Positions 1 to 64,000 of a DNA stretch of 64,000 bases are shown one piece after another. Both the position numbers and the translations under genes were made by a program. The DNA comes from Senegalia massiliensis (GTDB lineage: Bacteria > Bacillota > Clostridia > Tissierellales > SIT17). The notes beneath the pieces were generated by a model that had not been told where the DNA came from, ran no database searches, and was given only the letters and a program-made list of their open reading frames with translations. Where the stretch lies: assembly GCF_900626135.1 (NCBI RefSeq), contig NZ_LR130785.1, forward strand, positions 374,023-438,022, written 5' to 3'. Each line of letters opens with the position of its first letter. Within the stretch, counting starts at the first letter, position 1.

Positions 1-45
1 TTTTTGCATATTATAGTATAATAAAAGAAAGAAATGAGGGATATT

Positions 46-783
46 ATGTTACCAATAATATATGCACATAGAGGTGCAAAAGCATATGCACCTGAAAATA
101 CAATGGCAGCATTTAAATTAGCTATAGATATGGAATCAGAAGGAATAGAAACAGATGTACATTTATCAAAAGATGGTCATTTAGTACTAATACATGATGA
201 AAAAGTAAATAGAACTACTAATGGTAAAGGCTATATAAAAGATATGACATTAGAAGAAATAAGAAAATTAGATGCAGGAGTGAAATTTAGTGAGAAGTTT
301 AAAGGAGAAAAGATTCCTACATTAGAAGAATTAATTTGTCTTATAAAAAATACTGATATAATATTAAATATAGAAATAAAAAACAATATCATTAACTATC
401 CAGGTATAGAAGAAAAGGTAGTAAAATTGATTAAAAAGTATGAAATAGAAAAAAGAGTAATAGTATCATCATTTAATCACAATACCATATATAAAATTAA
501 AGATATAGATGAAAATATAAAAACAGGAATACTATATAGTAGAAATATAAAAAGACCTATAAGGTTTGCAAAAAATATAAAAGCAGATGCACTTCATCCA
601 AAATTTAAAAGATTAACTATAAAACTTATGCTAAAAGCAAAACTTACATCCTTAGATGTAAATACATTCACTATAAACACAGAAAAATATTTTGAAAAAT
701 GCTTTAAATATAGAGTAAATGGCATAATAACAGATTATCCAGATAAAGCAATAAATTTTAAAAAGAGGTGGATTAATGGCTAA
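46..783 (+). CDS. Glycerophosphodiester phosphodiesterase
   Basis: Hydrolyses glycerophosphodiesters to glycerol-3-phosphate and an alcohol, normally in the cytosol for enzymes without a signal peptide. The 245-residue protein starts with the GDPD signature: HRG at residues 8-10, PEN at 16-18, the E35/D37 metal pair and H50 D51. It ends in the usual DYPD motif. An upstream in-frame ATG at 34 is possible, but its bases form the Shine-Dalgarno GAGGG for the ATG at 46, so 46 is chosen. A TATAAT box lies at 17-22. The 3' end overlaps the next gene by 8 nt, so the three genes to 2892 form one transcription unit. Family assignment is firm; the in vivo substrate is not visible. Confidence 0.9.
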   Translation: MLPIIYAHRGAKAYAPENTMAAFKLAIDMESEGIETDVHLSKDGHLVLIHDEKVNRTTNGKGYIKDMTLEEIRKLDAGVKFSEKFKGEKIPTLEELICLIKNTDIILNIEIKNNIINYPGIEEKVVKLIKKYEIEKRVIVSSFNHNTIYKIKDIDENIKTGILYSRNIKRPIRFAKNIKADALHPKFKRLTIKLMLKAKLTSLDVNTFTINTEKYFEKCFKYRVNGIITDYPDKAINFKKRWING

Positions 784-1441
784 AATTTTAATTGCAGAAG
801 ATGAAATGAGAATAAGAAAGCTTATAGTAGATTATTTAGAAAATGAAAACTATAGTGTAATTGAAGCAGAAAATGGTGAAAAAGCTCTTCAAGAATTTTA
901 TCTAAATGGTGATATAAATTTAGTAATACTAGATATAATGATGCCTAAGAAAACAGGACTTGAAGTATTAAATGAAATAAGAAAAGAATCAAATATACCA
1001 GTTCTTATACTAACAGCACTTGGTAGCACAGAAGATGAAATAAGAGGTTTAGAATTAGGGGCAGATGATTATATTACTAAACCATTTAAATACAAGATAT
1101 TTATAGCAAGAATAAAAGCAGCACTTAGAAGAGTACAAAAAACAGAAGATAAATATAATATAGAAGGTTTAAATATAGATAAAAACAAAAGAGAAGTGAA
1201 ATTAAATGGAGAAGTTTTGCAACTAAGTCCAAGGGAATATAATTTACTTTTATATCTAATAGAAAATAGAAATATTGCACTAAAAAGAGATAATATATTA
1301 GATGCAGTTTGGGGATATGATTTCTATGGGGACCCTAGAACCATTGATACACATATAAAATTATTACGCTCAAAACTTGGAAGTGTAGGAGATAAAATAA
1401 AAACAGTAAGAGCTGTTGGATATAGATTTGAGGTGGAATAA
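776..1441 (+). CDS. OmpR/PhoB-family response regulator
   Basis: DNA-binding response regulator of 221 residues. The receiver domain (about 1-118) has the acidic pair D9/E10, phosphoacceptor D53 (in LVILDIMMPK), T80 and K102. A winged-helix Trans_reg_C domain follows (about 125-220, with SPREYNLLLYL and the DTHIKLLRSKLG recognition region). It overlaps the phosphodiesterase upstream and the kinase ATG downstream (stop 1439-1441), so it is translationally coupled to both. The partner is the adjacent kinase. The coupling with a phosphodiesterase suggests a membrane or envelope signal, but the regulon is unknown. Confidence 0.93.
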   Translation: MAKILIAEDEMRIRKLIVDYLENENYSVIEAENGEKALQEFYLNGDINLVILDIMMPKKTGLEVLNEIRKESNIPVLILTALGSTEDEIRGLELGADDYITKPFKYKIFIARIKAALRRVQKTEDKYNIEGLNIDKNKREVKLNGEVLQLSPREYNLLLYLIENRNIALKRDNILDAVWGYDFYGDPRTIDTHIKLLRSKLGSVGDKIKTVRAVGYRFEVE

Positions 1442-2892
1442 TGAAAAATTCCATAAGATATAAATTATTTGGAGTGTTTTTAGTAATAATTACACTATTT
1501 ATAGTAATATTTTTGATAAGTTCATTTTTTCTAGACGACATTTTCATATTTGAAAATAAAAGAATAATGAAAAATGCATATAACCGATTTGATACAACAC
1601 TTCAAAATAGAAATATAACTGAAAATGATTTGATAGAATTAGTAGAAACCATAGGTGGAAATATTACAATATTAAGTTCAAACTTAAACTTACAAATAAC
1701 TACATCTAGATATGAAGAAAATGATCTTTCAAATATAGATATTTTAGAACAAATAGAATATTTAAGGTTAAAAAAAGGAAAGAATTTTACTTCAGTTGTA
1801 TCAGAAAATATAAATAACGATGATAAAAGCATATTTTTCATAGGTGAATTAGCAAGTGGAGGATTTTTCATAGGTCAAAAAGCAATAAAAGAAATAGAAA
1901 AAAGTGCTCAAATAGCAAGGCTTTTTTTAGTAATAGCAAGTATAGGAACTCTTTTAATAGGTACAGCTATAGTATACTTTTTATCTCAAAAACTTACAAA
2001 ACCAATAATGGAGATAAACAATGTAGCAGGAGAAATATCAAAATTAAACTTTAATGAAAAAGTAGAAGTGAAAAGTGATGATGAAATAGGTAGATTAGGA
2101 ACAAGTATAAACCATATATCAAATAAACTAAATACAGTATTAACAGAACTCACATTAGCAAACTCTAAGCTTAGAGAAGATATAGAAAAAGAAAAAGAAT
2201 TAGAAAAAATGCGTAGAAAGTTTGTATCAAATGTATCTCATGAACTAAAAACTCCTATAAGCATGATAGCTGGATATATAGAAGGATTAAAATATAATAT
2301 AGCAAAAACTAAAGAAGATAAAGAATACTATTATGATGTAATAATAGATGAAACAGATAAAATGAACAATTTAATAAATGATCTTCTTACATTATCATCA
2401 TACGAATCAGGAAATTTTTCTATAAACAAAGAAAATATAGACATATCCCATTTGTTAAAAAATATAATAGATAAATATAAAAGAAATATTGAAGAAAAAA
2501 ATTTAAACTTAATTATTGATATACCAGAAGGATTAAATATAAATGCTGATAGCTTAAGAGTAGAACAGATAATAACTAACTTTATGAATAATGCATTGAA
2601 ATATGGAGAAGAAGGAGGGGATATAAAAATAACTTTAGAAGATTTAGAAGATAAAATAAAATTATCTTTCTATAATTCTGGAGATAAAATAGATGAAAAA
2701 GAATTAGAAAATATATGGACTAGTTTTTATAAAGCAGATTCGGACAAAAAACACATTAATTCAGGTACTGGACTAGGCCTTGCCATAGTAAGGGCTATAG
2801 TAGAACTTCATGGTGGAGACTATGGAGCTATAAATAAAAAAGATGGAGTAGAATTTTTTGTGGCTTTACCAAAACAGACTTATCTAGTATAA
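1441..2892 (+). CDS. Membrane sensor histidine kinase
   Basis: Partner kinase of the preceding regulator. Visible layout over 483 residues: TM helix 10-30, extracytoplasmic sensor region about 31-158, TM helix 160-180, HAMP domain about 181-235, and a HisKA dimerisation helix with H267 in the motif SHELKTP. The HATPase domain has the N-box (TNFMNNALKYG) and a GTGLGLAIV glycine loop. All catalytic motifs look intact. The sensor region is not recognisable, so the stimulus is unknown. The ATG overlaps the regulator stop codon. Confidence 0.93.
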   Translation: MKNSIRYKLFGVFLVIITLFIVIFLISSFFLDDIFIFENKRIMKNAYNRFDTTLQNRNITENDLIELVETIGGNITILSSNLNLQITTSRYEENDLSNIDILEQIEYLRLKKGKNFTSVVSENINNDDKSIFFIGELASGGFFIGQKAIKEIEKSAQIARLFLVIASIGTLLIGTAIVYFLSQKLTKPIMEINNVAGEISKLNFNEKVEVKSDDEIGRLGTSINHISNKLNTVLTELTLANSKLREDIEKEKELEKMRRKFVSNVSHELKTPISMIAGYIEGLKYNIAKTKEDKEYYYDVIIDETDKMNNLINDLLTLSSYESGNFSINKENIDISHLLKNIIDKYKRNIEEKNLNLIIDIPEGLNINADSLRVEQIITNFMNNALKYGEEGGDIKITLEDLEDKIKLSFYNSGDKIDEKELENIWTSFYKADSDKKHINSGTGLGLAIVRAIVELHGGDYGAINKKDGVEFFVALPKQTYLV

Positions 2893-2933
2893 TAGAGTTG
2901 ATGTGAAAAAAACAACAAGGGAGAGTGTTTTAA

Positions 2934-3317
2934 ATGGAAAAAGCAGTAATTAGAATGAGAATGAGTATGCACGATGCTCACTATGGAGGAAATCTAGTGG
3001 ATGGTGCAAAAATGCTTCAGCTATTTGGGGACGTAGCAACGGAGCTTTTAATTAGAAATGATGGAGATGAAGGGCTTTTCGTAGCTTACAACGATGTAAA
3101 CTTCACTGCTCCAGTATATGCAGGAGATTATATAGAAGCAGAAGGAGAAATAGTAAGCACAGGAAATACATCAAGAAAAATGAAATTTGAAGCAAGAAAA
3201 GTAATAGTTCCAAGAGCAGATATAAATGACTCAGCATGTGATGTATTAGATGAGCCAGTTGTAGTATGTAAAGCAGAAGGAACATGTGTAGTTCCAAAAG
3301 ACAAACAAAGAAAATAA
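2934..3317 (+). CDS. kal: 3-aminobutyryl-CoA ammonia lyase (lysine fermentation)
   Basis: Deaminates L-3-aminobutyryl-CoA to crotonyl-CoA in the anaerobic lysine-to-acetate/butyrate pathway. The 127-residue single hot-dog domain protein matches the small Kal family in length and in the N-terminal run containing [14 protein letters not shown] and [18 protein letters not shown] ribosome site precedes the ATG. It is followed by kce after only 16 nt, the usual kal/kce pairing. The aminomutase and dehydrogenase genes of the pathway (kamA, kamDE, kdd) are not in this window. Confidence 0.85.
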
Positions 3318-3333
3318 TCTGGAGGGATAAAAA

Positions 3334-4146
3334 ATGGAAAAATTAATAATAACAGCAGCACTTACAGGTGCAGAAACAACAAGAGAGCTTCAACCAAACT
3401 TACCATTAACACCAGATGAATTAGCAGAAGCTGCATATGAATGCTATAAAGCTGGTGCATCAATAGTTCATGTACATGCAAGAGATGAAGAGGGTAATCC
3501 GACACAGGATTATGAAGTATATAAAGAAATAAAAGAAAAAATAGAAGCAAAATGTAATATAATATTCCAACCATCAACAGGTGGTGCAGTTCATCATTCA
3601 CCAGAAGAACGTTTACAGCCAGTAGAATTATCACCAGAAATGGCTACACTTAGTACAGGAACTTGTAATTTTGGTCCAGATGTATTCATGAATACACAAG
3701 AATATATGGATAAATTTGCATCTATGATGAAAGAGAAAGGTGTAAAACCAGAAATAGAAGTATTTGAACGTGGTATGATAAACAATGCAATGAGATTAGT
3801 TAAAAAAGGCTTAGTAGAAGAACCTTTACATTTTGATTTTGTAATGGGAGTTCCTGGAGCAATAACAGGAGAATTAAGAGATTTAATATATATGAAAGAA
3901 AGTATACCAGAAAATGCAACTTGGACAGTAGCAGGTATAGGAAGATATGAATTACCATTAGGCGTTGCAGCAATAACACTTGGTGGACATGTTAGAGTAG
4001 GTTTTGAAGATAATATATATTATAACAAAGGTGAAATAGCAGAATCAAATGCACAATTAGTAGAAAGAATAGCAAGAATTTCACGTGAACTAGGTAGAGA
4101 AGTAGCTACTCCTGATGAAGCAAGAAAAATATTAAATCTAAAATAA
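3334..4146 (+). CDS. kce: 3-keto-5-aminohexanoate cleavage enzyme
   Basis: Condenses 3-keto-5-aminohexanoate with acetyl-CoA to give 3-aminobutyryl-CoA and acetoacetate; the CoA product feeds the Kal enzyme next door. The 270-residue BKACE (DUF849) protein has the zinc-binding HVHARD motif (H46, H48) and a distal glutamate near residue 225 in VGFEDN. The GGAGGG site lies 8 nt before the ATG. Full length for the family. BKACE enzymes vary in substrate, but the pairing with kal supports this call strongly. Confidence 0.87.
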   Translation: MEKLIITAALTGAETTRELQPNLPLTPDELAEAAYECYKAGASIVHVHARDEEGNPTQDYEVYKEIKEKIEAKCNIIFQPSTGGAVHHSPEERLQPVELSPEMATLSTGTCNFGPDVFMNTQEYMDKFASMMKEKGVKPEIEVFERGMINNAMRLVKKGLVEEPLHFDFVMGVPGAITGELRDLIYMKESIPENATWTVAGIGRYELPLGVAAITLGGHVRVGFEDNIYYNKGEIAESNAQLVERIARISRELGREVATPDEARKILNLK

Positions 4147-4177
4147 TTGTGAATTAAGTCCATATTCTTGGTATAAT
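4147..4177 (+). promoter_or_regulatory. Candidate sigma-A promoter of the transaldolase gene
   Basis: TTGTGA at 4147-4152 and a perfect TATAAT at 4172-4177, 19 nt apart, sit in the 65-nt gap after kce. The spacing is longer than ideal, so the -10 box is the stronger part of the evidence. Confidence 0.45.
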
Positions 4178-4211
4178 ATAAATATGCAGTTAAAAAAGAG
4201 AGGAGAATTGG

Positions 4212-4862
4212 ATGAAATTATTTATAGATACAGCAAACACAGATGAAATAAGAGAAGTAAATGATTGGGGAGTAATATGTGGAGTTACTACAAATCCATC
4301 ACTAGTAGCAAAATCAGGAAGAGATTTCAAAGAAGTATTATCAGAAATTACTGATATAGTAGATGGACCAATAAGTGCAGAAGTTTTAAGCCTTAAAGCA
4401 GATGAAATGATAGCGGAAGGTGAAGAACTTGCAAAAATAAATCCAAATATAGTTATAAAAATACCTATGACTAAAGAAGGAATGAAAGCAGTAAAAGTTC
4501 TTTCAAATAAAGGAATAGACACAAATGTAACTCTTATATTCTCAGCAAATCAAGCACTTCTTGCAGCAAGAGCAGGTGCAACATATGTATCACCTTTTAT
4601 AGGTAGAATGGATGATATAGGTAACACAGGATATGATATAATAGCTGATATTGTACAATTATTTGATATTCATGGAATAGATACAGAAATTATATCAGCA
4701 AGTATTCGTCATCCTATGCATGTACTTGAAAGTGCAAAACTTGGAGCACATATAGCAACAATACCATATAAAGTATATGAACAAATGCTAAAACACCCAC
4801 TTACAGACATAGGAATTGATAGATTCTTAAGTGATTGGGAAGAAGCAAATAAAGGTAAGTAG
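4212..4862 (+). CDS. Transaldolase, small TalC/fructose-6-phosphate aldolase type
   Basis: Schiff-base aldolase/transferase of the non-oxidative pentose phosphate branch, moving a dihydroxyacetone unit between sugar phosphates. The 216-residue chain is the short family form. It starts [13 protein letters not shown] and has GVTTNPSL at 24-31 and the Schiff-base lysine K83 in VIKIPMT. A GAGAGGAG site precedes the ATG. A promoter lies in the upstream gap and a terminator follows directly, so it is probably a single-gene unit. Sequence alone does not separate transaldolase from F6P aldolase activity. Confidence 0.9.
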
Positions 4863-4871
4863 ATAAGGAAA

Positions 4872-4900
4872 GGATCTCTCGAAAGAGGGGTTCTTTTTTT
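4872..4900 (+). terminator. Rho-independent terminator after the transaldolase
   Basis: GGATCTCTC and GAGGGGTTC pair over 9 positions (with G-U pairs) around a GAAA tetraloop and are followed directly by seven T. Confidence 0.85.
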
Positions 4901-5022
4901 GATGCGTATTTTGGGGTTGTGAGTATAAGAGTATGGTGAAGGGGGTGTGTAATTTTGAGCGTAAGCGAAGAAGCTTTTATTTTATGGGAATGGAATTTAT
5001 GGGAACAAAAGTTCGGGAATTG

Positions 5023-5031
5023 TGTTATAAT
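5023..5031 (+). promoter_or_regulatory. Extended -10 box upstream of tnpB
   Basis: TGTTATAAT is a textbook extended -10 element 35 nt before the tnpB ribosome site. No good -35 is seen. The rest of 4901-5022 holds G-rich AT sequence of no recognised function; the left end of the insertion element should lie here but could not be placed. Confidence 0.45.
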
Positions 5032-5065
5032 ATAGATAAAGTGGGTAGAAATATTTTGATAGGAG

Positions 5066-6142
5066 GTGAAAAGACTGAAACTAACTTATATTTTTAAACT
5101 TTTAAAACCTACAAAGTATAAAGAAAATATACTAAAAGAAAATATCATAGAAACCACAAAGCATCGCAAAGAGATAGTAAGGAGATTGAAAGAAGGAAAG
5201 TTCAAACTTACAACAGCAGATTTTCCAGATTTCAAGCTTTCAAGTGCTGTTAAAAATCAAAATATATGGGATGTAAAACACTTATATAAAAATTTCAAAA
5301 AATCCAAATCTAAAAAAGAAAATATAGATTTTAAGCCTAATCAGCCACTGGGCTTCAGCAATCAGTGCTATAAGATTCAAGACAATTTCATAGCACTATC
5401 CTTATATGATAAAAAGTCCAAAAGGATATACTTTCCTATAGAAACTAAAAATAAAAGGTTTAAGGAATTTCAAGAAAATAGAGATAATCTTAAATTAGGA
5501 AAAATGAGTATATATAACAAAAAAGGAAACTGGTATGCAGCTTTATCAGTTACCGTAAAAGATGAAAAAACAGAAGCAACCAATAGTATGGGGATAGATA
5601 TAGGACTTAGACAACTAGCAGTAATCAGTATAATGAATGAAGAAGGTAAGGAAATAAATAGAAAATTTTTTAGTGGTAACGAATCAGGATATATACGAAG
5701 AAAATATAAAGCTTTGAGAAGGGAATTAGGTCAAGCAAAGAAACTCAAAAAAATAAAAGAAATATCAAATAAGGAGCAAAACTATATAAGAGATAAAAAC
5801 CATAAAATTAGTCACAAAATCGTAGAACTTGCTGTGCAAGGAGAAGTTGGGATGATTATTATGGAAAATCTAAAAAATATAAGAAATAGAGTAAAATCTA
5901 TAAAACAACCAGATAGAAATATAAATAGTTGGACTTTTTATCAACTTCAGAATTTCATAGAATACAAAGCAAAAAAAGAAGGAATAAAAGTGAAATATAT
6001 AAGTCCAAAATACACTTCACAGAAATGTTCAAAATGTGGACAAGTAGAAAAGAAAAACAGAAAAAAGAATTTATATTTATGTGAATGTGGAAATAGAATC
6101 CATTCTGATCTTAATGCAGCTAGGAATATAGCATCTGCTTAG
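5066..6142 (+). CDS. tnpB: TnpB, RNA-guided nuclease of an IS200/IS605-type element
   Basis: Cas12-ancestor nuclease that uses an omega-RNA made from the element's right end to cut DNA. About 358 residues. RuvC-I is D178 in MGIDIGL, RuvC-II is E267 in IIMENLK, the zinc ribbon has C321/C324 and C339/C341, and RuvC-III is D348 in HSDLNAARNIA. All three catalytic acids are present, so it is probably active. No tnpA transposase is near, so it is either a TnpB-only element or a remnant. The GTG at 5066 lies inside the ribosome site AGGAGGTGA; the real start is probably the in-frame CTG at 5075. It sits about 230 nt from the leader of a CRISPR array. Confidence 0.9.
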   Translation: MKRLKLTYIFKLLKPTKYKENILKENIIETTKHRKEIVRRLKEGKFKLTTADFPDFKLSSAVKNQNIWDVKHLYKNFKKSKSKKENIDFKPNQPLGFSNQCYKIQDNFIALSLYDKKSKRIYFPIETKNKRFKEFQENRDNLKLGKMSIYNKKGNWYAALSVTVKDEKTEATNSMGIDIGLRQLAVISIMNEEGKEINRKFFSGNESGYIRRKYKALRRELGQAKKLKKIKEISNKEQNYIRDKNHKISHKIVELAVQGEVGMIIMENLKNIRNRVKSIKQPDRNINSWTFYQLQNFIEYKAKKEGIKVKYISPKYTSQKCSKCGQVEKKNRKKNLYLCECGNRIHSDLNAARNIASA

Positions 6143-6307
6143 ATGATAATAGTCTAAGTGCCTAATTCAATATAATTGTATCTTAGGAAGGGCAATTGGC
6201 ATGTCCTAAAGCTAGGGTCATACTATTGTAGTGGAAACATATACAATTTTAATCACCTAGCAACCTTTAAATTACACTGTTGTAAGCTTGAAAAAGTAGG
6301 ATGTCAA
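6143..6307 (+). ncRNA. Probable omega-RNA / right end of the tnpB element
   Basis: The non-coding stretch after the tnpB stop has short complementary segments (for example ATCTTAGGA near 6180 and TCCTAAAGCTAGG near 6205) and ends near 6307 with TCAA. TCAA is the type of right-end cleavage tetranucleotide known in IS608. In TnpB elements this region makes the guide RNA scaffold and the flanking DNA gives the guide. The position of the end is inferred, not proven. Between 6325 and 6371 nothing else was seen. Confidence 0.5.
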
Positions 6308-6324
6308 CTATGAGGAATTGAAAA
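6296..6324 (+). repeat. Solo CRISPR-repeat-like sequence of a different repeat family
   Basis: The 16 nt CTATGAGGAATTGAAA at 6308-6323 match, from memory, the 3' half of the common clostridial/thermophile type I-B repeat whose tag is ATTGAAAC. It differs from the repeats of the two arrays here. It may be a remnant, or part of the element's right-end region; a single copy cannot decide this. Confidence 0.3.
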
Positions 6325-6371
6325 ATTATAGAGTGGAATACAAAATAATAAAATCATTTATAAAATTGTAT

Positions 6372-6547
6372 TTTACCAAGTTATACTTTTATGAGTTTCT
6401 TTGTAATTAAGTAATATCAAGTTATAGACTTAAAAATAAGCTATATTTTGAATTAATATATTAGCTTGGTAAATAAACAGTATAATGTTTGAAAATAAGC
6501 TATTAATTAGATATAATATAAAATATATATATGGCTATTTTACAGTA
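6372..6547 (+). promoter_or_regulatory. CRISPR leader 1 with promoter
   Basis: The stretch starts with TTTACCAAGT and ends with TATTTTACAGTA directly before the first repeat. Both strings recur at matching places before array 2 (176 versus 175 nt from the first repeat), which defines the leader. A promoter TTGAAA (6489-6494), 17 nt, TATAAT (6512-6517) points into the array and would start transcription about 24 nt before repeat 1. Confidence 0.75.
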
Positions 6548-9408
6548 GTGGAACCTTAACAGAAGTTGTATTTAAATGACATGAAACAATTAGGAATCCA
6601 CAAAAGTCAGTATGTGGAACCTTAACAGAAGTTGTATTTAAATAGCTATATTCAATATTGTTCCCCTTATAGTTTTGTAGTGGAACCTTAACAGAAGTTG
6701 TATTTAAATAGTGATACGGTATGTAGAATGGTTGAAGCTTATAATGTGGAACCTTAACAGAAGTTGTATTTAAATATTAAATCATTTTGAAGCTCTTTAA
6801 CTTTTTGTCCTGTGGAACCTTAACAGAAGTTGTATTTAAATTAATCTCCAGTTTCAACTAATCCAGCTTTTCTGACGGTGGAACCTTAACAGAAGTTGTA
6901 TTTAAATAATTATCCTTGGATATTAAACTTAAAGAAGGCTAAAGTGGAACCTTAACAGAAGTTGTATTTAAATTAAATTGTGATGCTATAGCAAGTAGAA
7001 GTGGTTTCTGTGGAACCTTAACAGAAGTTGTATTTAAATTAATTACCTCTCTTTTTATATAGTCGGTATTCTAAGTGGAACCTTAACAGAAGTTGTATTT
7101 AAATTTAGTTATTTCAAGTTGATTTGCTATTTCATTAGTTGTGGAACCTTAACAGAAGTTGTATTTAAATAAGTCGATACAAGAGAAAACTATATGAAGA
7201 ATATTTGTGGAACCTTAACAGAAGTTGTATTTAAATTATTAACTTCATCTCCTTTTACTTTAGTTCTTTGTTGTGGAACCTTAACAGAAGTTGTATTTAA
7301 ATCTAGAAAGTTCAGCAGTTAATGAGTCTACTTTAACTGTGGAACCTTAACAGAAGTTGTATTTAAATAAGACGAACGTATAGGGACTAGTACTATTTAC
7401 AGGTGGAACCTTAACAGAAGTTGTATTTAAATCATCAAATGGAACCAGAAATAGCGGCTATAATGTATGTGGAACCTTAACAGAAGTTGTATTTAAATAA
7501 ATGAAAATAATACAAGTATAAGAGCTTCTGAAGAGTGGAACCTTAACAGAAGTTGTATTTAAATTTATCCCTTTATCCAAATCAAGTTCAAATTTTCTAT
7601 GTGGAACCTTAACAGAAGTTGTATTTAAATGAACATATGTTCGGAAGTCAATATAAAAATAAGGCTGTGGAACCTTAACAGAAGTTGTATTTAAATTCAA
7701 AACAATATGCAGTGTACTCATCTTCTATATTTGTGGAACCTTAACAGAAGTTGTATTTAAATATTTCTATTTCAGGATTAAACCTAATAGCATTCTCAGT
7801 GGAACCTTAACAGAAGTTGTATTTAAATGTGTTAAATTGATTATAAAACCATTCTCTATATGTAGTGGAACCTTAACAGAAGTTGTATTTAAATTAAGAT
7901 TAGAAATATGTATTCGGGCGAAATTAAACCGTGGAACCTTAACAGAAGTTGTATTTAAATTAAGGATCTCGTTTAAATAAATCTAAAATAAGTCGAGTGG
8001 AACCTTAACAGAAGTTGTATTTAAATAAGGAAGAAGATATAGAAGATGAAGAAGTTGAGTTGTGGAACCTTAACAGAAGTTGTATTTAAATGTATTAAAA
8101 AGTGTTGAAGGATTTAGTTTAATAGAAGTGGAACCTTAACAGAAGTTGTATTTAAATAATGAATGGGATGATAAAAGAGAAAGTTTCTTTAAAGTGGAAC
8201 CTTAACAGAAGTTGTATTTAAATATACTATCATTTAGTACTGCGTTACCCGACAATATAGTGGAACCTTAACAGAAGTTGTATTTAAATTTTGATTCACT
8301 CCTTTACTTATAAAATTCTTCTTGGTGGAACCTTAACAGAAGTTGTATTTAAATAGCTAATCCAGGACTAGGAACTATTAAGCGACTAGAGTGGAACCTT
8401 AACAGAAGTTGTATTTAAATATTTCGGTTTTTGTAAATTCAGCTTTTCCATTTAACGTGGAACCTTAACAGAAGTTGTATTTAAATGGATTACCAATAGT
8501 TAAATTATATTCTGGACTAACAGTGGAACCTTAACAGAAGTTGTATTTAAATGAATTTCAAGCTTTCTAGCCATTTCAGATTGACTATGTGGAACCTTAA
8601 CAGAAGTTGTATTTAAATATTTTATCTATAGGGTATAACCAGCCATCATCTAAGTGGAACCTTAACAGAAGTTGTATTTAAATAGATTGGTCTGGTAAAT
8701 ACTGTCCACGTGTCATATGTGGAACCTTAACAGAAGTTGTATTTAAATACTGTATTAGAGTGTGTATATCCTTTACCATGGTGCGTGGAACCTTAACAGA
8801 AGTTGTATTTAAATGGTTTCTCTGCTAATATTACTGTTTTCATTAATTAAGTGGAACCTTAACAGAAGTTGTATTTAAATAGCAATGGACAAGCTTAGAA
8901 AAGAAATATAGCTACGTGGGACCTTAACAGAAGTTGTATTTAAATGAAATAATGTCTAACTGTTCTGGTGGGAATCCTATTGTGGAACCTTAACAGAAGT
9001 TGTATTTAAATTTTAGGCCCGCCTAGAGATTCTAACAAATGGGTATTGTGGAACCTTAACAGAAGTTGTATTTAAATCAGAAACTATTAACGAGGTACCG
9101 GTAGAGTCTAGGTGTGGAACCTTAACAGAAGTTGTATTTAAATTAAAATCCCCTTCTAGTAATTGTGATATAATCTCTAGTGGAACCTTAACAGAAGTTG
9201 TATTTAAATTTGCAGCACCACATCTGCTACATCTAACTAAACCTACGTGGAACCTTAACAGAAGTTGTATTTAAATTTAAGTCAGACTCTTCAGGAGTAG
9301 TTCCATAATACGGTGGAACCTTAACAGAAGTTGTATTTAAATAAGAAAGATACATCTTGTTTCATCTTCTTTTCTTCCGTGGAACCTTAACAGAAGTTGT
9401 ATTTAAAT
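6548..9408 (+). CRISPR. CRISPR array 1, type I-B, 44 repeats and 43 spacers
   Basis: A 30-nt repeat that begins GTGGAACCTTAAC and ends GTATTTAAAT occurs 44 times with spacers of 34-37 nt, mostly 36. The orientation is + strand: the leader is at 6372-6547 and the 8-nt crRNA tag would be ATTTAAAT. Repeat 37 (8916-8945) has one change (GTGGGACC); all other copies read as identical by eye, including the last at 9379-9408. No spacer was noticed that matches DNA in this window. The uniform repeats and good leader promoter point to an active array. Confidence 0.98.
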
Positions 9409-9496
9409 GGGAAGGATTAAATATTAAGCATTTTGTTGTAATTAAGGTTTTCTTTTCTAACCTTTGATTGATATATATATAATTAATATATTATAC

Positions 9497-9525
9497 TTGA
9501 CATTTAGAAGAAAATTATATATTAT
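9497..9525 (+). promoter_or_regulatory. Promoter of the orphan membrane protein
   Basis: A consensus TTGACA (9497-9502), 17 nt and TATTAT (9520-9525) lie 65 nt before the TTG start at 9590. The rest of 9409-9589 has a weak hairpin (AAGGTT 9444-9449 with AACCTT 9459-9464) that might end the array transcript, and AT-rich near-palindromes. Confidence 0.7.
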
Positions 9526-9545
9526 TTAATCAATAAATCATATCA

Positions 9546-9565
9546 ATTATATAATTAAGTATATT
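9546..9565 (+). repeat. 20-nt direct repeat shared with the cas6 upstream region, copy 1
   Basis: ATTATATAATTAAGTATATT is found exactly here and at 10302-10321. A related copy lacking one base lies at 9475-9492. The motif is partly palindromic and could be an operator shared by the membrane protein gene and the cas operon. Confidence 0.5.
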
Positions 9566-9589
9566 ACATTTAGAAGGGGAGAGAATTAA

Positions 9590-10123
9590 TTGCAGAAAAG
9601 AAAAAAATACTTTAAAAGAGTAATGAATATTAATGAAGTTTTATTTGGATGTTCTGTTTTATCAGTGGTTTTATACTTTTATTTTTATCCGATTTTTAAT
9701 TCTGAAAAGTATAATTTTATTATTAATATTGTTTTATTTGTAAATGGAATACTCTTAGTGATATTTAACACAAATTTTATTAATTTTAAAAATAACTTTA
9801 GAAAGATATCAATTTTTATAGTTATGATAATAGAAAGCTATACCATATATAAGATATTTTATTATTGTAATATTGGTATCATTATATATTTTAAAATATT
9901 ACTTACATTATCATTAATAGTATTCATCTATATTTTGTTTTTAACAATATTTAAATTTAGATTCATTTTAATATATATGTATCAAAATATAATATATAGT
10001 TCTTTTATAGAAAATGAAATATTATTTTTAGTATTAAAATTAATATCTATATATTTCTTTAAAACAATAATATTGTTAGAAGCACTTATATCTATAAGAG
10101 ACTTTCTTATAACTAACTTTTAG
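9590..10123 (+). CDS. Unrecognised membrane protein between CRISPR array and cas6
   Basis: I do not recognise this 177-residue protein. It has a basic N terminus (MQKRKKYFKRV) and about five hydrophobic segments, near residues 15-33, 43-60, 73-92, 95-120 and 143-160. It has almost no charged residues outside short loops. The start is TTG with the ribosome site AGGGGAG 8 nt upstream, and a consensus promoter precedes it. It lies between array 1 and cas6 on the same strand, separated from both, and its base composition is as AT-rich as the surroundings. A CRISPR-linked role (membrane effector, toxin or regulator) is only a guess from position; it could also be a passenger gene. Confidence 0.65.
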   Translation: MQKRKKYFKRVMNINEVLFGCSVLSVVLYFYFYPIFNSEKYNFIINIVLFVNGILLVIFNTNFINFKNNFRKISIFIVMIIESYTIYKIFYYCNIGIIIYFKILLTLSLIVFIYILFLTIFKFRFILIYMYQNIIYSSFIENEILFLVLKLISIYFFKTIILLEALISIRDFLITNF

Positions 10124-10142
10124 CTAACTATAAAATAATTAT

Positions 10143-10171
10143 TAACTTTTCTCTTTATTTTATGTTATACT
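10143..10171 (+). promoter_or_regulatory. Promoter of the crRNA-like RNA and probably of the cas operon
   Basis: TTAACT (10143-10148), 17 nt and TATACT (10166-10171), with TG one base before the -10 (extended -10). Transcription would start near 10178, at the left arm of a 12-nt inverted repeat. No better promoter was seen before cas6, so read-through into cas6 is likely. Confidence 0.55.
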
Positions 10172-10177
10172 GTAACT

Positions 10178-10295
10178 ATAATCCTAAAATATATATCAAC
10201 TACTAGTTATGTATTTAAAAATTATTTAATTTAGTATTTTAAAAGTTGAACCGTTACATTTATGTAGTTAATATTAGATTTTAGGATTAATTATA
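10178..10295 (+). ncRNA. Candidate crRNA-like regulatory RNA with degenerate CRISPR repeats
   Basis: Positions 10245-10274 start GTTGAACC, continue with TTACA and end TGTAGTTAATAT. Aligned to the array repeat with small gaps, about 20 of 30 positions agree. A partial second copy of the repeat's 3' half (AGTTATGTATTTAAAA) is at 10205-10220, 24 nt before it. The 12 nt ATTTTAGGATTA (10278-10289) after the degenerate repeat are the exact reverse complement of TAATCCTAAAAT at 10179-10190, at the predicted transcript start. This may be an RNA stem, or a guide that targets its own promoter. It resembles the CreR/CreA RNAs known next to cas operons. Function is inferred. Confidence 0.5.
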
Positions 10296-10301
10296 TATTC
10301 T

Positions 10302-10321
10302 ATTATATAATTAAGTATATT
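10302..10321 (+). repeat. 20-nt direct repeat, copy 2, upstream of cas6
   Basis: Exact second copy of the sequence at 9546-9565. The remainder of the 320-nt gap to cas6 holds only very AT-rich DNA and a hairpin (AGATAATT 10394-10401 with AATTATCT 10418-10425) just before the cas6 ribosome site. Confidence 0.5.
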
Positions 10322-10443
10322 TAAAATAATAATTAATAATAAAATTATATTATTTTAAGAAAAAAGAAGGAAAACAAGCTTTTATATAGAATTAGATAAT
10401 TATAGTATTTATTCTAAAATTATCTATAAAAGGTGGTGATAAG

Positions 10444-11139
10444 GTGAAATATTATGAACTAACTAATACTGTATATTTATATAAAGATATATATTTTACT
10501 AAAGCAAATGAAATGATTTCTAATTTTATTAATGAAGCTTTGTATTTAAATAATCAATTATCAAAGTTTCATAAAAAAAATGAATTTAAAGGATATGTTT
10601 ATGATTCATTATTCCCTAGGGAAAATGATAAAACATACAAAAAAGGTAGCATATATGTTTTTAGAATAAGAAGTATAAATAAAGAATTGCTAACTAAGTT
10701 AGAAAAGTTATTAAAGAAAATTAATTCAGAATATATGAAATTAATAGCTACAGAGTTAAAAGTTTTTAAACCAAAATTCATTAATAGTATTTATACTGCT
10801 ACACCTGCTATAGTAACTTTAGAGAATGGATATTGGACCAAAAATGAAGAAATAGAGATACTTATAGATAGAATTATAAAGAATACTGTTAAAAAATATA
10901 AACATTTTATTGATGAAGACATTCCTTATGATTTTGAGTTTTTTAAAACGATTGAAATTGAAAATATGAAACCTATTGCAATAGAGTATAAAGACATCAA
11001 GTTATTAGGAAATAAATTCAAATTAGAAATTAAAGAAGATGAACTATCTCAAAACATCTCTAATTTATTATTAGGTACAGGTATATTAGAAAAAAATTCT
11101 AGCATAGGTGCTGGATATTGTATTCCAAGATATATATAA
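10444..11139 (+). CDS. cas6: Cas6, CRISPR RNA endoribonuclease
   Basis: Cuts the precursor crRNA within each repeat, leaving the 8-nt tag. The 231-residue protein has the RAMP ferredoxin-like pattern and ends with the Cas6 glycine-rich loop GTGILEKNSSIGAGYC. The GTG start has the ribosome site AGGTGG 7 nt before it and gives the expected MKYYELTNTVYL N terminus. A histidine (H41 or nearby) may serve in catalysis, but this is not certain. It opens the cas operon and must process repeats of both arrays, which differ at two bases. Confidence 0.93.
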   Translation: MKYYELTNTVYLYKDIYFTKANEMISNFINEALYLNNQLSKFHKKNEFKGYVYDSLFPRENDKTYKKGSIYVFRIRSINKELLTKLEKLLKKINSEYMKLIATELKVFKPKFINSIYTATPAIVTLENGYWTKNEEIEILIDRIIKNTVKKYKHFIDEDIPYDFEFFKTIEIENMKPIAIEYKDIKLLGNKFKLEIKEDELSQNISNLLLGTGILEKNSSIGAGYCIPRYI

Positions 11140-11157
11140 AGGAGGAGGTGAAAGTTT

Positions 11158-13810
<2,653 letters not shown>

Positions 13811-13812
13811 AA

Positions 13813-14550
13813 ATGGAAGCGTTAAAATTTAATATTAAAGGCTCTACTGCCTTCTTTAAAAAACCAGATGTAAATGCCTATGCATATTTTAGCTATGGAA
13901 ATATACCTAAAATTGCACTCTTAGGAATATTAGGTTCAATCTTAGGATTAGGTGGATATAATCAGCAAAAAGAAGATGAAATTTACCCCGAATTTTATGA
14001 AAAACTTAAAGATTTAAAAGTATCTATTATTCCTAATACAAAAAAAGCTTACTTTGCCAAGAAAATACAAGTATTTAATAATAGTGTAGGATATGCAAGT
14101 AAAGAACAAGGTGGAAACTTAATAGTAAGAGAACAGTGGTTAGAAAACGTAAATTGGACGATATATATCTTAAATGATGGAAATATAGATAAAAACTTAT
14201 ACAATAAATTAAATGATTATTTACTGAATAATAAAACACATTTTATACCCTATCTAGGGAAAAATGATCATCCTGCTAATATAATGAATGTAGCATATAT
14301 AAAGTTAGAAGAGGTTAAAAGTTACGATAAAATAGATTCTTTATTTCCTTATAAGGATGTAAAACTAGGAAAAGGTACAAGTGATGGTAAGCTAGAATTT
14401 TTATATAAAGAATACCTCCCAGTTAGTTTAAATAAAGAACTTAATTTCTATGAATTAGAAGAATTATCTTTTACAAATTATAGGATAAAAGAAATAGATC
14501 ATAAAGATAGAGTATATTCTGACAAAGAAAAAAATTTATATTTTATTTAA
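13813..14550 (+). CDS. cas5: Cas5, crRNA tag-binding subunit
   Basis: RAMP subunit that caps the 5' tag of the crRNA in Cascade. The 245-residue protein begins EALKFNIKGSTAFFKKPDVN and has the glycine-rich run GILGSILGLGGY near residues 36-47, as in type I-B Cas5. It follows cas7 with a 2-nt gap, so the two are translationally coupled. It is followed by a hairpin that separates the Cascade genes from cas3. Confidence 0.92.
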   Translation: MEALKFNIKGSTAFFKKPDVNAYAYFSYGNIPKIALLGILGSILGLGGYNQQKEDEIYPEFYEKLKDLKVSIIPNTKKAYFAKKIQVFNNSVGYASKEQGGNLIVREQWLENVNWTIYILNDGNIDKNLYNKLNDYLLNNKTHFIPYLGKNDHPANIMNVAYIKLEEVKSYDKIDSLFPYKDVKLGKGTSDGKLEFLYKEYLPVSLNKELNFYELEELSFTNYRIKEIDHKDRVYSDKEKNLYFI

Positions 14551-14552
14551 AT

Positions 14553-14576
14553 AGAGCTTGGTTTGAACCAAGCTCT
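14553..14576 (+). terminator. Perfect hairpin between cas5 and cas3
   Basis: AGAGCTTGGTT and AACCAAGCTCT form an 11-bp stem with almost no loop. No T run follows (TATGATAG), so it may be an attenuator, an RNA-processing or stability element rather than a full terminator. It lies 26 nt before the cas3 start. Confidence 0.55.
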
Positions 14577-14601
14577 TATGATAGGGGGCTAGACTATACT
14601 C

Positions 14602-17169
14602 ATGTACTTAATCAATATAAGTAATTATGTAAAAAATAAAGATAGATATCTTGCTCATAAGAAAAAGGGGAAGAAAAATGAAACACTAAAAGAGCATCTA
14701 GATAAAACTATAGAATATTACAATAAACTATGTGATAAGAAGCAATTAGATACTATAATTAAAAATACTATTGATGAAATAAGATTAGAGGAAAGAAAGT
14801 TAAATCATGAAGAACAAGAATTTATTTATAAATTATTTATAAATTCTATATATCTTCATGACTTAGGAAAAATTAATGTAGTATTTCAAAAAAAGAAAAT
14901 GGAAAAAAGTATTAGTGGTGTAAAATATAGAAGACTTAATAATAGTGAGCATAGTTTAATATCTAGTTTACTATATATAGCAATTTTTAATGAAGAAATA
15001 AAGTTAATAAAAGATTATGATTTTAAAAGATTAGCGGAACACATCATGTATATAAATAGTTATAATATGTCCAGACACCATGGATACTTAAAAGATTTAG
15101 AGGGATATAAAAATAAGTTGGAAAATTTAAAAAATAAAATAAAGGAGCATCCTGATTATATAATAGATTATATAGGACCAGATATAAGTGATTTAGATTT
15201 TAAAGAATCTAGTTTTTTAGGATATAAAAACTATAGTGAAAACGATTTTTACGGGAGATATGAAATTTATATATTAGAAAAACTACTTTATTCTATTATA
15301 GTTAATTGTGATTTCTATGCAACTTATGATTATATGAACAGTGAACCTATAGATGAATTTGGAGAGTTAAGAGACTTAAATGAGCTAAAAGGAGCTTACT
15401 ACAATACCAATATATATAAAGGAATATATAAATATAAAAAATATAAAATGAACTTATTAGAAGAGAATCCTTTCGGAGAAAATTCTATAAACACATTAAG
15501 AAGCGAGATGTTTTTAGAAGCAGAAGAGAATTTATTAAAAAACATAAATAAAAACATCTTTTATATGGAAGCTCCTACAGGTAGTGGTAAAACTAATACT
15601 TCTATAAATTTAGCTTTAAAATTAATTAATCAAAATAAAACTTTAAAAAAGATATTTTATATCTTTCCATTTAACACATTGATAGAACAAACAGAGAAAA
15701 GCATAAGAGAGATCTTCACTAAAAAGGATTTTAAAGATTTTATAAAAATAATTAATTCAATCACACCTATAATCGAAGAGAGTGAGTATAAAGGACAAGA
15801 GGTATATAGTTCTATTGATTATGATAAAAAATTATTAGATATACAAATGCTACATTATCCCTTAATCATGACAAGTCACGTAAATTTTTTTAGATATCTA
15901 TTTAGTGGTTCTAGAGAAGCAAATTTAGCTTTATTACATCTTTCTAATAGTGTAGTAATAATTGATGAAATCCAAAGTTATAAAAACCAAATTTGGAAAG
16001 AAATAATTGAATGCTTTTCTAAAATATTTAAATTATTAAATATGAAAGTTATTATAATGTCCGCTACTCTACCAAGGCTAGATAAATTAGTAAGTGAAAG
16101 AGAAGATATATTCACAGAACTTATAATAGACAAAGAAAAATATTATAAGAGTCCATTTTTTAAAGATAGAGTTAAATTAGATTTTAGTCTACTCAAAAAT
16201 TCTGAATTTAATGATCCAGAAAAAGGGAAAGAAGAGTTGATAAAAAAAATACAAGAAGTATGGAAAGAAAAGAAAAAAAGAATATTAATAGAATTTATAA
16301 AGAAAGAAGATGCTAGAACTTTTTATAACTTAGCTAAAAAAGAATTTCCAAATAAAAGAGTAGTAGAAATAACAGGAGATGACAATAGAATATATAGAAA
16401 AGAAATATTGGATGAGTTAAAGAGTAAAGATGATAATGAAGAATTTATATTGAAGGATATTCTGATAGTAGCAACCCAGGTAATTGAAGCAGGTGTAGAT
16501 ATAGATGTGGATATAGGATTTAAAGATATATCTACAATAGATTCCGAAGAACAGTTTTTAGGAAGAATTAATAGATCTTGTAAACGTGAGGGACTTGCCT
16601 TCTTCTTTAACTTAACAGAAGCTAATAAAATCTATAGAGGCGATTTAAGATTAAATAAAGATTTAAGATATGAAAGGTATCAAAAGATATTGATAGAAAA
16701 GGAATTCAGTGAATTTTATGAAGAATGCTTAAAAAATGTAGAGAATAAAAAAGAAGAATTAAATGAAAATAATATAAATAATTTTTATTCAAAAATGAAA
16801 TATTTAGATTTTCAAGAGATAGATAAACATATGAGTTTAATTGAAGATAATAAATACCAAGTTTATCTTCCTTATACTATAAAATATATAGAAGAGAATG
16901 AGGAAAAGGAAATAGATGGAGAAAAAGTTTGGAGAGAATTTAAGGAACTTTTAGAAAACAAAAAACTAAAGTATGCAGAAAAAAGGATTAAATTATCTTC
17001 TGTACAAGCTAAAATGGATTATTTTATATTTAATTTAGGTGAAAAACCTCAGAAGTACGAAGAGAATATTGGAAATTTATTCTATATTCAAAACGAAGAA
17101 GATTATATAATAGATGGAAAATTTGATAGAAAAAAGTATCTAAATGAGAGTGAGGATATCTTTATATGA
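14602..17169 (+). CDS. cas3: Cas3, HD nuclease-helicase
   Basis: Degrades target DNA after Cascade binding. The 855-residue protein has an N-terminal HD nuclease domain (H86 D87 in YLHDLGK). An SF2 helicase follows: Walker A APTGSGKT near 324-332, DEIQ box near 455, SAT motif near 487, and motif VI FLGRINRS near 650. All core motifs are intact. A GGGGG ribosome site sits about 14 nt upstream. Its 3' end overlaps cas4 by 4 nt. The HD-first fused form is normal for I-B. Confidence 0.95.
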   Translation: MYLINISNYVKNKDRYLAHKKKGKKNETLKEHLDKTIEYYNKLCDKKQLDTIIKNTIDEIRLEERKLNHEEQEFIYKLFINSIYLHDLGKINVVFQKKKMEKSISGVKYRRLNNSEHSLISSLLYIAIFNEEIKLIKDYDFKRLAEHIMYINSYNMSRHHGYLKDLEGYKNKLENLKNKIKEHPDYIIDYIGPDISDLDFKESSFLGYKNYSENDFYGRYEIYILEKLLYSIIVNCDFYATYDYMNSEPIDEFGELRDLNELKGAYYNTNIYKGIYKYKKYKMNLLEENPFGENSINTLRSEMFLEAEENLLKNINKNIFYMEAPTGSGKTNTSINLALKLINQNKTLKKIFYIFPFNTLIEQTEKSIREIFTKKDFKDFIKIINSITPIIEESEYKGQEVYSSIDYDKKLLDIQMLHYPLIMTSHVNFFRYLFSGSREANLALLHLSNSVVIIDEIQSYKNQIWKEIIECFSKIFKLLNMKVIIMSATLPRLDKLVSEREDIFTELIIDKEKYYKSPFFKDRVKLDFSLLKNSEFNDPEKGKEELIKKIQEVWKEKKKRILIEFIKKEDARTFYNLAKKEFPNKRVVEITGDDNRIYRKEILDELKSKDDNEEFILKDILIVATQVIEAGVDIDVDIGFKDISTIDSEEQFLGRINRSCKREGLAFFFNLTEANKIYRGDLRLNKDLRYERYQKILIEKEFSEFYEECLKNVENKKEELNENNINNFYSKMKYLDFQEIDKHMSLIEDNKYQVYLPYTIKYIEENEEKEIDGEKVWREFKELLENKKLKYAEKRIKLSSVQAKMDYFIFNLGEKPQKYEENIGNLFYIQNEEDYIIDGKFDRKKYLNESEDIFI

Positions 17170-17660
17170 AAATTACAGGAACTATGATAAATTATTATTT
17201 TCACTGTAAAAGACAATGTTGGCTATTTTCTAATCGTATAAATCTAGAGGATAATAGTGAAGATGTAAAGATAGGTAAAATACTTCATATTTTAAAAAGT
17301 GAAGAAAATAAAACTACAGAGCTTTCTATTGAAAATATAAAGATAGATAGATTAACTGATGATTATTTAGTTGAAATTAAAAAGTCAGATGCAGATATAA
17401 ATGCTGTAAAATGGCAAGTTTTATTATATTTAAAAACACTTAAAGAAAAAGGCATAGATAAAAAAGGTATGATTGAAATTATTGAAAAGAAAAAGCAGGA
17501 TAAAAAGATTCATTATGTAGAATTAGATGATGAAAGGTTAAAAGAATTAGAAGAAATTTTAGAAAATATAAATATTTTAATTAATATCAATAGCCCTCCA
17601 GATCCAATTAATGAACCAAAGTGTAAGAACTGTGCTTATTATGAATATTGCTATATATAA
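17166..17660 (+). CDS. cas4: Cas4, Fe-S nuclease for spacer acquisition
   Basis: PD-(D/E)XK nuclease that trims prespacers and sets PAM choice and orientation with Cas1-Cas2. 164 residues. Cluster cysteines are C14 (with C18 nearby) at the N terminus and C153, C156, C162 at the C terminus. The catalytic strand shows LVEIKKSD. The ATG overlaps the cas3 stop (ATGA), so the two are coupled. Confidence 0.93.
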   Translation: MKITGTMINYYFHCKRQCWLFSNRINLEDNSEDVKIGKILHILKSEENKTTELSIENIKIDRLTDDYLVEIKKSDADINAVKWQVLLYLKTLKEKGIDKKGMIEIIEKKKQDKKIHYVELDDERLKELEEILENINILININSPPDPINEPKCKNCAYYEYCYI

Positions 17661-17666
17661 GAAAGG

Positions 17667-18677
17667 GTGAGAATAATTAAAGGTCATACAAGATATTTAA
17701 TGTCTAGAGGTGAACTAAAACGAAAAGATAATTCCATAGTATTTAAAAATGAAAAGGGTAATTTCTATATTCCTATTGAAGGTATAAGAGAATTATATTG
17801 TATGAATGATATGACAGTAACTACAAAACTTTTAGATTTTATATCAAAAGCAGGGGTAGTCATTCACTTTTTTAATTATTATGGACATTATAGTGGAACA
17901 TATTATCCAAAGAAACAACTAATTAGTGGAAGTTTAAAAATAAAACAAGCTACTACATACTTAGATAGACGGCTTATTATAGCTAAAAAAATAGTTGAAG
18001 GCATTGCAGTAAATATAGCTGAAACGTTATACCACTATTATAAACATGGAAAAAAAGATATTAAACCTTTGATAGATTGGTTGAGAAAAGATATACCTAA
18101 TATGTTAAGCAAAGAAATAAACATAAAACAAATATTATTTATAGAAGGACAAATATGGCAGAATTTTTATGCTACCTTTAAAAACATATTAAGAGAAGAA
18201 TTTGTATTTAATAAAAGAGTTAAAAGACCACCAGATAATCCATTAAATGCTATGATTTCATTTGGAAATTCTCTCTTATACACTAAAACCATTTCTCAAA
18301 TATACAATACCCATCTAGATCAGTCTATAAGTTTTTTACACGAACCAATGGAAGGAAGATTTTCTTTAAGTTTAGATATAGCAGAGGTATTTAAACCTAT
18401 AATAGTATTTAAAACAATTTTTGACTTAGTAAATAATAGAAAAATTAGAGTAGATAAGCACTTTGAAAAGAAAGTTAATTATTGTATTTTAAATGAAAAA
18501 GGAAGAAAAATATTCATACAAGAATTTGAAAATAGGATAAATAGTGTATTTTTGAATAAGAGATTAAATAGAAAAACTACGTATTTGACAGCAATAAAAT
18601 TAGATGTATATAAACTTATAAAATATATAGTAGAAGATAAAGAGTTTGTACCCTTCAATCTAAAGGAGAGTTGTTAA
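17667..18677 (+). CDS. cas1: Cas1, CRISPR integrase
   Basis: Integrase subunit that inserts new spacers at the leader end. The 336-residue protein has the metal triad E160, H225 (in FLHEPMEG) and E240 (in LSLDIAE), and the N-terminal GELKRKDNSI pattern. The nominal GTG at 17667 lies inside the ribosome site AGAAAGGGTGA; the true start may be the in-frame ATA at 17673 or ATT at 17676, correctly spaced. It follows cas4 by 6 nt and touches cas2. Confidence 0.95.
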   Translation: MRIIKGHTRYLMSRGELKRKDNSIVFKNEKGNFYIPIEGIRELYCMNDMTVTTKLLDFISKAGVVIHFFNYYGHYSGTYYPKKQLISGSLKIKQATTYLDRRLIIAKKIVEGIAVNIAETLYHYYKHGKKDIKPLIDWLRKDIPNMLSKEINIKQILFIEGQIWQNFYATFKNILREEFVFNKRVKRPPDNPLNAMISFGNSLLYTKTISQIYNTHLDQSISFLHEPMEGRFSLSLDIAEVFKPIIVFKTIFDLVNNRKIRVDKHFEKKVNYCILNEKGRKIFIQEFENRINSVFLNKRLNRKTTYLTAIKLDVYKLIKYIVEDKEFVPFNLKESC

Positions 18678-18965
18678 ATGGGTAAAATAAAGAACTATAA
18701 TTACGCTTTTGTACTATATGATGTAAATGAAAAAAGAGTACATAAGGTATTCAAGGTATGTAAAAAATATCTCAATCATTATCAAAAGTCTATTTTTAGA
18801 GGAGATATTACTACATCTAAATTAATTGCTTTAAAAAATGAATTATATCAAATTATAGATCCATCAGAAGATTTTATTTCTATAATTAAATTAGTAAATA
18901 AATCAAGTTTTGGAGAGGAAATATTGGGAACACCTCAGAAAGATGTAGACAGTATGTTTATATAA
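18678..18965 (+). CDS. cas2: Cas2, integrase structural subunit
   Basis: Forms the Cas1-Cas2 complex for spacer integration. 95 residues with a ferredoxin-like fold and D15 in AFVLYDVNEKR. The ATG directly follows the cas1 stop, with AAGGAGAG upstream inside cas1. Leader 2 begins two bases after its stop codon, so the adaptation genes and array 2 are directly joined. Confidence 0.94.
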   Translation: MGKIKNYNYAFVLYDVNEKRVHKVFKVCKKYLNHYQKSIFRGDITTSKLIALKNELYQIIDPSEDFISIIKLVNKSSFGEEILGTPQKDVDSMFI

Positions 18966-18966
18966 A

Positions 18967-19141
18967 TTTACCAAGTGATAAGTTTATTTTATATGTTATA
19001 AAGACTCTATTTTACTAGTTGATAGGGAAAATTATAGAAATATTAATAACTATATTTTTAAGTTGGGAAAATTGTTGAAGAATAGTAATATGTACACACT
19101 AGAGCCGAATTTAAAGAAAATAAAATATGTATTTTACAGTA
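18967..19141 (+). promoter_or_regulatory. CRISPR leader 2
   Basis: Begins with TTTACCAAGT and ends with TATTTTACAGTA, as leader 1 does at nearly the same distance from its first repeat. A weaker promoter candidate is TTGGGA (19063-19068), 17 nt, TAATAT (19086-19091). The middle parts of the two leaders differ strongly. Confidence 0.7.
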
Positions 19142-22100
19142 GTGGAATCTTAACAAAAGTTGTATTTAAATATATCAGCGTTTCTGTTAAATGCAATTGC
19201 AGGTTGTGGAATCTTAACAAAAGTTGTATTTAAATATGCTCTTATATCGTTGTTTAATGTTCCATCAAATGGTGGAATCTTAACAAAAGTTGTATTTAAA
19301 TGGAGTATTCCACTTTTGTTCTCCTGAATAAATACTAGTGGAATCTTAACAAAAGTTGTATTTAAATACTTTACAGGTTTGCCGGACGGGAAAGCCGAGA
19401 ATGTGGAATCTTAACAAAAGTTGTATTTAAATCTCCATTCCCTGCTACAGTTTGCTCTATAACGCCAGGTGGAATCTTAACAAAAGTTGTATTTAAATCT
19501 TTGAAACGCTCTATTCATATTACCTCCTTAATCGTGGAATCTTAACAAAAGTTGTATTTAAATATGCAACAGAGGAAGATTTGGACAAGCATAATCAGAG
19601 TGGAATCTTAACAAAAGTTGTATTTAAATATTGCAGGCGATAGCATAGGTTGTGCTTTAGTTCCTGGGGTGGAATCTTAACAAAAGTTGTATTTAAATCT
19701 TATAAAGACAGAGGTATAAGAAGTAAAGTATTTAGTGTGGAATCTTAACAAAAGTTGTATTTAAATATTGCACCTAATGCACTTATAATTGTGCCGACTA
19801 CTACTGTGGAATCTTAACAAAAGTTGTATTTAAATTTAGATTCAAAACGTTTGCTACAATCAATGTTAATACGTGGAATCTTAACAAAAGTTGTATTTAA
19901 ATTATACACTATCTTGTAATGTATTAGCTACCTTTCTTAGTGGAATCTTAACAAAAGTTGTATTTAAATTTTCTTCCTATCCCCTTTCTCATTTACGCAT
20001 ACTGGGTGGAATCTTAACAAAAGTTGTATTTAAATCAATAACTAGAGGAAATAAAACAGAGACAATGTATATGTGGAATCTTAACAAAAGTTGTATTTAA
20101 ATATAAAAAGTGGGATAGTTAAAATATTAAAAGCTATAGGTGGAATCTTAACAAAAGTTGTATTTAAATTTATAGTGGTAGAGAAGAAAACAAGCAAAAA
20201 ACTGAGTGGAATCTTAACAAAAGTTGTATTTAAATGACACAAATGGACTAGCTATAAGCTTTAAGAACATAGTGGAATCTTAACAAAAGTTGTATTTAAA
20301 TAGTTTTCCCTGATTTTCAAAGTCTAAAATTGTAACAGTGGAATCTTAACAAAAGTTGTATTTAAATTTTATTATATATATGAATAATCCCTATTCCTAT
20401 AATGTGGAATCTTAACAAAAGTTGTATTTAAATGGAACAGCAAGATATTTTAATATATTTTTATTAAGTGTGGAATCTTAACAAAAGTTGTATTTAAATA
20501 ACTCACCGTTTGCAACCATTTCATCAAGTCTATTTGTGGAATCTTAACAAAAGTTGTATTTAAATAATTTAAAAGTGTATAACAATATAAACATATAATT
20601 TGTGGAATCTTAACAAAAGTTGTATTTAAATAATAAAACAATCAGAAGGTGTAGTAATTGATTTTGCGTGGAATCTTAACAAAAGTTGTATTTAAATAGT
20701 AAACCACGTAATCCACCTTTTAGTTTATCGAATGTGGAATCTTAACAAAAGTTGTATTTAAATTTTCTACAGCCTTTATTAGTTCTTCTTCCAGCTTTTG
20801 TGGAATCTTAACAAAAGTTGTATTTAAATAAAAGAATATATTTCTTTTGAACAACAATTAGTTGGGTGGAATCTTAACAAAAGTTGTATTTAAATAAAAG
20901 AACCTAGGGCCTTAATAGCCCCAGGTTTTAAGTGGAATCTTAACAAAAGTTATATTTAAATTTTCTACTATTCCTCCTCATATTGCGTACATACTATGTG
21001 GAATCTTAACAAAAGTTGTATTTAAATAGGAGGACTAGACTTCGATTTAAACTTAATAGAACTGTGGAATCTTAACAAAAGTTGTATTTAAATACCCTTG
21101 TTAAACACTTTTTATTGTTTGGTAATACGTGGAATCTTAACAAAAGTTGTATTTAAATAGAGTGCATCTTCCATAGATTTTAATCTTTCTTCATGTGGAA
21201 TCTTAACAAAAGTTGTATTTAAATTTACTTGAATTACTTGTAGAACTGTTTGAAATATTAGTGGAATCTTAACAAAAGTTGTATTTAAATATTTGTTTCA
21301 GTTTTCATGATGTACCCAAATTCATTGCGTGGAATCTTAACAAAAGTTGTATTTAAATAGTAGAAAATGCACTCCATAAATCTGCAATAGGTTAGTGGAA
21401 TCTTAACAAAAGTTGTATTTAAATTAAATATAACGTAGAACAAAAAGACTTAAAAATAGAAGTGGAATCTTAACAAAAGTTGTATTTAAATATATTACAT
21501 CTGCCTCTATTCTAGCTAATCCACTAGGTGGAATCTTAACAAAAGTTGTATTTAAATTCAAAAGAGTAAAGAGATGGATTTGCTTTATCCCACGTGGAAT
21601 CTTAACAAAAGTTGTATTTAAATTCATTATATTTAACATATTATCATAATTTTTGTAATGTGGAATCTTAACAAAAGTTGTATTTAAATCTATTAGTAAT
21701 GGACTTAAGAAAGTATAAAGGTGATATGTGGAATCTTAACAAAAGTTGTATTTAAATTATTATCCCTGAAATAGAAATAACATATAGCACAGAGTGGAAT
21801 CTTAACAAAAGTTGTATTTAAATGTTTTATTTGTAGTACTGTTTACACTTCTAACATAGTGGAATCTTAACAAAAGTTGTATTTAAATGTAGTTACTCTT
21901 TCCTTAAGTGATTCTACTCTTTTCAGTGGAATCTTAACAAAAGTTGTATTTAAATTTTAATCACCTGCCTATACTCTATACCCTCTATTTGTGGAATCTT
22001 AACAAAAGTTGTATTTAAATTCTAATTCACCTACCTTTATGTTAAAGAGGGGAACTGTGGAATCTTAACAAAAGTTGTATTTAAATTGTATGGCAAGGCC

Positions 22101-22350
22101 GTGGGGGCAAATTCAATACAATGTGGAACCTTAACAAAAGTTGTATTTAAATTATTGTAAGTCTTGTAAATCCCAACCTTCAGTTCTTGTGGAACCTTAA
22201 CAAAAGTTGTATTTAAATTTATTTAAAACAGGCCACAGTATAGAAGATATTAGGTGGAACCTTAACAAAAGTTGTATTTAAATAAATAAAGGCAATTATT
22301 ATTTATATTTATGTTTAGCGGTGGAATCGTAACAGAAGTTATATTTAAAT
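19142..22350 (+). CRISPR. CRISPR array 2, type I-B, 49 repeats and 48 spacers
   Basis: A 30-nt repeat beginning GTGGAATCTTAACAAAAG and ending GTATTTAAAT occurs 49 times with spacers of 34-39 nt. It differs from the array 1 repeat at positions 7 (T for C) and 15 (A for G). Repeat 28 (20932) has one further change. Repeats 46-48 (22123, 22189, 22254) carry C at position 7 as in array 1. The terminal repeat (22321-22350) is degenerate: GTGGAATCG start, G at 15 and TTATATTTAAAT end. Same + orientation as array 1. From 22351 to 22516 nothing clear was seen except AT-rich DNA. Confidence 0.98.
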
Positions 22351-22516
22351 ACAAAAATTTATTAATATATCTTGAACTTAAAAAATATACATGTGTTGAT
22401 GAGATTGTAAAAAAGGCACATATATATAATATAAAATCAAAAGTATGATTTCACATAACACACCACATAATTAATCCAAACTTTCTTGGGTATACTATTC
22501 TTAAGGAGGTTTATAA

Positions 22517-23062
22517 ATGATGAAAAAACGTATATTATTACCTTTATTTTTAGTCCTTATATTGACACTTACAGCATGTGGTGATGGTGATTTAAATGGT
22601 GATGATGTAGATAATAATGATGAAGTAAGATATGAAGATATTGAACTTACTCCAGAGGATGCATATGATAAATTTATGGAAGCTCATTCAGATTCAAAAA
22701 TCAGGGGAATTTCTCTAGATAAAAACATGACTGAGTATCAATATGTGGTAGAAGGTTATGATGATGAAAATGATTATGAGGTTAAAATCAATCCTGTAAG
22801 TGGAGACATCATAAGTGATGATACAGAAATTATTGATTTAGATGATGAACAGGGAGAGATAACTAAAGATCAATTATCTAAAATAGAATCTTTAGTTGAA
22901 AAAGTTTTAGAAGAATCAAAAGAAGGCTCAAAGGTTAATGAATGGAGTCTTGAATATGATGATAATATCTTAGCTTTTGATATAGAGGTAATTGAGGACA
23001 ATAATGAAGTTGAATATACTTATGATTTGGAAACTGAAAATTTAATAGAAAAAGATAACTAA
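22517..23062 (+). CDS. PepSY-domain lipoprotein
   Basis: Probable membrane-anchored lipoprotein. A basic start (MMKKR), a hydrophobic stretch and the lipobox LTAC give a lipidated cysteine near residue 21. It is followed by a very acidic 160-residue domain with the PepSY pattern (TPEDAYDKFMEAHSDSKIRGISLD and VKINPVSGDII). PepSY proteins often inhibit proteases, but no target is shown. Ribosome site AAGGAGG is 7 nt before the ATG. It stands alone between array 2 and a terminator. Confidence 0.8.
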   Translation: MMKKRILLPLFLVLILTLTACGDGDLNGDDVDNNDEVRYEDIELTPEDAYDKFMEAHSDSKIRGISLDKNMTEYQYVVEGYDDENDYEVKINPVSGDIISDDTEIIDLDDEQGEITKDQLSKIESLVEKVLEESKEGSKVNEWSLEYDDNILAFDIEVIEDNNEVEYTYDLETENLIEKDN

Positions 23063-23071
23063 AATATATTG

Positions 23072-23105
23072 AAATAGATGATACAAAAGCGTATCATCTA
23101 TTTTT
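23072..23105 (+). terminator. Terminator after the lipoprotein
   Basis: ATAGATGATAC pairs with GTATCATCTAT around AAAAGC and is followed by a T run. Confidence 0.85.
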
Positions 23106-23149
23106 AATGGGTATAATACATGTAATCAATTTGAAAAGGAGGTGTTATT

Positions 23150-23824
23150 ATGATTCCTTTAAGAGATACTAGTCCAAGTAGAAAAGTACCTATTGCAACC
23201 TTTATAATTATAGGAATAAATGCACTTATATTTTTATATCAAACTATGATAACAAATGAAATGGTTGGGGAGATGGTTTTTAACTATGGTTTCATACCAA
23301 TAAGATTTATATATAATGTATTTAATCCACTAGCTTATATTCCATTTATCACGAATATTTTTTTACATAGTAATTTAATTCATTTACTGGGAAATATGTG
23401 GTCACTATGGATTTTTGGTGATAATGTGGAAGATAGAATGGGGCCTTTAAGATTTACTTTGTTTTATATTTTAGCTGGAGTAATTGCAACTATATTTCAT
23501 ATGCTATCAGATATTTCATCATACATTCCTGTAATTGGTGCATCTGGTGCAATTGCTGGAGTTATGGGAGCATATTTTTTAATGTTTAAACACTCTAGAG
23601 TGCTTACTATAGTTCCTATTTTTCCTTTCTTTATACAAGTTCCAGCACAAATGTTTCTTATAATATGGTTTTTAATTCAATTATCTTCTGGAATTAGCTC
23701 TGGACTTGCAGGTCAATTGTCTCAAAATATTGCTTGGTGGGCACATATATTTGGATTTTTAGCTGGAGTTTTTCTTCATAAATTATTTATTAAAAAGAAC
23801 ATTAATTATTACAGGAGAATATAA
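23150..23824 (+). CDS. Rhomboid-family intramembrane serine protease
   Basis: Cuts membrane proteins within the bilayer. 224 residues with about six helices. The catalytic serine is in GASGAIAG (near residue 132) and the catalytic histidine in WWAHIFGFLAG near 201. The upstream HSNLIHLLGNM and DRMG motifs are typical for the family. Ribosome site AAGGAGGTG precedes the ATG and TATAAT lies about 40 nt upstream. No substrate can be named. Confidence 0.92.
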   Translation: MIPLRDTSPSRKVPIATFIIIGINALIFLYQTMITNEMVGEMVFNYGFIPIRFIYNVFNPLAYIPFITNIFLHSNLIHLLGNMWSLWIFGDNVEDRMGPLRFTLFYILAGVIATIFHMLSDISSYIPVIGASGAIAGVMGAYFLMFKHSRVLTIVPIFPFFIQVPAQMFLIIWFLIQLSSGISSGLAGQLSQNIAWWAHIFGFLAGVFLHKLFIKKNINYYRRI

Positions 23825-23906
23825 TTTGTTGCTATTGTATTTTGTTTGCTTTATAACTTTCAAGGTAATATAATTAAGTTATATTATAATAAAAAGGAAA
23901 GTGAAT

Positions 23907-24368
23907 ATGAAGCAAAATAACAAGAAAAAAATATCATATTTAGCTGTTTTTATATGGATGGGTGCAATATTTTATTTGTCTCATCAATCTGGAGATAGCT
24001 CTGGAGGTTTGAGCTCGGGAATAACAGAAATGGTGTTAAATATGATAAATACTATATTTCCATCTTTAAAGGTGGATATGGATTTATTTCACCATATTAT
24101 AAGGAAATTAGCACATTTTACTGCTTATTTTATACTTGCTATACTCGTTATAAATGCACTTAGAATAAGTAATATTTTTGGATTTAAATCAATAATAATA
24201 GCTCTTTTAATATCAATAATATATGCAGCAACAGATGAGTTTCATCAGTCGCTTATACCAGGAAGAGGACCATCTATAAAAGATGTATTTATAGATAGTT
24301 TTGGTGCTAGTTTTGGACTAGCTATATATTTTGTATTTTCTAAACTTAAAAAAAGGAGAGTTTCATGA
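23907..24368 (+). CDS. VanZ-like membrane protein
   Basis: Small protein of the VanZ family with about four helices. Typical conserved stretches are present: FYLSHQSGDSS, HFTAYFILAIL and the ATDEFHQSLIPGRGPSIKDVFIDSFGA region. The GTG at 23901 is inside the ribosome site; the ATG at 23907 fits better. Its 3' end overlaps the next gene by 4 nt (ATGA), so they are coupled. Function of chromosomal VanZ homologues is mostly unknown; some affect teicoplanin resistance. Confidence 0.85.
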   Translation: MKQNNKKKISYLAVFIWMGAIFYLSHQSGDSSGGLSSGITEMVLNMINTIFPSLKVDMDLFHHIIRKLAHFTAYFILAILVINALRISNIFGFKSIIIALLISIIYAATDEFHQSLIPGRGPSIKDVFIDSFGASFGLAIYFVFSKLKKRRVS

Positions 24369-25519
24369 AGAAATATAATACAATTATAAATGTGATTGGG
24401 GATAATAATGATTTTAATATAGTTGCCACACATGCATTTAATCCTCAGAAATTGGTACTTATTCATGATGGTAGTGATGAGAAAAAGGCTTATTCAGATG
24501 ATATAAGGGATTATTATAGAAAAAACTTTAAAGATATAGAAATAATAGAAGAAACAATATATAGGCCTCTTTATGAAAGTTTAGAAAAAATATTATTTAG
24601 ATATAAAAATGAAGAAGCTGTTATAAATATTACTGGTTCAGATACTTTAGTCAATCTATATATCTATAACTTTTCTCAAATATTTACTATTGATTATGCT
24701 TATTTAGAAGTAGCACATTCAGAGATAATTATATATAGAAAAGGTAAAATAGAAAAAATAAATATAGATTTATATGATATGAATATAGATGATTTTATGT
24801 CTATATCAGGTGGAAAGATACTTTGGGATAATACTCCAAAATATAATGATGATAAATTAGAAGTCATCTATAACTATATTATAAATAAATATGATAAGTG
24901 GAAAAAAGTAAAGGCTATATTTAAATATAGAAAAAATATAGAGTTTCATGATTATATATATAATAGATTACTTATAAATACAAGTGAATTAGAAGAAGAG
25001 AATATAAACGATTTATTAGAGTTCTTAAATATATTAAAACATATGCATTATATTGAATATAAGTATAGGAAAAATCAAATAAGACTGGATATTAAAAATG
25101 AATTTGCAAAAAGTCTTATATTGATCTCTGGATATTGGCTTGAATTTATAACATATAGTGTTGTAAAAACTTTAGATAATATAGATGACTTAAAAACAGG
25201 TGTTGTATTTTTATGGGATAGAGATGTAGAGGATGTAAAAAATGAATTAGATATTCTTGCATCTGTAGATTCTTCTCTTATATGTATATCTTGTAAGGAT
25301 AGTAAAGGGTATGATCAAGAAGCTTTAAATGAGCTTAATGTGTATAGTAGAAGAATAAGTAAAGGTAAAAATATCGATATTCTCGTAAGCACATATTATC
25401 CACAAAAAGAGAATGTAATAAATAGGGCAAAGGAAATGGATATAAATATTATAGTGTTTGATGGAGATATATCTAAGTTTAGAAATGAATTGCAAAAAAT
25501 AATAAATAATAAAGGGTGA
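24365..25519 (+). CDS. Card1/Can2-like CARF-nuclease homologue (DUF1887 type)
   Basis: Resembles the Card1/Can2 family, in which a CARF domain senses cyclic tetra-adenylate from type III CRISPR and a PD-(D/E)XK domain cuts nucleic acid. 384 residues. The CARF-like part (1-140) has NITGSDTL at 88-95, where the family usually has a TGGTK-type loop. A helical linker region follows. The nuclease-like part has GYWLE (E260), NELD (E294, D296) and ISCK (S309, K311). The usual glutamate of the ExK motif is replaced by S309, so activity may be weak or changed. No Cas10 is in this window. Start ATG overlaps the VanZ-like gene. Confidence 0.7.
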   Translation: MKKYNTIINVIGDNNDFNIVATHAFNPQKLVLIHDGSDEKKAYSDDIRDYYRKNFKDIEIIEETIYRPLYESLEKILFRYKNEEAVINITGSDTLVNLYIYNFSQIFTIDYAYLEVAHSEIIIYRKGKIEKINIDLYDMNIDDFMSISGGKILWDNTPKYNDDKLEVIYNYIINKYDKWKKVKAIFKYRKNIEFHDYIYNRLLINTSELEEENINDLLEFLNILKHMHYIEYKYRKNQIRLDIKNEFAKSLILISGYWLEFITYSVVKTLDNIDDLKTGVVFLWDRDVEDVKNELDILASVDSSLICISCKDSKGYDQEALNELNVYSRRISKGKNIDILVSTYYPQKENVINRAKEMDINIIVFDGDISKFRNELQKIINNKG

Positions 25520-25523
25520 TTTC

Positions 25524-25741
25524 ATGGCAATAAATTATGAAATATTAGAAGAAATAGGATTAATTTCAGAATCTAAATCAGGTTGGAAAAAGAAATTAAA
25601 CCTTATATCTTGGAATGCTAGGGATGCTAAATATGATTTAAGAGATTGGGCACCTGATAAGAAAAGATGGGAAAAGGAATAACACTTACAAAGGATGAAC
25701 TTAAAGAATTAAGAGATGTATTAAATAATATGAATTTATAA
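25524..25741 (+). pseudogene. YdbC/PC4-like small protein, frameshifted
   Basis: The first frame gives MAINYEILEEIGLISESKSG, then WNARDAKYDLRDWAPDKK, and stops at 25682 after 52 residues. A second frame continues from 25667 as MGKGITLTKDELKELRDVL and stops at 25741. Together they match the about 70-residue YdbC/PC4 single-strand DNA-binding protein. One A appears to be missing in the A-rich run at 25659-25667. It may be a real loss, a sequencing error or rarely a shift during translation. The ribosome site AAAGGGTGA follows the Card1-like gene directly. Confidence 0.75.
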
Positions 25742-25771
25742 AAATGTGGATATTTTAATCCACATTTTTTA
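25741..25771. terminator. Bidirectional terminator
   Basis: AAATGTGGAT pairs with ATCCACATTT around ATTTTA, with A and T runs on the two sides. It serves the + strand ydbC unit and the - strand nitroreductase gene. Confidence 0.8.
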
Positions 25772-26537
25772 TTTTTATAGTAATTATATATTTTTTGTTT
25801 TTACTACTTTGAATATCCTTATTAATAAATTCCACATCATAACCTAATTGTCTAGCTGCTATTATAATATGACTTAGTCCTATTCCTATATCAATATGAT
25901 TATTTTTTTCTAGAAGTTTTTTTGTAAGTATATTTTTCCATTCTATATATACGTCTAAAGTATTTTCACTAAAATGAACCCTCCAAGGTTGTGAATTTAT
26001 TGCAGAAGGTGCTTTTCTAAGAGAATCTATTATTGGAATAAGTTCGTTTTTTATATTTCCAGATAAAATATTTTTATTTTCTTTTCTTTTCCTATTTTCT
26101 TTCTTTTCTAATTTTCTCTCTGGATAACCAAAAGCTATGAGTATAATATATTTTTGATCCTTTTTTACATCTGTAATTTGTCTGAAGGTTTTTTCATCTA
26201 TTGGGCTACCTACCCAGCAAGTTCCTATACCTAATTTAGTTAGATTTAGTACTATTTGCTCACCAATATATCCTATATTTTCTAAATAGTTATCCTGTAT
26301 GTTTGAAGTAAATGCTATATAGTGGGGAGCAGTTACTTTAGCATATTTTGATGTAAATCCTTTAAATGTATCTATTATCTTTTCTCCATCTCTTAAAACT
26401 ATGGTATCCATTGGAATATCTTTATTGAGTGGTTTTATATCTTTTATAATATCTTGTATATTTTTAAAATGTTCATTTGAAATTTTTTGATCTTTATATT
26501 TTCTAGTGGATATTCTATAATCTATTGCTCTATACAT
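25755..26537 (-). CDS. Nitroreductase-family flavoprotein
   Basis: FMN enzyme of the putative TM-nitroreductase group, 260 residues. It opens with AIDYRISTRKYKDQKIS, the usual nitroreductase start. It has GYIGEQIVLNLTKLGIGTCWVGS at about 90-112 and RKAPSAINSQPWRV near 175-188. Ribosome site GAGGTGAG precedes the ATG on the minus strand. It stands alone between a terminator and a divergent promoter. The substrate is unknown. Confidence 0.87.
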   Translation of the reverse strand: MYRAIDYRISTRKYKDQKISNEHFKNIQDIIKDIKPLNKDIPMDTIVLRDGEKIIDTFKGFTSKYAKVTAPHYIAFTSNIQDNYLENIGYIGEQIVLNLTKLGIGTCWVGSPIDEKTFRQITDVKKDQKYIILIAFGYPERKLEKKENRKRKENKNILSGNIKNELIPIIDSLRKAPSAINSQPWRVHFSENTLDVYIEWKNILTKKLLEKNNHIDIGIGLSHIIIAARQLGYDVEFINKDIQSSKNKKYIITIKIKNVD

Positions 26538-26671
26538 ATTCTCACCTCAATATTTTATATTAATTATGTCTTACAATAATTATATTTTAAAATAAATATT
26601 TTCACAAATTATAATCAAATTATATTAGAAAAATTGCAAAAAAAATAAAATTTAAAAAAGTCTGAAAACGT

Positions 26672-26700
26672 TTGACATTTAACATTTTATAGATTATAAT
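26672..26700 (+). promoter_or_regulatory. Consensus sigma-A promoter of the symporter/ligase operon
   Basis: A perfect TTGACA, 17 nt and a perfect TATAAT. The leader that follows holds ACATGA and TCATGT (inverted, near 26713 and 26733), which could be part of an operator for the TetR protein encoded downstream; that link is a guess. Confidence 0.85.
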
Positions 26701-26763
26701 TAAACCATAAACATGAGAAGTGATTCATAATTCATGTAAATAATAATAAATAGGGGTGATTTA

Positions 26764-27225
26764 ATGAAGTTATCTGAAAAAGGTATCACTATCATAATAA
26801 TTTTGACTACTATATTATGGACAGTGATAAATGTTTTAGGCTGGTCAGGCAATCATATGTTAGGGCTTTATTTAGGGGTAATATTGATGCTTTTATACAT
26901 GGTTTTAGGGGTTGCCAATAAAGGAGTAGTTTCTAAGAAATTTTTATTTTATCCACTTGCAGCATGGTCAATTACATGGATTATAGGTTTCTTTCTTGCA
27001 AACTATTATGGAATTAAATTTGCAGGAGCAATGCCTTCTTTTACGATATTAGGATTTCATCCTTCTTTTGCACCAGTAGTTTTTTTATATTGGATTGGTG
27101 GAATGCTTACATTAACACTTGGATTTATGTTTTTTAAAGATGAATGGATGTCAGATAAAGATTGGAATGATTTTAAAGAAAAGATTAGAGTTATTAAAGA
27201 ACAAGAAAAGAAGGGGGCAATATAA
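26764..27225 (+). CDS. Small membrane protein, probable symporter accessory subunit
   Basis: A 153-residue protein with about four helices (near 9-27, 31-50, 61-80 and 100-122) and a charged C-terminal tail. No family was recognised with certainty. Its stop overlaps the start of the sodium symporter gene, the arrangement seen for small subunits such as YhdT (with PanF) or DUF4212 proteins. A role in assembly or function of that symporter is inferred from this only. GGGGTGA lies before the ATG. Confidence 0.7.
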   Translation: MKLSEKGITIIIILTTILWTVINVLGWSGNHMLGLYLGVILMLLYMVLGVANKGVVSKKFLFYPLAAWSITWIIGFFLANYYGIKFAGAMPSFTILGFHPSFAPVVFLYWIGGMLTLTLGFMFFKDEWMSDKDWNDFKEKIRVIKEQEKKGAI

Positions 27226-28724
27226 TGAGTAATACAGCTAGAGCTTTAATTATAGCATTTTCAGTTGGTATGATTTTGATTTCATTTGCAATTGGATGGT
27301 GGGCTAAAAGAAAAGCAAATACTGCTAAAGCATATTTTGGTAGTACAGGAATGTTTGGACCATTAGTAGTTGGGTTATCTAGTACTGCTGCAGTAGCTAG
27401 TGCATTTGCTCTTGTTGGTATTCCTGGAATACTCTATGCTACAGGAAATGCAATGACTTTTTGGATGTTATCTTCAGCAGCATTTGCAATGGCATACATA
27501 ATTATAGGTAAAAAGGTTAGGGCCATGGCAGAAATTGGTGAAGTAGCTAGTTTAGGTGATGTTTCTGACTTAAGATTTAATAATAATAAGATTATAAAGG
27601 GAAGTATGTCAATAACATTATTACTTGGATGTATAGCTTATTTATCTGCTCAAATAAAAGCAGGTTCTGAACTTTTTAGTCATTTAGTTGGCTGGAGTCC
27701 CCTTGTATCTGGACTTGTTATATTTGGAGTATTAACTATATATATGTCTGTTAGTGGAGAAGTTGGAGGATTATTAACTCAAGCTTTTCAAGGATTTGTA
27801 ATGGTACTTGCAGGATTAGTATTAGTAGTAGCTTTCTTTAGAATGACTGGAGGAGGATTTGGAGAAGTGTTAAAAGTTACTTCTGAAGCGGGAACTGTAA
27901 CTGCTAATAATGTTACAAAGGAATTTTCTCCAGGTATTTTAGATGCATGGGGCACCCTTCCTAAGGTTGCAGCTATGGCATATATGCTTATTCCTATTTT
28001 AGGAACTGTAGGTCAACCTCAAGTTTTAACTAGAATGTATGCATTAAAAGATCCTAAAGATATGCCTAGATTAGGATTATATTCTGCAATAGCTCATACA
28101 ATAGTTGGGTTATTAACATTAGTAGTAGCAAGCGGTGCATTATATTTAGTAGGTACGGGTAAAATTGCTCCTTTAGATAATCCAGATAGAGCAATATATG
28201 AATTTGCAGATTACTCAGGATTAATTGTACAACTTTTTGTATATGCAGCAGTTTTAGCTGCAGCAATGTCATCTGCTAGTTTATTCCTATCAATAAGTTC
28301 TAATATAATAATTAGAGATTTACCAGATGCATTTGGAATAAAGTTAAGCGAAGAAAAACAAATGAAATATGCAAAAGGTGCAATGGCAGTAATAGGAGTA
28401 GCTTCAATATTCTTTTCTATAACACAAGGTGAGATGGTTGCTATATTAGGAACATTTGGTTGGGGAACGCTTATGTCAGCAACATTCCCTGTATTTATAC
28501 TTGGATTACTTTGGAAAAAAGCTAGTGTAAAGGGAGTTATGGCTGGTTCAGTTATGGCGTTAATATTAAATATAGTTTCATTTTTAAATTTAATACCTTG
28601 GCCTGGTGCTCTTCCATGGTACTTTAATGTAATAACAATTTCAATAATTACTACTGTTGTAGTATCATTATTAGCAAAAGATGAAGTTCTTGATAAAAAG
28701 GTAGAAGCCGTAATAGAGCTTTAA
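27225..28724 (+). CDS. Sodium:solute symporter (SSS family)
   Basis: Sodium-coupled importer, 499 residues with about 12-13 helices. The N-terminal part has the SSS pattern (STAAVASAFALVGIPG) and the central part includes IPILGTVGQPQVLTRMYA, close to the family signature. It is co-transcribed with an acyl-CoA ligase and dehydratase, so the substrate may be an organic acid. It overlaps the small membrane protein gene by one base. Confidence 0.88.
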   Translation: MSNTARALIIAFSVGMILISFAIGWWAKRKANTAKAYFGSTGMFGPLVVGLSSTAAVASAFALVGIPGILYATGNAMTFWMLSSAAFAMAYIIIGKKVRAMAEIGEVASLGDVSDLRFNNNKIIKGSMSITLLLGCIAYLSAQIKAGSELFSHLVGWSPLVSGLVIFGVLTIYMSVSGEVGGLLTQAFQGFVMVLAGLVLVVAFFRMTGGGFGEVLKVTSEAGTVTANNVTKEFSPGILDAWGTLPKVAAMAYMLIPILGTVGQPQVLTRMYALKDPKDMPRLGLYSAIAHTIVGLLTLVVASGALYLVGTGKIAPLDNPDRAIYEFADYSGLIVQLFVYAAVLAAAMSSASLFLSISSNIIIRDLPDAFGIKLSEEKQMKYAKGAMAVIGVASIFFSITQGEMVAILGTFGWGTLMSATFPVFILGLLWKKASVKGVMAGSVMALILNIVSFLNLIPWPGALPWYFNVITISIITTVVVSLLAKDEVLDKKVEAVIEL

Positions 28725-28741
28725 TAAAGGATGAGATACTG

Positions 28742-29158
28742 TTGATAAAGCAAATTTCTTATGATGACATAAGAGTTGGTGATAGTGCAATTATGAATAA
28801 GAGAATTTCAGTAAAAGATGTTGAATCTTTTGCTGAAATTCTTAATGATAGAGATTCTTTTCACGTTGATGAAGAAGTAGCTAGAAAATCTGTATTTGGC
28901 AAAAGAGTCTGTCATGGAATGCATATCGCTTCTTATATTTCTGAAGTAATAGGGAAGGGGTTACCAGGATTTGGTACTATATATCTTAATCAAACACTGA
29001 ATTTTAAAACTCCTGTATATTTAAACTCTAATATAACTATAGAAGTTAAGGTATTGGAGAAATTACCTAGAAGAAAATTAAGAATGTTGACTCTAATAAA
29101 GGATGAAGATGAAAATTTAGTGTTAGATGGAGAAGCAATAGTGAAAGTTAGTAAATAA
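28742..29158 (+). CDS. MaoC-like enoyl-CoA hydratase/dehydratase
   Basis: Hot-dog hydratase, 138 residues. The conserved hydratase motif is visible: DRDSFHVDEEVA with the catalytic Asp/His pair near residues 37-42, then VCHGMHIASYISEVIG and LNQTLNFKTPVY. The start codon is TTG, with AAAGGATGAG 6 nt before it. It sits between the symporter and the ligase, so it probably acts on an acyl-CoA made by that ligase. Confidence 0.85.
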   Translation: MIKQISYDDIRVGDSAIMNKRISVKDVESFAEILNDRDSFHVDEEVARKSVFGKRVCHGMHIASYISEVIGKGLPGFGTIYLNQTLNFKTPVYLNSNITIEVKVLEKLPRRKLRMLTLIKDEDENLVLDGEAIVKVSK

Positions 29159-29189
29159 AAATACTATACTATTTTAAGGAGTGGTTACT

Positions 29190-30758
29190 TTGTATAATAA
29201 TGGTTGGATAGGAGATTATTTATTATCTAGAAGTAAAATCAATGGACATGGAATAGCTGTATATGATGCAGATAATGATACTAACTATACTTATAACGAT
29301 TTAAATGATAGAGCTAACAGGTTAGCCAATTATCTTAAATATGAACTTGGAGTAGAAAAAGGTGATAGAGTAGCATTTATTTCAAGAAATAGAATTGAGC
29401 TAATTGATGGATATTATGCTACAGGAAAATTAGGCGCTATTATGATTCCATATAATGCTAGATTATCTTCAGAAGAACTTGAAAAACTTATAAATAGTGA
29501 GACACCAAAAGTAGTTGTTTACGAGGATATATATAATGAATCTATTACAAAGATAAAAGATAAATTAGATGTTGAGAGCTATATTATACTACAAAATATA
29601 GATGAAGATATTTATATAGATAACTTAAATTATGAAGAGATAATGAAATATAATAATAAACCTATAAATTGTAAAGATTTAGATTTTGAAGATATTCATT
29701 TGATAATACATACAGGAGGTACTACTGGGTTACCTAAAGGTGGAATGATTTCCCATAGAGCTGAGTTGTTTAACTCAATGAATGAAATTTGCACATGGGG
29801 TCTTAATTATGAAGATAGTGCACATATTATATTACCATTATTTCATACTGGAGGTTGGAATTTATTAACTCTACCTCTGTTGCATGCAGGAGGTAAAATA
29901 ATAATTAATAAGCAATTCAATCCTAGACAAACCCTAGATATAATCGAAACTGAAAAAACAACAGTACTTTTTGGTGCAGCTACTATATTTAGAATGATGG
30001 CAGAATTACCAGAATTTAAAACGGCTGATTTATCATCTTTGAAGTGGATTATGGCAGGAGCAGCTCCTACGCCTATTAATATAATGGAGAAGTTCTGGGA
30101 TAAAGGATTAAAATTTGTATTAGGTTATGGTATGACAGAAGCTGGACCTAACAATTTATCTGGAGCGGTACAGTTTATGACTGATGAAGAAATAAAAGAA
30201 AAATTTGCTTCAGTTGGTAAACCTATGTATTTAACAATGACTAAAGTAGTAGATGAAAACAATAATGAAGTAGGAGTTAATGAAGTTGGAGAATTACTTT
30301 GGAGTGGACCACAAATCTTTTCAGGATATTGGAATAACGAAGAAGAAACTAATAAAACATTAATAGATGGATGGGTTCATACAGGAGATATGGCTAAAGT
30401 TGATGAAGATGGATATTACTATATAGTTGGAAGAAAGAAGAATATGTTTATAAGTGGTGGAGAAAACGTATTTCCTCCTGAAATAGAAAAACATTTATAT
30501 AAAATTCCAGAAATAAATGAAGTGTGTGTATTTGGAGTATTTGATGAAGTATGGGGAGAAGTAGGAAAAGCAGTTGTTTCACTTAAAGCTAATATGAAAA
30601 TATCAAAAGAAGAAATTCAAGAAAAACTAAAACAGAATTTAGCTAATTATAAAGTTCCAAAATACATTACATTTGTAGAAGATATACCTAAAAATAATGT
30701 AGGCAAGATTGTAGTTGGGAAAATTATGGAGCTATATGGCACAAGTGATGATAATTAG
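29190..30758 (+). CDS. AMP-forming acyl-CoA synthetase
   Basis: Activates a carboxylic acid to its CoA thioester through an acyl-AMP. About 522 residues with the P-loop-like motif HTGGTTGLPKGG, GYGMTEAG (adenylate site), HTGDMAKVDEDG and the hinge IVGRKKNMFISGGENVFP. The C-terminal lysine lies in PKNNVGKIVV. AAGGAG lies 8 nt before the TTG at 29190, which is a better start than the GTG at 29181 inside the site. Substrate unknown. Confidence 0.92.
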   Translation: MYNNGWIGDYLLSRSKINGHGIAVYDADNDTNYTYNDLNDRANRLANYLKYELGVEKGDRVAFISRNRIELIDGYYATGKLGAIMIPYNARLSSEELEKLINSETPKVVVYEDIYNESITKIKDKLDVESYIILQNIDEDIYIDNLNYEEIMKYNNKPINCKDLDFEDIHLIIHTGGTTGLPKGGMISHRAELFNSMNEICTWGLNYEDSAHIILPLFHTGGWNLLTLPLLHAGGKIIINKQFNPRQTLDIIETEKTTVLFGAATIFRMMAELPEFKTADLSSLKWIMAGAAPTPINIMEKFWDKGLKFVLGYGMTEAGPNNLSGAVQFMTDEEIKEKFASVGKPMYLTMTKVVDENNNEVGVNEVGELLWSGPQIFSGYWNNEEETNKTLIDGWVHTGDMAKVDEDGYYYIVGRKKNMFISGGENVFPPEIEKHLYKIPEINEVCVFGVFDEVWGEVGKAVVSLKANMKISKEEIQEKLKQNLANYKVPKYITFVEDIPKNNVGKIVVGKIMELYGTSDDN

Positions 30759-30768
30759 GAGGATCTAA

Positions 30769-31773
30769 ATGAATATAGGAATAAAGAATATTGGTATATA
30801 TATACCTGAAAAAATTAAGGACAGTAAAAAAATAGCAGAATTATCAGATATACCAGAGTATGTGATAAGAGAAAAATTCGGTATTAAAAAAGTACATCAA
30901 GCATCTGAAGAAGAAACTGTTTCAGAAATGGGTGCAAGAGCTGCAAAGAAAGCACTAAATGGATTTGATCCTGAGAAATTAGATTTAGTAGTATATTGTG
31001 GTAGTGAATATAAAGATTATTATCTATATAACTGTGCAGCAGATATACAAAATAAAATAGGGGCAGTAAATGCCAATGCTTTTGAAATTCATTCCCTTTG
31101 TTCTGCTGGAGTATATTCTCTAAAAGTTCTTAAAAGTATGATGCTAAATGATGAAGATTTAAATAATGTATTATTAGTATCCTCTTCAAAAGAGACTCAA
31201 ATAATTGACTATACTAATCATAATTCAAGATTTATGTTTAACTTTGGTGATGGAGCTTCTGCTATACTATTACAAAGGGGATTAAATGAAAATATAATAT
31301 TAGAAACTGCTATGATTACAGATGGTTCATTTGCAGAAGATGTTGCAGTCTATGGTGTTGGGTGTAAAAACTTTAATAACTCAAAAGATGTTAAATTTAA
31401 GGATAGATTTTTAGATGTAAAGGATATAAATGATATGAAATCAAGACTAGACCCAATTAGTTTTGATAATTTTAACAAAGTAATTAAGAGATCAATAGAA
31501 AAAAGCGGATATGAAATTAATGATATAAACTATTTAGCTCCAATATTTATGAAAAGATCTTTGCTAGAAGGTATATTAGAAGGTTTTGGATTATCTGAAG
31601 AAAATTCTTTTGTTTTAGAAGAATATGGTCATTGTCAATCATCAGATGCATTTATATCATTATTTGAAGGACAAAAGTTAAATAGGTTGAAAGATGGAGA
31701 CTTGGCTGTTTTAGTAGGTGCTGGAACAGGTTATACTTGGGCAGCAACAACTGTTAAGTGGGGCAAAGCTTAA
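30769..31773 (+). CDS. KAS III / HMG-CoA synthase-like condensing enzyme
   Basis: Thiolase-fold enzyme of 334 residues. The active-site cysteine is C111 in HSLCSAGVYSL. MFNFGDGASAILL and the C-terminal GAGTGYTWAATTVKWG are typical of KAS III-like enzymes. The second active-site residues are less standard (EEYGHCQSSDAF), so it may not be a fatty-acid FabH. It lies directly after the ligase gene with GGAGG upstream. It could condense or transfer an acyl group made from the imported acid. Confidence 0.83.
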   Translation: MNIGIKNIGIYIPEKIKDSKKIAELSDIPEYVIREKFGIKKVHQASEEETVSEMGARAAKKALNGFDPEKLDLVVYCGSEYKDYYLYNCAADIQNKIGAVNANAFEIHSLCSAGVYSLKVLKSMMLNDEDLNNVLLVSSSKETQIIDYTNHNSRFMFNFGDGASAILLQRGLNENIILETAMITDGSFAEDVAVYGVGCKNFNNSKDVKFKDRFLDVKDINDMKSRLDPISFDNFNKVIKRSIEKSGYEINDINYLAPIFMKRSLLEGILEGFGLSEENSFVLEEYGHCQSSDAFISLFEGQKLNRLKDGDLAVLVGAGTGYTWAATTVKWGKA

Positions 31774-31801
31774 TATAAAATAATAAATAGGGGGTATCTT
31801 T

Positions 31802-32407
31802 ATGAAAGTATTAGCAATATGTGGTAGTCCAAGAAAAGATGGAAATACTGAGTTTTTTACTAACGTAGTATTATCTAAATTAAAAAAATCAGATATTGAA
31901 ACTGAATTTATTTCGCTTATTGGAAAAGATATTTCAGAATGTACAGGGTGTTACTATTGTATTGAGAATCAATCCTGTAGTATTAAAGATGATTTTCAGG
32001 AGATTTTTAATAAAATGCTAAAAGCAGATGCTATAATATTATCTTCTCCAGTGTATCATGCTTCAATTACACCAAAGTTAAAAAGTTTACTTGATAGAGC
32101 AGGATTTACAGGACGATGGATTGCTAATGAAATGGTAGACGAATCATCTTCTTATAATTGGAAAGGTACAGCATTCTCTAGAAAACTTGTTGCACCTATA
32201 ACAGTAGCTAGAAGAACTGGTCAAACCTTTGCATTTTCACAATTAGTGTTATGGGCAACAGTTAATGATTGTACAGTTGTAGGTTCAAATTACTGGAATA
32301 TAGGAGTAGCAGGTGCAGGTGGACAAATAAATGCAGAGCAAGATAAAGAAGGAATAGGCATAATGGAGCACTTAGCTGGCAATATAGAGTATTTACTTAA
32401 AAAATAA
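31802..32407 (+). CDS. NADPH-dependent FMN reductase-like iron-sulfur flavoprotein
   Basis: 201 residues with the flavodoxin-like FMN loop GSPRKDGNTEFF. A cysteine motif CTGCYYCIENQSC follows near residues 47-59, as in iron-sulfur flavoproteins. SSPVYHASITPKLKSLLDR is the usual second FMN loop. Last gene of the operon before a strong terminator. Electron donor/acceptor role is inferred from the family. Confidence 0.87.
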   Translation: MKVLAICGSPRKDGNTEFFTNVVLSKLKKSDIETEFISLIGKDISECTGCYYCIENQSCSIKDDFQEIFNKMLKADAIILSSPVYHASITPKLKSLLDRAGFTGRWIANEMVDESSSYNWKGTAFSRKLVAPITVARRTGQTFAFSQLVLWATVNDCTVVGSNYWNIGVAGAGGQINAEQDKEGIGIMEHLAGNIEYLLKK

Positions 32408-32414
32408 TTGATAT

Positions 32415-32457
32415 AAAAAATAAACTACTAATTCTAAGAATTAGTAGTTTATTTTTT
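32415..32457. terminator. Strong bidirectional terminator
   Basis: A 21-bp perfect stem (AAAAAATAAACTACTAATTC and its complement) with a one-base centre and A/T runs on both sides. It ends the + strand operon and the - strand tetR gene. Confidence 0.9.
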
Positions 32458-32469
32458 ATATTTTTAATG

Positions 32470-33066
32470 CTACTCATTAGAAAAAGCACCATTTTTAATA
32501 AAATCCATTGCAGATTCAACTATATCATTATAATCACTTTCATTATCAAAAACTATATATTTTAAGGCAATAAAGTTTGCAATACCAATGAAGCAGTATG
32601 ATAAAACTTCTGAATCTATCTTTCTCATTTCATCATTTTCCTGAGCTCTTTCTATACCTTTTATATAGCTTTTAGAAAATTCCTCATAATATTCCTTGAA
32701 AAGTTCCATATCAACAAATTGAGCTTGCCATATTATTTTAAATATTCCTATATGTTCTCCTACAAAATTTAAAAATGTTTTTAACCCAACATATTCTTGG
32801 TTATATCTTGAAGTCTTAATTTTAGTTTCATTTTTAATTTCTTGTCTTAAGTCTTGCCCCAAATATTTTACTAAATATCTAAAAATACTTTTTTTATCTT
32901 TAAAATATATATATATAGTACCTTGAGCTACCTCAGATTTTTGAGCAATATCTACTATGCTAGTTTCAAAATAACCTTTTTCACTAAATAGTTGTTCAGC
33001 AGATTTACATATTTTATTTAAAGTTTCCATCCCTCTTTTTGTCTTAGGTTCATTTATTAATCCCAA
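32470..33066 (-). CDS. TetR/AcrR-family transcriptional regulator
   Basis: 198 residues with the TetR helix-turn-helix near 15-60 (ICKSAEQLFSEKGYFETSIVDIAQKSEVAQGTIYIYF split as usual into three helices). The ligand domain is variable. It lies convergent to the symporter/ligase operon, so it may regulate that operon, like FadR-type TetR proteins that sense acyl-CoA. This is inference from position. AGGAGG precedes its ATG. Confidence 0.87.
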   Translation of the reverse strand: MGLINEPKTKRGMETLNKICKSAEQLFSEKGYFETSIVDIAQKSEVAQGTIYIYFKDKKSIFRYLVKYLGQDLRQEIKNETKIKTSRYNQEYVGLKTFLNFVGEHIGIFKIIWQAQFVDMELFKEYYEEFSKSYIKGIERAQENDEMRKIDSEVLSYCFIGIANFIALKYIVFDNESDYNDIVESAMDFIKNGAFSNE

Positions 33067-33083
33067 CTTAGTTCCTCCTAATT

Positions 33084-33120
33084 AAAAATCAGCTTATAAA
33101 CTCGATATAAGCTGATTTTT
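33084..33120 (-). terminator. Terminator after the pyrophosphatase gene
   Basis: AAAAATCAGCTTATA and TATAAGCTGATTTTT form a 15-bp stem with a 7-nt loop. On the - strand it follows the pyrophosphatase gene and precedes tetR. Confidence 0.8.
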
Positions 33121-33179
33121 CTAATATAATTAATATTATATCATTTTTTTTGGTATTTTTTAAAGAAATATTGATTTAG

Positions 33180-34829
33180 CTATATTTCTTCTAAATTAGT
33201 TATAGCAGATGTAATTGGTGGTACAACTTGTTTTTTCCTTGAAAGCACACCTTTTGCATAAAATGAATTATTTTTTATTTGTTTATCAAATGATTTTGCT
33301 ATAAGCTCCTTATTTTCTCCTACAACTATCATTTCTGAAGCTTGCTCAAAAATGTCTGTAAGCATAAGGATAAATGTTGTATAGCCTTCTGTTTCAATTC
33401 TTTTTTGCATAAGGGAGAGTAAATCTGCTTTCATATCTTTTAAACTTTCTGGATCCATAGTATATACTTGAGCTATACCTATTTTTTGCTCATCAATTGT
33501 AAATACTTTAAAATCTTCACTTAATAATTGATCTGGTGTTTTTCCTATGAGAGATGTTCCTTCTTTAAACATTTCCATGGCAAATTCTTTAACGTTCAGA
33601 TTGGCTATTTTTTCAAGTCTTTTAAGCATGACTTTATCTGTCTTTGTAGCAGTAGGAGATTTAAATAAAAGCGTATCAGATATAATTGCAGCAGCAAGTA
33701 TTCCTGCAATTTTCTTTGAAGGTCTTCTTCCATTTTCAAAAAATATTGAAGCAATAACAGTTGCAGTACTACCTACAGGTTCATTTCTAAAATATATAGG
33801 AGTGCCTGTAAATACATCTGCTACTCTATGATGATCTATTATTTCTAATATTTCTGCTTCTTCTAATCCATCTATAGATTGACTTCTTTCATTATGGTCT
33901 ACTAAGATTATCTTTTTCTTTTTACTTGATATTAAATGGTATCTAGAGATAAGTCCTACAACACGATTTGTATTGTCTGTTACTGGATATGATCTATATC
34001 TAGTTTGACTCATTTTCGCTTTTACATCATCTACTAAATCATCTAAATCAAATAAAACTAAATTTTTCTTTGTCATTACATAATCAACAGGAATAGATTG
34101 TGGAATTAGTCTAGATGTAGTAAATGTATCATGTGGTGTAGATATTATAGCGATATTTTTTGATTTTGCTTTTTTTATAATATCATCTTCGACATCTAAG
34201 TTTCCTGTTACAATCATAAGTGAAATATCTTTTTCTAATGCACTGTTTTGAATATCTTTTCTGTTTCCACATATAACAATATCATCTTTATCTATATAAT
34301 TAGAGACAGTATTTGGTTCCATAGCAAGAACTAAAAGTTTTCCATTAAATTCTTTTATTTGGTCTGGAATATATATAGGTTTAGCAGAAAGTGTGTCTAT
34401 TATATTGTCTATTGATGCTTTAGATTTACCTAGTATTGTATTATCCCATACATCAATATATGCCTGTATAATATCTGAAATTGTTACTATACCTAGTAAT
34501 TCTTCTTTATCACCTACTACAGGGATACTATTTAAATTGTTTTTTTTCATTAATTCTAAAGCCATTCGAAAAGATATATCAGGAGTAATAGGTGCAATTT
34601 TATCAAAATGCAAATCTTCTACACTGAGTCTTATAGTGTCTAAAGCCTTTGGTGCTTCAACTCCAAAGTAGTCTAATATGAATTTAGTTTCTCTATTAAT
34701 TTTTCCAAGTCTTACTGGAATAGCGTTTATATTACCATTTCCATTTTTATATTCTGCATATGCAAGTGCAGAACAAATTGAGTCAGAGTCTGGGTTTTTA
34801 TGTCCTGTTATATATATGGTTTCATTCAT
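33180..34829 (-). CDS. ppaC: Manganese-dependent inorganic pyrophosphatase with CBS and DRTGG domains
   Basis: Family II pyrophosphatase, hydrolysing PPi to phosphate, with nucleotide-regulated CBS domains. 549 residues. The DHH domain starts GHKNPDSDSICSALAYAEY. The CBS-DRTGG-CBS insert spans about 70-310. The DHH core resumes with VDHNERSQ and IIDHHRV, and the DHHA2 domain at the C terminus ends with RKKQ near SRKKQVVPP. GAGGTG precedes the ATG. The CBS form is known from clostridia and is regulated by AMP/ADP. Confidence 0.94.
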   Translation of the reverse strand: MNETIYITGHKNPDSDSICSALAYAEYKNGNGNINAIPVRLGKINRETKFILDYFGVEAPKALDTIRLSVEDLHFDKIAPITPDISFRMALELMKKNNLNSIPVVGDKEELLGIVTISDIIQAYIDVWDNTILGKSKASIDNIIDTLSAKPIYIPDQIKEFNGKLLVLAMEPNTVSNYIDKDDIVICGNRKDIQNSALEKDISLMIVTGNLDVEDDIIKKAKSKNIAIISTPHDTFTTSRLIPQSIPVDYVMTKKNLVLFDLDDLVDDVKAKMSQTRYRSYPVTDNTNRVVGLISRYHLISSKKKKIILVDHNERSQSIDGLEEAEILEIIDHHRVADVFTGTPIYFRNEPVGSTATVIASIFFENGRRPSKKIAGILAAAIISDTLLFKSPTATKTDKVMLKRLEKIANLNVKEFAMEMFKEGTSLIGKTPDQLLSEDFKVFTIDEQKIGIAQVYTMDPESLKDMKADLLSLMQKRIETEGYTTFILMLTDIFEQASEMIVVGENKELIAKSFDKQIKNNSFYAKGVLSRKKQVVPPITSAITNLEEI

Positions 34830-34937
34830 TTAATACACCTCTTTTCAATGTTTGTTTTATATATTATATCATTTACTATGACTTTATTAAAATTCATAAA
34901 AATATTTATTTTTAAAATTGGTAAAAATTTAAAAGGT

Positions 34938-34966
34938 TTGTAATATGAGAATTAATGTAGTATAAT
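34938..34966 (+). promoter_or_regulatory. Promoter of the alcohol dehydrogenase gene
   Basis: TTGTAA, 17 nt, TATAAT; about 40 nt before the gene. Confidence 0.7.
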
Positions 34967-35006
34967 TTAGCTTAATATTAAATAAATAAATATGAGGAGT
35001 GATATA

Positions 35007-36140
35007 ATGAATAGATTTGAGGTAGGACCTCAAATACTTTATGGCAGAGGTTCTATTGGATGCTTGATTGAAAAAGACTTTAGAAACGTTATGCTTGTAA
35101 CTGAAAAATTCATAGTGGATTCTGAAATATCCAAAAAAGTTACTAATATTCTCAGTTTACAAGGATCTGATTATAATGTATTTTCAGAGGTGAAACCAGA
35201 CCCTACTGTAGATTTAGTAATTAAAGCTTTAGATATGATGGTATCTAAAAGACCAGATTGTATAATTGCTCTTGGTGGTGGTTCATCTATTGATACAGCT
35301 AAAGCGATGATGTATTTTTTCATGAAAATGGATCAAAACAAAGATATACAGAAACCATATTTTGTAGCAATTCCTACAACAAGTGGAACAGGTTCTGAAG
35401 TAACATCTTATTCTGTGATTACAGATACTAAGGAAGGCAAGAAGATAGCTTTTGATGATATAATCATGATGCCAGATTTAGCTATAGTGGATTCTAAATT
35501 CACAATAACAGTGCCGGAAAAAGTAACTGCAGATACTGGGTTAGATATATTGACTCATTCCATTGAAGCATTTGTATCTAAAAAATCAAATGATTATACA
35601 GATACATTGGCTGAAGGAGCTATTAAGATAGTATTTAGTTATTTGCTTAAAGCATTTAAAGATGGTAAAGATGAGGTTGCTAGAGAAAAACTTCATAATG
35701 CCTCTACTATGGCAGGTATTGCATTTAACAATTCGTCTCTAGGAATAAATCATAGTTTGGCACATGCATTAGGAGCTAGATTTCATATACCTCATGGAAG
35801 AGCAAATGCTATGTTAATGCCACATATCATAAAATATAATTCAGAAGATAGACAAGCTAGAAGTAGATATGCTTATATAACAAAAAGTATAGGTATAGAA
35901 GTGCCAGATGAAATAAATAGTGTGAATGCACTTGTAAAAGCAGTTGAGATACTAAACGAAAAACTTGGAATTCCATATACATTAAAAGATATGGGAATAG
36001 AAAAAGAAGAATTCTATAATGCTATAGATGAAATGGTTGATAAAGCAATGAATGATATATGCACAGAAAACAATCCAAGGATTCCATCTAGAACAGATTT
36101 TATAAAGATATATCAAGATTTATATAATGGAAAAAAATAG
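35007..36140 (+). CDS. eutG: Iron-containing alcohol dehydrogenase (EutG-like)
   Basis: Reduces acetaldehyde to ethanol with NADH, recycling cofactor for EutE. 377 residues. Motifs are GGGSSIDTAK (NAD loop) and PTTSGTGSEVT, and the iron-binding residues lie in the LTHSIEAFVS, NHSLAHALG and PHGRANAM segments. The ATG at 34992 overlaps the ribosome site GAGGAGTG; 35007 is better. It has its own promoter and lies just upstream of the eut leader. The role in the eut pathway is inferred from position; EutG in other species may be shell-associated. Confidence 0.85.
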   Translation: MNRFEVGPQILYGRGSIGCLIEKDFRNVMLVTEKFIVDSEISKKVTNILSLQGSDYNVFSEVKPDPTVDLVIKALDMMVSKRPDCIIALGGGSSIDTAKAMMYFFMKMDQNKDIQKPYFVAIPTTSGTGSEVTSYSVITDTKEGKKIAFDDIIMMPDLAIVDSKFTITVPEKVTADTGLDILTHSIEAFVSKKSNDYTDTLAEGAIKIVFSYLLKAFKDGKDEVAREKLHNASTMAGIAFNNSSLGINHSLAHALGARFHIPHGRANAMLMPHIIKYNSEDRQARSRYAYITKSIGIEVPDEINSVNALVKAVEILNEKLGIPYTLKDMGIEKEEFYNAIDEMVDKAMNDICTENNPRIPSRTDFIKIYQDLYNGKK

Positions 36141-36165
36141 CATGATAATTTTTGTTAATATGATA

Positions 36166-36194
36166 TTGATTTAATTTAAACAGTATGTTATAAT
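36166..36194 (+). promoter_or_regulatory. Promoter of the eutSPVW operon
   Basis: TTGATT, 17 nt and TATAAT, with TG before the -10 (TGTTATAAT). Transcription would start near 36201, 15 nt before the first ANTAR hairpin. Confidence 0.75.
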
Positions 36195-36215
36195 GATTTA
36201 AAATTGAATATATAT

Positions 36216-36299
36216 TGTACAATGGGGTGCAATAAGAAAGCGAAGAGGCTTACACTGAAACGGTTAACTATGTTTTGGGGTAGGGCTTTATGTGTTTTT
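36216..36299 (+). promoter_or_regulatory. ANTAR paired-hairpin leader of eutS (EutV target)
   Basis: Hairpin P1 is TGTAC-loop AATGGG-GTGCA (36216-36231). Hairpin P2 is AAGC-loop GAAGAG-GCTT (36238-36251). EutV-type ANTAR regulators bind two hairpins with six-base loops having A at 1 and G at 4; P1 fits fully, P2 has G at 1. A T run lies at 36295-36299, but the terminator stem is weak here by eye. It is expected to act by phosphorylated-EutV antitermination. Confidence 0.65.
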
Positions 36300-36322
36300 A
36301 GACTAATTAAGGAATGATTAAA

Positions 36323-36673
36323 ATGGAAAAAGAAAACAAACAAAGAATAATACAAGAATTTGTTCCTGGGAAACAAGTGACTTTAGCACATCTTATTGCA
36401 AATCCTGACAGGAGTATATATGTTAAGTTGGGACTAAATGATGAATTTAGTGATGCTATTGGTATACTTACTATAACTCCTAGTGAAGCAGCTATAATAG
36501 CAGCAGATGTAGCTACAAAATCAGCAGATGTAGAAATAGGTTTTATAGATAGATTTAGTGGATCTTTAGTTATTACTGGAGATGTATCAAGTGTAGAATC
36601 ATCTTTAAAGGAAATAATAGCAGTATTGAGTGACTCACTTTTATTTACTCCAGCACAAATTACTAGATCATAA
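36323..36673 (+). CDS. eutS: EutS, microcompartment shell protein
   Basis: Hexameric shell protein with circularly permuted BMC fold. 116 residues starting [27 protein letters not shown], as in EutS/PduU. The ATG at 36314 lies within the ribosome site AAGGAATGA, so 36323 is the better start. First gene after the ANTAR leader; eutP follows by 10 nt. Confidence 0.93.
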
Positions 36674-36683
36674 AGAGGTTAAT

Positions 36684-37109
36684 ATGAAAAAAATTATTAT
36701 TATTGGTTCAATTGGTAGTGGGAAAACTACTTTAATACAGTCTTTAAAAAAAATGAATACTCAATATAAAAAGACACAAGCTTTAGAATATTATGGTAAT
36801 ATCATAGATACTCCAGGAGAGTATTTAGAAAATAGAAGATATTATAATGCTCTTACAATAGCATCCTATGATTGTGATGAGATAGCATTAATACAAGATT
36901 CAAGCAATAAAAGGTGTGTTTTTCCGCCTAACTTTGCTTCAATATTCACAAAACCAGTTATAGGTATAGTTACTAAAATAGATAAAGAAGATACCTATAT
37001 TGAGGATTCTATAAAATGTCTTGAATTAGCTGGAGCTCAGAAAATATTTAAAGTAAGTTCAAAAGAAGATATAGGCATAAAAGATATACAAAATTATATT
37101 AATGATTAA
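36684..37109 (+). CDS. eutP: EutP, small GTPase-like/acetate kinase family protein
   Basis: 141 residues with the P-loop GSIGSGKTTL at 8-17, the DTPGEY switch motif and TKID nucleotide-specificity motif. EutP/PduV family; EutP has been reported to act as an acetate kinase in Salmonella. AAAGAGG precedes the ATG at 36684. The gene is at the normal place between eutS and eutV. Confidence 0.92.
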   Translation: MKKIIIIGSIGSGKTTLIQSLKKMNTQYKKTQALEYYGNIIDTPGEYLENRRYYNALTIASYDCDEIALIQDSSNKRCVFPPNFASIFTKPVIGIVTKIDKEDTYIEDSIKCLELAGAQKIFKVSSKEDIGIKDIQNYIND

Positions 37110-37142
37110 TATTCTAAAATTGTATCAAGGAGGCATAATATT

Positions 37143-37715
37143 ATGAAATATAATATAGTGATAGCCGATGATGAGCCTATTACTAGAATGGACCTTAAGG
37201 AGTTTTTAGAGGAAGAAGGCTACAACGTTGTAGGGCAAGCTTCTGATGGGTTCGATGCAGTAGAATTATGTAAAGAGTATAATCCTGATTTAGTTCTTAT
37301 GGATGTTAAAATGCCTATATTGGATGGTATGAAAGCATCTAAGGTAATATTAAAAGATAATATTGCTAAGAGTGTAATATTACTCACAGCTTATAGTGGA
37401 CCAGAGTTTATAAAACAAGCAAAAGAAATTGGAGTTATGGGATATATTGTAAAACCCATAAATAAACCAAATCTTATACCTGCTATTGAGGTTGCCATAG
37501 CTAAAGGTAGAGAAATTCAAGAGATAAAAAAAGATATAAAAACAGCAAAAGATAAATTAGAAGCCAGAAAGGTTATTGAAAAAGCAAAAGGTATATTGAT
37601 GGAAACAAATAATATTACTGAAGATCAAGCATATAAGAAAATTAAAAAACTAAGCATGGATAAACGTTGTCCTATGCAAGATATTGCATCTGCAATTATA
37701 ATGAGTAATGCATAG
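37143..37715 (+). CDS. eutV: EutV, ANTAR RNA-binding response regulator
   Basis: Antitermination regulator. Receiver domain with DDE at 9-11, D54 in LVLMDVKMP and K near 104. A coiled linker and the ANTAR domain (about 125-188, ARKVIEKAKGILMETNNITEDQAY) follow. When phosphorylated by EutW it binds the paired hairpins in eut leaders. Two such leaders are present here (36216 and 39145). AAGGAGG lies before the ATG. Confidence 0.95.
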   Translation: MKYNIVIADDEPITRMDLKEFLEEEGYNVVGQASDGFDAVELCKEYNPDLVLMDVKMPILDGMKASKVILKDNIAKSVILLTAYSGPEFIKQAKEIGVMGYIVKPINKPNLIPAIEVAIAKGREIQEIKKDIKTAKDKLEARKVIEKAKGILMETNNITEDQAYKKIKKLSMDKRCPMQDIASAIIMSNA

Positions 37716-37716
37716 A

Positions 37717-39141
37717 ATGGAGGGGGACATTATCATTAGAGAAATATGTAAAAAGCACACTACCCTTTCTGATTCTGATATAGATAAAATTAAAGAAGTA
37801 TCAAGGGTATTACCTTTGATAGCTAATTTAGTAAAGGCAGATATATTTATAGATTGTTTAACGGAAGATTCAGATACTGCTATAGTTGTTGCAGAGGCAT
37901 CACCTACTACAGCTACTTCTATGTATAAAAATTCAGTTGTTGGTCAATTAGCTTTTAGAAAAAATGAACCAGCTGCTATTAGAACTTTAGAAATAGGAAT
38001 GCCTACACGTGATTTAAAAGCTATAACACAGGAAAATAAAACAGTAAGACAAAGTGTTGTACCAATTTATAATAATAATGAAGATGTTATAGCGTGTTTG
38101 ATAATGGAACAAGATATAACTCGGGATATAAATGAAACACACAAAATGGAAGTGCTTACAGAGACTACGGAACAACTTACAGAGACATTATTAAATTTTG
38201 AAGATAGTAAACATTCTTTGACCTATCATGTTAATGATGCCATAGTTATATTTGACAAAAAGGGAATAGCAACTTATGCAAATCCAGTTGCAAAAGAGCT
38301 TTATAAAAAGTTAGGGTATAAAGATCCTGTAATAGGAATGGATTTTAATAACTTATCTTTAGATGAAAATTCTATTATAGAAGTTATAAACGAACCTAGC
38401 TTGAGAAAGACCGAAATTACTGCAGGTAAATTTGTACTACAGTTAAAATACGCATTGATGAGAAGTGAAAACAAGATAATAGGAATTACAATGCTTATAA
38501 AAGATATAACTGAGGTAAGGCAAAAGGAAAAAGAGTTAATTTTAAAATCTGTTGCTATAAGGGAAATACACCATAGAGTAAAAAATAATTTACAAACAAT
38601 TGCTAGTCTTTTGAGTCTTCAATCTAGAAGGGTTAAAAATGAATCAGTGAAAAAGGCTTTTCATGAAAGTATAAATAGAATGCTTAGTATTGCTGTTACT
38701 CATGAGATATTAGCTCAAAATGGTATAGATGATATAGATTTAAAAACTATAATAAATAAAATAAAAAATAGTACTTTAAGGTTAGGTTTACCTTATAAGA
38801 AGAAGATAAATATAAAAATAAAAGGCGATAGCATAACTATAAATTCTGATAAGGCTACTTCAATAGCATTAGTAGTAAATGAATTATTACAAAATTCTTT
38901 GGAGCATGCTTTTAAAGGTAAGGCTGAAGGAAATATAGAAATATCTGTACAAAAAGGTATATTATATTCCAGTATTTCTATAATTGACGATGGTCGTGGT
39001 TTTAATATAGATGAAAATAAAAAACATAGTTTAGGCCTTGAAATAGTAAAGAGTATTGTAAAGGATAAACTACAAGGGCATTTGAATATGGATTCTACGT
39101 CAAATGGTACGAAAGTAATTTTTGATTTTAAAAACGAATAA
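37717..39141 (+). CDS. eutW: EutW, ethanolamine-sensing histidine kinase
   Basis: Cytosolic HisKA_2 kinase, about 474 residues. A GAF/EutW-type sensor part (about 1-150) and a PAS domain (about 165-265) precede the H-box IREIHHRVKNNLQTIASLLSLQ near 290-310. The HATPase motifs are VVNELLQNSLEHAF and DDGRGF. The ATG at 37717 overlaps the ribosome site GGAGGGGG (37719-37726); the true start is likely an ATT or ATC at 37729-37735, or coupling to eutV is used. It senses ethanolamine in enterococci; here by homology. Confidence 0.92.
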   Translation: MEGDIIIREICKKHTTLSDSDIDKIKEVSRVLPLIANLVKADIFIDCLTEDSDTAIVVAEASPTTATSMYKNSVVGQLAFRKNEPAAIRTLEIGMPTRDLKAITQENKTVRQSVVPIYNNNEDVIACLIMEQDITRDINETHKMEVLTETTEQLTETLLNFEDSKHSLTYHVNDAIVIFDKKGIATYANPVAKELYKKLGYKDPVIGMDFNNLSLDENSIIEVINEPSLRKTEITAGKFVLQLKYALMRSENKIIGITMLIKDITEVRQKEKELILKSVAIREIHHRVKNNLQTIASLLSLQSRRVKNESVKKAFHESINRMLSIAVTHEILAQNGIDDIDLKTIINKIKNSTLRLGLPYKKKINIKIKGDSITINSDKATSIALVVNELLQNSLEHAFKGKAEGNIEISVQKGILYSSISIIDDGRGFNIDENKKHSLGLEIVKSIVKDKLQGHLNMDSTSNGTKVIFDFKNE

Positions 39142-39144
39142 TAT

Positions 39145-39224
39145 AACACAATGGAGTGTTTGGAGAAGGCAAAGGAGCCTAGAGTGGTATGTGTATACGC
39201 ATACCCTTTAGGCTCCTTTTGTTA
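39145..39224 (+). promoter_or_regulatory. ANTAR antitermination leader with terminator, before eutA
   Basis: P1 is AACAC-loop AATGGA-GTGTT (39145-39160 region). P2 is AGGC-loop AAAGGA-GCCT (39167-39180). Both loops have A at 1 and G at 4. The terminator pairs AAAGGAGCCTA (39171-39181) with TAGGCTCCTTT (39209-39219), with an inner stem GGTATG/CATACC, then TTGTTATTTT. The terminator's 5' arm uses the P2 loop and 3' arm, so EutV binding to P2 would block termination. Confidence 0.85.
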
Positions 39225-39247
39225 TTTTGACTGGAGGAATTTAATTG

Positions 39248-40687
39248 ATGGAGCAAATACTTAGTGTAGGAATAGACATAGGAACTTCTACTACTCAATT
39301 AGTTTTTAGCAAACTATTTATTGAAAATACAGCTTCTTCTTTTGCTATACCGAAAGTAAATATAGTAGATAAAAAAGTTATATATAAAAGCAATATTTAT
39401 TATACTCCTTTAAAATCTATAACTGAAATAGATGGTGAATATGTAAAGACAATTATAGAGTCAGAATATAAAAAAGCTAATATATCACCTAAAGATGTAG
39501 ATACAGGAGCAGTAATAATAACTGGAGAGACAGCTAGAAAAGAAAACGCTAACTTGGTTTTAGAAAAATTAAGTGGATTAGCAGGAGATTTTGTAGTAGC
39601 TACTGCAGGACCTGATTTAGAATCTATAATTGCTGGAAAAGGTGCAGGAGCTGATGTGATTTCTAAACAAGAAAAAACAGTAGTAGCAAATTTAGATATT
39701 GGAGGCGGTACTACAAATATATCTATATTTGATAGAGGTGAAGTTATTGATACTACTTGTTTAGATATAGGTGGCAGATTAATTAAAGTAAATCCTGATA
39801 CTATGAAAATTGAATATGTATCAGACAAAATAAAAAAGCTTGCTAAAAATATAGATATTGATTTAGAAGTTGGAAAAAAAATAAACCAACATGAATTAAA
39901 TTATGTAACAGATAAAATGTCAGATGTGCTTGAAGAAGTATTAGGTATAGGAGTTAAGCAAAATAGTAAAGATCTAGATTTGATATTAACTACTAAGGGA
40001 CTTAAAAAAGAATATGACATAGAATATATTTCTTTTTCAGGTGGAGTTGCAGATTGCATATATGATGCTGAAGAGAACAAAGAAAGTTTTCAATATGGTG
40101 ATATAGGTGTAGTCTTAGGTAAAAGTATAAGAAAAAGTATGTTGTTTGATGAGTTTAAAGTACACAAGCCATCTGAAACTATAAGAGCTACAGTTGTAGG
40201 AGCAGGAACTCATACTACTGATATAAGTGGAAGTACTATTACTTTTACAAAAGATATGTTCCCATTTAAAAATATCCCTATTTTAAAACTTGCAAGTCAA
40301 GATGAAGAGTTAGATTACCATAGTTTAAGTGGAGTAATCCAGGAAAAACTTAATTGGTTTAACCTAGAAGATGGCAATCAACTAATAGCTTTAGCATTGA
40401 AGGGGGTGAAGAATATAAGCTTTAATGAGCTGCAATCTTTAGCCAAAAGTATCATTGAAGGTATGAAAGGAATAATAGATACTAAAAAACCTTTAATAGT
40501 TATTGTGGAAAATGACATAGCAAAAGCATTAGGACAAACCATAAACAGACTTTTAGGTTACAACAAAGATATAGTTTGTATAGACAGTGTAAAGGTGAAA
40601 AATGGTGACTTTATAGATATAGGTAAGCCTTTAGCAAATGGAAAGGTTGTTCCTGTTGTAATCAAGACATTAGCATTTGGATATTAA
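39248..40687 (+). CDS. eutA: EutA, reactivating factor of ethanolamine ammonia-lyase
   Basis: Chaperone-like ATPase that swaps damaged B12 out of EutBC. About 479 residues of actin-like fold: GIDIGTSTTQLVFS at the start and NLDIGGGTTNISIFD near 148-162. Full length. ATG at 39248 has GGAGG 10 nt upstream. It is the first gene after the second ANTAR leader and is followed by eutB. Confidence 0.94.
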   Translation: MEQILSVGIDIGTSTTQLVFSKLFIENTASSFAIPKVNIVDKKVIYKSNIYYTPLKSITEIDGEYVKTIIESEYKKANISPKDVDTGAVIITGETARKENANLVLEKLSGLAGDFVVATAGPDLESIIAGKGAGADVISKQEKTVVANLDIGGGTTNISIFDRGEVIDTTCLDIGGRLIKVNPDTMKIEYVSDKIKKLAKNIDIDLEVGKKINQHELNYVTDKMSDVLEEVLGIGVKQNSKDLDLILTTKGLKKEYDIEYISFSGGVADCIYDAEENKESFQYGDIGVVLGKSIRKSMLFDEFKVHKPSETIRATVVGAGTHTTDISGSTITFTKDMFPFKNIPILKLASQDEELDYHSLSGVIQEKLNWFNLEDGNQLIALALKGVKNISFNELQSLAKSIIEGMKGIIDTKKPLIVIVENDIAKALGQTINRLLGYNKDIVCIDSVKVKNGDFIDIGKPLANGKVVPVVIKTLAFGY

Positions 40688-40712
40688 TTATAAAACTAAG
40701 AGGTGAAAATGT

Positions 40713-42077
40713 ATGATATTAAAAACTAAATTATTTGGAGAAGTATATCAGTTTAAATCAATTAAAGAAGTATTAGCTAAAGCCAATGAAGAAAAATCAG
40801 GGGATAATTTAGCAGGAGTTGCAGCAGAGTCAACAACTGAAAGAATAGCTGCAAAAGAAGTATTAAGCAATTTAACACTTAAGGATTTAAGAAATAACCC
40901 TGTTATTGGTTATGACGAAGATGAAGTTACTAGAATTATTCAAGACTCAGTAAATGAAAGAATTTATGGAGAAATAAAGAATTGGACAGTTGGAGAATTT
41001 AGAGAATGGTTGTTAGATCATAAAACTACAGAAAGCAAGATTAAAAGAGTAAGCAGAGGAATTACAAGTGAAATGGTTGCAGCTGTAACAAAGTTAATGT
41101 CAAACTTAGACCTTATATATGCTGCAAGTAAAATCAGAATAACTGCTACTTGTAATACAACAATAGGAGTTCCTGGTACTGCTTCTGCAAGACTTCAACC
41201 TAACCATCCAACAGATAATGTAGAAGGAATCTTAATTTCTGCTATGGAAGGATTATCTTATGGTATTGGTGATGCTGTAATAGGATTAAACCCTGTAAAT
41301 GACAGTGTTAGCAAGGTTACTGAAGTATTAAATGCATTTGAAGACCTTAAAAACAAATGGGAAATACCTTCACAAACAAGTGTATTAGCTCATATTACTA
41401 CTCAAATGAAAGCAGTAGAAAAAGGTGCACCTGCAGATATGATATTCCAAAGTATAGCAGGATCTGAAAAAGGTAATGAAGCATTTGGAGTAAATGCTAA
41501 ATTAATAGGAGAAGCTAGAGATTTAATGTTAAAAGAAGGTACTTCAGCAGGGCCTAATGTAATGTATTTTGAAACAGGACAAGGTTCAGAGTTATCATCT
41601 GATGCTCATCATGGAGTAGACCAAGTAACATTAGAAGCAAGATGTTATGGATTAGCTAAAAAATATGATCCATTTATAGTAAATACAGTTGTTGGATTTA
41701 TAGGACCAGAATATCTATACGATAGCAAGCAAGTTATAAGAGCAGGACTTGAAGATCACTTCATGGGTAAACTTAGTGGAATTTCAATGGGAGTTGACGT
41801 ATGCTACACTAACCACATGAAAACTGACCAAAATGATATAGAAAATCTTTCAATATTATTACACAATGCAGGATGTAACTATATAATAGGTACTCCACTT
41901 GGAGACGATGTAATGCTTAACTATCAATCAGCAGGTTATCATGATATAGCAGCTTTAAGAGAGTTAATGAATCTAAAACCTATAAAAGAATTCCATGAGT
42001 GGACAGAAAAAATGGGCATAACAAGAAATGGAGTTTTAACTGAAAGAGCTGGAGATGCATCAATCTTTTTAAAATAA
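40713..42077 (+). CDS. eutB: EutB, ethanolamine ammonia-lyase large subunit
   Basis: Catalytic subunit that splits ethanolamine into acetaldehyde and ammonia with adenosylcobalamin. 454 residues, full length. The family segments LAGVAAESTTERIAAKEVL, TCNTTIGVPGTASARLQPNHP and FETGQGSELSSDAHHGVDQ are present. AAGAGGTGAAA lies before the ATG. Confidence 0.97.
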   Translation: MILKTKLFGEVYQFKSIKEVLAKANEEKSGDNLAGVAAESTTERIAAKEVLSNLTLKDLRNNPVIGYDEDEVTRIIQDSVNERIYGEIKNWTVGEFREWLLDHKTTESKIKRVSRGITSEMVAAVTKLMSNLDLIYAASKIRITATCNTTIGVPGTASARLQPNHPTDNVEGILISAMEGLSYGIGDAVIGLNPVNDSVSKVTEVLNAFEDLKNKWEIPSQTSVLAHITTQMKAVEKGAPADMIFQSIAGSEKGNEAFGVNAKLIGEARDLMLKEGTSAGPNVMYFETGQGSELSSDAHHGVDQVTLEARCYGLAKKYDPFIVNTVVGFIGPEYLYDSKQVIRAGLEDHFMGKLSGISMGVDVCYTNHMKTDQNDIENLSILLHNAGCNYIIGTPLGDDVMLNYQSAGYHDIAALRELMNLKPIKEFHEWTEKMGITRNGVLTERAGDASIFLK

Positions 42078-42116
42078 TATAGATTATAATCATTGAAAAA
42101 TGGAGAGGTGAATTAA

Positions 42117-43001
42117 ATGGTATCTGAAAAAGATTTAAAAGAAATAGTTGAACAAGTATTATCACAATTAGATGGTAAACCTTCTGATAATAGTGATAAA
42201 TGTTCTTTACCAGAAACAAAAGTATCAGATGTAGATAATAGTGAATTGTCTGATATAACTGAAGTGAATTTAAGGGAACAATTATTAGTGCCAGAACCAG
42301 AGAATAAGGAAGAGTATTTAGAGCTTAAAAAGAATACAGCTGCTAGAGTAGGTGTTTGGAGAGCTGGACCAAGATGTAAGACAAGCACACTTTTAAGATT
42401 TAGAGCAGATCATGCAGTTGCAATGGATGCAGTATTTACAAGTGTAGATGAAAAAATTGTTGAAGAAATGGATCTTTTTACAGTTAAAACAAAGTGTAAA
42501 GATAAAGATGAATATATAACTAGACCAGATTTAGGTAGACAGTTTGCTGATGAAGAAATAAATAAAATGAAAGAAAACTGCAAAAAGAATCCACAAGTTC
42601 AAATAATAGTTGCAGATGGATTAAGCTCTACAGCTATTGAAGCTAATATTAGAGATATACTTCCAACATTAAAGCAAGGGTTAGAAGGATATGGACTTGA
42701 ACTTGGAACACCATTCTTTATTAAATATGGACGAGTTCCATCAATGGATGTAGTTTCAGAAGTTACTGGAGCAGATGTTACTTGTCTTTTAGTAGGAGAA
42801 AGACCTGGACTTGCAACAGGAGAAAGTATGAGTGCATATATAGCATATAAAGCAACAGTTGGAATGCCAGAAGCAAGAAGAAATGTAGTTTCAAATATTC
42901 ATAAAGATGGTACTGCTGCAGTAGAAGCAGGAGCTCATATAGCTCACATTATAAATGAAATGGTAAAACAAAAAACTAGTGGTTTAGATTTAGAATTATA
43001 A
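42117..43001 (+). CDS. eutC: EutC, ethanolamine ammonia-lyase small subunit
   Basis: B12-binding partner of EutB. 294 residues. The first about 70 residues are poorly conserved and can carry the shell-targeting helix (VSEKDLKEIVEQVLSQL). Then RVGVWRAGPRCKTSTLLRFRADHA and the conserved GERPGLATGESMSAYIAYK follow. AGAGGTG precedes the ATG. Confidence 0.96.
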   Translation: MVSEKDLKEIVEQVLSQLDGKPSDNSDKCSLPETKVSDVDNSELSDITEVNLREQLLVPEPENKEEYLELKKNTAARVGVWRAGPRCKTSTLLRFRADHAVAMDAVFTSVDEKIVEEMDLFTVKTKCKDKDEYITRPDLGRQFADEEINKMKENCKKNPQVQIIVADGLSSTAIEANIRDILPTLKQGLEGYGLELGTPFFIKYGRVPSMDVVSEVTGADVTCLLVGERPGLATGESMSAYIAYKATVGMPEARRNVVSNIHKDGTAAVEAGAHIAHIINEMVKQKTSGLDLEL

Positions 43002-43017
43002 ATAGGAGGGATTATTC

Positions 43018-43671
43018 ATGAAAAATGATCCAATTTGTGCAGAGGTATTAAGTGTTAAATTGATTCCAAATGTGGATGATGACTTAGCAAAAGCATTAGA
43101 ACTAAAACCAGGACATAAGAGTATAGGATTAATAACAACAAATGTTGATGATGTTGGGTATACTGCATTAGATGATGCTACAAAGAAAGCAGAAGTTGCA
43201 GTAGCATATGCTAAATCTTTCTATGGTGGAGCTGACAATGCAAATACAAAACTCGCAGGTGAATTTATAGGTATTCTATCAGGCCCTACACCAGCTGAAG
43301 TAAGAAGTGGTTTAGATGCAGCAGTTGATTTTATTAAAAATGATGCATGTTTCTATAGTGCAAATGATGATGATTCTATAGTATATTATGCTCATTGTAT
43401 TTCAAGAACAGGATCATTTATATCTGATATGTGTGGAATTAGAGAAGGAGAAGCTGTAGCTTACCTTATAGCACCTCCAATAGAATCTATGTATGCAATG
43501 GATGCTGCTCTAAAAGCTGCAGATGTTAAGATGGTAGAATTTTATGGACCACCATCTGAGACTAACTTTGGTGGAGGATTATTGACTGGTAGTCAATCAG
43601 CGTGTAAGGCAGCATGTGATGCATTTGCAGCTGCAGTAAATAGTGTAGCTGATAATCCAGTTAAATATTAG
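43018..43671 (+). CDS. eutL: EutL, tandem-domain trimeric shell protein
   Basis: 217 residues with two BMC-like domains forming a pseudohexamer with a gated pore. It begins KNDPICAEVLSVKLIPNVD, and has FYSANDDDSIVYYAHCISRTG and GGGLLTGSQSACKAACDAFA, as in EutL. AGGAGG lies 9 nt before the ATG. Confidence 0.96.
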   Translation: MKNDPICAEVLSVKLIPNVDDDLAKALELKPGHKSIGLITTNVDDVGYTALDDATKKAEVAVAYAKSFYGGADNANTKLAGEFIGILSGPTPAEVRSGLDAAVDFIKNDACFYSANDDDSIVYYAHCISRTGSFISDMCGIREGEAVAYLIAPPIESMYAMDAALKAADVKMVEFYGPPSETNFGGGLLTGSQSACKAACDAFAAAVNSVADNPVKY

Positions 43672-43691
43672 TATGAGCTGTGGTGATGATG

Positions 43692-44324
43692 ATGAAAAAT
43701 GAAGCTCTAGGAATGATAGAAACATATGGATATATAGGAGCAATTGAAGCTGCAGACGTATGTGTAAAATCAGCTAATGTGAAGTTGTTAGGTTGTGAAT
43801 TTGTAAGAGGAGGACTTGTAACTATTCATATAACAGGTGATGTAGGAGCAGTAAAAGCATCTATAGATGCAGCAGAAGCAGCCGTTAAAAAAGTGGGTAG
43901 TTTAATATCCTCTCATGTAATACCTAGACCTGGCGAAGGTATTGAAAAAATATTGCCTGTAGGGGAAAATGAGAACAGTAATGAAGAAGATATTAAAGAG
44001 GAAGTAAAAGAAGAAAAAGAAGTAAATGAAGATTCAAAACTACAAGATAAAATAGAGCCAGAAGAAAAGAAAGAGCAAAATCAAGAATCACAAAAAGAGT
44101 CAAATAAAGAAGAAAAATCAAATGAAGACAATAGTTCATTTGATATAAAAATTTATACTAAAGAAGAACTTAAAAATATAAAAACAGTTAAGTTAAGAAC
44201 TATAGCTCGAGAATTAGATGGTAAATATAGTGATTTTTTTCCAATAGAAAGAAATAAAATTAAATACTCTAAGAAAAACGAGCTAATAAGTGCAATACTA
44301 AAGTTTTATGAAAGGGTGAAGTAG
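43692..44324 (+). CDS. eutK: BMC shell protein with C-terminal Rho_N/SAP-like extension (EutK/PduK-like)
   Basis: 210 residues. The BMC domain is residues 1-90 (NEALGMIETYGYIGAIEAAD). A highly acidic Glu/Lys/Asn-rich linker of about 50 residues follows. The C-terminal about 55-residue part (IKTVKLRTIAREL and SKKNELISAILKFY) looks like a Rho N-terminal or SAP helix pair. E. coli EutK also has a C-terminal nucleic-acid-binding-like domain, but of a different type. Several ATG/GTG codons stand in a row; 43692 fits GTGGTGA best. The stop touches eutE. Confidence 0.85.
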   Translation: MKNEALGMIETYGYIGAIEAADVCVKSANVKLLGCEFVRGGLVTIHITGDVGAVKASIDAAEAAVKKVGSLISSHVIPRPGEGIEKILPVGENENSNEEDIKEEVKEEKEVNEDSKLQDKIEPEEKKEQNQESQKESNKEEKSNEDNSSFDIKIYTKEELKNIKTVKLRTIARELDGKYSDFFPIERNKIKYSKKNELISAILKFYERVK

Positions 44325-45797
44325 GTGCATATAAAAGATAAAGACTTAAGCTCAATTCAAGAAGTAAGAGATTTAGTAGCAAAAGCTAAAAAAGCTCAAA
44401 AAGAATTGAAACTTAAAAGTCAAGAAGAAATAGATAGAATAGTTAAAGGAATGGCTGAAGAGGCATATAAACAAGCTGATAGATTAGCAAAAATGGCAGC
44501 AGAAGAAACAGGATTTGGAGTATATGAAGATAAAATAGTAAAGAACAAAGTTGCTAGTAAAGCAGTATATGATTATATAAAAGATATGAAGACTATAGGT
44601 ATAATAAATGAAGATAAACACAGAAAAATAGTAGAAATAGCTACACCAGTTGGAGTTGTTGCAGGTTTAATTCCATCAACAAACCCTACATCTACAGCTA
44701 TTTATAAGTCACTTATATCTGTTAAATCTGGAAATACAATAGTATTTAGTCCTCATCCTTCAGCATTAAATAGTATAAAAGAAACAGTAGATATACTTCA
44801 AAAGAAAGCAGAAGAATTAGGAGCTCCAGAAGGTACTATAAATTGCACAACAATACCTCATATGGAGGGAACTAGTGCTTTAATGAAGCATGATGATGTA
44901 AGCTTAATACTAGCTACAGGTGGTTCAGCTATGGTAAAGGCAGCTTATAGTTCAGGTACTCCAGCTTTAGGAGTAGGTCCTGGAAATGTACCTGCATTTA
45001 TTGAAAGAACTGCTGATATAGATTTAGCAGTAAAGAGAATATTAGATAGTAAAACATTTGATAATGGTACAATATGTGCTTCAGAGCAAGCAATTGTAAC
45101 AGAAAACTGCATTAAAAATCAAGTTAAAAAATCTCTTGTACAACAAGGAGCATACTTTTTAAATAGTGTTGAAAAGAAAAAAGTAGGAGATGTAATTCAA
45201 GATAAGTCAGGCAAGTTTAATGGAAAAATTGCTGGTAAATCTGCTAAAGAAGTAGCTAAAATGGCAGAAATTAAAGTTCCAAGCAATACAAGAGTATTAA
45301 TTGCTGAAGAGACTAATGTAGGAATTAAATATCCATTCTCAAGAGAAAAATTATCTACAATACTTGGATTCTATTCTGAAGAAGATTGGAATATTGCATG
45401 TGATAAATGTATTGAGCTATTAAATTATGGCGGACTTGGTCATACATTATCAATTCATTCAAAGGATGAAGAGATAATCAAGGCATTTGCACTTAAGAAG
45501 CCTGCATCTAGAATTTTAGTTAATACTCCATCAGCACAAGGAGCTATAGGTGCAACTACTAATTTATCTCCATCACTTACTTTAGGTTGTGGAGCTGTAG
45601 GAGGAAGTGCTACATCAGATAATGTAAGTCCTTTAAATCTAATAGATGTAAAGAGATTAGCATATGGTGTAAAAGAATTAGAAGATTTAGCAGAAGAATA
45701 TGAAATTGGCAAATGTGAACAAGATGACTCAGATGCTGATTTAGATGTTGAAACTATAACAAGATTAGTAATGGAACAATTACAAAATATAAAATAG
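44325..45797 (+). CDS. eutE: EutE, acylating acetaldehyde dehydrogenase
   Basis: Oxidises acetaldehyde to acetyl-CoA with NAD in the lumen. 490 residues with catalytic C251 in NGTICASEQ, the [14 protein letters not shown] motif and a long family-typical C-terminal part ending in a helix ([16 protein letters not shown]). That helix resembles a shell-encapsulation peptide placed at the C terminus. The GTG start has AAAGGGTGAA 8 nt before it and follows the EutK-like stop directly. Confidence 0.95.
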
Positions 45798-45823
45798 TAT
45801 AAAATTTAAAGGAGGATATTAAA

Positions 45824-46108
45824 ATGGCAAATGCAAACGCATTAGGAATGATAGAAACTAAAGGATTGGTAGGATCTGTAGAAGCTGCAGATGCAATGGT
45901 AAAGGCAGCAAATGTTACACTTATTGGAAAAGAGCATGTAGGTGGAGGATTAGTAACTGTAATGGTTAGAGGCGATGTTGGAGCAGTTAAAGCTGCAACA
46001 GATGCTGGAGCAGCAGCAGCAGAAAGAGTTGGAGAATTAGTATCTGTACATGTTATACCAAGACCTCACAATGAAGTGGAAATTATATTACCAAAACTTG
46101 AAGGTTAA
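45824..46108 (+). CDS. eutM: EutM, major hexameric shell protein
   Basis: 94-residue single BMC domain ([26 protein letters not shown]). It is nearly identical to a second copy at 51630. AAAGGAGG precedes the ATG. It ends a group of genes; a hairpin follows. Confidence 0.96.
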
Positions 46109-46124
46109 TTAGTCTAAGGTGATA

Positions 46125-46150
46125 TCTGACCCTTTATTTAAAGGGTCAGA
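46125..46150 (+). terminator. Strong hairpin between eutM and eutT
   Basis: TCTGACCCTTTA and TAAAGGGTCAGA form a 12-bp perfect stem with a 2-nt loop. No long T run follows (CTTATCCCTTT), so it may be a partial terminator or an RNA end that protects the abundant eutM message. Confidence 0.6.
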
Positions 46151-46179
46151 CTTATCCCTTTAAAAGGATGTGATAATAG

Positions 46180-46914
46180 ATGAAAGTTTTGACTGAAGCT
46201 CAACTTAGAGCTAAGCATAAAAAGGAACAAATGGAGAATTTAATTGTCAAATCCAATACCATAATTACTCCTTCTGCTAAAGAATACTTAAATGAAAAAA
46301 ATATTAAATTAGTATTTGAAGACAAGGAACATTTAGAAACAACTAATGAAGAACCAAAAGAATCTCAAAAAGAAGAAAAATTTACTCCTAAATATATATG
46401 CCAATATACAGGAGGACATTTAGAAGAAAAGCCAGAAAATATGACTCAATTATATGGTAATGAATTGGTTTTTAAAAATCATCCAAGCATTATATTTAGA
46501 GGAAAACTTGATAGTTTACAATCTAAAATACTTGAAATTCAAGTATTAGCTCATAAAGAAAAAAAGAGTAAATTAATAGATGATTTACAAGAAATACTTG
46601 AATTTGTTAGAAATATATTGAAATCAGAAGTTATAAATGAAAAGATAAAAGACTTTAATTTTTTTGGAATAGAAGAAACGGATATAAGAGAAATGTCACA
46701 TAATCCAAAAAATAATTTAGGTGTGGATCATATTCTACCAGACTATAAAATGGGAGAATTAGTAATAGGACTTAATGCAATAAGAAGCAATATTCGTGAA
46801 GTTGAAATAGTTTCTATCTCGTTAAATAGAGATGACATCATTAAATCACTTAATAGATTAAGTAGTGCAGTATATGTAATGATGTGCAGATATTTAGCTG
46901 GATATTATAAGTAA
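46180..46914 (+). CDS. eutT: EutT-type cobalamin adenosyltransferase
   Basis: Makes adenosylcobalamin for EutBC. 244 residues. N-terminal part MKVLTEAQLRAKHKKEQMEN is followed by a short motif SNTIITPSAKEYLNEKNIKL (about 25-44). Then comes a linker and a four-helix adenosyltransferase domain (about 80-244). AAAAGGATG precedes the ATG. Confidence 0.88.
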   Translation: MKVLTEAQLRAKHKKEQMENLIVKSNTIITPSAKEYLNEKNIKLVFEDKEHLETTNEEPKESQKEEKFTPKYICQYTGGHLEEKPENMTQLYGNELVFKNHPSIIFRGKLDSLQSKILEIQVLAHKEKKSKLIDDLQEILEFVRNILKSEVINEKIKDFNFFGIEETDIREMSHNPKNNLGVDHILPDYKMGELVIGLNAIRSNIREVEIVSISLNRDDIIKSLNRLSSAVYVMMCRYLAGYYK

Positions 46915-46930
46915 TATAGGAGGTGATTTC

Positions 46931-47581
46931 TTGGATGAATCAAGAGTAAAAGAAATGATAAGTAAAATTATAAGAGAGTTGAATTCAGATGATACAGACA
47001 AGATAATACCTGTAGAAGCATCTGCAAAACATGTTCATTTATGTAAAGAAGATGTAGAAAAATTATTTGGAAAAGGTTATAAACTTACTCCTAAAAGAGA
47101 ATTATCTCAACCGGGTCAATTTTTATGCGAAGAAAGAATTAACATAATGGGACCTAAAGGAGTAATTAAAAATGTAGCTGTATTAGGACCTGAAAGAGGC
47201 AGTACTCAAATTGAAATATCTAAGACTGATGGTATATCTTTAGGTGTTAATGCACCTGTTAGAGATTCAGGAGATACAAAGGGTAGTGCAGATCTATTTA
47301 TTTCAGCAGGAAAAAATATTATAAAAGCAGAAGAAGCTGTGATAATAGCAAGAAGACATATTCATATGCCACCAGAAGCAGCAGATAAATTTGGATTAGT
47401 AGATAAAGATGTTGTAAATGTAAAAATATTAAGTGATAGACCAGTTATATTTGAAGATGTTTTAATTAGAGTAAGTGAAAAATATAGTTTAAATATGCAT
47501 ATAGATTTTGATGAAGCTAATGCCTGCAATCTTAAAAAAGGGACAAAGGGACAAATACTGAATAAAAAGGAGAATATCTAA
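46931..47581 (+). CDS. eutD: PduL-type phosphotransacylase (EutD)
   Basis: Converts acetyl-CoA to acetyl-phosphate, recycling CoA within the shell. 216 residues with the two PduL zinc-binding domains: ASAKHVHLCKEDVEKLFG near 31-48 and ARRHIHMPPEAADKFGL near 139-155. An N-terminal helix (ESRVKEMISKIIRELN) is a likely encapsulation peptide. The TTG start has AGGAGGTGAT 5 nt before it. Confidence 0.94.
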   Translation: MDESRVKEMISKIIRELNSDDTDKIIPVEASAKHVHLCKEDVEKLFGKGYKLTPKRELSQPGQFLCEERINIMGPKGVIKNVAVLGPERGSTQIEISKTDGISLGVNAPVRDSGDTKGSADLFISAGKNIIKAEEAVIIARRHIHMPPEAADKFGLVDKDVVNVKILSDRPVIFEDVLIRVSEKYSLNMHIDFDEANACNLKKGTKGQILNKKENI

Positions 47582-48405
47582 TGGTGGACTTTAAAAATTC
47601 AGATGATTTAATCTCTCAATTGGAAAAAACTATTGATAATCCTAAGAAAGTAAATAAAGATGAAGAATTACTTGTAGGCGTGGATTTAGGTACAGCATAT
47701 ATTGTAATAGTTGTATTAGATAAAGATAAAAATCCAGTAGCATGTGAAATGGAATTTGCTCAAGTTATAAGAGACGGTTTAGTAGTTGATTATATAGGAG
47801 CTATGAATATAGTTAGAAAGCTTAAGAAAAATATAGAAGAAAAAATAGGAACTGATCTGACTAAAGCTGCAATAGCAGTACCACCAGGAACAGGTGAGAA
47901 AGATAGTAAGACTCATAGATATGTTGTCGAAGGTGCTGGATTAGAAGTTGTAAATATATTAGATGAACCTACAGCTGCAAATGAGGTACTCAATATAACT
48001 GATGGGGCTATAGTAGATATAGGTGGTGGAACTACTGGTTTATCTATAATAGAAGATAAAAATGTAGTATATGTAGCAGATGAAGCTACTGGAGGAACAC
48101 ATTTAACATTAGTAGTTGCTGGTAGTTATAAGATGAAGTTTGAAGATGCAGAGAACTTCAAAAAATCTAAAGATAAACAAAGCGAAGTATTTCCAGTAGT
48201 AATACCAGTAATTCAAAAAATGGCAAGTATAGTTCATAATCATATTCAAAAATATGATGTAAAAGAATTATATCTTGTAGGAGGTACAAGCTGTTTAGAA
48301 GGTATAGAAACCGTTATTGAAAAAGAAACAAAAGTAAAAACTATAAAACCTAAGAATCCATTTCTAGTAACCCCTTTAGGGATAGCAATGAATTGTAAAA
48401 TATAA
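47581..48405 (+). CDS. eutJ: EutJ, Hsp70-like chaperone of the eut operon
   Basis: 274-residue actin/Hsp70-like ATPase: GVDLGTAYIVIVVLDKD near 33-49, IVDIGGGTTGLSII near 148-161 and a GGTSCLEGI loop near 244. The role in shell assembly is unproven. ATG overlaps the eutD stop. Confidence 0.94.
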   Translation: MVDFKNSDDLISQLEKTIDNPKKVNKDEELLVGVDLGTAYIVIVVLDKDKNPVACEMEFAQVIRDGLVVDYIGAMNIVRKLKKNIEEKIGTDLTKAAIAVPPGTGEKDSKTHRYVVEGAGLEVVNILDEPTAANEVLNITDGAIVDIGGGTTGLSIIEDKNVVYVADEATGGTHLTLVVAGSYKMKFEDAENFKKSKDKQSEVFPVVIPVIQKMASIVHNHIQKYDVKELYLVGGTSCLEGIETVIEKETKVKTIKPKNPFLVTPLGIAMNCKI

Positions 48406-48419
48406 AGGACGTGGATATT

Positions 48420-49085
48420 TTGGATTTGAATACAGTTAATATTGATAAATTAGTAGAGTATTTAACAAATGAAGTAATGAAAAAAATAAATTCTAATACA
48501 GTACAAAAAGATAAAATCTTAGTAATTAGTAAAGAAGAAAATGATTTTAAAATAAAAGATGATAATTTTATAATAGATTATCTCTATGAAATAGATGAAA
48601 ATTTAGAAATTGATAGTTATAAATATATTATAGTATCAGATTTTACAAAGGATCAATTAATTGATATTTCTATAGGTAAATCCACAGATAATATTTCTTC
48701 TGTAGTAACAGAAGGTATCCTGAAAGGAAAGTCAATTTCTATTTTAAATGATGGAGTAGAATATCATAAGTATAAAAATACTTCTAATAAAAACTTCTAT
48801 AATATGCTTAAATCATACGAAGAAAAACTTATTTCCTTTGGAATAAGCTTTGTAGATAAAGAAAATATAGCTGAGATATTTTATGATAAAAAAGAAGAAG
48901 AGTCAAAAATAAATTTAGATAAACAAGACTTTTATACAGTTAATAATAAGATAATTACAGAATCCATATTAGAAGATATATATAGAAAAGGTTACAAAAA
49001 TATTCTTATAAATAAAAATACTATAGTAACTCCCTTAGCCAAAGATTATATAAGAATAAATAATATTACAATTTCAAAAAAATAG
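48420..49085 (+). CDS. Eut-operon protein of unknown function
   Basis: About 221 residues from the TTG at 48420, which is well placed after AAAGGA; the GTG at 48411 is too close. It begins with an amphipathic-helix-like NTVNIDKLVEYLTNEVMKKI, as in shell-targeted proteins. The middle has alternating strands that resemble a flavoprotein-like fold. The end NTIVTPLAKDYIRINNI repeats the motif found in EutT and in the protein at 51310. Related hypothetical proteins are common in clostridial eut operons. Confidence 0.75.
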   Translation: MDLNTVNIDKLVEYLTNEVMKKINSNTVQKDKILVISKEENDFKIKDDNFIIDYLYEIDENLEIDSYKYIIVSDFTKDQLIDISIGKSTDNISSVVTEGILKGKSISILNDGVEYHKYKNTSNKNFYNMLKSYEEKLISFGISFVDKENIAEIFYDKKEEESKINLDKQDFYTVNNKIITESILEDIYRKGYKNILINKNTIVTPLAKDYIRINNITISKK

Positions 49086-49106
49086 AATCATAGGGAGGAC
49101 AAGTTT

Positions 49107-49379
49107 ATGATAATAGGCAAAGTAGTTGGAAATGTGTGGGCTACAAGAAAGGATGAAGCCTTAAATGGATTCAAACTGTTAGTAGTCAAACCATTAGATG
49201 AATATACTGAAAGAGACATCCCTACTATAGTTGCAACAGACATAATTGGAGCTGGCATAGGTGACAATGTATTAGTAGTAAAGGGAAGTTCAGCTAGGAA
49301 AGCGTTGGACAAAAATAATGCTCCTATAGATGCTACAATAGTTGGAATAATCGATGAAGTAGATATAGATGACAACTAA
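49107..49379 (+). CDS. eutN: EutN, pentameric vertex protein
   Basis: 90-residue EutN/CcmL family protein that closes shell corners. MIIGKVVGNVWATRKDEALNG at the start and ATDIIGAGIGDNVLVVKGSSAR are typical. GGGAGG lies before the ATG. Confidence 0.95.
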   Translation: MIIGKVVGNVWATRKDEALNGFKLLVVKPLDEYTERDIPTIVATDIIGAGIGDNVLVVKGSSARKALDKNNAPIDATIVGIIDEVDIDDN

Positions 49380-49400
49380 ATAAAAAGAGGTGTTTAAATT

Positions 49401-50747
49401 ATGGATTTATTACAAAAAACATATGAAGCGGGTGTTGTAGGAGCAGGGGGCGCTGGTTTTCCTACACATATAAAGTTAAATGCTAATGTTGAATACTTCA
49501 TTATAAATGCAGCTGAATGTGAGCCTCTATTAAATACAGACAAATATCTTATGAGTATTAAAGCTGAAGAAATGATAAAAGGTATGGAACATATAGGAGA
49601 GCTTTTAGGAGCAAAGCATCTTACAATAGCTATAAAACAAAAAAATTCTAAGGAAATTAGTATTTTAAAAGAAACTATAAAAAAACTAGATTCTAAAGTC
49701 CAGTTATTTTATATGAAGAACTTCTATCCAGCTGGTGATGAACAAATGACAGTATATGAGGTTACAGGAAGATCAATTCCTGAAGCTGGTATTCCTTTAG
49801 ATGTTGGAACTGTAGTATCAAATGTAGGTACTGTAATAAATGTATACAATGCTATAAATGATAAGCCAGTAACTGAAAAATACATCACTGTAGTCGGGGA
49901 AGTTAATAATCCTAGAATGTTAAAAGTACCAATAGGTATTTCAATAAAAGAGTGTATAGAAGCAGCAGGAGGTTCAACCCTTGATGATTATGCAGTAATA
50001 ATAGGTGGACCTATGATGGGTACTATAATAGATGATGATGAATCAAGTAGTATATATATCAAGAAAACAGATGGTTCATTAATAGTCTTACCAAAAGATC
50101 ACTATATAGTTAAAAGAAAAAGAAAACCTATAAAAACAATAATAAATGAAACACGTTCAGCGTGTATTCAGTGTAGGTATTGTACTGATTTATGTCACAG
50201 ATATCTTTTAGGACATAAATTAAGACCACATAGAGTTATGAGAAATGTAGGAATGGCAGAGCGAGATCCAGAAATTATGAAAGAATCTTTATTATGCTGT
50301 GAATGTGGAATATGTGAACTATATTCTTGCCCTATGGGATTGTCTCCTAGATTAGTAAATATCTTTGTTAAAGGTGAACTGAGAAAACAAGGTATAAGAC
50401 CAGAAAAAGGCAGTTTAGATATAGAAAGTAGAGAGATGATAGAGTATAGAAAAATACCTACTAATAGATTAATGTCTAGATTAGATATTATGAAATATTC
50501 TGATCAACAAATAGATGAATTAAAAGAAGTTACAGTTAAAAAAGTATCTATTCCATTGAGTCAACACATAGGAAAACCTGCTACAGCTATAGTGACTATA
50601 GGGGATAAAGTATCAAGAGGACAGTTAATAGGAAAAGTAGAAAGAAATGATATGGGAGCAAATGTCCATTCATCTATAGATGGTAAGGTAGTAGATATTT
50701 CAGATAAAATTATCATTGAAATGGAAGATAATGAGGTGATCTTATGA
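49401..50747 (+). CDS. PduS-like RnfC-type electron-transfer protein
   Basis: 448 residues. The N-terminal GAGGAGFPTHIKL loop binds FMN/NADH as in RnfC. An SLBB-like domain is central. Two 4Fe-4S motifs follow near 255-270 and 295-310 (CIQCRYCTDLC, CCECGICELYSC). PduS reduces cobalamin in the Pdu shell, so this may support B12 reactivation with EutT. The following gene overlaps by 4 nt. Confidence 0.9.
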   Translation: MDLLQKTYEAGVVGAGGAGFPTHIKLNANVEYFIINAAECEPLLNTDKYLMSIKAEEMIKGMEHIGELLGAKHLTIAIKQKNSKEISILKETIKKLDSKVQLFYMKNFYPAGDEQMTVYEVTGRSIPEAGIPLDVGTVVSNVGTVINVYNAINDKPVTEKYITVVGEVNNPRMLKVPIGISIKECIEAAGGSTLDDYAVIIGGPMMGTIIDDDESSSIYIKKTDGSLIVLPKDHYIVKRKRKPIKTIINETRSACIQCRYCTDLCHRYLLGHKLRPHRVMRNVGMAERDPEIMKESLLCCECGICELYSCPMGLSPRLVNIFVKGELRKQGIRPEKGSLDIESREMIEYRKIPTNRLMSRLDIMKYSDQQIDELKEVTVKKVSIPLSQHIGKPATAIVTIGDKVSRGQLIGKVERNDMGANVHSSIDGKVVDISDKIIIEMEDNEVIL

Positions 50748-51292
50748 TAAGAACTATAGGTCTTATAGAATTAAATAGTATAGCTAAAGGTATTGAAACA
50801 GCAGATGCTATGTTAAAAGCTGCAGAAGTAAACTTGATATTATCAAATTCAATATGTCCTGGTAAATATATAGTTTTAATATCAGGTGATGTTGGATCAG
50901 TAAAATCAGCAGTAGAAGTAGGAAAAAATATAGGAAGAGAATATATAGTAGATGAATTAATATTACCAAGTGTTCATCCACAATTAATAAATGCTATAAA
51001 TGGTGCTACAGAAATAGGAGATCTAAATGCTATAGGAGCAATGGAATTTTTCAGCATAGCTACTTCAATTGTTGCAGCAGATGCAGCAGCAAAAGCTGCT
51101 TCTATAAACTTAATTGAAATAAGGCTTGGGTTTGCAATAGGTGGAAAATCTTTTGTAACTTTAAGTGGTGATATAAGTGCAGTCAATGAAGCAGTAGAAG
51201 CAGGATCAAGTATAGGTAAAGAAAATGGAATGCTTATAAATAAAGTAGTTATACCATCTCCTAGAAAAGAAGTTTTTGAAAAGCTCTTATAA
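50744..51292 (+). CDS. PduT-like tandem BMC shell protein with pore cysteine
   Basis: 182 residues with two BMC domains. The loop SNSICPGKYIV in the first domain has a cysteine near residue 38, which in PduT trimers binds a 4Fe-4S cluster in the pore. The second domain has the pattern LNAIGAMEFFSIATSIVAAD. Its ATG lies inside the end of the PduS-like gene, which fits the known PduS-PduT partnership. Confidence 0.92.
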   Translation: MIRTIGLIELNSIAKGIETADAMLKAAEVNLILSNSICPGKYIVLISGDVGSVKSAVEVGKNIGREYIVDELILPSVHPQLINAINGATEIGDLNAIGAMEFFSIATSIVAADAAAKAASINLIEIRLGFAIGGKSFVTLSGDISAVNEAVEAGSSIGKENGMLINKVVIPSPRKEVFEKLL

Positions 51293-51309
51293 AAGACAGG
51301 AGTGATAAT

Positions 51310-51606
51310 GTGAAAAAGATATTACTTACTAAAAATAATTATAAAGAATATATATCTAAAGGTAGTTCAAATATATATGTAGATAACAATATGATACTTA
51401 CTGCCGGAGCTAAAGATGAAATAAGAAAAAATAATTTAAAAATAGTTTATGGAGAAAAACCAGAACAAGATAGTAATTTATCAGAAGAAGAAATCCTTAA
51501 AAATAAAGTAATAGAAATATTAAAGCAAGATCATAATGTAACAGACGAACAAAAAGTTGATAAAGTTATAAAAATAGTTTTAAAAATAGTTCTAAAAAAC
51601 AAATAA
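51310..51606 (+). CDS. Small eut-operon protein with the TPAK-like motif
   Basis: 98 residues, start GTG with AGGAGTGA upstream. Residues 1-50 include NNMILTAGAKDEIRKNNLKIVYG, related to the motif in EutT and the 48420 protein. Residues 60-95 form a helical, charged end (EEEILKNKVIEILKQD and KVDKVIKIVLKIVL). No known function. Position between two shell proteins suggests a lumen or targeting part. Confidence 0.7.
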   Translation: MKKILLTKNNYKEYISKGSSNIYVDNNMILTAGAKDEIRKNNLKIVYGEKPEQDSNLSEEEILKNKVIEILKQDHNVTDEQKVDKVIKIVLKIVLKNK

Positions 51607-51629
51607 AAAATTAAGAGGAGTGATTGTAA

Positions 51630-51911
51630 ATGGCAATTCAAAATGCATTAGGAATGATAGAAACAAAAGGGTTAGTAGGAGCAGTGGAAGCAGCAGATGC
51701 AATGGTGAAAGCAGCAAATGTTACATTAATAGGTAAGCAACAAGTTGGTGGAGGATTAGTAACTGTAATGGTTAGAGGTGATGTTGGAGCAGTTAAAGCA
51801 TCAACAGATGCAGGAGCAGCAGCAGCAGAAAGAGTTGGACAATTAATTTCTGTTCATGTAATACCAAGACCACATAATGAAGTTGAAGTAGTATTACCAA
51901 AGAGTGAGTAG
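51630..51911 (+). CDS. eutM: Second EutM-type hexameric shell protein
   Basis: 93-residue BMC protein nearly identical to that at 45824, with changes such as KQQVGG for KEHVGG and VLPKSE at the end. GAGGAGTG lies before the ATG. It is a recent duplication or a conversion pair. Confidence 0.95.
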
Positions 51912-51960
51912 TATAGAAAATGAAATTTAGAAACCTTAATAAATAGAGGGGGTAAAGTAG

Positions 51961-53103
51961 ATGAGTATAAATGAGATTATTGTATATATAATGGTATTTT
52001 TCATGGTATTAGGAGCACTAGATAAGATAATTGGTAATAAGTTTGGGTTAGGAGAGCAATTTGAAGAAGGAATCATGGCAATGGGTTCCCTTGCAGTAGC
52101 AATGGTAGGGGTTATTTCATTAGCTCCAGTACTTGCAAAAATTCTTAGACCTATAGTATCACCAGTATATACTGCATTAGGTGCTGACCCAGCAATGTTT
52201 GCTACTACTCTTTTAGCAAATGATATGGGTGGTTATCCACTAGCTGTAGAAATGGCTCAAACACCAGAAGCTGGACTTTTTGCAGGACTTATTTTAGGAG
52301 CTATGATGGGACCTACTATAGTTTTTACTATACCAGTAGCATTAGGTATAATTAAAAAAGAGGACCATAAATTCTTAGCAACAGGTATATTAGCTGGTAT
52401 AGTAACTATACCAATTGGAGCATTTGTAGGAGGAATAGTTGCAGGATTTAGCGTAAGTATGATAGTAAGTAATTTAATTCCAATAATTCTAGTTGCTGTG
52501 CTTATTGCATTAGGATTATGGAAGATGCCAGAGAAGATGATTAAAGGATTTACTGTATTCGGAAAAGGTGTTGTAGTAGTTATAACTATTGGACTTGCAG
52601 CTATAATAATAGAAACACTTACAGGAATAGTAGTAATTCCAGGTATGGCACCAATTTCTGATGGAATAGAAATTGTTGGTTCAATAGCAATAGTATTAGC
52701 TGGAGCATTCCCTATGGTATATGTAATAACAAAAGTATTTAGAAAGCCATTATTAAAAGTAGGAAAGTTATTAGGAATGAATGATGTTGCAGCAGCAGGT
52801 ATGGTAGCTACTCTTGCAAATAACATACCTATGTTTGGGTTAATGAAAGATATGGATGAAAGAGGAAAAATTATAAATGTTGCTTTTGCAGTAAGTGCCG
52901 CTTTTGTATTTGGGGATCACCTAGGATTTACAGCAGGTGTAGCAAGAGAAATGATATTCCCTATGGTAGTAGGAAAGCTTGTAGGTGGTATAACAGCTAT
53001 TATGGTAGCTATGCTTATTGCTAATAAAACAGTAGGTAAAAATACTACAGTAGTGCCAGAAGGTATTGCAGATGATTTAGATGATAAGAGGAGCAATGCT
53101 TAA
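51961..53103 (+). CDS. eutH: EutH, ethanolamine permease
   Basis: Ethanolamine uptake protein in the cell membrane, 380 residues with about 10-11 helices. It starts SINEIIVYIMVFFMVLGALDKI and has ANDMGGYPLAVEMAQ and ANNIPMFGLMKDMDERGK, typical of EutH. GAGGGGG precedes the ATG. Confidence 0.96.
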   Translation: MSINEIIVYIMVFFMVLGALDKIIGNKFGLGEQFEEGIMAMGSLAVAMVGVISLAPVLAKILRPIVSPVYTALGADPAMFATTLLANDMGGYPLAVEMAQTPEAGLFAGLILGAMMGPTIVFTIPVALGIIKKEDHKFLATGILAGIVTIPIGAFVGGIVAGFSVSMIVSNLIPIILVAVLIALGLWKMPEKMIKGFTVFGKGVVVVITIGLAAIIIETLTGIVVIPGMAPISDGIEIVGSIAIVLAGAFPMVYVITKVFRKPLLKVGKLLGMNDVAAAGMVATLANNIPMFGLMKDMDERGKIINVAFAVSAAFVFGDHLGFTAGVAREMIFPMVVGKLVGGITAIMVAMLIANKTVGKNTTVVPEGIADDLDDKRSNA

Positions 53104-53540
53104 TGGATAGTAAGAAAATTGAAGAAGTAGTTAAAAAAGTTGTAATGAGTTATATGAATCAATCTGAAAAAGAAATAAAAAAGATTGATAAAAGTGGAGT
53201 AGCGGTAGTAAAAACTAACAAAGTAAAACCAGAAAAGTTTGACACAGGTAAGCCAGGAGATAAAGTTTATTTAAAAGATGTTTTTACCCTTGAAGAAAGT
53301 CCAAGGCTTGGTTGTGGTGTAATGGAAATGGAAGAAACAGTATTTGACTGGACTCTTAAATATGATGAAATAGACTATATAATGGAAGGAACTTTAGAAA
53401 TAATTATTGATGGTAGAAAGGTAGTTGGAGAACAAGGTGATATAATTTTAATTCCTAAAGATACTCCAATAAAATTCAGCTGTCCTGATCATGCTAAGTT
53501 TATTTATGTAGTTTACCCTGCTAATTGGGATCAATTATAA
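53103..53540 (+). CDS. eutQ: EutQ, cupin protein
   Basis: 145 residues. An N-terminal helix with linker (1-50) is followed by a cupin domain with VMEMEETVFDWTLKYDEIDYIMEGT and the second motif GDIILIPKDTPI. EutQ has been shown to have acetate kinase activity in Salmonella. Start overlaps the eutH stop. Last gene of the eut unit. Confidence 0.94.
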   Translation: MDSKKIEEVVKKVVMSYMNQSEKEIKKIDKSGVAVVKTNKVKPEKFDTGKPGDKVYLKDVFTLEESPRLGCGVMEMEETVFDWTLKYDEIDYIMEGTLEIIIDGRKVVGEQGDIILIPKDTPIKFSCPDHAKFIYVVYPANWDQL

Positions 53541-53550
53541 TATTAAATTT

Positions 53551-53590
53551 AAAAGACAAAAATTCTAATTCTCTAGAATTTTTGTCTTTT
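53551..53590 (+). terminator. Terminator of the eut operon
   Basis: A 17-bp stem of AAAAGACAAAAATTCTA and its complement with a 6-nt loop, with the T-rich right arm providing the U tract. Confidence 0.88.
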
Positions 53591-53665
53591 ATAATGTATA
53601 ATTATTTAAAAAATGTAATATTTATATTTTGAAAAGGGTATAAATTTGAAAAGGAGATGATTATA

Positions 53666-54457
53666 TTGGCTGATATTATTGATTATAGTATTAAAGGTTC
53701 TGATATGCAGATTGTAGAAATTGAGTTAGATCCAGGAGAAGGAGTAAGGGCAGAAGCTGGTACTATGCTTTATATGAACAAAGATATTGAAATGGAAACT
53801 TCAACTGGTGGCGGACTATTTAAAGGCTTTAAAAGAGCATTTACAGGAGAAAGTTTCTTTATAACAACATTTTTAAATAATGGAAGAGGTAGAGAAAAGG
53901 TAGCTTTTAGTGCACCTTATCCTGGAAATATAATACCTATTCAATTAGATAATTGTGGTGGCAAATTTATATGTCAAAAAGATTCTTTTCTATGTGCTGC
54001 AAATGGAATAGAAGTAGAAGTAGAATTCACTAAAAAACTTGGTGCTGGATTTTTTGGTAGAGAAGGATTTATACTTCAAAGATTAGAAGGTAACGGACTT
54101 GCTTTTGTTCATGCTGGTGGTACTATTATAGAAAGAGAATTAAAACCAGGTGAAGTATTGAGAGTTGATACAGGTTGTCTTGTTGGATTTGAGACATCAG
54201 TAGATTATGATGTACAGTTTATAGGCGGATTTAAAAATGCTTTATTTGGTAAAGAAGGATTATTCTTAACTAGATTAACAGGTCCAGGAAAAGTATATCT
54301 TCAAAGTTTACCATTATCTAAAATGGCAGAGAGAATATTTGCAGCTGTAGGTAGTAGAACAGGAGAAGGTAGAGGAGATAGAGGTAACATGGGTGGTAAT
54401 ATAGGTGCTGGAATAGCAGGTGGAATACTTGGAAGTATGTTTGGTGATGACAATTAA
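53666..54457 (+). CDS. AIM24/TIGR00266-family protein
   Basis: 263 residues. The beta-rich family pattern is seen: VEIELDPGEGVRAEAGTMLYM, FITTFLNNG, FILQRLEGNGLAFVHAGG and LFLTRLTGPGKVYLQSLP. The C-terminal tail is Gly-rich (GNMGGNIGAGIAGGILGSMF). Function unknown in bacteria. The ATG at 53657 is within the ribosome site AAGGAGATGA, so the TTG at 53666 is preferred. Confidence 0.85.
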   Translation: MADIIDYSIKGSDMQIVEIELDPGEGVRAEAGTMLYMNKDIEMETSTGGGLFKGFKRAFTGESFFITTFLNNGRGREKVAFSAPYPGNIIPIQLDNCGGKFICQKDSFLCAANGIEVEVEFTKKLGAGFFGREGFILQRLEGNGLAFVHAGGTIIERELKPGEVLRVDTGCLVGFETSVDYDVQFIGGFKNALFGKEGLFLTRLTGPGKVYLQSLPLSKMAERIFAAVGSRTGEGRGDRGNMGGNIGAGIAGGILGSMFGDDN

Positions 54458-54466
54458 GTAGAATAT

Positions 54467-54489
54467 AACTCCTATATAGGAGTTGTTTT
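54467..54489 (+). terminator. Terminator after the AIM24-like gene
   Basis: AACTCCTATATAGGAGTT is a perfect 18-nt palindrome followed by GTTTTC. Confidence 0.75.
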
Positions 54490-54541
54490 CTATTTATTTA
54501 AGTTTTTTATTAAATAATATATAATTAAATTGGTGATTAAA

Positions 54542-55882
54542 ATGTTAAAGATAAATATACCTGTTGAGGTTCAATATATATTAGATAAATTAAATGATAA
54601 AGGATTTGAAGCATATATAGTAGGTGGATGTGTACGTGATAGCTTTATGCAAAGAATTCCAAATGATTGGGATGTTACAACGTCAGCTTTACCTGAACAG
54701 ATTTTAGAAGTATTTAGTAATGAAAAAACAATAGAAACAGGGAAGAAATTTGGAACTATAACTGTGATTAAAAATAGTAACTCTATAGAAATAACAACAT
54801 TCAGAGCAGAAGGCGAATATAAAGATAACAGACGACCAGAAAAGGTAGAGTTTAAAAAGGATATAAAAGAGGACTTAAAAAGAAGAGATTTTACTATAAA
54901 TGCTATAGCCTATAATCCAAATACAGGTATCATTGATCCCTTTAGAGGAAAAGAGGATATAAGAAAAAGAGTGATAAGAACTGTAGGACATTCAAAGGAA
55001 AGATTTCTTGAAGATGCTCTTAGAATATTAAGAGCTGTAAGATTTAGTACCCAACTTGGATTTAATATAGAAATTAATACATATAAATCTATAATAAATC
55101 TAAGGAATAAACTTGAAAATATATCTAAAGAAAGAATAAGAGATGAGTTTTTTAAAATTCTATTATCACCTAAACCATCAATAGGAATTAGATTATTGGT
55201 AGATACTGGTTTAATACATTATATAGTACCTGAAATTGTGGAAAGTGTGGATTTTAATCAACATAATCCACATCATAATAAAAATGTATTCGATCATATA
55301 CTTTGTGTTGTGGATAATTCTCCAAGAATAATAGAAAACAGATTGTCTGCATTTTTACATGATATAGCAAAACCACATACTTTTTCAATAGATGATAAAG
55401 GGATAGGTCATTTTTATAATCATCAAAAAAAGGGAAGTGAATTATCTAAAGATATACTTAAAAGGTTAAATGTTTCTAAAAAATTAATTAATACTGTAAG
55501 TGTACTTGTTAAAGAACATATGATAGGACATAATGAATTTAGTGATAGAGGGCTTAAAAGATTAATAAATAGAGTAGGTAAAGATGATATATTTAAACTT
55601 TTAGATTTAATGCGTGCTGATATAAAATGTACAAATCATAGTGAAGATGTGGAAGATATAAATAAATTAGAAAAAAGAATAATCCATATATTAAATAAAA
55701 AGCAGCCTATGAGTACAAAGGAGTTACAAATAAATGGATATGATTTAATGGATTTAGGTATTCCTAAAGGTCCACAGATAGGTAAAATACTTAATATATT
55801 ACTTGAATATGTGTTGGAAGATGAAAGTTTAAATACTCGTGAAAAGTTATTAGATATAGTAGAAAATATTAAAGGAGATTAA
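54542..55882 (+). CDS. cca: CCA-adding tRNA nucleotidyltransferase
   Basis: Adds or repairs the tRNA CCA end. 446 residues from the ATG at 54542 (site TGGTGAT 7 nt before). The nucleotidyltransferase head has AYIVGGCVRDSFM and NDWDVTTSALPE (metal Asp pair), followed by RRDFTINAIAYN and EDALRILRAVRFS. An HD domain is present near 250-370 (FLHDIAKPHTF). The HD form is usual in clostridia; the split between CCA-adding and other activities cannot be judged. Confidence 0.92.
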   Translation: MLKINIPVEVQYILDKLNDKGFEAYIVGGCVRDSFMQRIPNDWDVTTSALPEQILEVFSNEKTIETGKKFGTITVIKNSNSIEITTFRAEGEYKDNRRPEKVEFKKDIKEDLKRRDFTINAIAYNPNTGIIDPFRGKEDIRKRVIRTVGHSKERFLEDALRILRAVRFSTQLGFNIEINTYKSIINLRNKLENISKERIRDEFFKILLSPKPSIGIRLLVDTGLIHYIVPEIVESVDFNQHNPHHNKNVFDHILCVVDNSPRIIENRLSAFLHDIAKPHTFSIDDKGIGHFYNHQKKGSELSKDILKRLNVSKKLINTVSVLVKEHMIGHNEFSDRGLKRLINRVGKDDIFKLLDLMRADIKCTNHSEDVEDINKLEKRIIHILNKKQPMSTKELQINGYDLMDLGIPKGPQIGKILNILLEYVLEDESLNTREKLLDIVENIKGD

Positions 55883-55887
55883 ATATT

Positions 55888-56595
55888 ATGTCAGAAAATA
55901 TTTTATCTGTTTCAAGAAAAGAACTTAAATATAAAATTAATTTCATGCAATATGTTAAGTTATCATATGTTTTATCTTCTGCTTTAACATCAGATAAAAA
56001 TAATGGAGTTGATGGATACACTGTTAGATCATTATATTTTGATACATATAATAATATGGACTTTTATGATAAATTAAATGGTGTTGAAAATAGAAAGAAA
56101 ATAAGACTTAGACTATATAGATATGATTCAGATAAGGTAAAGCTTGAAATTAAAAAGAAATATGGTGATAATCAACAAAAGAAAACTGTCTGGATAGATA
56201 GATTAGATGCCGAAGAACTGATAAAATGTAATTATGAAGTACTTAAAAAATATAAATCCAATATAGCAAACACAATATATAATATTATGAAGATAGATTC
56301 TATGAAACCAGTAGTATTAATTGAATACAAGAGAAAAGCATTTGTACATGCCATGAACAATATAAGACTTACTTTAGATAGTCAAATACATGCAAGTGAA
56401 ACAAATTTTGATTTTTTTGCTAAAAATCCAATAATGAATCCAGTGGAAAATTTTTATTATCCATTATTAGAAGTTAAGTTTAATGGGTTTATTCATAAGT
56501 GGATAGCTGATTTAATAAAGATTCATTCTTTAAACAAACAATCATTTAGTAAATATGTAGAATCAAGAAAAATATTTCATCAGTATATGGCATAA
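55888..56595 (+). CDS. VTC-domain polyphosphate polymerase-like protein
   Basis: 235 residues with VTC-type tunnel features: SRKELKYKI, YTVRSLYFDTYNN, RKKIRLRLYRY, VKLEIKKKYGD and VLIEYKRKAFV, ending in LLEVKFNGFIHKWIADL. In bacteria these proteins lie with CotH kinases and DUF4956 proteins, as here. The product (polyphosphate or another polymer) is not known. It follows cca with 5 nt spacing. Confidence 0.88.
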   Translation: MSENILSVSRKELKYKINFMQYVKLSYVLSSALTSDKNNGVDGYTVRSLYFDTYNNMDFYDKLNGVENRKKIRLRLYRYDSDKVKLEIKKKYGDNQQKKTVWIDRLDAEELIKCNYEVLKKYKSNIANTIYNIMKIDSMKPVVLIEYKRKAFVHAMNNIRLTLDSQIHASETNFDFFAKNPIMNPVENFYYPLLEVKFNGFIHKWIADLIKIHSLNKQSFSKYVESRKIFHQYMA

Positions 56596-56610
56596 AAAGG
56601 AGAGGTTAAT

Positions 56611-57276
56611 TTGAAAGAAACAATTTATAATTTATTATATGAAGGAACATCATCTTCATCACCTATGTTTTCTATTCAAAACATGATAGTTGCACTTATA
56701 CTAGGAATCTTAGTTTGTATTACATATAGGATAACATATAGTGGTGTTGCATATAATAAGAGATTCAATACATCCCTTATGATGTTAACATTGATAACTA
56801 CAATGGTTATGAATATATTAGCAAGTAGCTTAGCGCTTTCTTTAGGGATGGTAGGTGCACTTTCTATTATAAGATTTAGAACTGCAGTTAAAGATCCAAG
56901 AGATACAACATATATATTTTGGGCTATAGCCATTGGGCTTGGTGCTGGTTCTTCTAATTATTATGTAGTAGCAATAGGATCAATTTTTGTAGTAATTATT
57001 AGTTTAATTTTAAGTTTTGGATTCAAAGATTCAAATAGTTACTTGGTTATAGTTAGAGGGAATTTAGAGAGTCTTGAGACAGTTAGGTCATCACTTTTTC
57101 AAATATATAAGGCTTGTAAACTAAGGGCTGAAACTGTAACAGAAGACCATATAGAAATTGTATATCAAATAAAAATTCGAAAAAATGAAAATATAAAAGA
57201 ATATGAAAAACTAAAAAATATTGAAGGTGTAGAATTTGTTAATATGGTAGCTCAAGACGGAGAAACATTAGGATGA
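56611..57276 (+). CDS. DUF4956 membrane protein
   Basis: 221 residues. About four helices in the first 140 residues with ALSLGMVGALSIIRFRTAVKDPRDTTYIFWAIAIGLGAGS, the DUF4956 hallmark. A soluble C-terminal domain of about 80 residues follows. Start TTG with AAGGAGAGG. Its stop TGA overlaps the ATG at 57273 of the next reading frame. Confidence 0.9.
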   Translation: MKETIYNLLYEGTSSSSPMFSIQNMIVALILGILVCITYRITYSGVAYNKRFNTSLMMLTLITTMVMNILASSLALSLGMVGALSIIRFRTAVKDPRDTTYIFWAIAIGLGAGSSNYYVVAIGSIFVVIISLILSFGFKDSNSYLVIVRGNLESLETVRSSLFQIYKACKLRAETVTEDHIEIVYQIKIRKNENIKEYEKLKNIEGVEFVNMVAQDGETLG

Positions 57277-58738
57277 GAAATCAGAAAATAATAAAAAAAA
57301 TAAAAAAATAAAATATTATATTATTTCTTTTTTTTTATTACTAATGACATTTATATTTGTTTATTTTATTAAAATTACTATAGATATTGAAGAGACTAAA
57401 GGTGAAGATGAGAATATAAATGTTGATAAACAGAATAATGCAGGTAAAAATAATCTACCTATAATTGTGATAGATACGAATGGTGAAAAAATAGAAACTA
57501 ATAATAGTGTTATTGACTCTAATGGCAAATTAATCACAAAATCTTCTCCAAAAATAAAATCAAAATTTAAATTATATGATGCTTATAATTTTCCTGAAGA
57601 AGTTAGTATTGAAGAAGATATAAGTATAAATGTACGTGGACAATCTTCTTTAAAATTCCCTAAAAAGCAATATACTATTAGATTTATAGATGATAAGAAT
57701 AGGGAAAAGCCTGTTAGGTTATTAGGTATGAGTAAGCATGATAAATGGGTTTTGAATAGTTCTTATGGAGATAAAAGTTTAATTAGAAATTATATTGGCT
57801 TTAAATTAGCTAGAGATATACAAGACTATGCACCTAGAACACGATTTGTAGAAGTTTATTTAAATGACGATAATAATATGAACTTTGAAGAAGATTATAT
57901 AGGAGTCTATATTTTAATTGAAAAAATAGAAAGAGATGAAGAAAGGGTAGATATACAAAAAGCCGAAGAAAAATATAAAGATGTAAGTTTTATTATTGCA
58001 AGAGATAAGATTAAAGAAGATGACATAGTTTTAAAAAATGATTGGAGCTATTTGGAGGAAAAATATATTATAAATAATGAGGGAGTAGTAAATAGAAGGA
58101 CTTCTCTTACTCCAGTTTATCCTAGTAGTAAAAAGTTAAATATTAAATATAAAAATAAAATAGTAGATTATATAAATGATTTTGAATATCTTTTAAGATC
58201 AAATGAGTTTGATGATAAAAGATATGGATATAGACAATATATTGACATAGATTCATTTGTTAATTATGCTATGGTAAATGAGATAGTAAAAAATATAGAT
58301 GGGGGAGAAGTTAGTGCATATTTTCATAAAGATATTGGTGGTGTTATGAAAGCAGGACCCGTATGGGATTTTGATTTAAGTTTGTCAAACACTGATGTGG
58401 AAGAAGTAAATGAACCTACAGGATTTCGAATTGTAGATACAATATGGTTTGAAAGATTGTTTCAAGATAATTATTTTGCTAATAGATATAAGATAAACTA
58501 TAAAAAATATAGAAATGGCATATGGAAAACAGAAAAAATAAATAAGATGATAGATGATGCAGTTAAACAAATTGGAGATGCAGCTTATAGAAATCAAAAG
58601 AAATGGTATCCAAATGATACACCTGAAAATTATCAAAATGAGGTTGATAATATAAAGAAATTCTTATCTGAAAGATTAGAGTGGATGGATAGGAATTTAC
58701 ATTTAGTAAAAAGACTTAGACAAAACACTATAGATTAG
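57273..58738 (+). CDS. CotH-family protein kinase, frameshift in the N-terminal A tract
   Basis: CotH kinases phosphorylate spore-coat or surface proteins. The body is read from 57344: NVRGQSSLKFPKKQYTIRF, LLGMSKHDKWVLNSSYGDKSL, GVYILIEKIER and the metal motif GPVWDFDLSLSN. Upstream, the ATG at 57273 overlaps the previous stop (ATGA). It reads MRNQKIIKKIKK and stops at 57309 directly after seven A (57302-57308). A -1 shift there gives a basic start followed by a TM helix (IKYYIISFFLLLMTFIFVYF). It may be programmed slippage, a mutation or a sequencing error. Without it no good start exists; the ATG at 57344 has no ribosome site. Confidence 0.85.
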
Positions 58739-58748
58739 AGGTGATAAT

Positions 58749-60860
58749 ATAAATATACGTAGATTTACTATAATATTTTTAGTATTATTATTGTTAGTAA
58801 TATTTTTTATTACATTTGGTTACCAAAAATATATGAGAGATCAAGTATCTAAAAGTACCGATAATATAGATGGTTTGAAAAGAATAACTAAAATAAAAGA
58901 TAATAATATTTATATATATGAAGAAGACAAATGGAAATATTTTGACATGAGAGGGGTTAGATTATCTTCATTTGCACCAGATTACAGTAGAAATAAAGGA
59001 AATATAGATAAAAAACAAGCTATGAGATGGTTAAATCAAATTGATAGTTTGAATGCTAATACTATTATTTTGTCAGATATAATGAGTCCTGCTGTTTATA
59101 GTGCTATATATGATTATAATTTAAACAAAGAAAAACCTATATATGTAATTCAAGAAATTGAGGTAGATGAAAGGAAGGTATTAGAGCATTACAACGCTTT
59201 TACTCTAGAGATAAAAAATACTTTGAAAGAAGATGTGAAAAATGCCATAGATATAATAAATGGAAATGGTTTTATATTTGGAGGAGATAGATATCCTTCA
59301 GGGATATACTTGAAAGATATATCTAAATATACTTTAGGGTATGTAGTGGGCTTAGGAACTAATCCTGAGATGGTAGCTCTTACTAATATTAAAAATGAAA
59401 ATACGGGTACATTCTCTGGAGAGTACTATAGTACTGATGATAAATCTGAACCTTTTGAACACTTTATAGCAGAAATAATGGATTTTAGTGTATCTTATGA
59501 AATTGAAAAATATAATAAATTAAGTCTTATTTCATATATTACAAGCATAGAAACAGACCCATTAAAGCATAAAAATCAAACTGAATTACTTGAAAATGCA
59601 AATATAGATATTAAAAATATAGTAGAAAATAAATATTCTAATATTTTTGTAAGTTATAGTGCATATCCAAATTCAAATAGTTATATAAGCTATAATTATG
59701 AATCTAAAGAGTCATTTCTAAGGTATTTAAAAGATATAAAAAACTATTATAATAAACCTTTAATAATAACAGATATAGGGATACCATCTTCGAGAGGAAT
59801 GTCAAGAATAGATGTAAATGAAGGTTTTAATAGAGGAAACTTTTCAGAGAGTGAAGCAGGCGAACAATTAGTCAAACTATTAAGCTATATAAATGACGCA
59901 AAAATTCAAGGAGTATGTATAAATTCTTGGCAAGATAATTGGAATAGAAGTACAGAATTTAACTTGATAGAAGATTATATTTTAGAAAGTAATTCAACAT
60001 ATTGGTTTGATGCTCAATCTAGTGATGAAAGTTTTGGGTTGTTAAAATTTGAAGCGAATAATAATAAACATATAGATGGAAATATTGACGAATGGAAAGA
60101 TACAGATTACTTAATTAATCAAAAAAAATTAAAAATAAAAGTAGATTCTGATCCTTCATATTTATATTTGATGGTAGAAAAAGATGAATGGACATTAACA
60201 AGAGATGAAATGTATATAGGATTAGATATAAATCCTGCTATGGGCTCTAAAGTATGGAAAGATAAATCAGTTGAGTTTAAAAATAATGTTGATTTTATAG
60301 TAGAATTAGATGGATATAATGATTCTAGAATATTAGTAAATGAAAGATATAATTTATTTAATTATTTATATAAATATTATTCATATTTAGTGGACAAGCA
60401 GACTTATACACCTAATAAGAATAGTGATATATTCTCTCCGATATATATTATGAATAGAAAGCAGTTTTATTTAAAAGATGATAATAAAGTGTTAGAACCA
60501 CTTTATTATGAAACAGGAAAATTACTTTATGGAAATAATAATCCAGAATATAATAAAAGTAACTCTTTATCAGATTTTAATAATAATGATAACACTTTAG
60601 AATTAAGAATTCCTTGGACATTAATAAATGTTATAAATCCATTAGAAAAAAATATAAGAGGAGATTTTTATAAAAATGGAATAGAAGATACAGTTAAAAT
60701 TGAAAATATACAAATTTCAGCTTTTGCTAGGAATGATACTGATAAAATAATTACTGATAGTAAAGAGTATTCTATTCCTAGATTTAGAAAGGTAAAATAT
60801 AATGAGAAATTAAAAGAATCTTATTATATACTAAAAAAATATTGGGAAAATAAGAGGTGA
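58749..60860 (+). CDS. Membrane-anchored glycosidase-like protein of the CotH cluster
   Basis: About 703 residues. TM anchor near residues 5-25. A TIM-barrel-like region (about 60-400) has RGVRLSSFAP near the start, DIGIPSSRG near 325-345 and CINSWQDNWNRS near 380, like a catalytic barrel with unclear residues. A CBM9-like sandwich domain follows near 420-540 (IDGNIDEWKDTDYL). The ribosome site GAGGTGAT at 58739-58745 points to a non-standard ATA start at 58749; the first ordinary start is TTG 58791, which cuts the anchor. No enzyme class is assigned. Confidence 0.75.
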   Translation: MNIRRFTIIFLVLLLLVIFFITFGYQKYMRDQVSKSTDNIDGLKRITKIKDNNIYIYEEDKWKYFDMRGVRLSSFAPDYSRNKGNIDKKQAMRWLNQIDSLNANTIILSDIMSPAVYSAIYDYNLNKEKPIYVIQEIEVDERKVLEHYNAFTLEIKNTLKEDVKNAIDIINGNGFIFGGDRYPSGIYLKDISKYTLGYVVGLGTNPEMVALTNIKNENTGTFSGEYYSTDDKSEPFEHFIAEIMDFSVSYEIEKYNKLSLISYITSIETDPLKHKNQTELLENANIDIKNIVENKYSNIFVSYSAYPNSNSYISYNYESKESFLRYLKDIKNYYNKPLIITDIGIPSSRGMSRIDVNEGFNRGNFSESEAGEQLVKLLSYINDAKIQGVCINSWQDNWNRSTEFNLIEDYILESNSTYWFDAQSSDESFGLLKFEANNNKHIDGNIDEWKDTDYLINQKKLKIKVDSDPSYLYLMVEKDEWTLTRDEMYIGLDINPAMGSKVWKDKSVEFKNNVDFIVELDGYNDSRILVNERYNLFNYLYKYYSYLVDKQTYTPNKNSDIFSPIYIMNRKQFYLKDDNKVLEPLYYETGKLLYGNNNPEYNKSNSLSDFNNNDNTLELRIPWTLINVINPLEKNIRGDFYKNGIEDTVKIENIQISAFARNDTDKIITDSKEYSIPRFRKVKYNEKLKESYYILKKYWENKR

Positions 60861-60865
60861 TTATT

Positions 60866-61993
60866 TTGGAAGTTTATATAGTTATCATATCTTTTATAAT
60901 TTTTGTAATTATGCTTTTTATAGTAAGTACTTATCTAATATCATCAATGATTTATAATAATTTATCAAACAAAACAATAAATAAAAAAGTGAATAAATTA
61001 CAATCTATTATGTATAATAAACTGTCTAATGATAAGGGAATGAATGAAGAAGATATTGAACAAATAAAAAAAATATCATCTACAAAATTAGGGCTTAGAG
61101 CTTTTTATTTAGCATATAAGGATTATATAAATAATAATGGATATGATTTTGTAATAAAAGAATATATAAATAGGATAATTAGTTATGAAAAAATAAGAAA
61201 AAATAGTATTGTAAGGGATAAATATAAAAAAAGTTATATATTATATTTATTATCTGAATTTAGAATTGATAGTGAAAAAACTAGACAAATTAGTTTACAA
61301 TCTTTACAAGATGATTCTATTTATATAAGAAACAATTCATTAAAACTAATTCAAAATATTGGAGATGTAGAATTAGCACTACAGGCAATAAATATTATAA
61401 ATAATACTGAGAAATATTTTAATGAAAAAATATTATTAGATTTTTTGGATAATTTTAAAGGTGATATTGATATACTTGATAAGAAATTATTAGATATATT
61501 AGGTAATTATAATATAAAGTTAAAGACAAAAATAATAGAGCATTATTCAAATAGAAAAAATGATAGTTTAGAAATTAGAGATTCAATGCTAAATTATATA
61601 TCAACAAGTGATAATAAAGATGTAATTATCTCATCAACTAGATATTTTAAACGAGTAATAGATAATAGAGTAGCTAATATTTTAAATAAGAATTTAAAAA
61701 ACGAGCATTGGGAAGTTAGAGCAATAAGTGCTAAGGTTATATCCAAATATCCTAATAAAAAAGCTATAGATATACTCAAGCAAACTATAGGAGATAATAA
61801 TTACTTTGTAAGATATAATAGTGCATTTTCTCTTATTAGTATGGAAGAAAAGGATCAGATAATGGAGGAATTATTAAATCACCATGACCGATTTGCAAAG
61901 GATATTTTAGCATATGTAATGTTTGTAAATAATATTATAGATTTTGAATCTTATAATAATTATAAAGAAAAATTTGCTGTGCAAGGAGGTTAA
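60866..61993 (+). CDS. Membrane-anchored HEAT-repeat-like protein
   Basis: 375 residues. One N-terminal TM helix (about 3-28) and then helical repeats. The later part has the HEAT-like pattern, such as LNKNLKNEHWEVRAISAKVI and LKQTIGDNNYFVRYNSAFSL. The GTG at 60857 is inside the ribosome site GAGGTGA; TTG at 60866 fits. It probably acts as scaffold for the neighbouring synthase. This is inferred. Confidence 0.8.
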   Translation: MEVYIVIISFIIFVIMLFIVSTYLISSMIYNNLSNKTINKKVNKLQSIMYNKLSNDKGMNEEDIEQIKKISSTKLGLRAFYLAYKDYINNNGYDFVIKEYINRIISYEKIRKNSIVRDKYKKSYILYLLSEFRIDSEKTRQISLQSLQDDSIYIRNNSLKLIQNIGDVELALQAINIINNTEKYFNEKILLDFLDNFKGDIDILDKKLLDILGNYNIKLKTKIIEHYSNRKNDSLEIRDSMLNYISTSDNKDVIISSTRYFKRVIDNRVANILNKNLKNEHWEVRAISAKVISKYPNKKAIDILKQTIGDNNYFVRYNSAFSLISMEEKDQIMEELLNHHDRFAKDILAYVMFVNNIIDFESYNNYKEKFAVQGG

Positions 61994-61996
61994 TTT

Positions 61997-63391
61997 ATGA
62001 ATTTAGAGGATATAGTTTATTATATAAATGTATTTTTCTTTATATACATGTTTATATATGCTATAGTATTTTTCTTTACTACAAGCTTTTCAGCAATAAA
62101 TTTAGATGATTTTTTTATACGTAAAAAGCATATGAGTTATTCTATGATTTCAAATAAGTTGAATTATATACCTATATCTATACTTGTACCTGCTTATAAT
62201 GAAGAAATTACAATTATAGAAACAATAAATTCATTAATGGATTTAGATTATCCAGAATATGAAATTATAGTTATAAATGATGGTTCAGATGATAAAACCT
62301 TAGAGAAAGTAATAGAACATTTCAATTTAAGTAGAATATCCAAACCCTTTAGAAAATTAGTTAATTCAGAAGAAATAACTAGTATATATGAAAATCAATC
62401 TGATAAAAAAATAGTTTTAGTTAATAAAGAAAATGGTGGAAAATCTGATGCATTAAATGCAGGAATAAATATAAGTAAATACCCACTATTTGTATGTGTA
62501 GATGCAGACTCTATGTTACAAAAAAATTCACTTGAAAGAATAGTACAGCCCTTCTTGGAAGATAGCTCTACAATAGCAGTTGGTGGGAATATAAAAGTTT
62601 CTAATCAAATAGCTATAAAAAATGGTGAAATAAAAAATATAAATCCACCTAAAAAAAGCATTGTGTTATTTCAAATAATAGAATATTTTAGAGTATTTTT
62701 AAATTCAAGAGTATTTTTTGACAGATTAAATGCTAATTTAATAATATCAGGTGCTTTTGGAATATATAGAAAGAGTGCAGTAATAAATGTAGGGGGATAT
62801 ACAAAAGGATTAATAGGAGAAGATATGGAAATAGTAGTTAAAATGCATGCATTTTATAGGAAAAATAAATTACCTTATAAAATGAATTATGTACCTGATG
62901 CTATATGTTGGACTCAAGTGCCAGAAAGCTTAAAGATTTTAAAAAATCAAAGAGTAAGATGGCACATTGGTATGGGAGAGAGTTTAAGACGTCATAAATA
63001 TATATTTTTAAATACCCACTATGGATTAGTAGGCATGCTTTCCTTTCCATATTTTCTGTTTTTTGAATTTATATCTCCTATTTTAGAGATTTTAGGTGTT
63101 TCAACTATAACAATATCATTTTTAATAGGAATTATAAATTTTAGATTTTTTATATTTTATTTACTGTTTTATATAGGGTTCAATGTAGTAATTTCAATAA
63201 TATCAGTTCTTTTAGAAAAATATTTATTTAAGAAGACAATTCCTATAAAATTTATGTTTAAGTTATTTATATTTTGTATGTTAGAGTCCTTTGGCTATAG
63301 ACAAATATGTTCATTGTATAAAATAATAGCATTGTTTAAATTAAAAGACAAAAAATGGGGTCAAATGGAAAGAGTGGAACAAAAATATTAA
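61997..63391 (+). CDS. Family 2 membrane glycosyltransferase
   Basis: Processive-type GT2 of 464 residues, related to PgaC/BcsA synthases. TM helix at the N terminus, then ILVPAYNEEITI, VINDGSDD, VCVDADS (DxD), GEDMEI and the QRVRW motif. Two or three TM helices near 345-440 follow. All catalytic motifs are present, so it likely makes a surface polysaccharide. AGGAGG lies before the ATG in the end of the HEAT gene. Confidence 0.92.
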   Translation: MNLEDIVYYINVFFFIYMFIYAIVFFFTTSFSAINLDDFFIRKKHMSYSMISNKLNYIPISILVPAYNEEITIIETINSLMDLDYPEYEIIVINDGSDDKTLEKVIEHFNLSRISKPFRKLVNSEEITSIYENQSDKKIVLVNKENGGKSDALNAGINISKYPLFVCVDADSMLQKNSLERIVQPFLEDSSTIAVGGNIKVSNQIAIKNGEIKNINPPKKSIVLFQIIEYFRVFLNSRVFFDRLNANLIISGAFGIYRKSAVINVGGYTKGLIGEDMEIVVKMHAFYRKNKLPYKMNYVPDAICWTQVPESLKILKNQRVRWHIGMGESLRRHKYIFLNTHYGLVGMLSFPYFLFFEFISPILEILGVSTITISFLIGIINFRFFIFYLLFYIGFNVVISIISVLLEKYLFKKTIPIKFMFKLFIFCMLESFGYRQICSLYKIIALFKLKDKKWGQMERVEQKY

Positions 63392-63499
63392 TAATATATT
63401 AATAAACTAAAATTAGGGTATTTAATATAATGGTGGTAAAAGAAGCAGGATTTTTAAAACTTATGTAGAAGTAATATGAGATGGAGAGGAGGTGAAAAA

Positions 63500-63877
63500 A
63501 TGAATAAAAAGAAAATAATATCTATATTACTTGTATTGACATTTTTAATGACAATTATGCCTATGGTATCATTTGCTGATGATTATGATGAGGATTTTGA
63601 AGAAGTAGTAGAACGTGTTAAGGAAGATGTAGCAAGAACGAACGAATCTATAGCTCGTAAAGTTAAGTTTGCTCAATTTTTAGCTGATTTACCTGGAACA
63701 AGTGAAGAAGACTTAGATTTAATAATACATGTTTTAGTTGAAGTAACGAACAGAGAAGCTCAAGCTATGATTGATAGAGCTACAAAATTAGGTGTAGTAG
63801 TAGAATGTCAATATGATTTATATATCATAGGTGGTAGAGAAGTATGGATAGACCCATTAGTAGTACCTACATGGTAA
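63500..63877 (+). CDS. Small secreted protein of unknown function
   Basis: 125 residues. Signal peptide MNKKKIISILLVLTFLMTI and a likely cleavage after VSFA (about residue 26). The mature part of about 100 residues has an acidic helical start and ends in YIIGGREVWIDPLVVPTW. No family recognised. The ATG at 63500 has AGGAGGTGA upstream. Confidence 0.8.
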   Translation: MNKKKIISILLVLTFLMTIMPMVSFADDYDEDFEEVVERVKEDVARTNESIARKVKFAQFLADLPGTSEEDLDLIIHVLVEVTNREAQAMIDRATKLGVVVECQYDLYIIGGREVWIDPLVVPTW

Positions 63878-63888
63878 ATAGACATAAT

Positions 63889-63928
63889 AATAAATCAATA
63901 ATCCAATATATTGGATTATTGATTTATT
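63889..63928. terminator. Large perfect palindrome after the secreted protein gene
   Basis: Two 20-nt arms (AATAAATCAATAATCCAATA and its complement) without a loop. It likely ends transcription or stabilises the message; the right arm ends in TTTATT but no long T run follows. Confidence 0.7.
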
Positions 63929-63932
63929 ACTA

Positions 63933-63941
63933 TGTTATAAT
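63933..63941 (+). promoter_or_regulatory. Extended -10 box for the gene at the window end
   Basis: TGTTATAAT about 30 nt before the ATG at 63973; no good -35 was found. Confidence 0.5.
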
Positions 63942-63972
63942 ATAAAAAAGAGCTACTATGGGAGGTTAAATA

Positions 63973-64000
63973 ATGGATGGCTTACATGTAGGAAATGATG
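63973..64000 (+). CDS. Start of a gene cut by the window end
   Basis: ATG with GGGAGG 8 nt upstream, reading MDGLHVGND to the last base. Too short for any identification. Confidence 0.5.

Follow-up and report, generated by a model that had tools for sequence, protein, structure and literature searches.

A mini-CRISPR unit of the CreR type was detected at 10191-10274, directly before the type I-B cas operon of the analysed 64-kb stretch of DNA (the window), and Cascade loaded with its guide is likely to act through two sites as a repressor of the cas operon and of ORF177, an open reading frame next to the unit. This reading is built on the anatomy of the unit, the matches between guide and targets, their conservation in relatives and the genome-wide uniqueness of the two sites. 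Since the guide matches sites before the cas genes and before ORF177 at just those bases that are read by Cascade, the defence system probably keeps itself off by this guide, and perhaps a neighbouring gene as well.

Locus and anatomy of the mini-CRISPR unit

The type I-B core gene set in the window is complete and every gene is open, with cas6 through cas2 ending at 18965. Two CRISPR arrays flank the cas operon, and ORF177 and the mini-CRISPR stretch sit between array 1 and cas6. The features are as follows:

6548-9408, + strand: CRISPR array 1, 43 exact copies of GTGGAACCTTAACAGAAGTTGTATTTAAAT
9497-9525, + strand: promoter-like TTGACA-17-TATTAT before ORF177, 11/12 match to the consensus
9543-9569, + strand: target 1, consisting of the PAM TCA (9543-9545) and the protospacer (9546-9569), ATTATATAATTAAGTATATTACAT
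9590-10123, + strand: ORF177, 177-aa predicted membrane protein with a TTG start after AGAAGGGGAG, 16% G+C
10142-10171, + strand: promoter-like sequence TTAACT-18-TATACT, -10 extended, a candidate for driving the mini-CRISPR RNA
10179-10190, + strand: left arm, TAATCCTAAAAT, of the perfect 12-bp inverted repeat around the unit
10191-10220, + strand: psiR1, first repeat, strongly degenerate except for its final 12 nt, ATGTATTTAAAA (10209-10220)
10213-10220, + strand: predicted 5′ handle in psiR1, ATTTAAAA
10221-10244, + strand: psiS, the 24-nt guide, ATTATTTAATTTAGTATTTTAAAA
10245-10274, + strand: psiR2, second repeat, GTTGAACCGTTACATTTATGTAGTTAATAT, 5′ part conserved, final 8 nt degenerate
10278-10289, + strand: right arm of the inverted repeat, ATTTTAGGATTA
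10299-10325, + strand: target 2, consisting of the PAM TCT (10299-10301) and the protospacer (10302-10325), ATTATATAATTAAGTATATTTAAA
10444-11139, + strand: cas6 (Cas6b), first gene of the type I-B cas operon
11158-18965, + strand: remainder of the operon, cas8b, cas7, cas5, cas3, cas4, cas1 and cas2
19142-22283, + strand: CRISPR array 2, 47 exact copies of repeat variants, mostly GTGGAATCTTAACAAAAGTTGTATTTAAAT

The repeat variants differ by array (GTGGAACC..ACAGAAG versus GTGGAATC..ACAAAAG for the arrays at 6548-9408 and 19142-22283), and an identical TATTTTACAGTA precedes both of them. A TnpB-family protein (IS200/IS605 type) is encoded at 5066-6142, immediately 5′ of array 1.

In the initial annotation, 10245-10274 had been taken as a degenerate unit of the array repeat and a partial 3′ half-repeat had been placed 24 nt upstream of it, and our analysis agrees on both points. 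psiR2 can be aligned to GTGGAACCTTAACAGAAGTTGTATTTAAAT with one gap per side. In a search with a profile of the second repeats of relatives, from which the window was excluded, position 10245 is the top match outside the arrays in the window, with an E-value of 0.36, so that the repeat similarity by itself is weak evidence. The end of psiR1, ATGTATTTAAAA, matches the Cas6 site and the 5′ handle of the array repeat. As this 3′ part of a repeat ends exactly 24 nt before 10245-10274, the unit is read as psiR1-guide-psiR2, a repeat-spacer-repeat arrangement with degenerate repeats outside the arrays and near the cas operon, as is characteristic of CreR. The assignment of the 24-nt gap as the predicted guide goes beyond the initial annotation, as do the near-perfect target before cas6 and the second predicted target before ORF177. 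In the repeats of CreTA, psiR1 retains the Cas5 handle whereas psiR2 has lost it (PMC9458426), and the same pattern is seen in the window unit.

No further copies of psiR2 were found in the genome at up to three mismatches. Another ectopic repeat, indicated at 60187 by a gapless profile, lies within a coding gene and scores under 10245 once gaps are introduced. psiR2 retains GTTGAACC where the arrays have GTGGAA.

A promoter with ideal spacing had also been proposed for 10143-10171. A plausible site is indeed present at 10142-10171; its spacing, however, is 18 and not 17, and promoter-like sites in the AT-rich stretch around it occur as often as in shuffled sequences (7 versus 7.1), thus not above chance for this composition. 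From its sequence, the site is a plausible promoter of the mini-CRISPR RNA.

Two targets of one guide

For the comparison with the cas side, the guide was set mechanically as the bases following the ATGTATT[T/G]AAAN handle and all sites with a TC PAM in the 600 nt upstream of cas6 were scanned. At target 2, the guide matches all 15 of the Cascade-pairing positions within 1-17, with mismatches at positions 6, 12, 18 and 21. Positions 6, 12 and 18 of a crRNA are the bases that are flipped out by Cascade and stay unpaired. In 20,000 shuffles of 10275-10443, a 15/15 match was obtained 0 times at a TC PAM and three times with any PAM. As in CreR, a guide seed therefore matches a PAM-flanked site upstream of the cas operon beyond chance, with TCT as PAM versus the TCA of relatives. 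A clear promoter could not be assigned from sequence near target 2 or in the AT-rich stretch before cas6. By eye, a weak candidate for a cas promoter is visible inside psiR2 (TTGAAC, 10246-10251, and TAATAT, 10269-10274).

Target 1 was initially spotted by eye, and the later genome scan is unbiased. Here, too, the guide matches 15 of 15 positions (1-5, 7-11 and 13-17), and mismatches within 1-18 occur only at 6, 12 and 18. The target starts 17 nt past the -10 of TTGACA-17-TATTAT and lies just 5′ of the ribosome-binding site and the TTG start of ORF177; like the guides of CreTA and CrePA, the guide is thus aimed at the promoter region of the gene adjoining the unit. When the genome (2.87 Mb) was scanned for TCNATTATNTAATTNAGTAT at up to one mismatch, exactly two sites were obtained, the cas site and 9543-9562, both of them less than 1 kb from the guide. 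The two targets are identical across positions 1-20 and unrelated outside.

ORF177 carries several strongly hydrophobic stretches and is open over 177 codons, compared to a longest open stretch of 125 in 5,000 shuffles. No family match was obtained in Pfam, NCBIfam, PADLOC and PHROGs, looser Pfam and PHROGs scans included, and no homologues were found in phages, plasmids, viral contigs, 248 genomes of the order and 391 genomes of the class. Neither KilA-N nor any other domain was found in ORF177. The single-sequence structure model is all-helical with a pTM of 0.37 and therefore too poor for a fold search.

Guide-target pairs in related loci

For the comparison with related loci, Cas6 relatives were taken from the order, the class, one clostridial family and the phylum, together with named contigs found via Cas1. 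At 54 of the 127 clostridial type I-B cas6 loci, psiR1, guide and psiR2 follow one another, the PAM is of the TC type and 13 or more of the 15 positions are paired; 15/15 pairing is reached at 27 of the 127 cas6 upstream regions. In cross-locus controls (3,696 pairs) a score of 15 was never obtained, 14 was obtained 13 times and 13 was obtained 31 times; by these rates, one to two of the 54 loci may be due to chance. An earlier, smaller control run gave a single 15 in 4,160 pairs, formed by L028 and L030, whose guides are almost identical. Under this search, no unit was detected upstream of cas6 at over half of the relatives' loci, and hence it is not essential.

Units in relatives mostly read towards cas6, some of them away from it, and their guides are 20 to 45 nt long, with most at 22-30 nt. 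As in CreTA, the handle is kept by psiR1 and the 5′ part by psiR2. The view of the initial annotation that the unit is a CreR/CreA-like regulator of a clostridial type I-B operon, for which a missing conservation in relatives would have been the counterevidence, gains support from the 54 loci, where the repeat-guide layout is kept, and from the clustering of mismatches at positions 6, 12 and 18.

After removal of duplicates and doubtful cases 48 loci were left, including the window. The criteria for choosing the pairs were positions 1-5, 7-11 and 13-17 plus the TC, and did not include positions 6, 12 and 18 or the third PAM base, so the low mismatch at the paired positions (0-4% within 1-15 and about 18% at 16-17) is partly given by construction. 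At positions 6, 12 and 18, mismatches amount to 69, 65 and 62%, which is the expectation for independent columns. A mismatch above chance at position 6, hinted at by the first ~28 loci, vanished at 48 loci (0.69 observed, 0.67 expected). The unselected third PAM base is A in 45 of the 48 loci, the remaining PAMs being TCG (two loci) and TCT (one locus). The latter is the cas site of the window, and its unique PAM is a point against our main reading; TATCT was reported as a functional PAM in C. pasteurianum (Clostridium pasteurianum) (PMC4860712).

Some further observations were made on the 48 pairs and on single loci. At the flipped-out positions 6, 12 and 18, the guide carries T in 60% versus 46% at paired positions and the target carries A in 58% versus 41%, in a set of loci that are not fully independent. 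Reversed units whose target, with a TCA PAM, is on the opposite strand near the cas6 start were seen at L067, L070, L072, L077, L139 and, by eye, L079; the match of L070 is interrupted by a one-base shift, and the handle of L079 is too degenerate for automated detection. At L020, the target lies directly upstream of psiR1, so that unit and operon may share one promoter. At L064 and L071, a small ORF that is helix-turn-helix-like by eye lies between the guide target and cas6, and the target may consequently control this ORF together with the operon.

The target is nearer to cas6 than the guide in 44 of the 48 loci, and a second guide site with at least 14 of 15 matches was found at none of the other 53 loci, within a searched flank of 0.8-3.7 kb at many of them. 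Both observations would fit a plain CreR, for which the cas-side target alone matters and the match on the side of ORF177 is fortuitous or a relict copy. However, the site before ORF177 combines the usual TCA PAM of the relatives with 15/15 pairing and a near-consensus promoter, just one other such site exists in 2.87 Mb, and the identity with target 2 ends at position 20. We therefore regard the plain CreR as unlikely, while leaving it a small share of the probability.

A different layout is found at three loci of one clostridial family (L059, L114 and L130), where the only strong target of the cas6-adjacent guide is upstream of the unit. This 15/15 target is on the other strand, ~280-310 nt before cas6, and is followed by a good ribosome-binding site and an ORF of ~15-36 codons. 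Judged by sequence, these layouts look like CreTA modules, and ORF177 is the putative occupant of the same niche as their small ORFs. Together with the TCA PAM on the side of ORF177 and with the orphan, hydrophobic and very AT-rich character of this ORF, they speak for a guide acting mainly as CreA-type antitoxin, with ORF177 as a Cascade-repressed toxin in the logic of CreTA/CrePA and a cas-side site that is secondary or inactive. On the other hand, relatives usually have their target on the cas side, the match before cas6 is just as exact, and neither KilA-N nor another domain is found in ORF177, in contrast to the CreP toxin, which carries KilA-N (review PMC12737573). A guide serving mainly ORF177 is thus improbable in our view.

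Degenerate repeats and the lack of a recognisable array leader could also point to a dead, functionless remnant of an old array, but a remnant would not retain matches confined to the Cascade-pairing positions together with a conserved PAM, as observed for the window unit and for dozens of relatives, and we give this explanation hardly any weight.

The RNA fold of the unit, including the enclosing stem, is better than that of its shuffles (z -3.0), and by this model a transcript from ~10178 could enclose the guide in a hairpin formed by the 12-bp stem and the pairing of psiR1 with psiR2. The least probable explanation, a cis-acting structured leader in which the 12-bp inverted repeat and the inner pairing form an attenuator and the repeat likeness is incidental, takes up this fold, yet relatives keep guide and target without the stem. 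The stem may add to the guide function rather than replace it. As a conserved feature it had to be rejected, since it is specific for the window and the longest stem in relatives has 10 bp, with mostly 7 bp or less. In many relatives, a hairpin after psiR2 is found in place of the enclosing stem. A second guide after psiR2 (from 10275 onward) aimed at 10179-10190 was likewise rejected: it has no TC-type PAM, its seed is mismatched, and by eye the match is read as the inverted repeat.

Proposed mechanism and relation to known systems

For the CreR-type unit with two targets, we infer transcription, processing, binding, repression and the role of ORF177 as follows. The transcript of the unit would be processed by Cas6 within both repeats, psiR1 and psiR2, to a crRNA-like RNA of ~53 nt that starts with the 8-nt 5′ handle, continues with the 24-nt guide and ends in a 3′ part derived from psiR2. 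Loaded with this RNA, Cascade would recognise the TC-type PAM, and guide positions 1-5, 7-11 and 13-17 would pair with the sites at 10302-10325 and 9546-9569. Pairing as short as this would lead to a block of transcription without cleavage by Cas3. The cas operon would be autorepressed, and ORF177 would be kept off as long as an intact Cascade is available that other crRNAs do not occupy. If Cascade were lost or inhibited, for instance through an anti-CRISPR, both the cas operon and ORF177 would go up. By this reading, ORF177 may be either a toxin or an accessory protein.

In characterised CreA guides (two, haloarchaeal), positions 1-5 and 7-11 form the seed and positions 6 and 12 are free to vary (PMC8501985). 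In another type I-B system, guides of up to 26 nt repress instead of cleave (PMC10551041), and the guide found here, with 24 nt, falls under this switch from cleavage to repression. Only tentatively, the proposal can be extended to one RNA with two outputs, the cas operon (as in CreR) and ORF177 as a new membrane-protein toxin (CrePA-like) which would be released along with more Cas when Cascade is inhibited or lost; ORF177 might then be the founding member of a family of membrane effectors under CRISPR repression that has not been described before.

CreR is known as a Cas-regulating crRNA-like RNA of type I-B, I-E and V-A systems (reviews PMC12737573, PMC13131331). The window unit is similar to it as a mini-CRISPR by the cas operon with a crRNA-like guide, partial complementarity upstream of the cas genes and a PAM at the target. 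It differs from CreR in that a non-cas gene is preceded by a second target which its guide matches equally well, and also by the TCT PAM at the cas site and the enclosing 12-bp inverted repeat. With CreTA (CreA antitoxin RNA and CreT toxin RNA; PMC8501985, PMC9458426), it shares two degenerate repeats with the handle in psiR1 and the 5′ part in psiR2, a seed at 1-5 and 7-11 with mismatches at 6 and 12, and the targeting of the promoter region of the adjoining gene. This gene, however, is a putative membrane-protein ORF of 177 codons and not a minimal RNA toxin, and the guide also targets the cas side. In CrePA (the CRISPR-repressed protein toxin CreP with CreA; PMC12737573), as in the window, a protein gene lies beside a type I system under predicted repression by Cascade, but ORF177 is without KilA-N or any family match.

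A guide common to cas genes and a neighbouring gene was not described in the literature searched, which comprised CreR-type and related work other than the original CreR paper. A CreR-type unit is of an already known kind, and the second target before ORF177 is new. On the basis of these matches, a single guide appears to repress the cas operon and an adjacent gene, merging CreR with a layout like that of CreTA/CrePA.

So far, CreR and CreTA/CrePA have been described as separate devices. If the reading is true, one guide with two targets would place self-regulation and a gene with a possible suicide or effector role under the same sensor of Cascade integrity. In addition, the 48 pairs provide a search signature, namely the PAM TCA, pairing at positions 1-5, 7-11 and 13-17 and free drift at positions 6, 12 and 18, which makes it possible to look elsewhere for such units and for what they target outside cas, the CreT-like small ORFs in three clostridial relatives among them.

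Follow-up and report, generated by a model that had tools for sequence, protein, structure and literature searches.

An orphan CARF–PD-(D/E)XK protein of Senegalia massiliensis with an altered ligand loop, from a Clostridia-wide clade with a putatively relocated catalytic acid

Can2, Card1 and Cdn1 (7bdv, 6wxw, 9u49) are cA4-activated effectors of type III CRISPR systems that join a CARF domain of the CARF4 type to a PD-(D/E)XK nuclease domain. A gene for a protein of this kind lies near a type I-B CRISPR locus in the stretch of Senegalia massiliensis DNA analysed here, which is 64,000 nucleotides long and is called the window below. We asked whether this protein is a nuclease and what it might respond to in a genome in which we detected no Cas10. 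The features of the locus are listed in Table 1.

Table 1. Position and basis of the CARF gene, its parts and its neighbours in the window
Feature	Position	Strand	Basis or remark
Orphan CARF4–PD-(D/E)XK protein, 384 aa	24365..25519	+	PDLC01881, PF09002, AF2 model, structure alignment
CARF (Rossmann) domain, residues 1-133	24365..24763	+	Model secondary structure and CARF-chain alignments
PD-(D/E)XK nuclease domain, residues 246-384	25100..25516	+	Alignment of 64 rows; PF09002 on residues 253-377
Ligand loop T90-G91-S92-D93-T94, replacing TGG + basic residue	24632..24646	+	Alignment
Nuclease-site codons E260, E294, D296, S309, K311, E323	25142, 25244, 25250, 25289, 25295, 25331	+	
Type I-B cas operon cas6-8b-7-5-3-4-1-2 (context)	10444..18965	+	PADLOC
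CRISPR array, 49 copies of the unit with repeat GTGGAATCTTAACAAAAGTTGTATTTAAAT	19121..22386	.	Distance from its end to the CARF gene about 2.0 kb
VanZ-family membrane protein, translationally coupled to the CARF gene	23901..24368	+	PF04892 E 8.1e-20; NF037970
Downstream PC4/YdbC-like gene with a frameshift in the window	25525..25742	+	PF02229 19.9 bits (cut-off 25) and DNA alignment

Fold and nuclease site of the CARF protein

The PADLOC profile CARF4--CARF_PDDEXK (PDLC01881) matched residues 3-382 of the window protein, which is a full-length match, with an E value of 3.4e-125. The Pfam model Card1_endonuc (PF09002) scored 47.6 bits against a curated cut-off of 26.4, and no NCBIfam model matched. 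Among solved structures, VC1899 was the best match when sequence alone was compared (E 2.6e-4). When a profile of 64 relatives was used, the top solved structures were Can2 and VC1899, and a broader profile added Card1 and Cdn1. An AF2 model built with 64 sequences (mean pLDDT 90.3, pTM 0.86) aligned with VC1899 (PDB 1xmx) at Z 31.4 over 362 residues, with Can2 at Z 28.4 over 328 residues, with Cdn1 at Z 27.9 and with Card1 at Z 24.6 over 339 residues. Chains of Csm6, Cad1, Cam1 and Csa3 matched residues 1-130 of the model at Z 12-15. An earlier note, made from the sequence alone, had described CARF-like and PD-(D/E)XK-like parts and had proposed a comparison of the predicted structure with Card1 and Can2. 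Both parts are present in the predicted fold and the model matches both enzymes over nearly its own full length; the profile match and the structure alignments therefore confirm this description. The gene is present in one copy in its own genome and is under purifying selection, with a dN/dS of 0.165 against the congener G003 (25 nonsynonymous and 31 synonymous differences).

The closest fold is that of VC1899 from Vibrio cholerae, the founding member of DUF1887 / Card1_endonuc; the two proteins are 17% identical. Like the window gene, VC1899 is a single gene without type III CRISPR, and its cA4 pocket is altered (available portions of PMC7969007). VC1899 has IECK and a lysine on the helix, whereas the window protein has ISCK and E323. 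It is the closest orphan for which there are data, and the same portions of that paper describe no nicking of plasmid and only a weak RNase activity that is unregulated by cA4. Can2, Card1 and Cdn1 share with the window protein the two domains and the NExD, WLE/WFE and CK motifs. The window protein differs from them in that no Cas10 partner was found and in having TGSDT for TGG-K, S309 for glutamate and E323 for lysine.

The alignment bears out the view that E260, E294, D296 and K311 are kept and that S309 stands in place of the usual acid. The solved relatives read IECK, VECK or MECK where the window protein reads ISCK, so that the acid of the (E/D)xK half-motif is absent. We found that G256, W258, E260, N293, E294, D296, S309, C310, K311, D312, N322 and E323 are invariant in all 64 aligned rows, with the reservation that one of the scan patterns used to gather relatives contained ISCKD and the invariance of S309 is therefore partly by construction. 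A PF09002 search of 391 genomes, which is independent of that pattern, gave 38 matches: 33 SCK, three ECK, one SCT (beside the Cas10 of genome G202) and one unread. Because S309 is invariant in the 64 rows, it appears to be the normal state of the whole clade and no defect of this copy.

The serine is accompanied by an acid on the following helix. Among 100 distinct SCK motifs from all fetched loci, every one has an acid at position 323 or 320 (98 by pattern, two by eye). E323 is present in 88, and ten have K323 together with an acid at 320, all by pattern; for the remaining two (L100 and L101), inspection by eye gave E320 and E323. The pattern also picked up two ECK motifs, neither of which has an acid at 323 or 320, and the third ECK (G435) is without the N of NExD and hence falls outside the motif pattern. 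The five solved ECK relatives (Can2, VC1899, Card1, Cdn1 and the Dysgonamonadaceae Can2) have lysine at the position of E323; in one of them, 8bao, position 320 is D. The exchange between E323 and E320 with K323 occurs as a single change on the tree and is therefore not replicated.

In the secondary structure of the AF2 model E323 lies on helix 318-332, and the preceding strand, 304-311, bears S309 and K311. At the level of sequence and secondary structure this is the PD-xxK-E pattern, in which the strand acid is missing, the lysine is kept and an acid is present on the next helix. Cfr10I, NgoMIV and others have such a site, with the carboxylate relocated in sequence and its spatial place kept, as set out in the accessible parts of PMC551604 and PMC6344858. 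The site of the window protein looks like this migrated-acid site. The likeness concerns the site only, as the regulation and specificity of Cfr10I and NgoMIV are unrelated. Since S309 is paired with an acid on the next helix in the manner of Cfr10I and NgoMIV, an active nuclease seems likelier than a dead one, and we infer that the catalytic acid may have migrated from 309 to 323 with catalysis kept.

Distribution, neighbours and Cas10

The CARF gene was found, in one copy each, in 46 of 68 species genomes of Clostridium, the genus that supplied most close relatives, and there it tends towards one common chromosomal region. It had no match in phage records, and the plasmid collection gave one record, an 809-kb Peptoclostridium replicon. 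An origin in a defence island or mobile element was considered and rejected on the grounds that there was no phage record, a single large replicon and housekeeping-looking neighbours. The profile fits a chromosomal gene and not a mobile defence module. Two further arrangements were seen among the fetched genomes. Clostridium mediterraneense (L042) has two CARF nuclease genes of the family, two genes apart. Card1-like motifs also occur inside long frames of 1420, 1512 and 1371 aa (G451:C12:21239-21436, G259:C10:10505-10690 and G376:C26:186460-186681, respectively), one of them SCK and two ECK, which suggests fusions to other domains.

Cas10 was searched for throughout the genome of the window (2.87 Mb, completeness 99.08%) and neither the palm2 model PF22335 nor the PADLOC Cas10d model PDLC02057 matched. 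As controls, both models matched in Thermotoga and three archaea, and PF22335 also in E. coli. This supports the earlier note's description of the protein as a homologue of Card1 and Can2 that lacks a type III CRISPR system, and it lends no support to the suggestion, made in the same place, that the protein works with a distant Cas10. The alternative nucleotide maker mCpol (PF18182) was absent from the six genomes searched.

In a class sample of 391 genomes, 29 carry the CARF gene. Of these, 3 had a Cas10 match of 50 bits or more, as did 34 of the 362 genomes without the gene (Fisher p 0.75). Matches to PF22335 below about 35 bits are mostly partial and we take them to be GGDEF proteins. True Cas10 proteins were nevertheless confirmed below 50 bits in G202 (35.9 bits) and G305 (32.7 bits), and the 50-bit cut therefore undercounts. 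The Cas10d model added a fourth gene-bearing genome, G305, which brings the count to 4 of 29, in a re-test that covered the gene-bearing genomes; the gene-less genomes keep about a dozen weaker full-length PF22335 matches (by eye). In all four genomes with both genes, Cas10 is on another contig. In Clostridium, PF22335 alone, with E 1e-6 as the limit, gave Cas10 in 6 of the 68 genomes; 3 of these belong to the 46 that have the CARF gene and 3 to the 22 that do not (Fisher p 0.38).

We also searched the flanks of the gene with 15 type I-B proteins at E 1e-3, a query that suits adaptation genes and not every cas type. In 71 named loci and 20 flanks of more distant genomes (91 flanks) no cas-like gene was matched, and the window alone gave matches. 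In G202, the positive control, a CARF4 protein adjoins Cas10, and the approach is therefore able to detect a linked case. Besides Cas10, this CARF4 gene (L159 677-1936) has a neighbour that looks RAMP-like by eye. The motif of the CARF4 protein is SCT instead of the ECK or SCK of the others, and the protein seems to be a type III-linked one that lacks the catalytic lysine where it is normally found.

The type I-B locus that had been placed 2 kb from the gene is real. PADLOC called Cas6b, Cas8b, Cas7b, Cas5b, Cas3b, Cas4b and Cas1b, and a cas2-like ORF of 95 aa was named from its position and by eye; the operon looks complete. The congener G003 has the same rhomboid-VanZ-CARF-PC4 run with a CARF protein that is 94% identical. 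Its I-B cassette, however, is separated from the CARF gene by about 11 kb, lying beyond a lipoprotein gene and with an unrelated five-gene operon inserted, and it is a different cassette: Cas1 is 40% identical, and Cas8b, Cas7b and Cas5b are best matched by other profiles. The nearness of a I-B system is thus no stable link, and the type I-B neighbour appears to be incidental. It may be added that unlike I-B cassettes occupy the same chromosomal place in the two congeners (window 10444-22386; L106, L107), as if swapped. The congeners G001 and G002 are without the CARF gene. An empty insertion site was sought in G002, but VanZ (51%) is at an unrelated place there and the rhomboid match is only 33%, so no site could be read.

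The stop codon of the VanZ gene overlaps the start of the CARF gene by 4 bp (ATGA), and the overlap is present in both gene-bearing genomes of the genus, the window and G003. The coupling to a VanZ-like protein that had been described for this locus therefore holds in the window, and was seen in the window genus alone, but is not a general feature: in none of the 71 other loci is a VanZ-like gene that clusters with the window's found next to the CARF gene. The PC4/YdbC-like gene is intact in G003, where it encodes 72 aa. A conserved operon partner was sought in the Clostridium loci and none was found; the nearest upstream gene on the same strand is mostly more than 50 bp away, and therefore no such partner stands out. 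A phosphatidylserine decarboxylase-like gene (by eye) is nearby in 53 of 72 Clostridium loci, on the opposite strand. A histidine-kinase-like gene is present in 22 loci and lies directly upstream in 16, at gaps of at least 219 bp, and addAB/sbcCD-like genes (by eye) are upstream in some. In more distant families the neighbours look, by eye, like genes for SMC, SecA, 6-phosphofructokinase and methylenetetrahydrofolate reductase. In G347 and G517 (loci L116 and L120), which represent different genera within a single family, the S-type CARF nuclease gene is immediately preceded on the same strand by what looks, by eye, like a macrodomain gene.

The ligand loop and the candidate signal

Where a TGGTK-type ligand loop had been expected and GSDT noticed instead, the alignment confirmed T90-G91-S92-D93-T94. 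The solved relatives mostly have TGG-K and the window loop has no K or R at positions 92-94. This basic residue is absent in 14 of the 64 rows, including the window and species of several groups, and is retained in the other 50; it has thus been lost several times, in the TGSDT of the window among others. N15, which follows strand 1, is retained in 62 of the 63 other rows. The CARF domain is the more variable part, with a mean column entropy of 2.31 bits against 1.26 bits in the nuclease core.

For CARF families without that basic residue other ligands have been suggested (parts of PMC4012209). The CARF domain of RtcR, a non-CRISPR protein, has a ligand that is not a cyclic oligoadenylate: it binds tRNA fragments with 2',3'-cyclic phosphate ends, according to the available text of PMC7790460. 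The portions of PMC4012209 at hand state that the basic residue after strand 4 is missing in most RtcR members. RtcR CARF is fused to an AAA+ transcription activator, whereas the window CARF is fused to a nuclease. Because the window loop is altered, because of these CARF precedents and because VC1899 is independent of cA4, we see two live options for the sensor, namely a different ligand or a loss of gating. We favour a different ligand, since N15 and the basic loop are retained in most of the clade. The gene stands by itself, its active site is rearranged and its sensor is changed; it therefore probably answers a different signal, and the idea that the protein senses another nucleotide, raised before this analysis, is still the best guess.

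We consider it rather probable that the window protein is an orphan chromosomal CARF–PD-(D/E)XK nuclease whose acid is at E323, which still cuts and which is not gated by a cyclic oligoadenylate from Cas10. The protein is a member of the DUF1887 / CARF4 family and of a clade spread across Clostridia that, in this view, left type III CRISPR; it is presumably dimeric like Can2 and VC1899. The acid of (E/D)xK would have moved from strand position 309 to E323 on the following helix, giving a PD..xxK..E site as in Cfr10I and NgoMIV, and with the acid there metal-dependent cutting of nucleic acid would be retained. The CARF pocket would have stopped reading the Cas10-made nucleotide and would now read another nucleotide or an RNA-end signal, as in RtcR, or would have lost tight gating. 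Its role would then be in a cell-intrinsic stress or phage response, not in CRISPR.

Loss of gating is also the core of an alternative in which the protein is a low-activity housekeeping enzyme like VC1899 that uses its CARF domain for dimerisation only. The absence of the basic loop residue in 14 rows from several groups, while the nuclease columns are invariant, would fit this, as would the location among housekeeping-looking genes and the VC1899 RNase, which in the available portions of PMC7969007 is not regulated by cA4. Against it, N15 and the basic loop are kept in most rows, and between the two congeners dN/dS is as low in the CARF part (0.161) as in the nuclease part (0.182). We judge it unlikely. 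An inactive enzyme, in which S309 killed catalysis and the protein became a nucleotide-sensing or nucleic-acid-binding regulator, is suggested by two relatives. In Cdn1 the acid at the equivalent position is among the residues bridged by a Mg-bound water (excerpts of PMC12825302, whose E323 is, in our reading, the ECK acid), and a T. sulfidiphilus Can2 E302A/K304A double mutant is inactive (PMC7969007, in the portions at hand), the two mutated positions being, again in our reading, those of its ExK motif. Drift would, however, be expected at a decayed site, whereas E260, E294, D296, K311 and E323 do not vary in any of the 64 rows. The earlier note's idea of a non-nuclease is thus weakened, because S309 is fixed in the clade and the catalytic positions and E323 are kept in every row, and we regard a dead enzyme as quite improbable.

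The remaining alternatives give the protein a CRISPR or membrane partner. Its CARF fold, the true cA4 effectors among its near relatives and the 4 of 29 class genomes with both genes would suit an effector of cyclic oligoadenylates whose Cas10 is gained and lost through gene transfer, or was missed by us. Yet two models matched no Cas10 in its own genome, there was no positive co-occurrence in the 391 or the 68 genomes, Cas10 was on another contig in the four genomes that have it, and TGG-K is lost in the window; we give this reading very little credence. Least of all do we expect a partner of the adjacent type I-B system or of the membrane VanZ protein. The array 2 kb away and the VanZ overlap in both gene-bearing genomes of the genus speak for it, but the congener has a different cassette some 11 kb off with an unrelated operon between, and none of the 71 other loci has cas-like flank genes or a VanZ gene clustered with the window's. 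Returning to the nuclease with its acid at E323, a more specific version, which we offer tentatively and rather doubt, is that a CARF nuclease was recruited from CRISPR, became near-core in Clostridium and scattered in Clostridia, and rebuilt its site by a shift of the catalytic acid to the next helix, and that a signal not made by Cas10, for example a host nucleotide or the ends of broken RNA, gates it as a standalone stress- or phage-response nuclease.

Relation to known CARF nucleases

Orphan CARF nucleases are already known (VC1899, and unlinked members in the parts of PMC4012209 consulted), and the PADLOC profile PDLC01881 already covers all 64 members of the clade. The analysis adds three points: an S309/E323 site shared across the clade, a near-core position of the gene in Clostridium that shows no link to Cas10, and a ligand-loop residue that has been lost repeatedly. 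A full-text literature search, whose reach ended short of the CARF classification of Makarova et al. 2020, returned no description of an orphan Clostridium clade. The NCBI name 'DUF1887 family CARF protein' stands on the plasmid-collection match. PADLOC and NCBI labels imply an association with CRISPR, whereas the clade shows none. Annotation tools thus call the protein a CRISPR-associated cyclic-oligoadenylate effector, while most gene-bearing genomes examined have no detected Cas10 to make such a nucleotide. With E309 exchanged for S and K323 for E, a single mutation would suffice to test whether the site is active. If the protein is a gated nuclease, it would represent a second switch for CARF nucleases in common clostridia.
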